Made by a program: the position numbers and the translations under genes. From the NCBI GenBank assembly GCA_913020715.1, contig CAJVZH010000013.1, positions 1 through 52,309 on the forward strand: DNA of 52,309 bases. Reading direction: 5' to 3'. The DNA comes from an uncultured Gammaproteobacteria bacterium. GTDB taxonomy: Bacteria; Pseudomonadota; Gammaproteobacteria; PS1; Pseudothioglobaceae. Shown here one piece after another: positions 1-52,309 of the stretch; within the stretch, counting starts at the first letter, position 1; every line of letters begins with the position of its first letter. The notes beneath the pieces are model-generated. The model saw only the letters and a program-made list of their open reading frames with translations. It had not been told where the DNA came from and searched no databases.

Positions 1-69
<69 letters not shown>

Positions 70-83
70 CAGTCCTAGCCACA

Positions 84-157
84 TGGAGCGGGTGATGGGA
101 ATCGAACCCACCTCATTGGCTTGGAAGGCCAAGGTAATACCGATATACGACACCCGC
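84..157 (-). tRNA. tRNA-Gly (TCC)
   Basis: A complete cloverleaf on the minus strand: acceptor GCGGGTG pairs with CACCCGC, anticodon stem TTGGC/GCCAA surrounds CTTCCAA (anticodon TCC), the T-loop is TTCGATT, and CCA is encoded at 84-86. It is probably co-transcribed with tRNA-Tyr upstream and tRNA-Thr downstream. The first five bases of the tRNA lie inside a 25-bp tandem duplication that extends toward tRNA-Tyr. Confidence 0.97.
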
Positions 158-202
158 AATTCCTATTCTCATGTTTTCCCGCAATTCCTATTCTCATGTT
201 TT
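153..202. repeat. perfect 25-bp tandem duplication between tRNA-Gly and tRNA-Tyr
   Basis: Two identical 25-bp units, 153-177 and 178-202, each beginning CCCGCAATTCC. The first unit overlaps the 5' end of tRNA-Gly (153-157). The second therefore repeats five bases of the tRNA plus the spacer. It fills the processing spacer between tRNA-Tyr and tRNA-Gly. Confidence 0.95.
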
Positions 203-204
203 TC

Positions 205-289
<85 letters not shown>

Positions 290-368
290 AAAAAACAATC
301 AGACATTATCCCATAACTATTTATGCTTAGCAAGCATAAAATGGCGCATTTTCAGTGTTATTGAAGGA

Positions 369-1592
369 TTAAGTTAGACGCGACACACCACTGGCAACAG
401 CGGCATTAAAAATTGCTTTTGGCACGGTATCGATCAGTCTTGGGTCAAAAGGCTTTGGAATGATGTAATCTTTACCGAATTCTAAGCTATCAATGTTGTA
501 AGCGTCAAGAACACTCTGCGGAACTTCAAGTTTCGCAAGTTCACTCAGTGCATTTACTGCGGCAATTTTCATCTCGACGTTTATCTCTTTAGACTTGGCA
601 TCCAAAGCACCTCTGAAAATAAATGGAAAACCCAGCACATTATTAACCTGGTTCGGATAATCGCTACGCCCAGTTCCCATGATTAAATCATCTCTACAGG
701 CGTGGGCATCGGCTGGTGAAATTTCAGGGTCGGGATTAGAAAGAGCAAAAACAATAGGATTGTCTGCCATTGACTTTACCATCTCTTGAGTGACCAAATT
801 AGCAGAGGCAACACCAACAAAGACATCGGCGCCATTCATCGCATCAGCAAGGGTCTTCTTATCTGTATCCACGGCAAATTGAGCTTTCACATCCGCAAGA
901 TTTTCAAGGTCTGTTGAGACAACGCCAACGCGATCAACCAACAAAATATTATCCTTGTTTAAGCCCATTTCGCACAATAGGTGCAAAGTGGCAATACCGG
1001 CAGATCCTGCGCCCAGGCAAACCAGTTTAGCAGTTTCTAGTGTTTTCCCTTGAATCTCAAGAGCATTTAGCAAGCCAGCTGCAATAATGATTGCGGTGCC
1101 GTGTTGATCGTCATGAAAAACAGGGATATCAAGTGCTTCAACCAAACGCTGCTCAATTTCAAAACAACGCGGTGCAGAAATATCTTCTAAATTAATACCG
1201 CCAAATGTTGGTGCAATATTAATGATGGTATTAACAATTTCATCGACATCTTGGGTGCCTAGTTCGATGTTAAACACATCAATATCAGCAAACCGTTTAA
1301 ACAAAACAGCTTTGCCTTCCATTACAGGCTTTGCAGCCAACGGGCCAACATTGCCCAGACCAAGAACCGCCGAACCATCGGTAATCACTGCCACTAAATT
1401 TCCCTTTGCTGTATATTCGTTAACAGTCTCTGGATTTTTTGCAATCTCCCTAACGGGTGCAGCAACACCTGGCGTGTACGCCAAGCTTAATTCTTGACGA
1501 GTATTCATTGGCTTATGCGAAGAAACAATAATTTTCCCAGGTCTAACTCGGCGATGATAATCTAGGGCTTCTTCGTGAAATTCTTGTGACAT
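369..1592 (-). CDS. malic enzyme, short form without phosphotransacetylase domain
   Basis: A 407-residue oxidative malate decarboxylase (malate to pyruvate plus CO2 with reduction of NAD or NADP). Seen in the protein: the N-terminal malic domain with SLAYTPGVAAPVREI near residue 35, the metal and substrate region (ITDGSAVLGLGNVGP, NLEDISAP, PVFHDDQHGTA) and a nucleotide-binding GAGSAGIA near 195. The length fits the ~410-residue YtsJ class; E. coli MaeB is about 760 because of a fused phosphotransacetylase-like domain that is absent here. Cofactor choice cannot be read safely. It lies divergent to mdh, so the two malate enzymes share a 117-bp promoter region. No clear ribosome binding site precedes the ATG. 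Confidence 0.93.
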   Translation of the reverse strand: MSQEFHEEALDYHRRVRPGKIIVSSHKPMNTRQELSLAYTPGVAAPVREIAKNPETVNEYTAKGNLVAVITDGSAVLGLGNVGPLAAKPVMEGKAVLFKRFADIDVFNIELGTQDVDEIVNTIINIAPTFGGINLEDISAPRCFEIEQRLVEALDIPVFHDDQHGTAIIIAAGLLNALEIQGKTLETAKLVCLGAGSAGIATLHLLCEMGLNKDNILLVDRVGVVSTDLENLADVKAQFAVDTDKKTLADAMNGADVFVGVASANLVTQEMVKSMADNPIVFALSNPDPEISPADAHACRDDLIMGTGRSDYPNQVNNVLGFPFIFRGALDAKSKEINVEMKIAAVNALSELAKLEVPQSVLDAYNIDSLEFGKDYIIPKPFDPRLIDTVPKAIFNAAVASGVSRLT

Positions 1593-1709
1593 ATAGTAAA
1601 ACTAAAATTGGTTAAAAGTAAGACTGGTATTATATAACTTTACATGATACTCAAGTTAATACAGCTATATATCAGTTTAAATTTATTCACTACATGAAAG
1701 TATTCTAAT

Positions 1710-2648
1710 ATGATTAAAAAAATAAGTGTAATAGGCGCAGGAAGAGTGGGCGAAACCACCGCGCAAATGCTAGCAACTCAGAAGTTCACACGCGATATTG
1801 TATTGGTTGATCTTGATGACCAGTACGCCCAGGGTGTCGCTCTTGATATTCAACAAACCTCAGAGGTCTTTAAATTCGATACAGTAATAAAAGGCAGTAG
1901 CGACATCGCCGCTATCAGGGATTCTAATATTGTCATCATTACAGCTGGCCTTCCTAGAAAGCCAGGCATGGATCGCAGTGATGTTCTAGAGGCAAACTTG
2001 AAAATTATTGACGGCATCATGGACGGTGTAATCGAACACGCCAATGATGCTTTTGTTATTATGGTGACCAACCCTGTTGACGCCCTTACTTACTACGCTT
2101 GCAAAAAAACCAACTGGGACAGAAGTCGCATTATCGGTCAAGCCGGTGTACTGGATTCACTGCGCATGTCCAGCTTTATTGCAATGGAAACCGGACTTTC
2201 AATTAACGACATTAAAACATTGGTATTGGGCGGGCACGGTGACACCATGGTGCCCCTTACCAGATACACGTCAATAGGTGGTGTGCCAATTACTCAATTA
2301 TTGAGCACAGACGTGATTGAGGGCATCATTCAAAGAACCCGTGATGGCGGTGCAGAAATCATCAACCTTAAGAAAAATTCTAGCGCCTACGATGCACCAG
2401 CCGCTGCTGTGACGGTCATGGTGGAAAGCATTGTGCACAATAAAAAACGACTCATGCCTTGTATTAGCCTTCTTGAGGGTGAGTACGAACAAAATGGCCT
2501 TGCCATTGGTGTGCCTGTCGTTTTAGGTGAAAATGGTATCGAGCGCATCATAGAGCTGGAGTTCAACGATGAAGAAAGTACCTTGTTTAATCAATCAGTC
2601 AGCGTTACTCGTGAGCTGACACTGGAAGTCGACAAACTCACTAGCTAA
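1710..2648 (+). CDS. mdh: malate dehydrogenase (LDH-like type)
   Basis: A 312-residue NAD-dependent malate dehydrogenase interconverting malate and oxaloacetate. It shows the N-terminal dinucleotide fold GAGRVGETTA, the substrate loop LPRKPGMDR, the MVTNPVD segment and the catalytic histidine in GGHGDTMVPL. The Arg in the LPRKPG loop, where lactate dehydrogenases carry Gln, favours malate. This is the LDH-like family, not the E. coli Mdh family. No good Shine-Dalgarno precedes the ATG. It is convergent with the succinate dehydrogenase operon. Confidence 0.93.
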   Translation: MIKKISVIGAGRVGETTAQMLATQKFTRDIVLVDLDDQYAQGVALDIQQTSEVFKFDTVIKGSSDIAAIRDSNIVIITAGLPRKPGMDRSDVLEANLKIIDGIMDGVIEHANDAFVIMVTNPVDALTYYACKKTNWDRSRIIGQAGVLDSLRMSSFIAMETGLSINDIKTLVLGGHGDTMVPLTRYTSIGGVPITQLLSTDVIEGIIQRTRDGGAEIINLKKNSSAYDAPAAAVTVMVESIVHNKKRLMPCISLLEGEYEQNGLAIGVPVVLGENGIERIIELEFNDEESTLFNQSVSVTRELTLEVDKLTS

Positions 2649-2827
2649 ATTATCACAACCCCTTCGAGTGGCTTAACTTGTATCAACAATGATTTAGTCA
2701 CTCAACCCAATATACTGGCGTACAGGCTGACTCAGCTTTTAGGTAAGACGTACAATTCTCAAGCGAGGCTAGTTAAAGCCTCACCGAAAGGTTAAGTAGA
2801 TTCAAAAAAGTGAAGTGTCAGATGCTC

Positions 2828-3550
2828 TTAAAGCAGACGATTCATTGTAGTGATATTGGCAATCGAAATCTCTTGCGGACAAACAGACTCGCAATGACGA
2901 TGGTTTGAGCAACTACCAAAACCCTCTAATTCCATTTGGCGAACCATATTGGTCGCGCGAGTATCACTCTGAACCTTGCCTTGAGGCAAGTAATCAAGGT
3001 GAGCAATCTTAGCGGAAACAAAAAGACTTGCCGAAGCGTTTGGACAAACAGCAACACAAGCGCCACAACCAATACAAGTTGCCGCATCAAAAGCAGCGTC
3101 TGCATCGGGCTTTCTAATCAATTGTGAGTTTGCATCAGGCGCAGAACCGGTATTCGTTGAAACATAGCCGCCGGCTTGAATAATGCGATCAAACGCATCA
3201 CGATTCGTTAATACGTCTTTAATAACTGGAAAACTGTCGGCTCTGAAAGGCTCAATCCAGAGTTCGCTCTGGTTGGCGTATTCACGCATGTACAGTTGAC
3301 AAGTCGTAGTGGCTTTTTTCTCACCGTGTGGATGACCATTAATGACTAATGAACAAGCGCCACAGATGCCTTCTCGGCAATCATAATCGAATACAACACA
3401 GTCTTCATCTTTACCAATAAGCTGTTCATTAAGTTGATCCAACATCTCCAAAAATGAAGTGTCGCTATCGATATCGTCAACTTGGTAAGTGTGAAAATCG
3501 CCTTTGCTCTGGGCGTTTTTTTGACGCCAAATATGGAGTGTAAAATTCAT
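2828..3550 (-). CDS. sdhB: succinate dehydrogenase/fumarate reductase iron-sulfur subunit
   Basis: A 240-residue electron-transfer subunit. The N-terminal ferredoxin-like domain carries the [2Fe-2S] ligands in [10 protein letters not shown]. The C-terminal domain carries [13 protein letters not shown] and [14 protein letters not shown] for the [4Fe-4S] and [3Fe-4S] clusters. It is last in sdhCAB: its start overlaps the end of sdhA by four bases, implying translational coupling. The sequence resembles the B-type enzymes known from Bacteroidetes, Chlorobi and epsilonproteobacteria more than E. coli SdhB; that is a judgement by eye. Confidence 0.95.
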
Positions 3551-5475
3551 GTGTAATCCCTCACACTTGGTTTGACAAATTCAAAATCTAACTGCTCTTT
3601 GTTTAATACAGCACCGGCTTCTGAGTATTCCCAGGCAGCCACATAAGCAAAATTTTCATCGTCTCGCTTTGCCTCACCATCGGATTCTAGATACTCCAGG
3701 CGAGCATGACAGCCACACGACTCTTCGCGCTCAAGAGCATCACGACACATAAGGTGTCCAAGCTCGATGAAATCAGCAACTCTACCCGCACGTTCAAGTG
3801 TTTGGTTCATGTCTTTATCAACACCCGTCACTTTGACGTGCTGCCAAAAATCAATCTGCAGTGCTTTAATTTCTTCAATCGCAGCCTTTAAGCTTTCTTT
3901 CTCACGCGACATACCACAAGCAGCCCACAAAATTCGGCCGACTTTCTTATGATAGTAGTCTGGTGAATTTTTAGGCTCTGGGGCATTCATCAATTTATCG
4001 ATGCGATCTTTAACGTCATCCATCGCTTTTACAACATCAGGATGATCAAGACCCACAGGCTCAAGCTTGTTCTTAGCAAGATAGTTTGCAACCGTTCTTG
4101 GGGCAATAAAATAACCGTCTGCCAAGCCCTGCATCAATGCTGATGCACCAAGTCGGTTTGCACCGTGCTCAGAATAGTTGGCTTCGCCGGCCGCAAATAG
4201 ACCGTCAATCGTTGTCATTAAGTTGTAATCAACCCAAAGACCACCCATTGTGTAATGCGGTGCAGGGTAAATCTTCATTGGTAACTGATATGGGTTTTCA
4301 CCTGAAATACGTTCGTACATATCAAATAAATTACCGTACTTTTCCCTTACTTTATCTTCGCCGATACGCTCAATAATTGATGAGAAGTCTAAGTAAACGC
4401 CCAATTTCTCACCATGAATCTCAGTACCAATACCACGGCCTTCGTCACAGATGCTCTTAACCGCTCTTGAGGCTACGTCTCTAGGCACTAAGTTGGCAAA
4501 AGCTGGGTACATGCGCTCAAGGAAGTAATCTCTGTCTTCTTCAGCAATTTCTCTTGGATCTTTGCCGCAATCTGCAATATTTTTTGGCGCCCAAATACGG
4601 CCATCATTACGTAAAGATTCACTCATCAAGGTTAGCTTGGATTGATTCTCACCCGTTGGCGGAATACAGGTTGGGTGAATTTGAGTAAAACTTGGGTTGG
4701 CATAAAAAGCACCTTTTTTATGTGCGCGCCATGTGGCAGAAGTGTTGCAGCCCTTAGCATTGGTAGACAAGTAGAAAGCATTACTGTAACCACCCGTACA
4801 CATCACAACGCAGTCGGCTGTGTGTGCGCTAATCTCACCGCTAACCAAGTCACGGACAACTATGCCTCGCGCCTTGCCATCAACAAGAATAATTTCTAAC
4901 ATTTCAGATCGTGACTGGTGCTTAACCTTGCCCGATGCAACCTCTTTACTCATCGCACTATAAGCGCCCAACAAAAGTTGCTGGCCAGTTTGGCCACGAG
5001 CATAGAATGTGCGCGAAACTTGAGCGCCGCCAAAAGAGCGGTTCGCCAAATAGCCACTGTATTCTCTTGCAAAAGGCACACCTTGAGAAACGGCTTGGTC
5101 GATAATATTACCACTCAATTGAGCAAGACGATAAACGTTTGACTCACGGGCTCTAAAATCACCACCCTTCATTGTGTCGTAAAACAATCTCTGTGTGCTG
5201 TCACCGTCATTTTGGTAGTTCTTACTGGCGTTAATACCACCTTGAGCTGCAATAGAGTGCGCTCTACGAGGGCTATCATTAAAGCAAAAGGATTGCACGT
5301 TGTAACCAGACTCGCCCAAGGTGGCACATAAAGATGCGCCGGCAAGACCTGTACCAATAACAATAATGTTGTATTTACCGCGATTTTGCGGCGCAATTAG
5401 GGATAACTCAAAAAGGTGTTTTTCCCAACGCTTGTCTATATCACCCGTAGGTGCATTTGAATTTAATTTACTCAT
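3547..5475 (-). CDS. sdhA: succinate dehydrogenase/fumarate reductase flavoprotein subunit
   Basis: A 642-residue catalytic flavoprotein. Visible are the FAD fold [11 protein letters not shown], the flavin-linking histidine context [14 protein letters not shown], and the active-site stretches [10 protein letters not shown] and [14 protein letters not shown]. The frame stays open far upstream into sdhC, but the start is placed at the ATG at 5475 because it overlaps the sdhC stop as ATGA and gives the family length. A longer version would carry a meaningless 57-residue N-terminus read from sdhC DNA. C-terminal CGCHARLEY is typical of the class. Confidence 0.95.
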
Positions 5476-6077
5476 AAGATAATGCTCAGTGGAATAGAAG
5501 CAAAGCCCACCATAATGATAATAACAATCAACCAGGCAACTTTGTGAAATTGACAACTGCAAATACCCAGTGTCTGCAATACATTCGAAAGACCGTGTTG
5601 TAAGTGCGCCGAAATTGCCAATAGTCCTAGACCATAAATACCCCACATCAACGGATTAGAGAAAATCTCCTCCATTTGTTGGTAAAGACTTGTTGTATCA
5701 ATATCAATAGCAAGCATCTGCACACTATGGATAACAATAAATGCAAACACTAGTGCTGCGCCTGACCATGCAACAACCCTTGGGATAGCCTTAGGATACG
5801 ATTTTTTGTAGCGAGTGTCGCCAACACTTTTATTGTTTGTCAGTTGGCGCGTGACAGCGACATAAATATGAAAGACAATTGTCGATCCTAGCAGGGTCAA
5901 CAAAACAGGGTAAATCCAAGAGCTATTAAACCAAGCATAGAAGGCATTAAAAGCAGCTTCGCCAGCATGGAAAGTCAGTACGCTAAATAAATGATAAATT
6001 AGGTAGGTAAACCAAATTAGGCCGGCAACAGCCATCATCTTCTTTAGGAGGATGGTGCGGTTATTCGTTGAGCTCAT
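5472..6077 (-). CDS. sdhC: succinate dehydrogenase cytochrome b subunit (single-subunit, diheme type)
   Basis: A 201-residue membrane anchor with about five hydrophobic segments and several histidines within them ([42 protein letters not shown]) that are candidate ligands for two hemes. There is no second membrane gene, so the complex is the B type (one anchor), not the sdhCD type of E. coli. It is the first gene of the operon. An AAGGA lies 6 nt upstream of the ATG. Confidence 0.9.
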
Positions 6078-6309
6078 AGGGTCCTTAGCAAGGTGATTGT
6101 TATTCTTTTCTTGATGATTTTGCGTTCTTCGTAATTTCGAAAATTACAATAGGCAGACAAAATTTAAAGAATATATTTTATGCCAAATGTTTAGGGTTTG
6201 AACTTTTTTTAACTTAATAATCACTATATAAAACAAATTTCATCCTCATTCAGGCCAATAATTACAAGTAAAGGAGAGGGTTTTGTAAAATATGATAATA
6301 AAGACAGTT

Positions 6310-6340
6310 CACTATGGCGGACTCTAGACGCGCCATAGTG
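6310..6340. repeat. inverted repeat, 10-bp perfect stem (CACTATGGCG/CGCCATAGTG)
   Basis: CACTATGGCG at 6310-6319 pairs with CGCCATAGTG at 6331-6340 across an 11-base loop. There is no following U-run, so it does not look like a terminator. The arm belongs to the same 10-base family as the direct repeat at 6769-6800. Confidence 0.8.
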
Positions 6341-6373
6341 CTGCCATGAAATAACTATATTAGGAGTGGTGAA

Positions 6374-6466
6374 ATGAGTCACCAGAATTTGCTATCTCAA
6401 ATGAAAAAATTATTTGTAACTAAGATAATATTTTCAAGCGCTAAGAATACAAATAAAACAAAGTAA
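6374..6466 (+). CDS. possible 30-residue basic small protein
   Basis: An ATG at 6374 lies 7 nt after AGGAG (6363-6367) and opens a 30-codon frame ending in TAA. The product begins MSHQNLLSQMKKL and is lysine-rich at its C-terminus, with a short hydrophobic middle (LFVTKIIFSS). I recognise no family. The ribosome binding site is the only argument for expression, and in such an AT-rich spacer a chance frame of this size is quite possible. Confidence 0.25.
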   Translation: MSHQNLLSQMKKLFVTKIIFSSAKNTNKTK

Positions 6467-6768
6467 AGTAAAGTCAGCTCTTTGGCGTCATCACTTAAGT
6501 AGTTAAAGCGACGCAATCTGATTTAAAGTCCGGCACAACAGCGATTTTATCTAAAGCAAGCGCCAACCAATTGAAATAAAAGCAGAAGAAACTATGTTAT
6601 TTTTGCAATTAATGCATAAAAATATCGTATTTTTTTATAATTAAATTAAAAATACAGAATAAAGTTAAGGCTATTATTGCATGAAAAATGTGATTATTAG
6701 ATGGCTTAACATATCAATGCATCATTTGCATTGACAGCTAAGCAAAGAGCGTCCAGCAAAAAGACAAA

Positions 6769-6800
6769 GCACTATAGCACGACTGTCGGCGCACTATAGC
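6769..6800 (+). repeat. direct repeat GCACTATAGC x2, 22 bp apart
   Basis: GCACTATAGC occurs at 6769-6778 and 6791-6800. With the two arms at 6310-6340 this makes four copies of CACTATRGCR in one intergenic region, a possible protein-binding site. Confidence 0.75.
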
Positions 6801-7255
6801 GAATGCCATGGAAAAACCAAAAGGAGGTCTGTCAGATGTACACCTAACATACAAGGCTATTCCATAAAATAGACATCATTCGCAAGCGAACAGTGCCTTA
6901 TTTTTCTCTTCCCTTAAACACAATAAGCGCCTAAGAGGTAAAAATACCAAGCAACAGCCATCTGCTGATGTGGGAATTATTTGGCTGATTTCAACAAGCC
7001 GAAAATTATAATATAAACACCTCTAAAATTATAAATTGTTTACAAAATCCGCAACATAAAATTAATCACAATGTTTTAAAATTCACGCAAAATACAACAA
7101 CGCTCTTAAGTGCCCCACGCTTATAATGGGTGGATTTTTCATGAATTGATGTATTGGTCAATGGGTTAAAATATGCAGATGTTCTGGCCTGTACAATCAT
7201 CAATCAACACCCCTCTTGCCATTTCAAAGAAAAACAAATTCTAGCCTTCTTTTCG

Positions 7256-8209
7256 ATGACTCACAGCAACTCTGAAACTACTGAAACATTAAGCAATCAA
7301 CACCATTCGGTTATGTTTGTAGAGTCTCTTGCGGGTCTCAACATTAAAACCGATGGCGTCTATATTGATGCCACGTTTGGCAGAGGCGGGCATTCCCAAG
7401 GCATTCTCGAGCTACTGGGACCAAAAGGCAGACTGATCGGTCTAGATCAAGACCTGGATGCAGTAAATTACGCAAAATCCAACTTTAAAGACCCGCGGCT
7501 TAGCACTTGCCACACCAGGTTCGACCAACTGCAAAACGTTCTTGAAGAGATGGGACTTTATGGTGAAATCGATGGTATTTTGATGGATCTTGGTGTCTCG
7601 TCACCACAGCTTGACAATGCTGAGCGAGGCTTCAGTTTCAATCAAGATGGCGCGCTTGATATGCGCATGAACCAGTCGCAATCATTGACAGCAGCAAAAT
7701 GGCTGAAAGAAACAAGTGAAAAAGACATTGCCGATGCTCTTTATCAATTTGGCGAGGAAAAAAAGAGCTGGCGAATTGCTGCTGCCATTAAAAAATTTCA
7801 AGAAACCAAAGACATTGAAACAACGCTTGAACTCGCCAATATCATTGCTTCCGTCGTCAGATCTCACAAAAACAAACACCCGGCAACACGCTCCTTTCAA
7901 GCGATTCGAATTGTTATTAATGAAGAGCTAAAGCAACTCGCATCCACACTTGAGCAAAGTATTGGTGCCTTAAAGTCCGGCGGTCGACTATCTATCATTA
8001 GCTTCCATTCGATTGAAGATAGGATTGTAAAGCAATTCATTCGCAAGCACTCTCAAGTCAAAGCCCTTCCTAAGGGGTTGCCAATTATGGCCGAAACTTC
8101 AAACAATCTACCCCTCAAAAACCTAGGTAAGAAAAAACCTTCTGCAGCAGAAATCAAAATTAACAAGCGCAGCCGTAGCGCAATCCTTCGCTTAGCTGAA
8201 AAATGCTAA
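7256..8209 (+). CDS. rsmH: 16S rRNA (cytosine-1402 N4) methyltransferase
   Basis: A 317-residue SAM-dependent methyltransferase acting on C1402 of 16S rRNA. Seen: the N-terminal HHSVMFVESL, the SAM site IDATFGRGGHS, GILMDLGVSSPQLD, FQAIRIVINEEL and the C-terminal SIISFHSIEDRIVK. The frame is open 34 codons further upstream (to 7154), but the ATG at 7256 gives the family length and matches the usual start just before HxxVM. It is the first gene of a three-gene cell-division operon; the ftsL start overlaps its last codons. Confidence 0.95.
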   Translation: MTHSNSETTETLSNQHHSVMFVESLAGLNIKTDGVYIDATFGRGGHSQGILELLGPKGRLIGLDQDLDAVNYAKSNFKDPRLSTCHTRFDQLQNVLEEMGLYGEIDGILMDLGVSSPQLDNAERGFSFNQDGALDMRMNQSQSLTAAKWLKETSEKDIADALYQFGEEKKSWRIAAAIKKFQETKDIETTLELANIIASVVRSHKNKHPATRSFQAIRIVINEELKQLASTLEQSIGALKSGGRLSIISFHSIEDRIVKQFIRKHSQVKALPKGLPIMAETSNNLPLKNLGKKKPSAAEIKINKRSRSAILRLAEKC

Positions 8210-8481
8210 GATTTATCCGCACCACTTGGCTCGTTAACTCCCTTTTAATCATTGCCACTGTTGGCTTGTCGCTTTTAACCATTTATTGGCACCATCAAAT
8301 GTTTCAATTGCATGAAATCGAAGTGCAAGTTAACAAAGAAAATCAAAGCATCACTGCCATTAACAGGCAATTATTAATGGAGCACTCAGAGGTGCTTAGC
8401 GGCATGGCCATCGTTGAAAAATCGCAAGAATTGTTAGAGATGCACTCACCCGATAAAAAAATCAAAACATTGTCTTTGTGA
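8203..8481 (+). CDS. ftsL: cell division protein FtsL
   Basis: A 92-residue bitopic protein with a short cytoplasmic N-terminus, one membrane segment (about 10-28, NSLLIIATVGLSLLTIYW) and a heptad-like periplasmic coiled coil (about 32-75). Sequence is weakly conserved in this family, and the call rests on size, topology and position between rsmH and ftsI. Its ATG overlaps the rsmH end and its TGA overlaps the ftsI GTG start. Confidence 0.88.
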   Translation: MLRFIRTTWLVNSLLIIATVGLSLLTIYWHHQMFQLHEIEVQVNKENQSITAINRQLLMEHSEVLSGMAIVEKSQELLEMHSPDKKIKTLSL

Positions 8482-10346
8482 AATTTACTCGAGTTCAAAA
8501 TTATTGGAATAGACAAGGGTTAATTAAGTACAGCTTTTTCGTCATTATTGGAATTTTTGTTTATCAAGCTATCAGCATTCACTCTCAACAATTAGATGGC
8601 ACTTCTCTGCAGCAAAAAGCCGCCATAAAATCTGAAAAAAACCTCACTCAAAAAGCCTCACGGGGCAACATCCTAGATAGAAATGGCAACATCCTTGCCA
8701 TCAACCTCATTCAGCAAAAAGTGAATCTAGATCCTACCCTTGTTCAAGATGAATTTATATCGATGTTAGCGGAGGCGCTGCAATTACCCTTTGATGAACT
8801 TGATGAGAAAATTAAAGCCAAACGTCAAGCCAGTTCGGGCCGAAAACAACTCATCATTAAAGAAAACCTCGCACTCACCGACCCTATTATCATCAACCTT
8901 AGGCAGCTCAAAAAACAAAAGACTAAGGTTTGTAAATCAACATTGGTTGTGCCCTCGAAAACACTATTGGAGAGAGCAAAAAGCCTTGTTGGTATAGAGA
9001 TTAACAGCAAAGATGAAGTTGAAGTATTGCGCTGTAAGAATGAAAAAATATCTGGCGTTGCTCTGCAATCATCAACGTTTCGCTATTATCCGAAAGCCGA
9101 ATCCATTTCACCGTTAATCGGACGGACCAATAACCAGAATATTGGTGCCTTTGGTATTGAATCAGAATTTGACCATTTGTTGGCCGGGTCCGATGGTCAA
9201 GCGAAAATCACCACCGACAAGAACGGCTCAAACATCTACTACCAAACCGAAATTTCCCAAGTATTGCAACAAGGTGAAGACATTCAATTAACCATTGACG
9301 CAGATGTTCAATTTCATGTTTATAACGCCATCAAAAAATCAGCCGAATTTCATTTGGCCGATTCAGCCTCGGCCATTGTGCTTTCTTCTAATGGTGAAAT
9401 ATTGGCGCTGGCCAACTATCCTGCCGCGGATCCTAATGATCACCAAAGTTACGACCCTCAAGATTACAGAAACCGCGTTTTAGCGGACAAGGTTGAGCCC
9501 GGCTCAACAATGAAACCTTTTACCATGTTGCTTGCGCTAAAAAAAGGCGTAATAAGCGCCACCGATGATGAATTAATTGATGTTAGTCAATCCATTGGCC
9601 ATATCAAAACCAACCGTGAAGTAAGGAAGTATGGTGACGCAATAACAGTTCAGAAAATTCTAGAAAAATCACATAACCTTGGCACCGTTAATGTCATGGA
9701 GCGCCTTGAGGCGAAAGACGTATATGAAACTTGGCAACTACTGGGCTTTGGTGAATACCAAGGCCTTATGCCAAGCATTGAAAATCCTGGCGTTCTTAGA
9801 CACCATAGTACTTGGGGCATTGCCGATAAACGCACCATTGCCTATGGTCACGGCCCAATGAATACCAACCTTGCACAGCTTGCAAAGGCTTATTTAGTTT
9901 TTGCAAATGAAGGCAGTGTGCCGAACTTAAAGTTGATCTTGAGTGACGAAAAAGCGGAGGAAAGTACACAAGTTTTCAGCGCCGAAATCACAAGAAGAAT
10001 TAAAGAAATACTGGACTCGGTGGCATCAAATGATGGTTCGGGCTATCGCGCCAGCATCAACGGTTATGAGGTTGGCGGCAAAACCGGCACAGCCGAAATG
10101 GTGGTTGCAGGAAAATACAATAAAGACGGTGCAAAACGTACTTATTTTGTCGGCTTCTCGCCCATCGAAAACCCTAAATACATTATGGCTGTAAGACTTG
10201 ATTATCCGAAACAATGTTTTGTTTCTTGGGATCCAAATCTAAGGAACCGTTGCGAAGGCTCCAATTCGGCGGCTATGGCGTTTAAGGGTGCAATGGAGAA
10301 AATACTGAATGCCGATGCCAGCATCCAACCCACATCAGCCAATTAG
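8478..10346 (+). CDS. ftsI: septal peptidoglycan transpeptidase (PBP3)
   Basis: A 622-residue class B penicillin-binding protein that cross-links septal peptidoglycan in the periplasm. It has an N-terminal membrane anchor (about 18-34), the dimerisation-domain motif RGNILDRNG, and the three transpeptidase motifs STMK (serine 343), SHN (398-400) and KTGT (535-538). It starts with GTG, overlapping the ftsL stop. It is the last gene of the run; murE and the remaining dcw genes do not follow, because convergent dnaG comes next. Confidence 0.96.
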   Translation: MKFTRVQNYWNRQGLIKYSFFVIIGIFVYQAISIHSQQLDGTSLQQKAAIKSEKNLTQKASRGNILDRNGNILAINLIQQKVNLDPTLVQDEFISMLAEALQLPFDELDEKIKAKRQASSGRKQLIIKENLALTDPIIINLRQLKKQKTKVCKSTLVVPSKTLLERAKSLVGIEINSKDEVEVLRCKNEKISGVALQSSTFRYYPKAESISPLIGRTNNQNIGAFGIESEFDHLLAGSDGQAKITTDKNGSNIYYQTEISQVLQQGEDIQLTIDADVQFHVYNAIKKSAEFHLADSASAIVLSSNGEILALANYPAADPNDHQSYDPQDYRNRVLADKVEPGSTMKPFTMLLALKKGVISATDDELIDVSQSIGHIKTNREVRKYGDAITVQKILEKSHNLGTVNVMERLEAKDVYETWQLLGFGEYQGLMPSIENPGVLRHHSTWGIADKRTIAYGHGPMNTNLAQLAKAYLVFANEGSVPNLKLILSDEKAEESTQVFSAEITRRIKEILDSVASNDGSGYRASINGYEVGGKTGTAEMVVAGKYNKDGAKRTYFVGFSPIENPKYIMAVRLDYPKQCFVSWDPNLRNRCEGSNSAAMAFKGAMEKILNADASIQPTSAN

Positions 10347-10347
10347 C

Positions 10348-12171
10348 CTAGCTTGATTTCGGCTTTTTTCGACGTTGTATGTCTTCCATAATTTTCTTTT
10401 CGTCGGCACTGGTATTAGCCGCTGGAATCGAGGCGGAAGTTAAGTTTCTTTGATGTTGTTTTTCTGCCAGGGTTAGGGCGCTGAGAAATTCATCTCTTGC
10501 TTCGTTTTCACTCAAACTTGGCTCCATTAGACAAAGTTGCTGCAAACGTGAATAAACTCTAGGTTTGGCCTCAAATGGCTTAATCAATGCTTTCTGAGAT
10601 ATCTCTTCATCAATTTGGGCGGAATGAATTAATTCCAATAGTACGTTTGATTTGGGCAAGTGTCGCACTCTAAGTTCTACCGTGTCATCGGCCAACACTG
10701 GGTAATTCAGTACACAACTAATCATCTTTGACATCAAGCCCTTCATGCCGTGGTCTGGTGCTTTTTTTGCCACTGGCTCGTCATAAGTCATCTGCGGCAT
10801 TGGTGGCTCATCAAAATTGGGTGGCGCTTCATGCATTTCTTGCATTTCCTGCGGAGGCGGCGCGCTGTATTCACTTTGATTAATCATCTTTTCAACGTGC
10901 GACACATCCTGACCAACTTCTTGAGCAAGGCCTTCAACTAACTGTTGACGGTACACAGGATAGGTGACAAGATTAATAAGCGAGGAAACTTGCTCTAAAA
11001 ATAACGTTTTGCCCTCAATGGTCTCGAATGGCACGTCGGATTTAATATGATCAAAAAGAAAAGTGGATAGTGTTTGTGCCATATTAATACGCTGTGAAAA
11101 TGCTCTGACGGACTCCCTTTGAATTAATGTATCTGGATCTTCACCATCAGGCAAAAGCAGAAACTTAATCATCAACCCCGCGGTCATTGCTGGCAAGGAA
11201 ATTTGCAGCGCCTTCCAAGCCGCCGCCCTACCCGCCTTATCGCCATCAAAGCAAAAAACAATGGTATCGGTTGCTCTTGACAAGGTTTGAAGGTGGACTG
11301 AAGTAGTTGCCGTTCCCAATGTGGCAACGGCCGTGGTAATGCCGTGTTGATGAAGAGCGATAACATCCATATAACCCTCTACCACCAAGATGTAGTCAAT
11401 TTTTCGCGAATATTTACGGCAATGATGAAGGCCGTACAATTCCTTTGATTTTGAGAACAGTGGCGTTTCCGGAGAATTTAAATACTTTGGGTTATCTTTG
11501 TCAGAAAGCACGCGCCCACCAAATCCAATCACATTGCCTTTAGCATTGTGAATAGGAAACATTAAGCGGTCACGAAAGCGGTCGTAATAATCACCGGCTT
11601 TGTCTTTTTTTGCAACCAACATGCCAAGCGTGTCTAGATCGACAAGCTTTTCACTATCGACCTTATTATGCTCATGCAAATTACTCCAACCGGGTGGCGC
11701 ATAACCCAGTTCAAATCTTTTAGCTATGGTGCCACTAATGCCGCGTTTTTTGGCGTAATCAACAGCGCGTGCTTTCGCAACAGAGCTTTTTAATTGCGTC
11801 TGATAATAATCATTCACCTCAGTCATCAGCTCGTTATAGCGCTGAAAACGCGTATCAATGGGCTTAACATTTTGATCGTAAACAACCGAAATACCGGATT
11901 CTGAGGCTACCGTTTCCACGGCTTCAACAAAATCCAAATGGTCAAATTTTTTGATAAAGTCAATGGCGCCACCACTTTCGCCGCAGCCAAAGCAATGGAA
12001 AATTTGTTTATTTGGCACCACGGTAAATGAAGGTGTCTTCTCTTCATGAAAGGGGCAGCAAGCTTTATAGTCTTTGCCTGCTTTTTTCAATGGCACACGC
12101 TTATTAATTAGACCGACAATATCTACTCTATCCGACAAATCATTGATAAAATCTCTGTCAATAAACGGCAT
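10348..12171 (-). CDS. dnaG: DNA primase
   Basis: A 607-residue replicative primase that synthesises RNA primers with DnaB. The N-terminal zinc-binding domain has CCPFHEEKTPSF and CFGCGESG (about 37-65). The RNA polymerase core includes FGGRVL and the TOPRIM domain with VVEGYMDVIAL and FCFDGDKAGRAAAWKAL. The C-terminal DnaB-binding region follows a Pro/Met/Glu-rich linker around residue 440 (PPPQEMQEMHEAPP). In E. coli it sits between rpsU and rpoD; neither is here. Confidence 0.97.
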   Translation of the reverse strand: MPFIDRDFINDLSDRVDIVGLINKRVPLKKAGKDYKACCPFHEEKTPSFTVVPNKQIFHCFGCGESGGAIDFIKKFDHLDFVEAVETVASESGISVVYDQNVKPIDTRFQRYNELMTEVNDYYQTQLKSSVAKARAVDYAKKRGISGTIAKRFELGYAPPGWSNLHEHNKVDSEKLVDLDTLGMLVAKKDKAGDYYDRFRDRLMFPIHNAKGNVIGFGGRVLSDKDNPKYLNSPETPLFSKSKELYGLHHCRKYSRKIDYILVVEGYMDVIALHQHGITTAVATLGTATTSVHLQTLSRATDTIVFCFDGDKAGRAAAWKALQISLPAMTAGLMIKFLLLPDGEDPDTLIQRESVRAFSQRINMAQTLSTFLFDHIKSDVPFETIEGKTLFLEQVSSLINLVTYPVYRQQLVEGLAQEVGQDVSHVEKMINQSEYSAPPPQEMQEMHEAPPNFDEPPMPQMTYDEPVAKKAPDHGMKGLMSKMISCVLNYPVLADDTVELRVRHLPKSNVLLELIHSAQIDEEISQKALIKPFEAKPRVYSRLQQLCLMEPSLSENEARDEFLSALTLAEKQHQRNLTSASIPAANTSADEKKIMEDIQRRKKPKSS

Positions 12172-12212
12172 AGTCTAGTGTGTAATAACCACGTGAAAAA
12201 CTCTTCATTTTA

Positions 12213-13109
12213 ATGGAATTCTTTCATCCAAAATATCTACCAACCTGGATATTAATCCTACTAATGAAGATTGGCGTCTTCATTCCGTTCAGAGTGCAAG
12301 TTTTTCTGGGAAAAAATATGGGGAAATTATTCTATCCATTGTTTTCAAGATTTAGAAAAATAGCGATCATTAATGTTCAACGATGCTTTCCTGAGAAAAA
12401 CAAAGACCAAGTAAACGCCATAGTGAGGGAACACTTTAAGTCTATTGGCGTGAGTTTTTTTGAAACGGCAAATGCCTATTATGGCGCAGACAAAAAAATT
12501 CAAAAAATGCTGACAATTGAAAATGAGCAATTCCTGACAGAGGCAATGAATAATGGAGGTGGTGTGATTATTTTATGTTCGCACTTCCTGCCACTCATGC
12601 TTGGTAGTCGCGCGCTATCGCTCAAACACACTATTGCCAGTATTTATCGCCCACAAAACAACCGCCTTTTTGACAAAATAATGGTCAAAGGTCTCACCAA
12701 TGGCGGCGGAATAATGATTAAAAATTCCGACACCAAGGCAATGGTTAAAGCAATCAAAAGCGCGCTGCCTATTTGGTACGCACCCGACCAAGATTTGGGC
12801 GCTAGGGGTAGCGTTTTTGCGCCATTATTCGGCATTCAAGCGTCAACAATCACTGCTACTTCACGCCTAGCCAAGGGCGGAAATACTGCCGTTATCCCCT
12901 ACTCTTTCATTAGGACGGATAACGGCTATCGGATGTCTTTCTCTGCCCCACTTGAGAATTACCCTAGCGGCGATCTAGTAGAGGACGCTCACAGAACCAA
13001 TCAAATATTGGAAGCACAAATAAGAGAAAATCCAGGGCAATACCTGTGGATTCACCGTCGATTTAAAACCCGCCCAGAAGGTGAAGGGGAGTTTTACCCA
13101 AATATCTAA
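12213..13109 (+). CDS. lpxL: LpxL/HtrB-family acyltransferase with altered catalytic motif
   Basis: A 298-residue inner-membrane protein of the lipid A late acyltransferase family, which transfers an acyl chain to Kdo2-lipid IVA. It has an N-terminal hydrophobic anchor (about 10-27), the conserved YAPDQDLG (about 190) and the C-terminal HRRFKTRPEGEG, all close to E. coli LpxL. The family's catalytic HX4(E/D) motif reads HFLPLM here: His124 is kept, but the acidic residue is Met129. Whether it acts as LpxL, LpxM or an inactive paralogue cannot be told. The symbol denotes the family. Confidence 0.82.
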   Translation: MEFFHPKYLPTWILILLMKIGVFIPFRVQVFLGKNMGKLFYPLFSRFRKIAIINVQRCFPEKNKDQVNAIVREHFKSIGVSFFETANAYYGADKKIQKMLTIENEQFLTEAMNNGGGVIILCSHFLPLMLGSRALSLKHTIASIYRPQNNRLFDKIMVKGLTNGGGIMIKNSDTKAMVKAIKSALPIWYAPDQDLGARGSVFAPLFGIQASTITATSRLAKGGNTAVIPYSFIRTDNGYRMSFSAPLENYPSGDLVEDAHRTNQILEAQIRENPGQYLWIHRRFKTRPEGEGEFYPNI

Positions 13110-13149
13110 TATTTTCATTCAAGCAATAGTACAATGAAAGAAATTAGCG

Positions 13150-13155
13150 TATAAT
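13150..13155 (+). promoter_or_regulatory. -10 element (TATAAT) upstream of rpsO
   Basis: A perfect TATAAT 36 nt before the chosen rpsO start. No convincing -35 lies at 16-18 bp spacing, so this is a partial promoter call. Confidence 0.45.
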
Positions 13156-13191
13156 TCGCGACTTAATTTTGACTAAATGAGTTATTTAACT

Positions 13192-13452
13192 ATGTCTATC
13201 GATACACAAGCGATTATTAAAGAATACCAAACAGGCGAGAACGACACGGGCTCTACTGGTGTGCAAGTAGCACTATTAACGGCACGCATCAAGCATTTGA
13301 CTGAGCATTTTAAGACGCATAATAAAGACCACCACTCAAGAAGAGGTTTACTGCGCCTTGTATCTCAGCGTAAAAAATTATTGACTTACATCAAAAACAA
13401 TAACATTGCTGGCTACGCCGATCTAATTTCACGTCTAGGCCTTAGAAAATAA
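13192..13452 (+). CDS. rpsO: 30S ribosomal protein S15
   Basis: An 86-residue primary rRNA-binding protein of the small subunit. [38 protein letters not shown] and the final LGLRK match the family closely. An in-frame ATG 15 nt upstream exists (13177), but the start at 13192 aligns with the usual N-terminus (MS-x-xT). It is monocistronic: a promoter element lies upstream and an intrinsic terminator follows. The usual partner pnp is not adjacent. Confidence 0.96.
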
Positions 13453-13471
13453 AGACCCAAGATGTGTTAAT

Positions 13472-13497
13472 AAAAGCCCCATTTTTGGGGCTTTTTT
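13472..13497 (+). terminator. intrinsic terminator after rpsO
   Basis: Stem AAAAGCCCC/GGGGCTTTT with a 6-base loop and a run of six T, 20 nt after the rpsO stop. Confidence 0.92.
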
Positions 13498-13515
13498 ATT
13501 GTCTAAAATAGCAGC

Positions 13516-14610
13516 ATGGAACTTTCACCAATCTATTCAAAAATATCGGATCTCTCCGCACGCAGTACGGCCTTATCCAGTCATCTGCAATTGGAAGAAA
13601 AACAAGGTCGATTAGAAGAGGTTTTACGCGAACTGGAAAATCCAGACATTTGGTCTAACCCAGACCAAGCACAAGCACTCGGTAAAGAAAAAACTCAACT
13701 CGAAACCGTTTGTAATACTTTTGCAAAGGCCTCAGCCATTCTTGACGATGCGATTGAATTACTCGAAATGGCGGAAGCAGAGGATGATAGCGACACAGTA
13801 AACAGCGTTGCTGCCGATTTAGCCGACGTCGAAACCGATATTAGCGCCTTGGAATTCCAAAGAATGTTCAGCGGTGAAATGGATCAAAACTCTGCCTTTC
13901 TTGATATTCAATCAGGCTCTGGCGGCACCGAAGCACAGGACTGGGCAGAAATGCTATTGCGTATGTATTTGCGCTGGGGTGAAAAGCACCAATTTGCAGT
14001 AAAGCTAATGGAAGTCTCCGCCGGAGAAGTTGCTGGAATTAAGTCGGCCACCATTCATTTCGATGGTGATTACGCCTTCGGCTGGCTCAGAAGTGAAATT
14101 GGCATTCATCGCCTAGTACGTAAATCTCCCTATAACGCCAATGGCAAAAGACACACTTCTTTTTCTTCTGTTTTTGTCTCTCCCGAAGTGGATGACGATA
14201 TAGAAATCGACATCAACCCTACCGATTTGCGCATCGACACTTACCGAGCTTCTGGTGCAGGTGGTCAGCACGTAAACAAAACAGAATCCGCTGTACGCAT
14301 CACCCATTTGCCCACCAATACCGTTGTGCAGTGCCAAGATGGTCGCTCGCAACACGCCAACAAAGATCAGGCAATGAAGCAACTCAAATCCAAACTTTAT
14401 GAGCTTGAAATGCAAATACGCAATAGTGAAAAACAAGACCTTGAAGACCTAAAGTCGGATATTGGCTGGGGGCATCAAATACGATCGTATGTTCTTGATC
14501 AATCTCGCATTAAAGACCTGAGAACCGGCGTGGAAAGCAGCAATACTCAAGACGTTCTTGACGGCAATCTCGACCCGTTCATTGTTGCCAGTTTAAAGGC
14601 GGGGTTATAG
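13516..14610 (+). CDS. prfB: peptide chain release factor 2, uninterrupted frame
   Basis: A 364-residue class I release factor that reads UAA and UGA. The GGQ motif is at 249-251 ([16 protein letters not shown]) and the codon-reading tripeptide is at 204-206. The tripeptide is SPY, where E. coli RF2 has SPF. Unlike E. coli and most bacteria, the frame runs through the region of the programmed +1 frameshift (around codon 24, SSHLQLEE) with no UGA and no internal Shine-Dalgarno, so autoregulation by frameshifting is absent. lysS, the usual neighbour, does not follow. Confidence 0.96.
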
Positions 14611-14612
14611 TA

Positions 14613-15944
14613 ATGCGTAAACATTATGACATGATCGCGATTGGCGCTGGTAGTGGCGGACTTTCTGCCGTTGAACGCGCTAGTGAATACGGCAAAAAAT
14701 GCGCAATCATTGAGATGAAAACAATAGGCGGAACCTGCGTCAATGTTGGCTGCGTCCCTAAAAAAGTCATGTGGTATGCAGCTAATACAGCTGCCACAAT
14801 CAATAATGCCTCAGGCTTTGGATTTGAAATAGGCAGTGTTGACTTTTCCTGGGAGAAGCTAAAACAGGGAAGAGACAACTACATTAAAGGCATTACCACT
14901 TGGTACGATGGCTATTTAGAGTCTCTGGGTATTGATTATATCAAAGGCTTTGCCAGTTTAGCTGACAACAAGTCAGTCAGCGTTAACGATCAAATAATCA
15001 CAGCTGATCACATTGTTCTTTCCCCTGGCAGCACACCTTTTGTGCCTAGTATTGAGGGTAGCGAATTTGGTATTACCTCCGATGGTTTTTTTGCGCTTAC
15101 CGAGTTGCCAAAAAAAGTGGCCATTGTTGGTGGTGGCTTTATTGCTGTTGAATTAGCCGGTGTACTCAATGCCCTAGGCAGTGATATCACACTCATTATT
15201 CGATCAGGCAATTTGCTGAACGGCTTTGATGCCATGGTTGTTGATACGTTGACCAAAGAATACCAAAAACAGGGCATTGCCATTATCACCAACACCGATA
15301 TTTCAAAACTCGACAGCAACGGAGATATTCATTGCAACAATAAAACTCTTGAAGGTTTTGACGAAGTCATCTGGGCAATGGGCCGCTCACCAATGACAAA
15401 CAACATTGGACTTGAGGCTGTTGGCATAGAGGTAAACAACAAAGGATTTATCCAAACCGATAAATACCAACAAACTAACATCGCAGGGGTTTACGCCCTG
15501 GGCGATGCAACAGGTCGCGCGGCCTTGACTCCGGTGGCCATTGCCGCTGGTAGACGCCTTTCTGATCGCCTCTTTAATGGCATGAGTGACAGGCATTTAA
15601 ATTACGACAATATCCCAAGTGTTGTGTTTTCTCACCCACCTATTGGCGCCGTGGGCCTCAACGAGAAAGAAGCGAGAGAGAAATTCAAGGACATTAAAAT
15701 CTACCAATCAAGCTTTACTCCAATGGCAGACGCGTTGCTTGAACATCAGACACAAACAGCACTAAAACTCATTTGTACAGGCGATGAAGAAAAAGTCATC
15801 GGCTGCCACATTATCGGCGAAGGTGCGGATGAAATACTACAAGGTTTTGCGGTGGCTATCAAAATGGGCGTAACCAAATCACAACTTGATGACACAGTGG
15901 CAATTCATCCTACGAGTGCCGAGGAGCTTGTAACGTTAAGGTAG
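14613..15944 (+). CDS. gor: glutathione-disulfide reductase
   Basis: A 443-residue FAD-dependent disulfide reductase that regenerates glutathione with NADPH. It has the FAD fold GAGSGGLSA at the N-terminus, the redox-active disulfide [13 protein letters not shown] (about 40-52), the second dinucleotide fold [11 protein letters not shown] (about 170) and the C-terminal active-site HPTSAEE. The arginine after the second fold (LIIRSG) supports NADPH use, while the second arginine of E. coli Gor (in LRSFD) is Asn here. It starts 3 nt after the prfB stop, so it is probably co-transcribed. Confidence 0.93.
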
Positions 15945-16002
15945 GTCACATCTTGACTAACAACTCTTGCATTACCTCTTATCCATTCTGTTTAAGTTGT
16001 TT

Positions 16003-18090
16003 TTATGATGCATCTGCCAACTTGATAACCGGCCTCATAGCTGCTAAATACTCATCAGAAAGATGGCATTTTAATTGATGCGAGTTCGCCAATATTTTTG
16101 TAGTTGGCATTTGTGTTTCGCACAAATTACCCTCAACCAAGTGTTTGTGTTGACAACGTGTTTGGAACGGGCAGCCCGATGGCGGATTCATTGCCGAGGG
16201 AATGTCACCCTGAAGCACGATATGGTGACGTTCAACACTTGTGTCAGCAATCGGCACTGCTGAGAGCAAAGCTTCGGTATATGGGTGATAAGGTGGTGCA
16301 AATACTTGGTCTGTTGCACCCATTTCAACCACATGACCTAAGTACATCACCATCACACGGTCAGCAATATAACGCACGATCGATAAGTCATGGCTAATAA
16401 ACAACATAGTTGTACCCTGCTTACGTTGTAGCTCCATCAGCAAGTGCGTTACTGCAGCCTGTACAGAAACGTCAAGTGCTGAAACTGGTTCATCAGCGAT
16501 AACAATTTGTGCGTTTCCAGCAAAGGCGCGGGCAATGCCTACTCGTTGTTTTTGACCGCCAGATAATTGTCGTGGCTTTCTAATTGCAAACTCTCTAGGT
16601 AGTTTGACCAAGTCAAGCAACTCTAACATTCTATTTTGGCGTTCAGATTCGAGCTCGCCAAATCCGAAAACCTCAAGGGCGCGAATTATCTGCCTACCAA
16701 CAGTCATTGAAGGATTAAGGGTATCAAATGGATTTTGAAAGACCATTTGAATTGAAGAGATAATTTCAACCGAGCGATCAGCAATAGCTGTATCAGCGAT
16801 AGATTGACCATTAAGAGAGGCCTTGCCAGAGGTGGCCGTCTCAAGACCCATTAGCACTTTAGCCAATGTTGACTTGCCACATCCAGACTCTCCAACAATT
16901 GCCAATGTTTCAGACTCTCTTGCATAAAAAGAGAGTGACTCATTGGCCTTGACGACACTCTTTTCTTTGCCGCTAAATAAGGCGTTAGCTGAAATTTCGT
17001 AATACTTTGTTAAATCCTCAACCTCAATAACTTTGTCACCCGCCAATAATGGCTTGTAATCGGCCTTTGTTGTACTAACGGCCCGCCAATCGATGGCATC
17101 AATTTTTTTACAACGAGAGGCATGACGGTGGTTATCACTCATTTCTTGCATATCAATTTCATCTTCATCACAAACACCGCTTTCAAAATAATTACAACGC
17201 GGGCCAAAGTTACAGCCACAAGGTCTTTCATGCGGTAACGGAAAATTTCCTGGAATGGCAACCAAAGGTCGCTGATTTTTGTCTGCGCCTGGCAAAGGGA
17301 TAGAGCGAAACAAAGCTTGTGTGTAAGGGTGGCGCATACGATCAAAAACGTCATATATAGAGCCTGTTTCAACCGCTTCGCCTGAATACATGACACAAAT
17401 ATCATCACAGGTGTCTAATATCAAGCCAAGATTATGAGAGATAAACAGCATTGATGTGCCATACTTTTTGCCTAAACCTTTGACCAGGTCTACAATACCC
17501 GCCTCAACGGTAACATCTAAAGCGGTTGTAGGCTCATCTAATATCAATAAGGCGGGCTTAGACATTAATGCCATTGCAATAACAATGCGCTGCTGTTGAC
17601 CCCCTGAAAGCTGGTGAGGATAACTGTTTAAAATTCGTTCTGGATCTGGTAGGCGCACGTCTTTTACCACCTCGAGTGCTAAAGCCCAAGCCTCTTTCTC
17701 ACTAGTATTTGCATGGGTGATTGGCACCTCCATAAGCTGCTTAGAAATTCTCATTGCTGGATTCAGAGAGGCCATCGGCTCTTGATAAATCATTGCAATT
17801 TCTGAACCTCTTAATTTAGACAACTCACTCTGAGTCATGTTATTTAACTCACGACCCTTAAACTTGATGGAGCCACCAACAATGGAACCATTAACACCCA
17901 AATCCTGCATCACGCCGAGTGCAACCGTTGACTTTCCACAGCCTGACTCTCCCACAAGCCCCAAAGCTTTACCTGGCTCAAGAACACAAGAAAAGTTCAT
18001 TACTGCAGGGATTTCACCCAAACGCGTGAAAAAACTAATCGATAGATTGTTAATTTCTAAAATAGGGTTTTGGGTATTAAATTCTTCCAC
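16003..18090 (-). CDS. peptide-type ABC importer, fused double ATPase
   Basis: A 695-residue protein with two complete ABC ATPase domains, corresponding to DppD and DppF joined in one chain. Each half has a Walker A (GESGCGKST), a signature (LSGGQQQR in the first, LSGGQKQR in the second), a Walker B (LLILDEPTTALD; IVIADEPVSALD) and the C-terminal oligopeptide-transporter extension with four cysteines (CGCNFGPRCNYFESGVC; CPFQTRCQHKHLVEGNLC). It is last in an SBP-permease-permease-ATPase operon on the minus strand and starts 3 nt after the upstream permease stop. Substrate unknown. Confidence 0.93.
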   Translation of the reverse strand: MEEFNTQNPILEINNLSISFFTRLGEIPAVMNFSCVLEPGKALGLVGESGCGKSTVALGVMQDLGVNGSIVGGSIKFKGRELNNMTQSELSKLRGSEIAMIYQEPMASLNPAMRISKQLMEVPITHANTSEKEAWALALEVVKDVRLPDPERILNSYPHQLSGGQQQRIVIAMALMSKPALLILDEPTTALDVTVEAGIVDLVKGLGKKYGTSMLFISHNLGLILDTCDDICVMYSGEAVETGSIYDVFDRMRHPYTQALFRSIPLPGADKNQRPLVAIPGNFPLPHERPCGCNFGPRCNYFESGVCDEDEIDMQEMSDNHRHASRCKKIDAIDWRAVSTTKADYKPLLAGDKVIEVEDLTKYYEISANALFSGKEKSVVKANESLSFYARESETLAIVGESGCGKSTLAKVLMGLETATSGKASLNGQSIADTAIADRSVEIISSIQMVFQNPFDTLNPSMTVGRQIIRALEVFGFGELESERQNRMLELLDLVKLPREFAIRKPRQLSGGQKQRVGIARAFAGNAQIVIADEPVSALDVSVQAAVTHLLMELQRKQGTTMLFISHDLSIVRYIADRVMVMYLGHVVEMGATDQVFAPPYHPYTEALLSAVPIADTSVERHHIVLQGDIPSAMNPPSGCPFQTRCQHKHLVEGNLCETQMPTTKILANSHQLKCHLSDEYLAAMRPVIKLADAS

Positions 18091-18093
18091 TGT

Positions 18094-19263
18094 TCAGTCC
18101 TTTAATGACTGCTCTCTCAAGCCATCACCTAGTAAATTAAGCCCCAGCACTAGCGACAATAACGCCAGTGCAGGTGGAATTGCCATATGAGGAAAGTATG
18201 CCAACAGTTTACGGCCCTCATTAATTGTCATTCCCCAGTCCGGACTTTCAGGACTGACACCCAATCCGAAAAATCCTAGCGTACCTAAAAGGATGGTTGT
18301 ATATCCAATTCTCAGACAGAAATCAACAATTAACGGACCCCTAGCATTGGGTAGAATCTCCCAAAGCATGACAAACCAAGCGCCCTCTCCTCGAGTTTGC
18401 GCAGCCGCTACATAATCCCGTGTTTTTATATCCATCGTTAGACCTCGAACAATTCTAAATACCGTGGGCGCGTTAACAAAAACCACAGAAACAAAGATAT
18501 TAAGTAAATTTGGATCCATATAAAAAATAGGCTCCAGTCCCAATAATTGCAACGGATCTTGATTAAATGCTAGACCAGAATAAGCCCAAAAACCCAACAG
18601 TAAGGTTAGACCAACATAAATGTTTCGCTTGTTAGATTGAACGTAGTATCTCGACTGGAAAAGGACAGCGAAAAATATGATAGGAAATAAAAAAAGTACA
18701 GCTGCTATCGCCACTGGAATGCCTGTTGAACGGATAGCGGGATTAACCAGTAGATAAAACAAGAGGATAACTGGAAACGCTAACACTAAATTCGCGATAA
18801 ACGATAAAATAGTGTCAAGTTTTTTGCCATAAAAACCTGCCGGCAAGCCAAGTGTAATACCTACCATAAAAGCAAAAATAGTGGCAGCTGGTGCAATTGA
18901 AAGCACTATACGGGACCCCATCACCATTCTCGAGAAAACATCTCGACCCATCAAATCTCCGCCCAGTAAATAGGCATTAAAAGTATCTGGCACTATCGTT
19001 CCTGGAATTTTTTTACGCATCCCTGACAACTGATCAATCGGGTCAAAGGTTATAATCAGATCTGCGAAAATTGCAGTGAAAAGCCAAAACACAACTAAAG
19101 CAAAACCTATACCACCGGTATAAGTATCAAATAAACGACCGTAAATACCTAGTTTGTCACGAAAATAATAAGAAACAGCAAAGGTTAATGCCATTGCAAT
19201 CCATACCGGCGTAAACTGCAGCAATATTTGAATGACAATCTCTAGCCAAGTAAGTGTAGTCAT
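18094..19263 (-). CDS. peptide-type ABC importer, inner-membrane permease (DppC-like)
   Basis: A 389-residue multi-spanning permease. The binding-protein-dependent loop that contacts the ATPase is visible as DYVAAAQTRGEGAWFVMLWEILPNA, and the typical DppC end SPDWGMTINEGRKLL...GLNLLGDGLRE is present. It is longer than the usual ~300 residues because of extra N-terminal hydrophobic segments and an insertion with additional segments around 170-230. It sits between the second permease (9-nt gap) and the ATPase gene. Confidence 0.92.
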   Translation of the reverse strand: MTTLTWLEIVIQILLQFTPVWIAMALTFAVSYYFRDKLGIYGRLFDTYTGGIGFALVVFWLFTAIFADLIITFDPIDQLSGMRKKIPGTIVPDTFNAYLLGGDLMGRDVFSRMVMGSRIVLSIAPAATIFAFMVGITLGLPAGFYGKKLDTILSFIANLVLAFPVILLFYLLVNPAIRSTGIPVAIAAVLFLFPIIFFAVLFQSRYYVQSNKRNIYVGLTLLLGFWAYSGLAFNQDPLQLLGLEPIFYMDPNLLNIFVSVVFVNAPTVFRIVRGLTMDIKTRDYVAAAQTRGEGAWFVMLWEILPNARGPLIVDFCLRIGYTTILLGTLGFFGLGVSPESPDWGMTINEGRKLLAYFPHMAIPPALALLSLVLGLNLLGDGLREQSLKD

Positions 19264-19272
19264 AAAAATTCT

Positions 19273-20319
19273 TTAGGAGTTTACTCTTATTCTTGGATTT
19301 AAAAATACATAGCCAATATCTGATATTAACTGTGTAACCAAAACAACCAAAACTGCCACCAACGAACAAGACAGCAATAGCTCAACGTCGTTGCCATCAG
19401 CCGCCATGACCAACAACCAGCCAAAGCCCTTGTAGTTAAATAATGTTTCAACAATCACAACACCTGTCAAGAGCCAAGGAAATTGCAACATAATCACAGT
19501 AAATGGCGCTATTAGTGCGTTTCGAAGAGCGTGTTTAAGAACAATATTTGGAAAACTAACCCCTTTTAACTTGGCTGTACGAATGTATTGCGCTGTCATC
19601 ACCTCGGCCATAGAGGCTCGTGTCATTCTAGCAATATAGCCCATGCCATAAAGTACCATCGTAATCACCGGTAACGCGAAGTTACTAAAGTTCATGTTCT
19701 CCATCGCAGATTGCGAGGATGGCAATAAAAACCTTTCATCAAATACAAGTCTACTAGCAAAAATAACAGACAAAATAACGCCCGATATGTATTCTGGTGT
19801 CGCAGTAAAGCCAATTGCAACAGTTGATAGCGTTCGGTCCGTCCTCGAGCCTTCACGCATGCCTGCAAGTATTCCAATAATAAGCGCCATGGGTATCATG
19901 ACAATCATTACCCAAAACATCAAAATACCTGTCAACCCAAGTCGTGTACTTACAGCTTTTCCTACAGACACGTTGAAAATCGTAGAATTACCCAAGGTGC
20001 CTTGTAAAAGGCCACAGTAAGTAGGGGTATCTTCTACATGAGGACTAATACAACGACCACGCGTCACACCCTCTTCGCTGGTATGTACGTACCCTGGCAC
20101 AACACCAAGCCATTCACCGTATCTTAACAATAGCGGCTGATTATAGCCACGATCACCCAGCCAGGACACCACCTGATCATCGGTCATTCGGATACCAGCT
20201 TCAGTTTTTGCTAGTTTTACAAGGTTGGGCTGTAAATTAGTGAGAAAGAAAACAATAAAACTCAGACACAATGTTGTTAACAACATCAGTCCAAATCTTT
20301 TAGTAATAAATTGCCACAT
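19273..20319 (-). CDS. peptide-type ABC importer, inner-membrane permease (DppB-like)
   Basis: A 348-residue permease starting MWQFITKRFGLMLLT, the usual DppB-type first membrane segment. The ATPase-contact loop reads VMTAQYIRTAKLKGVSFPNIVLKHALRNA shortened to its core, followed by IAPFT. A periplasmic segment between the first two membrane spans holds two cysteines (RCISP, YCGLL). It is the first gene after the hairpin region that separates it from the binding-protein gene. Confidence 0.92.
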   Translation of the reverse strand: MWQFITKRFGLMLLTTLCLSFIVFFLTNLQPNLVKLAKTEAGIRMTDDQVVSWLGDRGYNQPLLLRYGEWLGVVPGYVHTSEEGVTRGRCISPHVEDTPTYCGLLQGTLGNSTIFNVSVGKAVSTRLGLTGILMFWVMIVMIPMALIIGILAGMREGSRTDRTLSTVAIGFTATPEYISGVILSVIFASRLVFDERFLLPSSQSAMENMNFSNFALPVITMVLYGMGYIARMTRASMAEVMTAQYIRTAKLKGVSFPNIVLKHALRNALIAPFTVIMLQFPWLLTGVVIVETLFNYKGFGWLLVMAADGNDVELLLSCSLVAVLVVLVTQLISDIGYVFLNPRIRVNS

Positions 20320-20385
20320 AAAAAAGCCTTAACTATATAGTTTATTGATTCAAGAAATCACAAATTAAACACGCTAATAATATAT

Positions 20386-20414
20386 AAAAAGAGGCCACTA
20401 GTGCGACCTCTTTT
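20386..20414 (-). terminator. intrinsic terminator/attenuator between binding protein and permease genes
   Basis: On the minus strand AAAAGAGGTC and GGCCTCTTTT form a stem (one G-T pair) with an 8-9 base loop followed by T-rich sequence. It lies about 45 nt after the binding-protein stop. Placed inside the operon, it would reduce read-through so that the binding protein is made in excess over the permeases. Confidence 0.75.
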
Positions 20415-20417
20415 ATT

Positions 20418-20449
20418 AGTAAAGAAATCATCTACATGATTTCTTTACT
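20418..20449 (-). repeat. 14-bp perfect hairpin directly after the binding-protein gene
   Basis: AGTAAAGAAATCAT at 20418-20431 and its exact complement at 20436-20449 enclose the loop CTAC. It starts 9 nt after the stop codon. It may protect the 3' end of the binding-protein mRNA. Confidence 0.85.
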
Positions 20450-20458
20450 GTTGGCAGT

Positions 20459-22117
20459 CTACGCCCAACCTAAGTTATGAAGGTGTATCTCAAAAGTTGG
20501 ATGCATCCCGGCACCCACCACACCTTCTTTATGGTGACGGTATAGAGAACGCCAGTATGGCTGAATAACAACTCCTTCATCTTGCATGATTTGCTGTAAA
20601 CGCTTCATCAAAACTCGGCGTTCATCTGCATTAGCAATAGCTACAGCTTTAGACAACGTCTCATCAAACTCAGCATTGCTAAAGGCTGCCTCATTCCACG
20701 CCTCACCAGAGCGATAAGCAAGTGCAAGCACTTGAACGCCTAATGGTCTCATGTTCCAGTTGGTTGACGAGAATGGGTACTTAACCCAGTCATTCCAGAA
20801 AGTAGAGCCCGGAAGAATCGTACGCTTAACCTTGATGCCAGATTTACGAATTTGATCTGCAACAGCATCTGTTGTGTTACGACGCCAATCATCATCGATC
20901 GAAATCAACTCATGCTCATGACTAGCAAGGCCAGATTCAAACATCAGAGCCATTGCTTTCTCGCGATCTACAACCTGAGGAGGTAGTTCGGCATACTCTG
21001 GATGAATTGGACACACATGGTGATTCTCCGCAGGCGTACCTCTACCATCAATACCTAACTCCAATACTGCAGAATTATCAACACACATCGCTAAAGCACG
21101 ACGGATGTTTCTATCTTGGTAAAGTTTAATACCGCCAACTTCTGCTTCTTGATTACAACGAATAACAATTGTTGAGGCGGTCACTGCTGAAGACTGCTGC
21201 CAACCAGGCATGCTGTCAAAAATATCAACATACTCGCCAACAACTTGATAATTCATATCAAATTCATCAGACTCTGCACCAGCTACTTTGGCAGAAGTTT
21301 CGGTACCATAATCGATATACTCAATGCGATCCAAGTATGCGCCCTCTCCCCACCATTGATGATTATTGTTTCTGACTAAGGCAGCCTTAACTCCCACCTC
21401 ATGGCCATCAGGTATATAAGGTCCCGTACCAATTGGACTACTCAACATTGTTTCTGGAGTCGTCGATGAATGGACAATCGCTGCAGGGTAATCTGCCATA
21501 CCAGGAATAATAGTAATATCCGGAGACGGTAAGTTTAATTGAACCGTATGATCATCCACGACCACAATCGCTCCTGCTGCTGCCTTACCTGTATCAGCAT
21601 CAATCAAGCTGTTCATTCGACCAGCCATAGAATTACCATCTACACTCTTATCACACCAACCCTCAATATTGCGCGCAACATCAGCCGCAGTAAATGCATC
21701 GCCATTGTTCCAAGTAACGCCTTTTCTAACGTTAAGTGTATATTGAGTCGCGTCAGCATTCGCAGACCAGCTTTCTAGTAAGCGCCCCTCAAAAGTACCG
21801 TCACTATTAAACTGAACCAAATATTCTAACCAACCTCGAGTATAGTTAGCAATTTCTGACCAATCGTAAGTGCGCGGATCTTTAAGCCCGCGGACATCAC
21901 ATTGTATGCGCAATGTTCCGCCTTGACTTGGCGTTGCCGCCATGGCTGTTGACGGCGCTACTAGGCCGAGCATAGTATATGCTGCCACAGTTGTTGCCCC
22001 CAAGGCTGATGCACGTGCTAAAAACTCACGTCGCGAAAGTTTATTATCCAGCGTCTCTTCCTTGTACATCGAGATTGCTGGATGTAACGGCAAGCCGTTA
22101 ATCGTTTCCTTACTCAT
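20459..22117 (-). CDS. family 5 extracellular solute-binding protein with Tat signal
   Basis: A 552-residue periplasmic binding protein of the peptide/nickel/opine ABC class. The N-terminus has a twin-arginine motif SRREFLA (28-34), a hydrophobic stretch (about 36-54) and a likely cleavage after STAMA (about 60), so it should be exported folded by Tat; tatABC lie about 4 kb away. The mature part has the family pattern ([31 protein letters not shown] shortened, then GTGPYIP and DRIEYIDYG). Its promoter holds the AraC-type operator module. The ligand cannot be predicted. Confidence 0.9.
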
Positions 22118-22283
22118 ATGAACTCTCCTATTAAAATAAAAAATGATTTAACAAAATAAGATATACCGACATCTTATTTTTCACATTAAATTGTAGTCAA
22201 GAGGTCGCATATCTAATCGAGAAAATTGTTTAAATAATTGCAGTGTCTATAAAAACCGCACACCTCACAAGATTACTATTAAA

Positions 22284-22363
22284 CTTTTAATGTGCATAAA
22301 TTGTATATCACAATATGATTAATTAAATATCTCAAAAACGACCAGAAATATCATAAATACGAC
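22284..22363 (-). promoter_or_regulatory. operator/promoter module 1 (ABC importer side)
   Basis: Reading toward the binding-protein gene, half-site GTCGTATTTATGATATTT (22363-22346) is followed 21 bp later by GTCGTTTTTGAGATATTT (22342-22325). Then, 19 bp further, come TACAATTTA and ATTAAAAG, ending at 22284. The same order and spacing recur upstream of the MmgE/PrpD gene at 23617-23696. Two direct half-sites two helical turns apart are what a dimeric AraC-type activator uses. The nearest candidate is the regulator encoded at 22430. The rest of the 312-bp divergent region shows nothing else certain. Confidence 0.8.
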
Positions 22364-22429
22364 TTTTTTATTAATAATTAGATACAATAAGCTGATACAC
22401 CCTCAAACATAGTGACCACAAAAAAATAA

Positions 22430-23440
22430 TTGGAAAAATCAACGACAAGCAAAGCCCGCCAAACTTATACAGAATCGGAGTCAGTCAGTGATGGAAAGGC
22501 GCCTATTACTTTTTATTTTTTATTATTAAAAGATTTTTCTTTTCTTTCGTTCGCCTCCCTTGTTGACCCCCTGAGGATGGCCAATGATCTTGCCTGTAAA
22601 AAACTCTATTCTTGGGAGCTGGTTACCATAGACAATCTTCCGGTGACTGCTAGCAATGGCATTTCCCAACGACCAACCGCCCAACTCGAAGAATCTTATG
22701 CTCATGACTACCTTTGGCTGATCTCTGGAAACTATGTACACCAACACTATACGAAAGAAATAAAATATTTTTTAAGAAAAGCTCAAAGAAGTAACACTCA
22801 GATAGGTGCCGCCTCAACTGCAGCTTTTTTATTGGCTTTTGCTGGCATCATTAATCATAGACAATGCACCGTTCACTGGGAAAGCAAGAATCTCTTCTCC
22901 GAAGAATTTCCCAATCTCAACCTAACAAACAATCTCTATGAAGTTGATGATGGAATATTAACATGCAGTGGTGGACTTACTTGCCTTGACTTGATGCTTA
23001 AACTCATCCAACAGCAACAAGGTGTCAAGCTATCAGAAATGGTTGCTGAATATTTTTTGTACCCAGCTGACCGCCCCTCTAGTGAACAACACCAACTTAG
23101 CTTAATCGAGCAATATAAAGTACACAACCCTGCTGTTATAAAAACACTCACATTCATGCTGACTCACCTGCAAGAGCCGAAGAAAATCTGGCAATTGGCC
23201 AAAAATGTCAATATTGGAATTCGTCACTTGGAGCGATTATTTCAGAAAAACTTTCATCTTGATATACACACTGTCTATATGCACTTGCGACTTGAGAAAG
23301 CTAACCTTCTACTTCGAGAAACCAACGACAGTGTTTCTGTAGTGGGTGAAAAATGCGGTTTCATTTCACCCTCATATTTTGCCAAATGCTATAAAGAATA
23401 CTATAAATTCACACCCAAAGAAACAAGAAAGCGTACCTAG
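22430..23440 (+). CDS. AraC-family regulator with GlxA-type amidotransferase-like domain
   Basis: A 336-residue transcription factor. The N-terminal DJ-1/PfpI-like domain (about 25-205) has the GlxA pattern GAASTAAFLLAFAGIINHRQ followed by TVHW. The nucleophile cysteine of true enzymes is replaced by alanine, so the domain is probably a sensor. The C-terminal AraC helix-turn-helix pair covers about 245-333 (LAKNVNIGIRHLERLFQKNF; VGEKCGFISPSYFAKCYKEYY). Related regulators (GbdR, CdhR) sense quaternary amines, but ligand inference from that is weak. The start is TTG at 22430 with no clear ribosome binding site. It is divergent from the importer and upstream of the MmgE/PrpD gene. Confidence 0.88.
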   Translation: MEKSTTSKARQTYTESESVSDGKAPITFYFLLLKDFSFLSFASLVDPLRMANDLACKKLYSWELVTIDNLPVTASNGISQRPTAQLEESYAHDYLWLISGNYVHQHYTKEIKYFLRKAQRSNTQIGAASTAAFLLAFAGIINHRQCTVHWESKNLFSEEFPNLNLTNNLYEVDDGILTCSGGLTCLDLMLKLIQQQQGVKLSEMVAEYFLYPADRPSSEQHQLSLIEQYKVHNPAVIKTLTFMLTHLQEPKKIWQLAKNVNIGIRHLERLFQKNFHLDIHTVYMHLRLEKANLLLRETNDSVSVVGEKCGFISPSYFAKCYKEYYKFTPKETRKRT

Positions 23441-23616
23441 AAAACTTGCGTATTTACCCAGCCTATCAAAAAAAATAATCGGCGATAGTTGTTAATGACT
23501 AGCGTAGTACTTACATTTGCTTAAGTGACTTTGTTAACCACTCACTCTTCTAATTGTTTATTGGCTTTTTGCATCTAACCGCACATTAATCTTTTGTGGA
23601 CAGAAACAGTAAAGTG

Positions 23617-23696
23617 GTCGCATATATGCTAAAAATAGTCGTTTTTGAGATATTTTATAGATGTAATGGTGGTTTACAATTTACATGTATTAAAAG
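23617..23696 (+). promoter_or_regulatory. operator/promoter module 2 (MmgE/PrpD side)
   Basis: Half-site GTCGCATATATGCTAAAA (23617-23634) is followed 21 bp later by GTCGTTTTTGAGATATTT (23638-23655), identical over 18 bp to the proximal half-site of module 1. After the same 19-bp gap come TACAATTTA and ATTAAAAG, ending at 23696. It lies about 116 bp before the gene it faces. The rest of the 372-bp gap holds no other gene that I can see. Confidence 0.8.
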
Positions 23697-23812
23697 TTCT
23701 TTGCAATCCTAAAAGATGACTTTATAAAAACCACGATCAACTAACGACAATTTCAACTAAGTAAAAAACTAATTACTGATACAAGGCCTAAATCTTTTCA
23801 CAGGATAAGCTA

Positions 23813-25153
23813 TTGCAAAACATTCATAATTTCATCGCTGATATTAACTGGAACGAGCTGCCCGTTACAGTTCAAACAATGTCTAAACATTGCCTTCTGG
23901 ACATACTTGGTGTCGCAATTGCTGCTCACACAACTTTGGCGGCACAAATTGCTTCAAAATTTGCAACCATGCAGTTTGGTCAAAGCAAGAACAGCTGTGC
24001 CCGCCTTATCGGTTTTGATGGCACCTGCTCTGTACCAGGGGCGGCATTCTCTGGAGCAATTTTAATTGATTCTCTAGATGCTCATGATGGCCATAGGTTA
24101 ACTAAAGGCCATGCTGGTGCCACTGTACTACCATCACTATTGGCTATGGTAGATCATCTTAGTAGTGAAAAAATAGCCATCTCTGGTAAATATTTTTTAG
24201 AGCTAATGGTGATTGGCTATGAGGTTTCTTTGCGCACCGGCATCGAATTACATAGCAGTACGGAAGAATTTCACACCTCGGGCGCATGGGCGCCCATTGG
24301 GGTTGCAGCAATGGGCGCAAAACTCTTGCAACTAAACCAAAGCCAGTTAAACCATGCTCTCGGTATTGCCGAATATTATGCGCCAAGAAGTCCCATGATG
24401 CGCTGTATTGATCAGCCAACCATGGTTAAAGATGGCGCTGGCTGGGGGGCTTTGGCGGGTATTAGTTCGGTGTATATGGCACAAGAAGGGTTTACTGGCG
24501 CGCCAGCCTTAAGCGTTACTCGAGCAGACGAAAAAGATTATTTTCTTCGTTACGAATTATTAAATCAATATTTTAAACCGTGGCCCATCTGTCGCTGGGC
24601 TCAACCAGCGGTCGAAGCTATAGTTATCCTGCAAAAGCAATTCTCTTTCAGCATAAAGGACGTTAAAGAAATTAAAATCAGCACCTTTCACCATGCTGTT
24701 CGCCTGGCGAACAAACCGCCCACTTCCAGCGACGAAGCACAATACTCCATAGGATACCCTGTTGCTGCAATGCTCGCCAAAGGAAAAATTGGCGCTGAAG
24801 AAATGAATGAAAGTTCACTTAATGATCCCATTATTAGAAAACTTCAAAAAACAATCAAACTCGAAGAAAACCAGTGTCATACAAATGCCTTCCCTGCAAA
24901 ACGCTTCGCAAACGTTACTATTACTTTACAAAGTGGCGACACACTAGCAACTGAAAATGTTGAAGCTAGAGGAGATATAGAAAACCCTTTGAGCAATGAA
25001 GAAATTCAAACAAAATTTATTCAATTAACCAAAGGCATTATCTCGGAATCAAAACAAAATCAGCTAATAAAGCTGATTGAAAACCTAGATAAAGAAGATA
25101 ACATCAAGGGTTTATTGGATCTAATTACAGGAAAACCATCGTATATATTGTAA
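23813..25153 (+). CDS. MmgE/PrpD family protein
   Basis: A 446-residue member of the family that includes 2-methylcitrate dehydratase, cis-aconitate decarboxylase and iminodisuccinate epimerase. Family signatures seen: LLDILGVAIAAH near the N-terminus, AHDGHRLTKGHAGATVLPSLLA (about 90, cited as DAHDGHR and GHAGA), GYEVSLRTG, FHTSGAWAPIGVAAMGAKL (core FHTSG) and VKDGAGWGALAGI. The start is TTG at 23813 with AGGA about 8 nt upstream; no ATG is available near the family N-terminus. No prpB or prpC lies nearby, so a propionate pathway is not supported. Its shared operator with the ABC importer suggests it processes the imported compound. Confidence 0.88.
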   Translation: MQNIHNFIADINWNELPVTVQTMSKHCLLDILGVAIAAHTTLAAQIASKFATMQFGQSKNSCARLIGFDGTCSVPGAAFSGAILIDSLDAHDGHRLTKGHAGATVLPSLLAMVDHLSSEKIAISGKYFLELMVIGYEVSLRTGIELHSSTEEFHTSGAWAPIGVAAMGAKLLQLNQSQLNHALGIAEYYAPRSPMMRCIDQPTMVKDGAGWGALAGISSVYMAQEGFTGAPALSVTRADEKDYFLRYELLNQYFKPWPICRWAQPAVEAIVILQKQFSFSIKDVKEIKISTFHHAVRLANKPPTSSDEAQYSIGYPVAAMLAKGKIGAEEMNESSLNDPIIRKLQKTIKLEENQCHTNAFPAKRFANVTITLQSGDTLATENVEARGDIENPLSNEEIQTKFIQLTKGIISESKQNQLIKLIENLDKEDNIKGLLDLITGKPSYIL

Positions 25154-25254
25154 GGCACTGTCTGTCTGAGTTAGTCAGAACAGCACTCCAAAATACTCTC
25201 ATGCCAATGCCCTCACTGGGTAAAATTACTTCATAATAAAACAACGCACAACTG

Positions 25255-25635
25255 ATGAGCGTACTAGATACAATTCAATTCAATGAATCTGGCATAGTGC
25301 CAGCTATCGCGCAAGATTCCGAGACTGGGGAAATTCTAATGATGGCGTGGATGAACAAAGAAGCGCTGAGTTTGAGTATTGAGCAACAACGAGCGGTTTA
25401 CTATTCAAGATCACGAAAAAAACTCTGGTTTAAAGGCGAAGAATCAGGTCATGTTCAACAAATTGCCGATATTTATACCGACTGCGATCAGGATGTAATT
25501 CTACTCAAGGTAAAACAAATAGGTGGCATTGCCTGTCACACAGGGCGCACCAATTGTTTTTTCAATAAATTAGAGAATGGCAAATGGGTTATTGTTGCCG
25601 ACGTCATTAAAGATCCAAAACAAATTTATGGATAA
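25255..25635 (+). CDS. hisI: phosphoribosyl-AMP cyclohydrolase
   Basis: A 126-residue enzyme of histidine synthesis, third step. It shows [10 protein letters not shown], the ring-opening region [19 protein letters not shown], the metal-binding [12 protein letters not shown] and CHTGRTNCF. In E. coli it is fused to HisE; here the two are separate genes overlapping by 8 nt. The other his genes are not in the window. The product runs straight into the hisE-tatABC run. Confidence 0.96.
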
Positions 25636-25948
25636 TATACTCGCAACCTTGGAGCAAATTCTAGAGCAACGCAAATCTGCTTCTGCTGATAGCTCATATG
25701 TATCGTCTTTATACAACAAAGGAACCGATCAAATTCTTAAAAAAATTGCAGAGGAATCTGCTGAAGTAATAATGGCGACAAAAGAGGGTGAGAGTGATAA
25801 AATCATCTACGAAGTAGCCGATCTCTGGTTTCACACCATGATCTTATTGCGTCACCAAAATATCGCTTTTAGTGATATTGAAGAGGAGTTAATGCGCAGA
25901 TATGGGGTGTCTGGACTAACTGAAAAACTTAATCGAACGATTAAATAA
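25628..25948 (+). CDS. hisE: phosphoribosyl-ATP pyrophosphatase
   Basis: A 106-residue all-alpha NTP pyrophosphohydrolase, second step of histidine synthesis. The MazG-like metal site reads [13 protein letters not shown] and [14 protein letters not shown]. The frame is open upstream inside hisI, but the ATG at 25628 ([12 protein letters not shown]) gives the correct N-terminus. hisE directly before tatA is a common gammaproteobacterial order. Confidence 0.95.
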
Positions 25949-25963
25949 AAGGAGAAAATACTT

Positions 25964-26179
25964 ATGGGAATGCCGGGACCACTTGAACTTATCATTATCC
26001 TAGTCATCGTAGTACTCGTTTTTGGCGGGAAACGTCTAAAAAATCTAGGCGGAGATTTGGGTGGCGCCATCAAAGGCTTTAAAAAATCAATGAAAGATGA
26101 GTCTGTTGAAAAGAAAACTGAACAGACTGAAGATATTATTGAAGTAAAAGCTGAAAAAGAAGATGAAACCAGCAAGTAG
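25964..26179 (+). CDS. tatA: Sec-independent translocase subunit TatA
   Basis: A 71-residue protein with one N-terminal membrane helix ([16 protein letters not shown]), the FG hinge at [10 protein letters not shown], an amphipathic helix and a charged tail. It forms the pore-like oligomer of the twin-arginine pathway. AAAGGAGA lies 7 nt before the ATG. 15 nt after hisE. Confidence 0.95.
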
Positions 26180-26302
26180 TATTATTTAGATTTTTTTATT
26201 CTCGGATCTAAATCTTTTACTGGACTACTCTTATGCAACAAAAAACCTTCACAAGTATTGTTTGGAAAACGCGTCACACAAATAACACCCCAGATGTAAG
26301 TC

Positions 26303-26659
26303 ATGTTTGATTTTGGCTTTTGGGAAATGGCTATTATCGGCACCATTGTCCTTGTTGTTGTCGGCCCTGATAAGATGCCCGCACTTGCTCGCAAAGCAGG
26401 CGGCTACGCCGGAAAAGCTAAAAAATTCATCAATAAAGTCAAAAAAGAGATGAATGACGAATTAAATGCGGACGAATTAAAGGATGTAAAGGACAAATTG
26501 ATAATCACGCATGAAGACTCTGTGCTCTCTCAAGTCTTCAAAGAAGCCAAATCCGATTTTGACAAAATAAAACAAGAGGCCGACATTAGTGATATTGGCG
26601 GGCAAACTGAAAAGGTTATCGACTCAGAAGAACGCAAGAACAACAATCCTGATAAATAA
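26303..26659 (+). CDS. tatB: Sec-independent translocase subunit TatB
   Basis: A 118-residue protein starting MFDFGFWEMAIIGTIVLVVVGPDKMP, with the TatB-type membrane helix and GP hinge, an amphipathic helix (ALARKAGGYAGKAKKFI) and a long acidic tail. It forms the signal-peptide receptor with TatC. It is separated from tatA by 123 bp in which I see no gene, and overlaps tatC by one base. Confidence 0.94.
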   Translation: MFDFGFWEMAIIGTIVLVVVGPDKMPALARKAGGYAGKAKKFINKVKKEMNDELNADELKDVKDKLIITHEDSVLSQVFKEAKSDFDKIKQEADISDIGGQTEKVIDSEERKNNNPDK

Positions 26660-27507
26660 TGCCAGAATCAGTGAAAGGTGAAAAAATGTCAATCATCCAA
26701 CACTTGGTTGAATTAAGAAACACACTATTGCACTCTGTTCTGGCAATTACAATATTCTTTGTCGCTCTTTTTCCATTTGCAGATCAGATCTACACATTTA
26801 TAGCAGAACCAATTGTTGCAGCAATACCAGGCTCCAACCTAATCGCGATTGGTGTTATTTCACCATTTTTAACGCCGTTAAAAATGGCGCTAATCCTAGC
26901 CGTATATCTAGCAATGCCCTTTTTATTATTCAAAATTTGGGCTTTTGTAGCGCCCGCACTCTACAAGCATGAAAAGCGTTTAATCTTACCATTGGTGATC
27001 TCATCAACGATTCTGTTCTATACGGGGATACTGTTCTCTTTCTATATTGTTTTTCCGGTTATTTTTGGCTTCCTTTCAACTGTAGGGCCATCCGTTGTTA
27101 ACTTTACCCCAGACATACAATACTATCTTGATTTTGTCATCAAAGTATCTTTTGCCTTTGGTGTTGCTTTCGAGGTGCCCATTGCCACAATTTTATTGAT
27201 TATGTTTGGCGTAACCACACCGGAGAAATTGAAAAAAAATCGCGCCTATATTGTTGTTGGCGCCTTTGTGCTGGGCATGCTATTAACGCCACCAGACATT
27301 ATCTCGCAAACCCTTATTGCTATTCCAATATTGTTGCTTTTTGAGGCCGGCTTATTTTTTGCGCCATTTTTCAAGGTGCGAAAAGCTAAAAGTGAGAACG
27401 ATAGAGAGGGATCCGGACCTGCAACAGTCGATTGGTCTGATGAAAGTCATAACGCTAAAATGGACAAGATTGAAGCCGAGATGAATGAACGCGGCAAAAA
27501 CAAATAG
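26659..27507 (+). CDS. tatC: Sec-independent translocase subunit TatC
   Basis: A 282-residue six-span membrane protein that recognises the twin-arginine signal. It has the hallmark HLVELRNTLLHS at the N-terminus, the PLKMALILA first-loop region, KRLILPLVISS and the conserved FGVAFEVPIATILL. A second in-frame ATG ten codons in (MSIIQHL) is an alternative start. The charged C-terminus extends beyond the E. coli length (258). Confidence 0.96.
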   Translation: MPESVKGEKMSIIQHLVELRNTLLHSVLAITIFFVALFPFADQIYTFIAEPIVAAIPGSNLIAIGVISPFLTPLKMALILAVYLAMPFLLFKIWAFVAPALYKHEKRLILPLVISSTILFYTGILFSFYIVFPVIFGFLSTVGPSVVNFTPDIQYYLDFVIKVSFAFGVAFEVPIATILLIMFGVTTPEKLKKNRAYIVVGAFVLGMLLTPPDIISQTLIAIPILLLFEAGLFFAPFFKVRKAKSENDREGSGPATVDWSDESHNAKMDKIEAEMNERGKNK

Positions 27508-27518
27508 ACCTTTGCAGG

Positions 27519-27556
27519 GTCTACTATTGCGCACCTTACGATGCGCAATAGTAGAC
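27519..27556. terminator. 15-bp perfect inverted repeat between tatC and tmm ends
   Basis: GTCTACTATTGCGCA (27519-27533) and its exact complement (27542-27556) enclose an 8-base loop, between two convergent genes and 3 nt from the tmm stop. A bidirectional terminator is likely, although neither side has a strong T-run. Confidence 0.6.
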
Positions 27557-27558
27557 AT

Positions 27559-28902
27559 CTATTTAATTTGCAAATACGCCTCCAATGAATCATCAAGTGC
27601 ACCAAGCCACGGCGTGTGGTGCGCCGGAGACTGTGTGCCTGTCATCAAAGAGGCATAGGATTTGTTTCGAAATGCCATAATGTCTTCTTTTTTATCTTTC
27701 TTCCAGCTTAAGAATGTTTGTCTCATGCCTTCGATATTGAAATTAGGGTAATCCGTCTCGTCGATCAACATTTGCATGTAATCACCTTGGAATTTAATCG
27801 CATAGCCAACATCGTCTTCGGCCACTTCCAGTGCGTGCCACTCTTTTGTGTGTGCGCTCATCTCTTCTAATGAAGGCAACTCAATCCTTCCCAGAATAAC
27901 GTCTCTTGCATACCAAGCTTGGGCATCGAACATATTAAAGGTGTACCACTGATCCTGCATAGCAAGATACATGAGTTGTGGGTTTTTCTCCCAAACTACA
28001 CCTTTGTAGAGATCCAATGGATACAAAATATTGTTTGTCTTCAAGCGCAGTGAATCCGGCAAGAATGGAAAATGATGCTGGTAACCCGTGCAAAGAATAA
28101 TTGCATCCACCTCTTTTGTACTGCCATCAATAAAGTGTACGGTATTGCCATCAATCTTAACAATACCTGGCTTTTCTTCCCAGTTATCTGGCCACTTAAA
28201 ACCCATTGGAGCAGAGCGATAACTACTGGTAATTGTTTTGGCGCCGTACTTGTAGCACTGTGAGCCGATATCCTCAGCAGAATAGCTACTGCCAACAATT
28301 AATAGGTCCTGGTCTTTAAATTCAAGAGCGTCACGAAAGTCATGTGCGTGCAAAATTCTGCCATTAAAGTGACTAAAACCCTCATATTCAGGAACATTCG
28401 GCGTTGTAAAATGGCCCGATGCGACAATCACATAATCAAATTCATCCGAGTAAGCCTTGTCTTCAATAAGGTCGTGAACTCGCACGGTAAACTTCTTAGA
28501 TTCTTCACAAAACGACACATCTCTTACAGCGGTGTTAAAGCGAATTTGATCCCTAACATTGGCTTTTTTAACTCTGCCTTGAATATAGTCAAACAAAACC
28601 TCCCTTGGAGGATAAGAGGCGATTGGGTGATCAAAGTGCTCTTCAAAGTAATAATCCGCAAACTCTAAACACTCTTTTGGACCATTAGACCAAAGGTAGC
28701 GATACATGCTGCTATGGGCAATTTCACCGTTTTGATCCAAACCTGTTCTCCAGCTGTAGTTCCACAACCCTCCCCAATTGGATTGTTTTTCAAAACAAAC
28801 AACTTCAGGCACATCTGCCCCTTTATCTTTAGCAGACTTAAATGCCCTTAGTTGAGCAAGGCCACTTGGTCCGGCGCCGATTATCGCCACTTTCTTATTC
28901 AT
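27559..28902 (-). CDS. tmm: trimethylamine monooxygenase (flavin-containing)
   Basis: A 447-residue FAD/NADPH enzyme that oxidises trimethylamine to its N-oxide. It matches known bacterial Tmm nearly end to end in motif order: [53 protein letters not shown] (FMO signature region), the NADPH fold [44 protein letters not shown], and [18 protein letters not shown] at the end. Two ATGs are possible; 28902 is preferred because AAAGGA lies 6 nt before it and touches the upstream one (28908). tdm and the TMAO transporter genes are not adjacent. Its promoter carries twin palindromes. Confidence 0.95.
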
Positions 28903-28962
28903 ACTCATTCCTTTTTTTTAAAACAATAAAAACCCTGATTTAGCGCCACAAGTAAATAAAAT

Positions 28963-28976
28963 TTTGTGATCACAAA
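28963..28976. promoter_or_regulatory. palindromic operator, tmm promoter (downstream copy)
   Basis: TTTGTGATCACAAA, a perfect 14-bp palindrome, just downstream of the -10 element, in the early transcribed region of tmm. It is identical to the copy at 29009-29022; centres are 46 bp apart. Confidence 0.82.
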
Positions 28977-28990
28977 GTTATTTTATGAAA

Positions 28991-28996
28991 AGTATA
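28991..28996 (-). promoter_or_regulatory. -10 element of the tmm promoter (TATACT)
   Basis: TATACT on the minus strand, preceded by GG, lies between the two palindromes. A TTGTGA inside the upstream palindrome could act as the -35 at a long 19-bp spacing. About 90 nt of leader would precede the tmm start. Confidence 0.55.
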
Positions 28997-29008
28997 CCAA
29001 AATAAATA

Positions 29009-29022
29009 TTTGTGATCACAAA
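29009..29022. promoter_or_regulatory. palindromic operator, tmm promoter (upstream copy)
   Basis: TTTGTGATCACAAA again, extended to a 16-bp palindrome (ATTTGTGATCACAAAT, 29008-29023), overlapping the likely -35 region. The TGTGA/TCACA halves recall CRP but have no spacer, so CRP itself is unlikely. A GntR- or MarR-type repressor is a guess. Confidence 0.82.
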
Positions 29023-29165
29023 TTTTTATTTAAAAGAACTTTCTTAAGTGAATTCATGTGAGTGCAAAAAAAAAACAATCAAACCTCTCATAACAAACGG
29101 CCTATCCCCTATAGGGCGTTAGTAGTCTTTTTGCAAGAAAACGGAAAAAGGTTGAGTTTAAGAAT

Positions 29166-29777
29166 TTAGCCTAAAAGCTCAAAAGCATTGATTACACTAT
29201 CGGCAACATCAGCAATACGCTTGTTTTTATCCATTGCCATTTTTCTAAGTGACTGATATGCCTCATCTTCATTGATTTTTTTATGCTTCATCAATAAGCC
29301 CTTGGCTTTTTCAACGGCTTTGCGTTCTGCTAACTGTGAACGCGTAGCGTCTAACTCGTCCCTAAGGGCTTGAAACTCTCTAAAACGAGCAATAGCAACG
29401 TCAATAATGGGCTGCACACGGTTTTCTTCTAGTCCGTCAACAATATAAGCATTGACACCAGATTTAATTGCAGCGCCCGCCATTTGATCACCTGAGCTTT
29501 CAGTAAACATTACAATGGGTTTTGGCTTGGTGTTATTCACATCCCGAAGATTAGCAAAAACCGCTTCATCAGGTATGTCAGCATTAACAATAACCACGTC
29601 AGCATGTGTCATCTCATTACTGGTTGCAAGATTTGCGCTACCCTCTAGACGACATATAACTTCATGCCCCTTATCTTGTAATGCTCGACGAAGAATGGCC
29701 GAACGACCCATATTCTCATCAACTAAAATAATTTTTAATGCCTCTGGATTCATTGTTAATATTGACTCGTATTTCAT
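29166..29777 (-). CDS. ANTAR-domain antitermination regulator (NasT/AmiR type)
   Basis: A 203-residue RNA-binding regulator. Residues about 10-125 form a receiver-like domain (IILVDENMG; acidic pair D20-E21) in which the usual phospho-acceptor position reads Asn (VIVNADIP, N65), so it is probably a pseudo-receiver. A coiled-coil linker (about 130-148) leads to the ANTAR domain (about 145-203): AERKAVEKAKGLLMKHKKINEDEAYQSLRKMAM in fragments ERKAVEKAKGLLM and EDEAYQSLRKMAM. Starts at 29777 and 29753 are both possible; neither has a clear ribosome binding site. It lies between amtB and tmm. The glnK leader carries a fitting RNA target. Confidence 0.92.
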   Translation of the reverse strand: MKYESILTMNPEALKIILVDENMGRSAILRRALQDKGHEVICRLEGSANLATSNEMTHADVVIVNADIPDEAVFANLRDVNNTKPKPIVMFTESSGDQMAGAAIKSGVNAYIVDGLEENRVQPIIDVAIARFREFQALRDELDATRSQLAERKAVEKAKGLLMKHKKINEDEAYQSLRKMAMDKNKRIADVADSVINAFELLG

Positions 29778-29807
29778 AAAATGCTAGTTGTGTAATATAC
29801 CCCATTC

Positions 29808-29837
29808 ATACTAAAAAGTCCTTAGCTTGGAGTGCAA
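29808..29837 (-). promoter_or_regulatory. probable promoter of the ANTAR regulator gene
   Basis: On the minus strand TTGCAC (29837-29832) and TAGTAT (29813-29808) are 18 bp apart, about 30 nt before the gene and after the amtB terminator. This suggests separate expression from glnK-amtB. Confidence 0.5.
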
Positions 29838-29842
29838 TATTT

Positions 29843-29872
29843 TTGAAAAATGGGGGTATTTCACCCCCATTT
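29843..29872 (-). terminator. intrinsic terminator after amtB
   Basis: On the minus strand AAATGGGGGT and ACCCCCATTT form a 10-bp perfect stem around GAAAT, followed by TTC, 16 nt after the amtB stop. The stem is strong, the T-run short. Confidence 0.75.
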
Positions 29873-29888
29873 AACAGGCTTACTTTGG

Positions 29889-31103
29889 TTATTTTGTTAC
29901 AAATTCTGGGTAAGCTTCCATGCCACACTCAGAAATATCAACACCAGAATCTTCCTCATTGGCAGATACGCGGATACCCATTATTGCTTTAAGGGCGAAC
30001 CATAGTGCTAATGATGCTCCAAACACCCAAACAAAGATGGTTGCTGCGCCAATTAGTTGACCAGCAAAACCAACATCACTGTTTGTTAATGGCACTGCCA
30101 ACAAGCCCCATAGACCAACAACACCATGCACTGAAATCGCTCCTACTGGATCATCGATTTTTAGCTTTCGATCTAGAATAACAATTGAGAAAACAACAAT
30201 TATTCCGCCAACCGAACCAATCAGTGTTGCTGCTAATGCACTTGGCGTGTCTGGTCCGGCCGTAATTGCCACCAATCCCGCTAAGGCACCATTAAGTGCC
30301 ATTGTTAGATCCGCTTTCCCAAACCAAGTCTTCGCAAGCAAAAGTGCTGCAATTACGCCACCTGCAGCTGCAGCATTGGTGTTGACAAATACCATCGCCA
30401 CTGCATCGGCACTTTCCTTGCTGGCCATGGCTAAGACTGAGCCGCCATTAAAACCGAACCAGCCCATCCACAAGATAAATGTACCCAAAGTTGCCAATGG
30501 CAAGTTTGCGCCTAACATTGGCTTAGAGTTGCCTTTTTTGTCATACTTGCCTTTGCGTGGGCCAAGCACAAGAACACCTGCAAGTGCTGCTGAAGCGCCC
30601 GCCATATGCACAATGCCAGAACCGGCAAAGTCATAAAAACCGTAATCAGCAAGGTCAAACAGTCCAAACACTTCTTGGCCACCCCATGTCCACGAACCTT
30701 CCAGTGGGTAAATAAAGACAGTAAAGATGACGGCAAAAAGAAAGAACGTAAACAACTTCATCCTCTCAGCCACAGCACCTGAAACAATAGACATTGCCGT
30801 TGCGACAAATACCACTTGAAAGTAAAAGTCCGAGGCGTTTGAGTAAGTCTCTCCCTCGCCACTAATACCATTCAAAAGCACGCCGCCTCCATACATTAAG
30901 TCGTAACCATAGAGCATATACATCGTACAGGCAATGGCAAACAGGCCAATGTTCTTAGTTAAGATTTCAGCAGTGTTTTTACTTCTAACCAGGCCAGCTT
31001 CCAACATTGAGAAGCCTGCCGCCATCCACATCACCAAAGCACCCATTACCAAAAAATAAAAGGTATCGATGGCATACTGTAATTCAAATAATTGATTTTC
31101 CAT
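29889..31103 (-). CDS. amtB: ammonium transporter
   Basis: A 404-residue, eleven-span ammonium channel. The pore histidines appear in SGIVHMAGASAA and ISVHGVVGLWG. The family motif FGFNGGS and the N-terminal GFSMLEAGLVRSKNT are intact. The frame continues upstream into glnK, but the ATG at 31103 is chosen: it follows a GGTGGG 4-5 nt upstream, sits 10 nt after the glnK stop and gives the usual topology. It is blocked by GlnK when nitrogen is replete. Same operon as glnK, ended by a hairpin. Confidence 0.95.
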   Translation of the reverse strand: MENQLFELQYAIDTFYFLVMGALVMWMAAGFSMLEAGLVRSKNTAEILTKNIGLFAIACTMYMLYGYDLMYGGGVLLNGISGEGETYSNASDFYFQVVFVATAMSIVSGAVAERMKLFTFFLFAVIFTVFIYPLEGSWTWGGQEVFGLFDLADYGFYDFAGSGIVHMAGASAALAGVLVLGPRKGKYDKKGNSKPMLGANLPLATLGTFILWMGWFGFNGGSVLAMASKESADAVAMVFVNTNAAAAGGVIAALLLAKTWFGKADLTMALNGALAGLVAITAGPDTPSALAATLIGSVGGIIVVFSIVILDRKLKIDDPVGAISVHGVVGLWGLLAVPLTNSDVGFAGQLIGAATIFVWVFGASLALWFALKAIMGIRVSANEEDSGVDISECGMEAYPEFVTK

Positions 31104-31113
31104 AATACCCACC

Positions 31114-31458
31114 CTACACTGCGTCAGGGCCAGATTCACCCGTACGAATACGGATCACTTGCTCTAAACTTGATACAAAAATCTTGCCATCGCCAATTGC
31201 CCCACCGTTGACTTTGCAGCACGCAATAATCGTCTCAATGACTTGCTCAACACGCTCGTCTGTGATGGCAATTTCCAATTTTACTTTTGGTAAAAACTCC
31301 ACCACAAACTCGGCACCGCGATAAAGCTCTGTATGGCCTTTTTGACGACCAAATCCTTTGACTTCAGTCGCGGTGATGCCTGTGACACCAATCTCAGAGA
31401 GTCCCTCTCTGACGCTATCCAGTCTTTTTGGCTGGATAATTACTGTTACCATTTTCAT
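31114..31458 (-). CDS. glnK: nitrogen regulatory protein P-II
   Basis: A 114-residue PII protein. The T-loop includes [20 protein letters not shown] with the uridylylation tyrosine (TELYRGAE), and the ATP-binding B-loop GDGKIFV is present. It senses ATP/ADP and 2-oxoglutarate and controls AmtB, with which it is co-transcribed. AGGAG lies 6 nt before the ATG. A long leader (about 180 nt) with an ANTAR-type antiterminator and a terminator precedes it, so expression is probably set by transcript elongation rather than only by initiation. Confidence 0.95.
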
Positions 31459-31481
31459 ATTTTTCTCCTAACAATAAAAAC

Positions 31482-31521
31482 AAAAAAACCCGTTATCCAC
31501 GACACGTAGTGGGACAACAGG
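31482..31521 (-). terminator. leader intrinsic terminator before glnK
   Basis: On the minus strand CCTGTTGTCC (31521-31512) pairs with GGATAACGGG (31498-31489; two G-T pairs), and seven T follow at once (31488-31482). It ends 12 nt before the glnK ribosome binding site, so it must be bypassed for glnK-amtB to be made. Confidence 0.88.
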
Positions 31522-31551
31522 CTTCTATACCAGGGATTCTCTACTTTGAGA
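31520..31551 (-). promoter_or_regulatory. twin hexaloop ANTAR antiterminator element in glnK leader
   Basis: On the minus strand stem-loop P1 is TCTC-AAAGTA-GAGA (31551-31538). After a 6-nt linker, P2 is GGT-ATAGAA-GCC (31531-31520). Both loops have six bases with A at 1 and G at 4, the signature known for ANTAR targets. The 3' arm of P2 shares bases 31521-31520 with the terminator stem, so P2 and the terminator exclude each other. P2 has only three pairs (one G-T), which is the weak point. Confidence 0.72.
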
Positions 31552-31647
31552 TAGACGAAAAAAAACGCTTATTTCAGCTTAATAAATTAAACTCAAATAA
31601 ACGCCATCGTTGAAAACAACAACCTTCGTCGGCTGCCATTACGAACC

Positions 31648-31653
31648 ATTATA
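31648..31653 (-). promoter_or_regulatory. -10 element (TATAAT) of glnK-amtB
   Basis: A perfect TATAAT on the minus strand, placing the start near 31641 and giving the leader that contains the antiterminator. No good -35 at the right spacing and no sigma-54 element were found. Confidence 0.5.
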
Positions 31654-31667
31654 CAGATTAATTCAAC

Positions 31668-33575
31668 TCACAGTGAATAATTTTCAATTTTTGACAAAAA
31701 GTCGGTCTCTTTTAAAATCACAATGCCTTTTTCCTTTGCCGCATTGAGCTTGGTCGCACCCACTTTTTCGCCAATAATTAAAAAATCAGTACTGCTATTC
31801 ACACTTGTTGTCACTTTAATGCCTAGTGACTTGGCTTGCTTTTGCAAGTCGGCTCGAGGGCGGCTCATCTTGCCAGTAAAAACAACTTTTTTGTTAAAAA
31901 ACGGATGGTCGAAATCTGTCATGCCGCTTTTTAATTGAGTTGCCTCTAGCTGAAAACCAAATACTCTCAAGGCTTGATATTCACTTTTAATCCCTTCCAA
32001 GCCATCAATAATAAGTTTGGCGGTTAGTTCGGCAAAACCATCCATATCAACAATATCGTCAACAGATAAATCAAAGATTTCACCAATGGGTTTATGCTTT
32101 AATAAGTTTTCACAATTACCCATACCCAGTCTCCAAACACCGAAAGCTGCTAAAAATCGCCAATCTTCGATACTTTCTTCTTTTGATCTTTTGAGCTGGC
32201 TTAATAAGTTTTGTGACGTTTTTTCGCCAAAACCCATTGTCATTAAATCGTTTTGAGATAGCTGATAAATTTCACTTACTTTACGAACGTCATTTTCATA
32301 AAGCTTTTGCACTGTGGCAATACCAAAGCCATCATTATTGGCTAATATCTTAAAGAAGTACGCCATTGTGCCCGTGATTTGATTTGGGCAATTATCGTGA
32401 TTAAGGCACATTAAAAAATCGGCGTCCCACGTTAATAAACCTTGACAACTCGGGCATGATTCGGGTATCGACACTTCTGCACGCTTTAAGACTTTATTAA
32501 TCTTGGGTATCACCAGGCCACTACGCGTTAACTCAACAACACTACCGGAACCGAGCCCTTGCTCTTTCACCAGGCCGTAGTGATGGCCCGTTGCACGATA
32601 AATGGTCGCACCACTGAGTTGGGTTGGCTCCAGTTCTGCTACAGGAGTTATCTTTCCTGTTCTACCCACCTGTGCAGTAACCGACAATACACGCACTTGT
32701 GCCTTATCTTTATTTTCCTTAAAGGCGATCTGCCAACGATGAAATTTTCTATTTGAACCCATGTGTGTCTTTAATTGTTCATTGGTGAGCTCAAAAACTA
32801 CACCATCAACATCAAAATCTACACCAGCCTCAAGCTTACTTACAATGCTCTGAAAATTTTCGCCAAAGGATCCAATATCGCCCAACCAACTGGGTAGCTG
32901 AGAAAACGGCACAAAAAGAGCGGCCTTATCGGCGATAGCCTGAGAAGCAAACTGATCAAGCGTCTTCTCCTTAATCAAACTGGCCTGAAAATTTCTTGGA
33001 TATTCAAAATGCTGACCTAGATGGGATTCAAAGTAGCTTTTTTTAACAACAATTTCTCCCGGACCTTGGCCTCTCTCTGAATCGTTGTAAACGCTTAATC
33101 CACGCTCAAATACGCGAGAGATGTCACTGCCTTTATTGCCATCACCCCTTGTGAATAGACGGCTACCGTCATCATAACCGGCAAAACCATCAAGCTTCGC
33201 GGTACCTTTAATTTGGATGGCCTCTAAGGGTAGATTGATTTCTTGAGAAGCTTTATTTATTCTGTCCAGCCACTTTTGAATTTCACCCCAAGTGTAGGCC
33301 TTATCAGTGGATAGCATTCTTTGAGGAAGCTTTACTTTTTCCTCTGAAAAGCCTTCGTTTTCAGGCTCAGGGCGGATCAATAAAGGATGATCGGGCGATC
33401 GTTTTGACAACTCAGCCAAGAAAACAAAATCATAGTCTTGATCAGTAACGATAGGCTTGCCATCACGATAGTGCTGATTGGCAATAATGCAAAACTCGGC
33501 CAATTCATCGTCTGACAAGTCGGCCAACAAAAGGTCTTGGTTTGCTATATTTTGAATTTTTTGATCAGTCAACAT
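31668..33575 (-). CDS. ligA: NAD-dependent DNA ligase, divergent
   Basis: A 635-residue LigA-type ligase that seals nicks using NAD. It retains the order Ia (YRDGKPIVTDQDYD), adenylation lysine in AKLDG, TRGDGNKGSDI, the OB-fold (VGRTGKITPVAELEP), a four-cysteine zinc site (CPSC...CLNHDNCPNQ), helix-hairpin-helix repeats and a C-terminal BRCT domain (KKVVFTGKMSRPRADLQ). Several motifs depart from the norm: the Glu of the usual C-E-x-K-L-D-G is missing and NPRNAAAGSLR reads YPRNFQASLI. A TTG at 33611 would add 12 residues; the ATG at 33575 fits the family better. Confidence 0.88.
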   Translation of the reverse strand: MLTDQKIQNIANQDLLLADLSDDELAEFCIIANQHYRDGKPIVTDQDYDFVFLAELSKRSPDHPLLIRPEPENEGFSEEKVKLPQRMLSTDKAYTWGEIQKWLDRINKASQEINLPLEAIQIKGTAKLDGFAGYDDGSRLFTRGDGNKGSDISRVFERGLSVYNDSERGQGPGEIVVKKSYFESHLGQHFEYPRNFQASLIKEKTLDQFASQAIADKAALFVPFSQLPSWLGDIGSFGENFQSIVSKLEAGVDFDVDGVVFELTNEQLKTHMGSNRKFHRWQIAFKENKDKAQVRVLSVTAQVGRTGKITPVAELEPTQLSGATIYRATGHHYGLVKEQGLGSGSVVELTRSGLVIPKINKVLKRAEVSIPESCPSCQGLLTWDADFLMCLNHDNCPNQITGTMAYFFKILANNDGFGIATVQKLYENDVRKVSEIYQLSQNDLMTMGFGEKTSQNLLSQLKRSKEESIEDWRFLAAFGVWRLGMGNCENLLKHKPIGEIFDLSVDDIVDMDGFAELTAKLIIDGLEGIKSEYQALRVFGFQLEATQLKSGMTDFDHPFFNKKVVFTGKMSRPRADLQKQAKSLGIKVTTSVNSSTDFLIIGEKVGATKLNAAKEKGIVILKETDFLSKIENYSL

Positions 33576-33614
33576 CGCTTCGTTGTTGTGTTTATCTCTA
33601 AACAACCTCAACAG

Positions 33615-34697
33615 TTAGAATTGATCGGCAAGCTCTTTGAAGAAAATAAAGCTGAAATCAATTGTCTTTTGCTCATTCTCTTCGCTAAGATCGTTGAAAA
33701 CTACTTGAGAGTGGCCCTCTTCTAACTGCTTCACAACGAGCTGAACAGAAATCGTTTCAGCATTCTTGCCCATCAGTTTTGAGAAAAAGCCTCTGTCATT
33801 TGTTCTGACAAGGTTGACATAGTAGCTTTGTTCAAAGGGATCGCTGTCTTCAATATCGACATCTAACTCATCCATAGCCCAGCCTAAATGTGCCCAGGCC
33901 TTAGGTGGATCGTATGGGAAAACAAGAGTTCCGTACCCTCTTTTGGTTTTGTAAACCGAAACCGGTAACTTTTCAACTTCGGCGGTTTCTTGGATTTTAT
34001 TGATGGCATCAGATTGATCATTGCCAAGGAAAACCATCAACCTAAGCAGCATTTCTGTTTCAAGCTCTGTGTCTTTCGCTCGTGATTGCCACAGCGTGGT
34101 TTCGTCTATCACAACTTCTTCAATAGACCTTAGTGATAAGTACACCTCTGAACTGGCTTTATCATCAGTCGCCTCAATACGAATTCTGTATTTATCAGCA
34201 ATCGGCAGTGCGTATTTTGCTTTCAAGATATCTGAAAGCATTGCCCTAAAACCACCGAGCGATGAATCAGGCACATCGGGGTCGCTTTCCAAATATTCTG
34301 TTTCAATGATGCCAAGCGCTTCATCTTCTTTTTTGATCTTAAAGCCAAACGACTGCAAGAACTCTTTAGCCAGAGGCCAAATTTCACCTGGCGTCTTATC
34401 AACCAACAACCACCTGCGATAGGCGTCACGCTTAACTTCAACATTAGCAACGTTGGCCAGCTGCAGGCTGGAAGAATTTGAATCAGAAGCACTGCCAGCA
34501 ATACTTACAAAGTCACCTTGCGACTCAGGATTGGTTAAATCGGGCGGGATGATGAGATCTGTGATCTCTCCTTCCACTTCTTGATAATTGATAACACGAG
34601 TACCTAGTATCTCTTCATCATCGGAACTAGAGAATGACGAACAGCCTGTTAAAACAAGGGCTGACAATAAAACAACTACGTAGTTCGTGTGTTTCAT
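33615..34697 (-). CDS. bamC: outer membrane assembly lipoprotein BamC
   Basis: A 360-residue lipoprotein of the Bam complex. The signal peptide ends in a lipobox LTGC (Cys19), followed by a flexible low-complexity stretch (SSFSSSDDEE) and the LIIPPDLTNP segment that in E. coli binds BamD. Two helix-grip domains follow (about 90-200 and 250-355; VDKTPGEIWPLAKEF and YDPPKAWAHLGWAMDEL). It overlaps dapA by four bases (ATGA), the same dapA-bamC pair as in E. coli. Confidence 0.9.
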   Translation of the reverse strand: MKHTNYVVVLLSALVLTGCSSFSSSDDEEILGTRVINYQEVEGEITDLIIPPDLTNPESQGDFVSIAGSASDSNSSSLQLANVANVEVKRDAYRRWLLVDKTPGEIWPLAKEFLQSFGFKIKKEDEALGIIETEYLESDPDVPDSSLGGFRAMLSDILKAKYALPIADKYRIRIEATDDKASSEVYLSLRSIEEVVIDETTLWQSRAKDTELETEMLLRLMVFLGNDQSDAINKIQETAEVEKLPVSVYKTKRGYGTLVFPYDPPKAWAHLGWAMDELDVDIEDSDPFEQSYYVNLVRTNDRGFFSKLMGKNAETISVQLVVKQLEEGHSQVVFNDLSEENEQKTIDFSFIFFKELADQF

Positions 34698-35584
34698 AGT
34701 AGATTAAGTTTTTGTAAATCTTTTCCAAGTATCGCTTGATACTCTTCGGACAACACGGTTAATGGCAAGCGGATGCCTTCACCACATCTGCCCATCTTAT
34801 GTAACGCCCACTTTACTGGAATTGGGTTGGACTCAAGGAATAGATGATCGTGCAACACGCTAATCGTTTCATCAAGCGCTCTGGCTTCATCGGCTTTACC
34901 AGCCATAGCCAATAAATAAGCTCTTTGCAATTCAGCCGGCACAACGTTTGCAGTAACCGAGATGCCACCATGACCGCCCAGCAAGATAAACTCTATCGCC
35001 GTGGCATCATCACCCGTTAAAAGCAAAAAGTCCTTAGGGCAACGCGCAACCAACTCTTTAATCACTGACAAATCGCCAGTTGCGTCCTTAATACCAATAA
35101 TATTATCAACTTCCGAGAGGCGTACAGTTGTATCAACCGACATATTTACGGCCGTTCTGCCCGGGACGTTATACAGTAATTGAGCAATATCAACGCTCTC
35201 AGCAATCAATTTGTGATGCTGATACAAGCCCTCTTGGGTTGGCTTATTGTAATACGGGGTTACCAACAAGCAAGCATCGGCGCCAACCCTCTTCGCCTCT
35301 CGCGTAAGGTCAATAGCCTCAGAGGTTGAGTTTGCGCCCGTGCCAGCAACGACTGGAATTCTTCCCGCGGCGTAATTAATCGTGTGTTCTATCACATGAA
35401 TATGCTCAGGCACTGCTACCGTTGCAGATTCGCCCGTTGTGCCAACCGATACAATTGCTGTTGTGCCCGCATCAACATGAAAGTCAATTAAGCTCTCCAA
35501 TGCCGGGTAATCGACAGAGCCATCATCATGCATGGGTGTAATAATAGCAACGGTTGAACCGTAATAAGTACGTGGACTAGACAT
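34694..35584 (-). CDS. dapA: 4-hydroxy-tetrahydrodipicolinate synthase
   Basis: A 296-residue class I aldolase, first committed step of lysine and meso-diaminopimelate synthesis. It has GTTGESATV (pyruvate-binding TT), the active-site tyrosine in LLYNVPGRT and the Schiff-base lysine K166 in GIKDATG. Full length with a normal N-terminus (GSTVAIITPMHDDGSVD). Co-transcribed with bamC. dapE, from the same pathway, is about 0.8 kb upstream. Confidence 0.97.
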   Translation of the reverse strand: MSSPRTYYGSTVAIITPMHDDGSVDYPALESLIDFHVDAGTTAIVSVGTTGESATVAVPEHIHVIEHTINYAAGRIPVVAGTGANSTSEAIDLTREAKRVGADACLLVTPYYNKPTQEGLYQHHKLIAESVDIAQLLYNVPGRTAVNMSVDTTVRLSEVDNIIGIKDATGDLSVIKELVARCPKDFLLLTGDDATAIEFILLGGHGGISVTANVVPAELQRAYLLAMAGKADEARALDETISVLHDHLFLESNPIPVKWALHKMGRCGEGIRLPLTVLSEEYQAILGKDLQKLNLL

Positions 35585-35665
35585 AGATCAAATAAATAAA
35601 TAGATTGGGAGAATTATATACGATTGAAGGCTCAATAATCATTGAAGCACTGGGCAAAAGCAATG

Positions 35666-36340
35666 CTAATCGTCAAGCAAATCAGGGCGTTTTAGTTTTG
35701 TTTTTTCTATTGATTGCGCTTGCCTCCAAGCATCTATATTGGCTTGATGGCCACTGAGTAGCACTTCGGGCACACTTTGTCCATCAACCACTTCAGGCCG
35801 TGTGTAGTTAGGATAATCTAAGAGATTAGCGACAAAAGAGTCTTTAAGTGAAGATTCATTGCCCAGCACACCGGGCAAACGCCGACCAATGGCATCTATT
35901 AAAACCATCGCCGCCAGTTCACCGCCACTGATTACATAATCACCAATAGAAACTTCCATATCCACATCATTCTCAATCACCCGCTCATCAACACCCTCGT
36001 AGCGCCCGCATAAAAAAGTAATGGAATCCAATTCAGACAACTCTTCAACCAATTGCTGGCTGAGTTTTTTACCTTGGGGAGATAGGTAGATGACCCTGGT
36101 GTTGGCTGATCTTTTTTTTATTGCACTGAGGCAATCTCGAATGGGCTTAACCTGCATTACCATTCCAGCGCCACCACCATAAGGTTTGTCGTCTACGTTT
36201 TTGTATTGATTGTCGCTAAAATCTCTAAGCTGCCACGTTTTAATCGAAATAATGGATTTTTTGATCGCCCTTGCAATGACACCCTCATCACTAATGGCAG
36301 AAAACATATCTGGGAAAAGAGTAATGATATTGAATTGCAT
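35666..36340 (-). CDS. trmD: tRNA (guanine-37 N1)-methyltransferase
   Basis: A 224-residue SPOUT methyltransferase that modifies G37 and prevents frameshifting. It shows ITLFPDMF, DDKPYGGGAGMVM, the trefoil-knot SAM site FLCGRYEGVDERVI, SIGDYVISGGELAA and NYTRPEV. It is slightly shorter than E. coli TrmD (255). It is detached from its usual rpsP-rimM-rplS neighbours and lies between dapE and dapA. Confidence 0.96.
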   Translation of the reverse strand: MQFNIITLFPDMFSAISDEGVIARAIKKSIISIKTWQLRDFSDNQYKNVDDKPYGGGAGMVMQVKPIRDCLSAIKKRSANTRVIYLSPQGKKLSQQLVEELSELDSITFLCGRYEGVDERVIENDVDMEVSIGDYVISGGELAAMVLIDAIGRRLPGVLGNESSLKDSFVANLLDYPNYTRPEVVDGQSVPEVLLSGHQANIDAWRQAQSIEKTKLKRPDLLDD

Positions 36341-36370
36341 GATGAATTTATTTATCTATTTATCAAATAC

Positions 36371-37498
36371 TTAGACAAGAATATTTTTCAAAACTTGGTG
36401 ATAAACAAGCGTCAAATTTTCCAAGTCATCCACAGAAACACACTCATTGACCTGATGAATAGTTGCATTTAGCGGACCCAATTCCACCACTTGAGTATCC
36501 ATTTGCGATATAAAGCGCCCATCAGAAGTGCCGCCCGAGGTTGACAACTCAGTCTCAACGCCATTGACACCTCTAATCGCATCAACGCAAGCATTAACCA
36601 AAGCCCCTCTAGGAGTTAAGAATGGAAAACCAGAATGTTGCCATTCAATGTCATAATCCAAGTGGCGCTCATCTAAAATCTCAAGCACTCGGCTTTTGAT
36701 TTGCTCATGTGTGGTTTCCGTTGAATAGCGAAAATTAAATACCACTTCAATCTCACCTGGAATAACATTGGTCACCCCCGTGCCTGAGCGAATATTGGAA
36801 AATTGAAACGAAGTCGCTGGGAAATACTCATTTCCATTATCCCAGGCTTCGTTGCAAAGCGTATTTAAAGCCGGCACAGCTAAATGAATTGGGTTATTAG
36901 CCAATTTCGGATAAGCAATATGCCCTTGTTTGCCTTTAATGGTTAAAAAGGCATTTAACGAACCCCTCCTGCCATTCTTGATCACGTCACCCAAAGTGCT
37001 TGTAGACGAGGGCTCACCCACCAGACAATAATCAACCTTTTGGTTATTTTTTTGTAAATGCTCAACCACTTTAACCGTACCGTTTTTCGCCGGCCCCTCT
37101 TCATCCGAAGTAATCAAAAAGCCGATTGTGCCTTTATGATTAGGATTTTCAGTAACAAAATGCTCAGCGGCAACTAACATTGAGGCCAACGAGCCTTTCA
37201 TGTCCGCGGCACCGCGACCGTAAAGCATGCCATCAATAATTGTAGGCTCAAAGGGATCAGTATGCCACTGCGACTCTATACCGACTGGCACAACATCTGT
37301 GTGTCCTGCAAAGGCAAAAACTGGACCCGACGAACCGTGCGTTGCCCAAAAGTTTTCCACCTCACCAAAAGGTAGTGAGTGGACAGTAAAACCAACTCTC
37401 TCAAGGCGCTCAATCATCATTGATTGGCAACCTTTGTCCTCTGGCGTTACTGATGCCCTACTGATTAAAGCCTTTGCCAATTCTATTGTTTCACTCAT
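36371..37498 (-). CDS. dapE: succinyl-diaminopimelate desuccinylase
   Basis: A 375-residue M20 family zinc hydrolase, penultimate branch step to diaminopimelate. Metal ligands lie in [19 protein letters not shown] and [19 protein letters not shown] and the C-terminal [13 protein letters not shown] are conserved. The ATG at 37498 ([12 protein letters not shown]) gives exactly the E. coli length. A TTG six codons upstream is less likely. Confidence 0.96.
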
Positions 37499-37542
37499 AT
37501 TTTTACCACTCAGCAAATTTTAAAATAATTGTTGCAAAGATC

Positions 37543-38685
37543 TCATTCTACCTGCAAATCCACTATTCGAGTTTCAGCAAGCGAAATGGCATCACTGACA
37601 ACCTCAATATCATCCGCTTGCTTTACAGCCAAACCGGTGCTTGAAATCCGAACAACAACAAGCACATCGGTTGACTCTGAAAGCTTGACTGATAACGAGT
37701 CAGCGTCACTCAAAGAGATTACACCAGTAAAGTCCTTTAGTTGGACCTTTTTAATGGCGATTGGCATTGGTGAGCCGGTAACCGCCTTAGCGTAAGCCAT
37801 TAGGTAGTCCCCACTTGAGCGCAACGCTAGCACATCTTCAGAAATTTTGAGATTAATGGCCAAGGTAAAATCACTCATTGATTCAAAACCACCAAGGGCA
37901 TTAAGGGCGCTTTCAATAACAACTCTGTCTGGGTGGTCAACGGGCAATAAATACAAAGCCCTTTGCCAAGACTGCTCCGCCACAAGTAAATCACCGTTAT
38001 TCGCCGCAACAATTCCTACCAAATAAAGAACATGAACAGAATCGGGATCAACCTCAAGCGCCTGATCAATTAATGACTGTGGTGCGCCAGAGAAATCGCC
38101 CTCTTGGGTTGAAGCAATGACACTGGCATATTGCAGCAACATATCAATATCGTTTGGAATTAACGAGTAGGCCTTTTCAAATGATACTAAAGCCTTATCC
38201 GTATTGCCCAAATTAAACTCGGCCAAGCCCAACATTGACCACGCCTTGCCATTGTCTGGGTTGTCGTCTAGATGCGCTTTTAAAGACACTACACTCTGCT
38301 CCAAACTTAAACTTGGCGACATTTCAATAACAGCATTAGGGCTCTGATTTGGCGCTAATTGCGTGTAGGCAATCACAGAGACAATAGCAATAATAGCGCT
38401 GAGTGCGATCGCCCATTTCAGCGGATTAATTGCGACAACATCGCCAGAATTTTGAGACAACTCACCGGCAAGTGTATGAGTGATTTCATCTTCTGCCTCC
38501 TGATACACAGACTCACTAATTAAACCCTTGGCAACATCATCAGCCAATTCTTGCTTTTTCTGCTTACCAATAGCCACATTTGAAGCGTCGTCACTAATGT
38601 TTGCCTCAAGCGGTCGGTAGAGAAAATAAGCGACAAAGCCACTGGAGGCTAAAATCAATAACAAGAATTGCCACTCAAAAATCAT
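37543..38685 (-). CDS. ccmI: cytochrome c biogenesis protein CcmI
   Basis: A 380-residue membrane protein with two N-terminal membrane segments (about 5-24 and 88-106) separated by a cytoplasmic loop containing KKQELADDVAKGLISESVYQ, then periplasmic TPR repeats (about 140-270; NGKAWSMLGLAEFNLGNTDKA) and a C-terminal beta-rich domain. It holds apocytochrome c for heme attachment. Its start overlaps the ccmF stop as ATGA. ccmG and ccmH, normally between ccmF and ccmI, are not here. Confidence 0.88.
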   Translation of the reverse strand: MIFEWQFLLLILASSGFVAYFLYRPLEANISDDASNVAIGKQKKQELADDVAKGLISESVYQEAEDEITHTLAGELSQNSGDVVAINPLKWAIALSAIIAIVSVIAYTQLAPNQSPNAVIEMSPSLSLEQSVVSLKAHLDDNPDNGKAWSMLGLAEFNLGNTDKALVSFEKAYSLIPNDIDMLLQYASVIASTQEGDFSGAPQSLIDQALEVDPDSVHVLYLVGIVAANNGDLLVAEQSWQRALYLLPVDHPDRVVIESALNALGGFESMSDFTLAINLKISEDVLALRSSGDYLMAYAKAVTGSPMPIAIKKVQLKDFTGVISLSDADSLSVKLSESTDVLVVVRISSTGLAVKQADDIEVVSDAISLAETRIVDLQVE

Positions 38686-40586
38686 GATTTCACCTTTAAT
38701 CGGTAGCGCCTATCAAAGGCCGCAAGCAATGCGCCAAGGGCAATCATGATACCGCCCAACCAAATCCAGCGAACCAGGGGCTTGTAGTAAATTCGCATGC
38801 TCCAATTGCCCTCGCCAAGAGACTCACCAAGGGCTACATACAAATCTCTAGTAAAGGACGGATCAATGGCAGCCTCAGTCATTGGCATACCGGTTTGGTA
38901 AAGGCGTTTTTCAGGGGACAATTGAATAGAAGTTTCGCCATCCATCACAGTTACATCACCTTTAAACCCTTGATAATTCTGTGCATTAAACTGCTCTATA
39001 CCATTCAGGGTAAAGGCATAACCTGCAACGTATTGTGCCTCTCCAACAGTCATTTTCAGATCTTTTTCAACACCGAGTTGAGTGGTGACGGTTGCACCAA
39101 GAATAAAAACACCAATCCCCAAATGAGCGATAATCATTCCTAAAAATGAAGGTGTTACTTGTGCTTTGGATTTCATTCTACTGGTTAACAACAAAAGTGT
39201 ATGAATGACAACCCAAACAAACAAGGCAAAAGCAATTAATACAAAAGGATTATCATTGATAAATATTGCCACAACAATCACAGACAGCACTATACCGATC
39301 CAATCCAATCGAAGAATTGGCAATAATCTAGAGAGAGCATCCTTCTTCCAGCGTAAAAACGGTGCCACAGCCATCGCAATAACACCAGGGATCATAATGG
39401 GCACAAAAACCGCATCAAAATACGGTGCACCGACTGATATTTTGCCCAAATTAAGGGAATCTAAAATAAGCGGATAAAGCGTACCTAAAAGCACGCAAAA
39501 CATCGCCGACACTAAAACAATATTGTTAACCAATAAGCCTGTTTCTCGAGAAATCAATGTAAATTTATTACTTTTTTGAATAAGCGTAGAACGCCACGAA
39601 TAAAGCGCCAAAGAGCCGCCAATAACGACAACCAAAAAGATAAGGATAAAAAGCCCTCTTGTCGGGTCTGTGGCAAAGGCGTGAACAGAGGTGAGCACAC
39701 CTGAGCGCACCAAGAAAGTACCGAGCAAACTTAGAGAAAAACCACCAATCGCCAGCAACACCGTCCACTGCCTAAAAGCGCCTCTTTTTTCACTAACGCT
39801 AAGCGAGTGTATTAATGCTGTTGCTACTAGCCACGGCATAAAGGATGCATTCTCAACAGGATCCCAGAACCACCAGCCTCCCCAACCGAGCTCGTAGTAC
39901 GCCCACCAACTACCAAGGGTAATGCCAACGGTTAAAAATGCCCAAGCAACTAAAGCCCAAGGGCGTGTCCAGCGCAGCCAAGTACTGTCTAACTTTCCTC
40001 GAATGAGTGCAGATAATACAAAAGCAAAAGGCACAGCCAAACCGACATAGCCCATATAAAGCATTGGTGGATGAATCGCCAAACCAACGTCTTGCAGTAA
40101 AGGATTTAGCTCACGCCCTTCGGTTGGTGTGATTGCCAAAATCTCAAAAGGGTTTGAAGTAAACAGCAGGAACAACAAAAACCCAACACTAACAAATCCT
40201 AAAACAACTAAAATTTGATTAACAACCTCGCTAGGCATCCGTTTTGAAAAAAGGCTAACCGCCACACTCCAAATCGAGAGAACTAGCACCCAAAGAAGCA
40301 GTGAGCCCTCGTGAGCGCCCCAAACCGCGGAAAATTTAAATAAAGTGGGTAGCTGTGTATTGGAGTTTTCAGCAACGTATTTGACAGAAAAATCATCCGC
40401 TAAAAACGCATTCATCAACACTGCAAAGGCAATCAAAACCAGAAAGCACTGACCCCAAATAAGGGGCTTAGCCAGTTGTGCCAAAGCGGCTTTATTCTGG
40501 TGGATGCCAATAGAAGGCACAACAACAAGTAGTATCGCAAAAACAAGCGATAACACCAGTGCAAAATGTCCAATTTCTATCAACAT
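38682..40586 (-). CDS. ccmF: cytochrome c heme lyase subunit CcmF
   Basis: A 634-residue polytopic protein that ligates heme to apocytochrome c. The tryptophan-rich heme-handling motif WGGWWFWDPVENASFMPWL, the HEGSLLLW segment and periplasmic histidines near AIHPPMLYMGYVG are all present. It is followed directly by ccmI. The remaining ccm genes (ABCDE, GH) must be elsewhere. Supports a c-type-cytochrome-rich respiratory chain. Confidence 0.95.
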   Translation of the reverse strand: MLIEIGHFALVLSLVFAILLVVVPSIGIHQNKAALAQLAKPLIWGQCFLVLIAFAVLMNAFLADDFSVKYVAENSNTQLPTLFKFSAVWGAHEGSLLLWVLVLSIWSVAVSLFSKRMPSEVVNQILVVLGFVSVGFLLFLLFTSNPFEILAITPTEGRELNPLLQDVGLAIHPPMLYMGYVGLAVPFAFVLSALIRGKLDSTWLRWTRPWALVAWAFLTVGITLGSWWAYYELGWGGWWFWDPVENASFMPWLVATALIHSLSVSEKRGAFRQWTVLLAIGGFSLSLLGTFLVRSGVLTSVHAFATDPTRGLFILIFLVVVIGGSLALYSWRSTLIQKSNKFTLISRETGLLVNNIVLVSAMFCVLLGTLYPLILDSLNLGKISVGAPYFDAVFVPIMIPGVIAMAVAPFLRWKKDALSRLLPILRLDWIGIVLSVIVVAIFINDNPFVLIAFALFVWVVIHTLLLLTSRMKSKAQVTPSFLGMIIAHLGIGVFILGATVTTQLGVEKDLKMTVGEAQYVAGYAFTLNGIEQFNAQNYQGFKGDVTVMDGETSIQLSPEKRLYQTGMPMTEAAIDPSFTRDLYVALGESLGEGNWSMRIYYKPLVRWIWLGGIMIALGALLAAFDRRYRLKVKS

Positions 40587-40718
40587 AAAGTCATTATTAT
40601 TATTAGATTACAAGTGCTAATATTTTACCGGATTTATTGATATTAAATAGTTTGTATTGACATTGAGCCAAAGCAAAACAACCTTGAAAATCCTTTAGTA
40701 TCAACAGATTTTAGATAT

Positions 40719-40748
40719 AAAAAAGGACATCCTAAGATGTCCTTTTTT
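40719..40748 (-). terminator. intrinsic terminator after tRNA-Leu
   Basis: AAAAAAGGACAT and ATGTCCTTTTTT form a 12-bp perfect stem with loop CCTAAG. It lies 8 nt beyond the CCA end of the tRNA. Confidence 0.88.
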
Positions 40749-40756
40749 AATATTTA

Positions 40757-40841
40757 TGGTGCGGAAGGAGAGACTCGAACTCTCACGTCTTGCGACACTG
40801 GAACCTAAATCCAGCGTGTCTACCAATTCCACCACTCCCGC
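40757..40841 (-). tRNA. tRNA-Leu (TAG)
   Basis: A class II tRNA with acceptor GCGGGAG..., a long variable arm (GTCGCAAGAC region), T-loop TTCGAGT and encoded CCA (40757-40759). The anticodon stem encloses TTTAGGT, anticodon TAG. It stands alone between cysG and ccmF. Confidence 0.96.
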
Positions 40842-40900
40842 GAAGAATGCAAATTATACCCAATAAAAATTAAGTTTTTTCCAATAAAAAATAGAAAAAA

Positions 40901-42280
40901 CTAAGGATTCATCCAATTGAGCTTTTCGTGGAGTTTTACCACCTCGCCCACAATCAGCAGACTGGGTGCGCCCACTTTCTCTCTGCTGATCAATTGAGGC
41001 AACTCAGAAAGTGTTGAGATGTAAATTTTCTGCTCTGGCAGTGTACCTTTTTCAATCAATGCGATTGGCATATCCCTTCTCATTCCGTGCTCAATCAACT
41101 TTTCAGATAGATTTTTAGCGCCACTGAGTGCCATATAAAAAACAATGGTTTGTTGTTCGGCGACAAATTCACTCCATGGCAAATCACAAGTGCCGTCTTT
41201 CAAGTGTGCGGTAACAAACCGACAAGATTGTGCATAGTCCCTGTGGGTTAGTGGAATGCCTGAATAGGTCGAGCAACCGGAGGCGGCAGTTATTCCAGGG
41301 ACAACTTGAAACGGGATGTCGTTCTCTGACAGGGTCTCAATCTCTTCGCCGCCACGCCCAAAGATAAATGGGTCACCGCCTTTTAAGCGACAAACGCGTT
41401 TTCCGGACTTAGCCAATTGCACTAGTTGCTCATTAATATCGCTTTGTCGTGAAGATTGTCCACCGGCTTTTTTACCAACATACACTAACTCAGCATCGCG
41501 CCTAACCAGCTCCATCACTGCCTTTGACACCAAGCGATCATACAACACGACGTCGGCTTGCTGCATCAGTCTAAGCGCCTTAAAGGTGAGAAGGTCTGGA
41601 TCGCCAGGACCAGCACCCACCAAATAAACCTCTCCTAGCTTTTGAGGTTTTGCATTGGCCAATTGTTGCTCTAGATCGGCCTTGGCCTCTTTGATGCGCC
41701 CGGTGAATACTTTTTCAGCAATATTGCCAGACAAAACTGACTCCCAAAATGCTCGTCTATCTTTAATATGAGAGAATCTATCCTTCACCTGCGCTCGATA
41801 CTCACCTGCAATTTCGGCGAGGCGACCGTAAGCACTAGGAACGAGTGTCTCCAACTTTGCCCTAATTATTCTTGCCAAAACCGGCGCCCTTCCACCCGAT
41901 GAAATCGCAATTAACAATGGCGCTCGATCAACGATTGAAGGCATGATAAAACTAGAAAGGTCGGGCGAATCAACGACATTCACTGGAATATTAGCAACAT
42001 GCGCCAATCGTGACACTTCTGCATTGAGCTTTTTGTCATCAGTCGCCGATATTATTAATGACTGATTTTGAATATCAACCTCTGAAAAAGTTTTTTTAGT
42101 TAAAGTCAGCGCCTCGTCGGCAGAGCGATCAATTAGCGCTTGACAAAAATTGGGCGCCACACACTCTATGATGGCGCCAGCCTTTAGAAGCAAATTAACT
42201 TTTCTCAGGGAGATGTCTCCACCACCAACAACCAAGCATTGATTTTGTGAGATTTTGAAAAAAATTGGAAGATAGTCCAT
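40901..42280 (-). CDS. cysG: trifunctional siroheme synthase
   Basis: A 459-residue enzyme that makes siroheme from uroporphyrinogen III. The N-terminal part (1-215) is the dehydrogenase/ferrochelatase with VVGGGDISLRKVNLLLKAGA split as VVGGGDISLRK and ISSGGRAPVLARIIR. The C-terminal part (about 216-459) is the SAM-dependent methyltransferase with VGAGPGDPDLLTFKA, RLKGGDPFIFGRGGEE and VPGITAASGCSTYSGIPLTHR (core GITAASG). Siroheme serves sulfite and nitrite reductases; in sulfur oxidisers it serves reverse Dsr, but no dsr gene is in the window. Confidence 0.96.
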   Translation of the reverse strand: MDYLPIFFKISQNQCLVVGGGDISLRKVNLLLKAGAIIECVAPNFCQALIDRSADEALTLTKKTFSEVDIQNQSLIISATDDKKLNAEVSRLAHVANIPVNVVDSPDLSSFIMPSIVDRAPLLIAISSGGRAPVLARIIRAKLETLVPSAYGRLAEIAGEYRAQVKDRFSHIKDRRAFWESVLSGNIAEKVFTGRIKEAKADLEQQLANAKPQKLGEVYLVGAGPGDPDLLTFKALRLMQQADVVLYDRLVSKAVMELVRRDAELVYVGKKAGGQSSRQSDINEQLVQLAKSGKRVCRLKGGDPFIFGRGGEEIETLSENDIPFQVVPGITAASGCSTYSGIPLTHRDYAQSCRFVTAHLKDGTCDLPWSEFVAEQQTIVFYMALSGAKNLSEKLIEHGMRRDMPIALIEKGTLPEQKIYISTLSELPQLISREKVGAPSLLIVGEVVKLHEKLNWMNP

Positions 42281-42344
42281 TTACTCAGCCCCTTGATAGC
42301 CTTATTATAGTACTCTCAATTGAGCAAAATTTTGAATTAACAAC

Positions 42345-43013
42345 CTAAATACCCAGCACTTTCTTTGCCAGCGGAATACTAATACTTTGCTTTGCTTGCA
42401 TTGATACTTCGTCCAGCCGATCAGTCGCCTCAAGTAGTTGGCTAATATCTCTAGAGTAATGCTTAAACAAATACGAGTAGACTTTTTCATCAATACTCAT
42501 ATTGCGCTCACTCATTTGATTATTAAGCGCCTCTTTCGTTTGCTCGTCATTGAGCGCCTCAAGCGGAAAAACGGTCGCCAAATTCAAACGTGTTTTGAGA
42601 TCTTTCATCAAATCCAGCTCGCTTGGCAAGCTTGGGCCGCTAACAACAATATTCACATTTGATTGTCGAGCGCGGTTATACAGATCAAACAATATGTGTT
42701 GTTGCGCCACATCGACAGAACCAATATTATCAACACTAAGCCAATCCAAGTCGGCGACCACTTCTACCAAATAATCTGGAATTTCTTCTTTACAATCAAT
42801 AAAAACTGCCGCTTGATTTTGCTCCATAGCGTAAAAAATAACAGCCTGTAAAAGATGTGTTTTACCACTGCCAGGGCCGCCATAAACATAGATCTCAGAG
42901 GCTGTATCGGCGCTAAAAAGCTGACTAACGGCTTTTTGTATTTGTGCATTGGCTACAAAATTTTCCAGCGACATTTGAACATTCAATGAGATGGGCAGAC
43001 CCAATTGATTCAT
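42345..43013 (-). CDS. hda: DnaA-homologue regulator Hda
   Basis: A 222-residue AAA+ protein that promotes hydrolysis of DnaA-bound ATP after initiation. The N-terminal clamp-binding motif QLGLPISL (3-10) is present, with Walker A GGPGSGKTHLLQA, Walker B LSVDNIG and the sensor region MKDLKTRLNLATVFPL. It is translationally coupled to the upstream pgsA gene (4-base overlap). The hda-pgsA pair divergent to purMN is common in gammaproteobacteria. Confidence 0.93.
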   Translation of the reverse strand: MNQLGLPISLNVQMSLENFVANAQIQKAVSQLFSADTASEIYVYGGPGSGKTHLLQAVIFYAMEQNQAAVFIDCKEEIPDYLVEVVADLDWLSVDNIGSVDVAQQHILFDLYNRARQSNVNIVVSGPSLPSELDLMKDLKTRLNLATVFPLEALNDEQTKEALNNQMSERNMSIDEKVYSYLFKHYSRDISQLLEATDRLDEVSMQAKQSISIPLAKKVLGI

Positions 43014-43570
43014 TTCTTGGCCTCTTGCAAAACAAACTGCCTAATCCAAAGCCACATATAGTCTGCGCCACTGAGGGCTGTCGAGGTGGCCACAACAATA
43101 AATGCAATCTCAAACCACTCTATAAGACCTTCTTGCAGTTGCGCCAAAACCATAAACAACACCAAGATAATTTGCAACACGGTGTTTAACTTACTGATCC
43201 AAGTTGGCTGTAAACGCTTATTTTCACTCGCCTCTTGACCAAGAAAATAGCCCACAGTTGCGGCTACAATAATTAAGTCTCTAAAGAAAATAAGCAGCAA
43301 TAACCATAAAGGCAGAATTTCAACCCAATACAGAGTGATAAAAGTACAGGTCAGAAGAATTTTGTCCGCCATTGGATCGAGGATCGAGCCCAATCTTGAT
43401 TGCAAGGAGAATTGCTTGGCAAACCAGCCATCGAGCGCGTCGGTAACGCCGGCTGAAAAAAACAATATCATTACCAAAAAATATTGTTCTTTTAATAGCG
43501 CTATAACAATCGGAACTGTTAAAATAATGCGCAATATTGAAAGCGCATTAGGAAGCATTGAAAAACCCAT
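43010..43570 (-). CDS. pgsA: CDP-alcohol phosphatidyltransferase (PgsA-like)
   Basis: A 186-residue polytopic membrane protein. The family motif D-x2-D-G-x2-A-x9-G-x3-D-x3-D reads DALDGWFAKQ...LGSILDPMADK; the usual Arg after Ala is Lys. The reaction is probably phosphatidylglycerophosphate synthesis, though some paralogues in this position use other alcohols. A second ATG four codons in is possible. It shares a short divergent promoter region with purM. Confidence 0.85.
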   Translation of the reverse strand: MGFSMLPNALSILRIILTVPIVIALLKEQYFLVMILFFSAGVTDALDGWFAKQFSLQSRLGSILDPMADKILLTCTFITLYWVEILPLWLLLLIFFRDLIIVAATVGYFLGQEASENKRLQPTWISKLNTVLQIILVLFMVLAQLQEGLIEWFEIAFIVVATSTALSGADYMWLWIRQFVLQEAKK

Positions 43571-43625
43571 ATATGTTGATTTCTAATCGTTTATCACTAG
43601 CCTTTAATTATACGGAAAAACCAAG

Positions 43626-44627
43626 ATGTCATCATTGACTTACAAAGACGCCGGCGTAGATATCACCAAGGGTAATGACCTTATAGAGCAAATCAAACCG
43701 ATTGCCAAATCCACAATGCGTCCTGGTGTTTTGGCTGGATTGGGCGGCTTTGGTGCAATGTTTGAAATCCCGCTTGATAGGTACAATAACCCGGTTTTAA
43801 TTTCAGGCACTGATGGTGTTGGCACAAAATTAAAAGTAGCAGAAATGCTCAATAAACACGACACAATTGGCATTGATTTGGTGGCAATGTGTGTCAACGA
43901 CCTTATTGTTCAAGGTGCAGAGCCTTTGTTTTTTCTCGATTATTACGCAACGGGCTCACTCAATACCGACATTGCAACCTCGGTCATCTCTGGTATTGGT
44001 GAGGGCTGTATTCAATCAGGTTGTGCATTGATTGGTGGTGAGACTGCCGAAATGCCGGGCATGTACCAAGGCGAGGAGTACGACCTAGCGGGCTTTTGTG
44101 TAGGAATTGCCGAAAAAAGTAAAATTATCGATGGCTCAAAGGTGTCAACGGGGGATCATATTGTTGCCCTAGCCTCATCTGGTCCTCACTCCAACGGCTA
44201 CTCCTTGATTCGCAAGGTGTTAGAAAGATCTCAGCCCAGTGCAAAACAACTGGACGCCCTGATCAAACCAACAAAAATCTATGTTAAGTCGATACTTTCA
44301 TTGATTGAAGACCACACAGTAAACGCTATTTCTCATATTACCGGCGGCGGCCTTTTAGAAAACATCCCTAGAGTTTTACCCGAGCACCTCGCGGCAAAAC
44401 TGGATTCAGATTCATGGCAAATGCCAGAAATTTTTCAATGGCTTCAAGCCCAAGGCAATATTGAATCCAGTGAAATGCATCGGGTACTGAATTGCGGCGT
44501 TGGCATGGTAGTCGTTGTACCTAAAGAAGGAAGTGAGGCAGCCATTAACCAGCTAAACGAATTGGGTGAAGTGGCATGGCTAATCGGCGAAGTGGTCGAG
44601 TCAACTGGTGAGCAAGTTATTATTTAG
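43626..44627 (+). CDS. purM: phosphoribosylformylglycinamidine cyclo-ligase
   Basis: A 333-residue ATP-dependent AIR synthetase, fifth step of purine synthesis. It shows [52 protein letters not shown] (core [16 protein letters not shown]), [24 protein letters not shown] and [13 protein letters not shown]. Followed 3 nt later by purN. Confidence 0.97.
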
Positions 44628-44630
44628 ACC

Positions 44631-45239
44631 ATGAATGGTGTTGTTCTCATCTCTGGTGGCGGCTCTAATTTACAATCCATCATCGACAATGCAGAGAAAA
44701 TTAATCTCTCAATACAATGTGTCGTAAGCAATAGGCCCGACGTATACGGCCTAGAAAGGTCTGCTAAAGCTAATATTCCCAGTTGCATTCTTGATCATAA
44801 ACTTTTCAAGTCAAGAAGGGATTTTGATCAAGCACTGATGAGCGTGATTGATGAGCATCAGCCTGATATCGTGATTCTTGCTGGCTTTATGAGAATTCTA
44901 ACGGATGAATTCATCAATAAATACCAAGGGCGAATGCTCAACATTCACCCATCCCTGTTACCAAAATACCCTGGATTGAACACCCATCAGCAAGCCATTG
45001 ATGCAAGCGACACCCTGCATGGCGCAAGCGTGCACTTTGTCACAAAAACACTTGATGGCGGCCCTGTAATTGCGCAAAAAAAGGTCAAAATTAACCCCGA
45101 AGAAAGCGCCGAAACCCTTGCTGCTAAAGTTCTAAAGCAGGAGCATGTTTTATATCCTGAAGTGATTCACTGGTATACTCAGGGCAGATTAAAACTTCTT
45201 GATGCGACAACTGCAACACTGGATGGACAAGTAATATGA
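44631..45239 (+). CDS. purN: phosphoribosylglycinamide formyltransferase
   Basis: A 202-residue GAR transformylase using 10-formyl-tetrahydrofolate. Visible: ISGGGSNLQSIID, the active-site NIHPSLLPKYPGLNTH and GASVHFVTKTLDGGPVI. Overlaps the next gene by four bases. Confidence 0.96.
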   Translation: MNGVVLISGGGSNLQSIIDNAEKINLSIQCVVSNRPDVYGLERSAKANIPSCILDHKLFKSRRDFDQALMSVIDEHQPDIVILAGFMRILTDEFINKYQGRMLNIHPSLLPKYPGLNTHQQAIDASDTLHGASVHFVTKTLDGGPVIAQKKVKINPEESAETLAAKVLKQEHVLYPEVIHWYTQGRLKLLDATTATLDGQVI

Positions 45240-45934
45240 AAAAAGGACTCATCCTTTGTCTGGGGTTGATTTTCTCAATAAGCTCACACGCACTCAGCTC
45301 TTATAAGGCCAGCTACGATCTTTACGCCAGCATGGCCCTAAGCAGCATCAAGATTGGCAATGCTGAGTTTAAGCTTGAAGCTAACAATGATCACTATATT
45401 TACACTAGCAAAGCCTCGGTTAGTCCTCTTTGGCGCACCCTGTACAACTACTCGAGGTCAGAAAAAAGTTCGGGGATAGTAATCAACCAACAGCTCATTA
45501 GTAGCTACTACGGACTTACGGAAACAAAAGGCGACACTGTCAATAAAAAGATTGAGATTAATATTTTCGTAGACCAGAGTTACTCAATAATTGGCGGGGC
45601 CAAGTTTTGGAAAACAGGTCCAGGCAAAGTTGTTGACGAACTCAACCTTTATCTTGTACTTTCTCAAGACATAAGCAATCAGCCAGAGCAAAAAGTTTTT
45701 AACTATCAAGTAGCTGATGACAAAGGCATAAAGCCTCAGAGCTTTAATGTCATAGGCAGCGAGGTGGTTGAAATCAACGGCGAAAAACTACAAACTATAA
45801 AAATCGACTGTCCTGAATTACGTTTGACGCTCAACTTGTCGAAAAAGCACAACTACTTACCTGTTTTAATCAGAAAAACCAACGGCGGCAGCAGCTTCCA
45901 CCTCACTTTAGTAGACTATCAAAAACCACCCTAA
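45236..45934 (+). CDS. DUF3108-type periplasmic protein
   Basis: A 232-residue exported protein with a cleavable signal peptide ([19 protein letters not shown], cleavage near 19) and a beta-rich body with [25 protein letters not shown] and the C-terminal [10 protein letters not shown]. Size, pattern and position after purMN match the DUF3108 proteins of gammaproteobacteria, whose function is not established. Its start overlaps purN; its stop overlaps the end of convergent uvrA by four bases. Confidence 0.75.
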
Positions 45935-48747
45935 AGGTGTTGTTTGAGGTAATGAGCAGTAAACGATTTTTCTGACTGGCAAACTTCTTCAGGTGTTCCA
46001 ACAGCGATAATTTCTCCGCCTTTGTCGCCCCCTTCTGGTCCCAGATCAACCACCCAATCAGCTGTTTTAACCACATCCAAGTTGTGTTCAATAATAACAA
46101 TCGTGTTATTCCTATCTCTCAAGCGAGAGATAACACCAAGCAACTGATTAATATCATGAAAATGCAGGCCGGTAGTTGGCTCATCTAGAATATAGAGTGT
46201 TTGGCCTGTGTCTGTTTTCGATAGTTCTTTTGACAGCTTCACTCGTTGCGCTTCACCACCGGATAAAGTGGTCGCGTTTTGACCCAAAGTGATGTAACTC
46301 AAACCAACATCCATTAATGTTTGTAATTTTTGTGAAATTTTCGGGATCGCATGGAAAAACTCAAGTGAATCCTCAACGGTCATCTCTAATACATCGGCAA
46401 TACTTTTACCCTTATAGGTAATCTCCAATGTCTCACGATTGTAACGGTGCCCATTGCAGACATCACAAGAAACATAAATATCGGGTAGAAAATGCATCTC
46501 AACTTTAATCAAGCCATCGCCTTTACAGGCCTCACAACGCCCACCCTGCACATTAAAGCTAAAGCGCCCTGATTTATACCCTCTTGATCGAGACTCCAAG
46601 GTTTGCGCAAACAAATCTCTAATAAGGGTGAGAGTTCCGGTATAAGTTGCTGGGTTCGATCTTGGCGTTCTACCAATAGGGCTTTGATCAATGCTGACCA
46701 CTTTATCAAACAATTCCATGCCCTCGACACTCTTATAAGGGGCGATTTCCACCTGGGCCCTATTGAGTATTTTTGCAGCCAATAAGTATAGTGTGTTGTT
46801 AATCAATGTAGATTTTCCAGACCCTGAGACACCAGTAATACAAGTAAGGGCACCAACAGGGATTTCCAAATCAACGCCTTTTAAATTATTACCACTAGCA
46901 CCAAAAATGCGCAGCCATTGGTCGGATTTTTTTCGAGTCTTTGGCGTTTGAATGGCTTGACGACCACTAAGATAATCACCAGTTAAAGAATTTGTATTTG
47001 CAATAACCTCCTCAGGAGTGCCATAGGCGATGATCTCGCCGCCATGCACGCCAGCACCAGGGCCAATATCAATCACGTAATCCGCTTGTCTGATAGCGTC
47101 TTCATCGTGCTCAACAACGATAACAGTATTGCCTAAATCCCTCAAGTAAATCAAGGTATCAAGTAATTTTTGATTGTCGCGCTGATGCAGTCCGATTGAT
47201 GGCTCATCCAATACATAGAGTACGCCCATTAATCCTGCGCCAATTTGTGAAGCCAGACGTATTCTTTGCGCTTCACCACCCGAAAGGGTATTGGCCTTTC
47301 GCTCTAACGAAAGATAATCTAGGCCGACATTAATTAAAAAGTGCAGGCGCTGAACAATTTCTTTAAGAATCTTGCTAGCAATTTCGCCGCGCTTTCCTTC
47401 CAACTCAAGCGTGTCAAAAAATTCAAATGCTTGGCCGATAGACATCTTAGTAATGCTTGAAAGATTTTTGTTTCGAATGAAGACATTTCGTGCGGCCGTA
47501 TTAAGGCGATCACCGTGGCACGTCGCGCAAGGCTTGCTCACCACATATCGTGACAATTCTTCCCTAACACTGCGAATTTCACTATCTTCGTAGCGCCGCA
47601 TCATTCTAGGAATTACCCCTTCAAAAGGCTTCTTCTTATTCGACCAACCTTTTCTGCCTTTTATTTTTGAAAAATCCATTTCATCTTCACCACTACCGAA
47701 AAGAATGATGTGTTGATGCTCCGAACTTAATTCATTGAATGGCTTGTCAATTGCAAAACCGTAATAATTGGCGACAATAGAAAGCATTTGATAAAAATAA
47801 GCATTGTGCTTACTCCAGCCATAAATTGCCCCATCTTCTAGGCTTAACTCTGGATTGGCCACTACCTTATTCTCATCAAAGACCTCTTTGACGCCCAAAC
47901 CAGCACAAGCTTCACACGCGCCCACTGGGTTATTAAAAGAGAAAAGTCGTGGCTCTAGTTCGCTCAAAGAATAGCCACAATGTGTGCATGTAAACTTAGA
48001 CGAAAAAGTCATTTCTTGCCAATCAACATCCTCTTCCATGGGTCCTATTTTGACAATTCCAGCACTCATACTAAGCGCCGTTTCAAGTGATTCGGACAAC
48101 CTTGATGAAATATCGTTTCTGACCTTTAATCGGTCGACTACAATGTCAATGGTGTGGAATTTTGCCCCGTCTAAATCATCAATATCCTCAAGGTAAAGAA
48201 TTTCACCGTCGACCCTCGCCCTTAAAAACCCTTGGTGAGATAACTCTTCTAGTAATTTCTTATGACTACCCTTGCGGTTCTGCACAATTGGCGCAAGAAT
48301 CAGTATTTTCTCAGCCTCAGGAAGCTCTAGAATACTGTCCACCATTTGTGAAATAGTTTGTGAGGCGAGCGGCACTCCATGCTCTGGACATTTTGGCGTA
48401 CCAACTCTGGCATACAGTAATCTCAGATAATCATAAATTTCAGTGATTGTGCCGACCGTTGATCTAGGATTGTGTGAAGTGGCTTTTTGTTCAATCGAAA
48501 TGGCTGGGGACAGGCCTTCAATATGATCAACATCTGGCTTCTCCATTAAGGACAGGAACTGTCTTGCATAAGCCGACAAAGATTCGACATATCTCCTTTG
48601 ACCCTCGGCATAAATAGTGTCAAACGCCAATGATGACTTGCCCGATCCGGACAAACCAGTAATGACAACGAGCTTATTCCTAGGAAGGGTTACGTCAATG
48701 TTCTTTAAGTTGTGAACTTTGGCGCCGCGGATGCTGATCATATCCAT
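45931..48747 (-). CDS. uvrA: excinuclease ABC subunit A
   Basis: A 938-residue damage-recognition ATPase of nucleotide excision repair. Both ABC modules are intact: Walker [15 protein letters not shown] and [14 protein letters not shown], signatures [12 protein letters not shown] and [12 protein letters not shown]. Zinc modules are visible as CTHCGYS...CEACAGLG and CEACKGDG...[10 protein letters not shown], plus the UvrB-binding region. It is divergent from pyrH. Confidence 0.98.
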
Positions 48748-48836
48748 AGTAACAAGCTAGTTTATTGAGGGACAAAGGGTTAATTATACTCATGCCTTGT
48801 GTAAAATCACTATTTTGTAATGAATTCATTGATTTA

Positions 48837-49565
48837 ATGGCTATATACAGTCGAATTCTACTTAAGCTTAGCGGCGAAGCCTTAGCTAGCGAAGGCAATA
48901 GTATTGACCCAAAAACCCTAGACAAAGTAGTCTCAATCGTACGCTCTGCACTGGATTTAGACGTTGAAGTGGCTATTGTGATCGGTGGCGGTAATATTTT
49001 TCGTGGTGCAAGCCTAGCCAAAGTGGGCATGAATCGCGTCACTGGCGACCATATTGGCATGTTGGCAACAGTGATGAATGCCTTAGCCATTGCAGACGCC
49101 TTCGAAAGAAACCAAATAGCCTCAACCGTGATGTCTGGCTTTCCAATTGGTGGTGGCGTTTGTGATCCAGTTGATCACAATAAAGCCAAAGAAGCACTGT
49201 CTCAAGGCAAGGTGGTTATATTTTCAGCAGGTACCGGCAGTCCGTGCTTTACAACCGATACGGGTGCTGCACTCAGGGCTATCGAAGTTGAGGCGGATGT
49301 GGTCTTCAAAGCCACTAAAGTCGATGGCATTTATTGCTCTGACCCCGCCAATAATGCAAACGCAGTAAAATACGATACCTTAAGTTTTAACGAAGCCATT
49401 GAAAAGAATCTAGCGGTCATGGACACAGCTGCATTTGCGCTTTGCCGGGAACACAATATCAATATTTGCGTTTTCTCTATGCTGGACGACATCAATACCT
49501 TATCAAATATTTTAAATGGACGCTCAGTTGGTACAACTGTGAGTCAAAACGGAGATTTAACATGA
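48837..49565 (+). CDS. pyrH: uridylate kinase
   Basis: A 242-residue UMP kinase making UDP. It has [55 protein letters not shown] (core [11 protein letters not shown]) and [10 protein letters not shown]. The frame extends 24 codons upstream, but the ATG at 48837 gives the family N-terminus. It is coupled to frr by an ATGA overlap. The usual rpsB-tsf genes do not precede it. Confidence 0.97.
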
Positions 49566-50119
49566 TTAATGAAATTCATAACGATGCAGATGATCGTATG
49601 AAAAAATCCTTTGCCGCTTTGGAAGCTAATTTTGGCAAGATTCGCGCTGGACGAGCGCACCCCTCTCTATTGGAGCAGATTCAGGTGGAATATTATGGCT
49701 CGATGGTGCCCATTTCTCAGGTGTCTAACATCAGTGCCGAGGACTCAAGAACACTCAAGGTGTCTCCTTGGGAAAAAGACATGGTTGGGCCAATTGAAAA
49801 GGCAATAATGAAATCGGACCTAGGTCTAAACCCAACAACAATGGGGCAAATTATGCGCATCCCATTACCACCACTGACGGAGGAGCGTCGCAGAGAATTG
49901 GTACGCGTCGTCCGTGATGAAGCCGAGCATGCAAAAGTTGCCATTAGAAATATTCGTAGAGATGCGATTTCTGATTATCGTGACTTACTAAAAGAAAAAG
50001 AAGTTTCAGAAGATGAAGCGCACCGTGCTGAAGATAATATCCAGAAAATCACCGACGCACATATTGCTGAGATCGAAAAAACACTGGGCGATAAAGAAAA
50101 CTCACTGTTAGAAATATAA
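49562..50119 (+). CDS. frr: ribosome recycling factor
   Basis: A 185-residue factor that splits post-termination ribosomes with EF-G. It shows [27 protein letters not shown] in part ([12 protein letters not shown]), [29 protein letters not shown] and the long helical tail. The upstream extension of the frame lies inside pyrH and is not used. A strong terminator follows. Confidence 0.97.
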
Positions 50120-50135
50120 GGTTTTCATTATGTAT

Positions 50136-50164
50136 AAAAAAAGCCCGCATCAGCGGGCTTTTTT
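50136..50164. terminator. bidirectional intrinsic terminator after frr
   Basis: A- and T-runs flank GCCCGC/GCGGGC with loop ATCA, 16 nt after the frr stop. It also serves the convergent gene ending at 50183. Confidence 0.93.
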
Positions 50165-50182
50165 ATTGATACTTGGTGGATA

Positions 50183-50779
50183 TTAAAGCATTAACATACC
50201 AGTCAAGACAATTGCACAAGTATTGGCAACAAGTTCATCGTCAGACTCAAATGTATCTTCACAAGTCTCTGTCATACTTTCGAAAGTTTCTTCGAAAAAT
50301 TCAACAACATTATCCGTCGCTTCTTCAAGAATATTCTTAGGCTCAAGAGTCATTTCAAGCGCTTCTTCATCAATTGAGACCATTTGCTCGCCGCAAGGTA
50401 TTGCAGCTTCTACAACCACCTCCATAATTGTTCCTACACCCGAAAGTGCCCCCGTTATCACGTCGTCTTCAGCAAACGAGCCGAAACCTGTTTCAGCAGT
50501 CTGAAAATAAATCAAAGTGTGCGTCTCATCATCGTAAGAGGCGACAATTGCTTGAGTGCCACTTTCAGCAGAAATAATCTCGCCCCCAGCAAAACCACTG
50601 TCACTTGACAAGATAAGAGACGTGTACATTGTGTCAGCGCCACCTTCATCGGTACAAGGGTCGAATGCCACCACTTCATCTAAAGACTCAACCGGCCCTG
50701 AATCGCGATCATCACCGCCAGCAACGACATTACCCGCCAGCAATAAAACACATAAAAATTTAATTAATTGGTTTGTCAC
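50183..50779 (-). CDS. small acidic secreted protein of unknown function
   Basis: I recognise no family. The start is set at GTG 50779 because GGAGG lies 5 nt upstream; an ATG at 50791 overlaps that ribosome binding site. This gives 198 residues beginning MTNQLIKFLCVLLLAGNVVA, a clear signal peptide. The mature part is strongly acidic, has four cysteines after the signal, and contains two similar segments 39 residues apart (FAGGEIISAESGTQ and FAEDDVITGALSGVG). The C-terminus is hydrophobic (IVLTGMLML). It is convergent with frr. Confidence 0.7.
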   Translation of the reverse strand: MTNQLIKFLCVLLLAGNVVAGGDDRDSGPVESLDEVVAFDPCTDEGGADTMYTSLILSSDSGFAGGEIISAESGTQAIVASYDDETHTLIYFQTAETGFGSFAEDDVITGALSGVGTIMEVVVEAAIPCGEQMVSIDEEALEMTLEPKNILEEATDNVVEFFEETFESMTETCEDTFESDDELVANTCAIVLTGMLML

Positions 50780-50873
50780 ACTAACCTCCATTAGTAAAAA
50801 GTAAACAAGCTCCTTTATTGCGAATATTTTATACTACTTATATTTTTTACAACAACGTTCTTGTTGAATTATT

Positions 50874-51830
50874 ATGCTGAATGACATACAAACTTTTTTT
50901 AATCAGTTTGACCACGAAAATATCACGACACAATGGCTAAAGGCAGGTCAAGCGGCCTTGCAAGTCAAAAACGGCAATGTGCCCAAATGGTCTGACGCTC
51001 TGAATTCTATCCAGTGTCAAGAGCGGGGCGTCGCCAGCGTTACCAAACCCTACATTTGTATACAGAATACCTCAATTGACCAAGCATCGCTGACACAAGG
51101 ACTTCAACAGCTAATGCCTTGGCGTAAAGGTCCATTTTTAATAGAGAAGCTAGCGCTAGAAAGTGAGTGGCAAGGGGATATGAAGTGGGAGCGCCTCGAA
51201 CAACACATCCGCCCTCTTAAAGGCAGAAAAGTTTTAGATGTGGGCGCAGGCAATGGCTACTTCACCCTAAGAATGGCACTCGAGGGGGCCAGCTTAGCGC
51301 TTGGTGTTGAACCATTTTTATTATTTAACTATCAATTCAAGGCGATCAAATCATTGATATCAAACTGCGAAACTGCACACCTACTACCTATTAGACTTGA
51401 AGAAATGGCACCGGTAGCCATTTTTGATAGTGTTTTTTCGATGGGTGTTTTGTACCATCAAAAAGACCATATGTTGCACTTACAACAACTCAAAAAGATG
51501 ATGGCGCCCGAAGCTGAACTCATCATCGAAACACTTGTCGTTGATGGGCCTGTTGGACACACGCTTATTCCAAAAGATCGTTATGCAAGAATGCGAAACG
51601 TTCATTGCCTGCCCAGTATTAAAACACTTGAATCTTGGCTAAAAGAGGCCGGGTTTGCTAATGTCAATACTGTCAATAACTGCAAAACGTCCACTGAGGA
51701 GCAGCGTCGAACAAAATGGATTGGCGAGAATAGCGCCTCACTCCAAGACTTTCTCGACCCAATAGACAATGACTTGACGATTGAAGGCCATCCGGCACCA
51801 AAAAGAGTGATTGTCATTGCTCAGCATTAG
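50874..51830 (+). CDS. cmoB: tRNA U34 carboxymethyltransferase
   Basis: A 318-residue carboxy-SAM-dependent enzyme that makes cmo5U34 in tRNA. Signatures: LMPWRKGPFLIE, SEWQGDMKWERL, the SAM fold VLDVGAGNGYFTLRMA, GVEPFLLFNYQF, SMGVLYHQKDHMLHLQQLK (core SMGVLYH), RYARMRNVHCLPS and the C-terminal TIEGHPAPKR. cmoA, which supplies carboxy-SAM and is usually adjacent, is not here. Confidence 0.95.
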   Translation: MLNDIQTFFNQFDHENITTQWLKAGQAALQVKNGNVPKWSDALNSIQCQERGVASVTKPYICIQNTSIDQASLTQGLQQLMPWRKGPFLIEKLALESEWQGDMKWERLEQHIRPLKGRKVLDVGAGNGYFTLRMALEGASLALGVEPFLLFNYQFKAIKSLISNCETAHLLPIRLEEMAPVAIFDSVFSMGVLYHQKDHMLHLQQLKKMMAPEAELIIETLVVDGPVGHTLIPKDRYARMRNVHCLPSIKTLESWLKEAGFANVNTVNNCKTSTEEQRRTKWIGENSASLQDFLDPIDNDLTIEGHPAPKRVIVIAQH

Positions 51831-51874
51831 ATTGCATTCGAGTATAATTTAACTCTGTTTTTTTAGGGCATGTA

Positions 51875-52294
51875 ATGATCTTTCGTTTTTATCTAAGTTT
51901 GCTTCTTTTATTTATCACATACACTGCTAGCGCACAAAATTCGCCTAGTGTCGTGGTTAGTATTAAGCCAATCCATTCAATCGTTTCCAGTCTTATGCAA
52001 GGGATTTCGGTACCTCAGTTATTACTTGAGTCCCATGATTCTGCACACAACTTTCACATTCGCCCTTCACAAGCAAGCGCTCTAGAAAATGCTGATTTAA
52101 TCATCTCGATAAGCCCAAATTTTGAATCTGGCTTAACCAGTGCGCTAAGTAATTACAGCCCCTCATCTCAAATCATAATTGCAGAATTAAAGCTTGAAAA
52201 CTTATACAGCTACAGAGGTGTAGATGATATACAGCAGGACGATCACGACGATCACGACGATCACGACGATCACGACGATCACGACGATCACGAC
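51875..52294 (+). CDS. znuA: zinc ABC transporter binding protein, truncated at contig end
   Basis: About 140 codons of a periplasmic metal-binding protein. A signal peptide (IFRFYLSLLLLFITYTASA) is followed by SVVVSIKPIHSIVSSLM, the metal-ligand segment HNFHIRPSQASALENADLII in part (HNFHIRPS), and a stretch of Asp-Asp-His repeats, the type of His-rich loop seen in ZnuA. AGGG lies 5 nt before the ATG. The gene is cut by the window end, and the last 15 bases of the window are not genuine, so the true frame ends at about 52294. Confidence 0.8.
52238..52294 (+). repeat. 9-bp coding tandem repeat (GACGATCAC), six units plus GAC
   Basis: Six perfect units encode Asp-Asp-His and a seventh begins. 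The repeat reaches the artefactual contig end, so the true number is unknown. Confidence 0.95.
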
Positions 52295-52309
52295 AGATCG
52301 GAAGAGCGT
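52295..52309 (+). other. Illumina adapter remnant (artefact)
   Basis: The last 15 bases read AGATCGGAAGAGCGT, the first 15 bases of the Illumina TruSeq read-2 adapter. They break the Asp-Asp-His repeat at the very end of the window. Confidence 0.95.

Follow-up and report, generated by a model that had tools for sequence, protein, structure and literature searches.

A predicted tandem ANTAR-class attenuator in the glnK-amtB leader of an uncultured Pseudothioglobaceae bacterium

How glnK and amtB are switched on is the question raised by the leader of these genes in an uncultured gammaproteobacterium of the GTDB family Pseudothioglobaceae. The window, i.e. the whole stretch of DNA analysed here, comprises 52,309 nt, and all features described below lie on its reverse strand (-). 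The upstream neighbour of the glnK leader is a DNA ligase-like gene (33611-31668). The first gene after the leader is glnK (31114..31458), which codes for a P-II nitrogen regulator (Pfam P-II, 104.7 bits), followed by a gene for an amtB-type ammonium transporter (29889..31139; marine subtype TIGR03644, 616.8 bits), for which the ATG at 31103, just past glnK, is a likelier start than the GTG at 31139 of the listed open reading frame. Downstream of amtB a receiver-like plus ANTAR protein of the NasT type is encoded (29166..29777), the probable effector of the leader. A hairpin with a T-tract after amtB (29846..29872; -17.8 kcal/mol for the fold of 29880-29840), which was not flagged by the consensus terminator scan, is a possible terminator between amtB and the ANTAR gene and suggests, without proof, that the latter is transcribed on its own. 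The next gene downstream (27559-28908) matches the NCBIfam trimethylamine monooxygenase above cut-off (812 bits). With a probability of roughly 0.86 we read the glnK-amtB leader as a tandem ANTAR-class transcription attenuator, with the downstream NasT-type protein as its predicted effector.

The part of the leader next to glnK, which we call module B, is made up of two small hairpins with six-base loops carrying A at position 1 and G at position 4 (A1/G4 hexaloops) and of an intrinsic terminator. By reading and folding the sequence, P1b (TCTC-AAAGTA-GAGA, 4 bp, -2.5 kcal/mol) was located at 31538..31551 and P2b (GGT-ATAGAA-GCC, 3 bp, -0.9 kcal/mol) at 31520..31531, separated by the 6-nt linker ATCCCT (31532..31537); the published limits are stems of at least 3 bp and, in Enterococcus faecalis, a linker of 5-12 nt (PMC3369931). 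Terminator B (31482..31522; -19.9 kcal/mol with its U-tract) consists of a stem from 31522 to 31489, with a core from 31521 to 31489, followed by seven T (31488-31482), and its 5' arm has C31521 and C31520 in common with P2b. Terminator B went unflagged in the simple consensus scan. A scan for the whole architecture (two A1/G4 hexaloops with stems of at least 4 and at least 3 bp, plus a terminator overlapping P2), whose limits were chosen after the site was already known, returned exactly one site in the 52,309 bases of both strands, namely module B, and no site in 20 first-order Markov sequences of window length, one strand each. The whole leader is also unusually stable, with z = -5.03 and none of 200 shuffles equally stable. 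Base for base, module B is what the first-pass annotation had reported for the leader of glnK (hexaloops AAAGTA and ATAGAA, a 6-nt linker, a terminator sharing two bases with P2 and seven T); as an account of the leader it was incomplete, however, as it overlooked a second module in series with the first.

This second module, module A, sits directly upstream of module B within the same stretch of 31482-31653. P1a (31615..31640) is a 10-bp hairpin, whose stem covaries in the family, with the hexaloop GACGAA (31630-31625; G1, G4). P2a (31600..31611; AAC-GATGGC-GTT) has a degenerate hexaloop, which pairing of G1 with C6 would reduce to a tetraloop. Terminator A (31558..31603; -16.8 kcal/mol), whose 5' arm takes in the 3' arm of P2a, has a 17-pair stem with one mismatch and eight T (31565-31558). 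Since module A repeats the plan of module B upstream of it, the leader would consist of two ANTAR-type attenuators in series. The same plan is found in relatives: gtttcccAAAGACgggaagt ... aaacATTGACgttt precede the first terminator in L057, and cagtttAAAGTTgaactg ... ggtATAGAGgcc precede the second terminator in L037. In the window, as in its near relative L033, both loops of module A have G1; G4 is kept, while A1 has been replaced by G. In E. faecalis, A1 mutants were poorly induced (PMC3369931), and in RNA bound to EutV A1 is not contacted specifically and may serve to keep bases from pairing across the loop (PMC8934654). With its G1 loops and the tetraloop option of P2a, module A may work poorly or differently in the clade of the window, where only module B has canonical loops. 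Terminator A is intact in this clade despite the G1 loops.

Upstream of both modules lies a -10-like TATAAT (31648..31653), which together with TTCACT and an 18-nt spacer agrees with the sigma-70 consensus at 10 of 12 positions. Promoter-like sites as such are hardly in excess (2 found vs 1.2 expected in shuffles); a TATAAT is present upstream of module A in all six leaders printed. From its position, transcription would start just before P1a.

For comparison we used 83 genomes of the same GTDB family, 29 of them from the same genus. The family group includes Candidatus Thioglobus, Pseudothioglobus, Thiodubiliella, Ruthia, Ruthturnera and Vesicomyosocius, several of which are bivalve symbionts. 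An ANTAR orthologue was found in 68 of the 83 genomes, and 60 loci around the ANTAR gene were taken from the 67 other genomes with an ANTAR match. In 46 of these loci glnK was found; two of them (L061 and L084) had no readable region upstream of glnK and were left out, so that the leader counts refer to 44 loci plus the window (45 leaders). Of the 45 leaders, 42 have the P2/terminator arrangement of module A and, likewise, 42 have that of module B. By the search patterns, P2a is absent in L074, L088 and L089, and P2b in L060, L088 and L089; L074 was excluded for module A because the match lay within coding sequence, and L060 for module B because the wrong place was matched. The 3' arm of P2 lies within the terminator stem in every one of the 42 leaders of each module (8-21 pairs in module A, 11-22 pairs in module B), and the two folds exclude each other. 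Imposing the hairpins raises the folding energy of module B from -24.8 to -17.8 kcal/mol and that of module A from -30.2 to -20.3 kcal/mol; since the hairpins thus cost 7 and 10 kcal/mol, respectively, protein help would be needed to form them.

The overlap of P2 with the terminator also bears on the strongest rival explanation, in which the ANTAR protein does bind the RNA and either controls stability or translation, or favours termination by its binding. Complexes of ANTAR proteins with RNA have been described as controlling either translation or transcription (PMC8164766); however, P2 overlaps the terminator stem in 42 of 42 leaders in both modules, which is the arrangement of antitermination in the eut system (PMC3369931), and terminator B ends 23 nt ahead of the glnK start codon. 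We therefore regard control at another step, or in the other direction, as unlikely compared with antitermination.

The alignment of relatives' leaders that the first-pass annotation had proposed as a check came out in its favour: besides the presence of each module in 42 of 45 leaders, module A displays compensatory changes. In the 42 aligned rows of module A, 97.4% of 306 cells are paired, and 17 cells are double changes (5.0 in shuffles), a value reached by none of 500 shuffles and exceeding that of all slid versions of the alignment; pairs with a change on both sides number two, as many as or fewer than in 428 of 500 shuffles. For P2b, all 117 cells are paired and three are double changes vs 0.3 in shuffles, both numbers being partly by construction, and its pairs with a change on both sides are not clearly above shuffles (154 of 500 as high). 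The patterns for P2a and P2b require G4 and largely prescribe the letters of the stem, which makes these pairing counts partly a product of the search. In the P1a loop G4 is invariant (42/42), and A1 occurs in 34 of 42 leaders, the remaining eight having G1 and belonging to the genus of the window; in the P2a loop A1 occurs in 40 of 42, with G1 only in the window and L033. In all 14 rows from the genus, P1b is an A1/G4 hexaloop closed by 4 bp or more. Of the 28 rows outside the genus, 13 have an A1/G4 hexaloop on 3 bp or more and five have one on 4 bp or more, and the remaining rows have a five-base loop or an irregular hairpin. To judge by sequence, both modules thus seem usable across much of the family, though P1b is often irregular outside the genus.

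A few loci depart from this layout. In the symbiont genomes G042 and G033 (loci L088 and L089) glnK is kept and the ANTAR protein is retained, the leader modules are decayed, and no amtB match is present in the fetched region; before nirB, an element could be read in G033, and G042 has a model hit only. In six loci (L034, L035, L038, L039, L040 and L049) the ANTAR gene directly follows the ligase gene, with no glnK-amtB match between the two. Two genomes (G006 and G024) carry glnK-amtB with its leader at a place other than the ligase-ANTAR pair. Moreover, the element is retained in glnK leaders distant from the ANTAR gene (L130, L136 and L141).

To look beyond the aligned leaders we used covariance models. 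Model R1, derived from glnK leaders including module B of the window, matched 76 of the 83 family genomes at a loose threshold (E <= 0.5); of 143 genomes sampled across the class it matched, at E <= 0.01, the two members of the family and no others. Among the matches listed, 20 regions were fetched and read. The element precedes nirB in 11 of them, with two terminator-like T-runs visible by eye in all 11 and a NarK-type transporter gene visible after nirB in five; it precedes glnK in four, serC-serA in two and a NarK-type gene in one (G015). The elements before nirB (L123-L129, L131, L132, L137 and L140) include those of symbionts with genomes of about 1 Mb. In one locus (L133, genome G081) an ANTAR-type element lies before a gene that is porin-like by resemblance, without an NCBIfam match, and in another, of reversed orientation (L135, genome G078), an element (1198-1232) plus terminator precedes an open reading frame (1314-2249) for a 311-aa protein, located between the ligase gene and glnK. 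To check the gene names, a single example of each was compared with NCBIfam: the L125 NirB (766 bits) and the L122 SerC (543 bits) scored above the cut-offs, the serA and NarK examples below, the NarK example being a fragment. Within the genus, 8 of 20 printed serC leaders contain the hexaloop pair. A single element plus terminator stands before serC-serA in L122, L139, L149-L153 and L155-L157; a second serC lineage, to which the genome of the window belongs (69% identity), has no element in the printed leader, and G029 has both lineages.

As the matches of R1 to glnK leaders are partly by construction, we built a second model, R2, from the nirB and serC elements only. At E <= 0.1, R2 gave 52 matches, all of which lie inside glnK leaders, in 39 of the 44 glnK loci; elements taken from other genes thus find the leader of glnK, and the assignment of this leader to the ANTAR RNA targets, made beforehand from a single sequence, is supported by relatives. 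R2 misses L033, whose leader is most like that of the window, and also L037, L074, L088 and L089. In the 52 kb of the window, module B ranks first with R2, weakly (17.6 bits, E 0.1; the next at E 0.27), and in the whole genome the site is absent from the seven matches at E <= 10. With R1, searched up to E 10, the glnK leader stands out in its own genome with E 3.7e-4, the six others having E 0.9 to 9.6. In this genome, glnK-amtB appears to be the only target that can be named, and diverged elements could be missed by such models.

Two constitutive terminators insulating glnK-amtB from transcription of the ligase gene, with incidental hexaloops, would be another explanation of the leader. In most of the loci in which glnK was found, the ligase gene is matched upstream of it in the same orientation, and both terminators are strong. 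However, the promoter-like site is located past the ligase gene and ahead of both modules, and terminators in that place would silence glnK as well; incidental hexaloops, moreover, fit poorly with the covarying P1a stems, with the G4 found in every P1a loop, and with the recurrence of the same paired hairpins before nirB and serC. Insulation alone is therefore improbable. Least probable of all is a protein-free riboswitch that binds a metabolite such as glutamine or 2-oxoglutarate, an idea in line with a strongly structured nitrogen-operon leader with mutually exclusive folds and with a weak Rfam match to the nitrogen-stress RNA NsiR1 (12.8 bits vs a gathering score of 39; E 4.6), which we set aside because all five Rfam matches in the leader are weak (E 1.5 to 4.6) and stay below their gathering scores (in the window only tRNAs reach theirs), and against which also speak a conserved core of two tiny hairpins, presumably too small for a typical aptamer, and the finding of this core in genomes with an ANTAR gene.

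The preferred reading, an ANTAR-class attenuator, demands an ANTAR protein in the same genome. Indeed, the whole genome contains one ANTAR match (68.5 bits), and this is the protein encoded at 29166..29777, just downstream of amtB, as already pointed out in the first-pass annotation. Its identity to orthologues is at least 80% inside the family group and below 50% outside. In alignments it matches EutV with E 1.7e-20, Rv1626 with E 1.5e-17 and the ANTAR domain of NasR (4akk) with E 1.5e-11. In the EutV-RNA complex, Tyr164 stacks on G4, Met172 plugs the loop and Arg168 contacts the RNA (PMC8934654); the equivalents of all three residues are identical in 60 of 60 relatives. At the position of the phosphate acceptor, the protein of the window and all 60 relatives have Asn, in contrast to EutV and Rv1626, which have Asp there; the phospho-accepting Asp of a phosphorylation-driven protein of the EutV type is thus missing. 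The nearest ANTAR proteins outside the family (L226-L229; 39-49% identity) are encoded next to genes for substrate-binding proteins of the NasS/NrtA kind, in L229 also next to a gene that is NirB-like by resemblance. Because of these neighbours, themselves named by resemblance and position, we call the receiver plus ANTAR protein NasT-type. Read by eye, the acceptor positions of L226-L229 are Asp, Glu, Ala and Asp, so that the loss of Asp is not peculiar to the family.

A partner of the NasS kind was searched for with the protein of L229, which was named from its position after the ANTAR gene and from resemblance and is a weak match to a substrate-binding protein in NCBIfam. This query matched none of the 83 family genomes and all three positive controls; NasS as a partner was therefore rejected. 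PF13379 matches in the genome of the window weakly, below cut-off; above cut-off it occurs in 4 of the 83 genomes, all of the same genus, in frames of 334-353 aa that the NasS-like query does not match. A full NirB was found in 2 of the 29 genus genomes and not in that of the window; the NirB query matches all 29 at E <= 0.001, but in 27 of them the match is confined to partial stretches scoring no more than 88 bits. Sigma-54 (TIGR02395) was found in none of the 29 genus genomes, and in the family in 13 of 83 genomes at E <= 0.001 and in 4 of 83 above cut-off. The genome of the window is 94.7% complete and many others less so, which makes absence from a single genome weak. With rpoN in 0 of 29 genomes, control by NtrC/sigma-54 was rejected for the genus. 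The first-pass annotation had put antitermination 'in place of or on top of' NtrC/sigma-54 control; of these two options 'in place of' fits better, because neither sigma-54 (0/29, in a search directed at sigma-54 rather than at NtrB/NtrC) nor a NasS-like partner (0/83) was found, and 'on top of' loses ground.

Taken together, these results suggest the following mechanism. Starting at the TATAAT promoter, polymerase would meet two intrinsic terminators ahead of glnK, each with a 5' arm overlapping the second of two small six-base-loop hairpins. The ANTAR protein, when active, would bind the hexaloops as they emerge, with G4 stacked on Tyr and Met plugging the loop as in EutV, and would thereby hold P2, block the terminator and allow glnK and amtB to be read; with the protein inactive, polymerase would halt at one of the two terminators. 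The activating state is presumably nitrogen shortage. Binding, the direction (antitermination) and the identity of the effector are all inferred here. A wider scenario, which we put forward tentatively and consider rather doubtful, is that in the Thioglobus/SUP05 group a NasT-type protein lost NasS and its phosphate acceptor and became the main regulator of nitrogen status in place of Ntr/sigma-54, reading ammonium shortage directly or via P-II, the leader of which it would in turn control in a feedback loop, with the two antiterminators as a steep double gate.

If the attenuator reading is true, RNA antitermination would govern how marine sulfur oxidisers and the symbionts of vent mussels and clams take up ammonium and signal through P-II; once confirmed, it would account for the response of these small genomes, in which sigma-54 was mostly not found, to nitrogen status without the textbook system. 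The leaders of glnK, nirB and serC, with tandem and single modules and with canonical and decayed loops, form a compact natural set for testing how ANTAR proteins recognise RNA, and also suit the question of what an ANTAR protein without a phosphate acceptor or NasS senses.

The RNA class and its P-II and ammonium-transporter targets are already known, since the 2012 covariance search predicted them: the genes that it lists behind ANTAR RNAs include 'nitrogen regulatory protein P-II' and 'ammonium transporters', and it reports at least 13 ANTAR elements in six transcription units of one organism (PMC3369931). The names Ruthia, Vesicomyosocius and Thioglobus do not occur in the main text of that paper, and clam symbionts may be included in its Table S2; in the literature searched, which lay mostly outside subscription journals, we found no report of ANTAR control in Thioglobus/SUP05 or bivalve symbionts. 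With NasT/NasS of Paracoccus denitrificans (PMC3795266, PMC5424462) the system shares the element preceding nirB in the family and the NasS/NrtA-like genes adjoining the nearest outside proteins; unlike there, the NasS-like query is unmatched in 83 family genomes, and the genome of the window is without a full NirB match. In Paracoccus, nitrate or nitrite frees NasT from NasS (PMC3795266), and in a nasT mutant the expression of glnA and glnB was lower, with amtB little changed in the table given (PMC5424462). NasR at nasF of Klebsiella oxytoca and AmiR at amiE of Pseudomonas aeruginosa likewise act by ANTAR antitermination at a leader terminator; NasR senses nitrate via its own NIT domain and AmiR works with AmiC, whereas no NIT- or AmiC-like sensor is known for the ANTAR protein of the window. 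The circuit is thus a notable variant, which combines a NasT-type protein for which no NasS was found, an Asn receiver and a tandem gate in a genus in which no sigma-54 was found. From the eut RNAs and EutV it differs in the two modules in series, in the gene pair glnK-amtB and in a receiver with Asn instead of a phospho-accepting Asp. In the rest it closely resembles them: as in the E. faecalis eut RNAs (PMC3369931, PMC8934654), dual A1/G4 hexaloop hairpins are joined by a short linker and P2 overlaps the terminator, and as in EutV, a receiver plus ANTAR protein carries the RNA-contacting Tyr, Arg and Met (PMC8934654).
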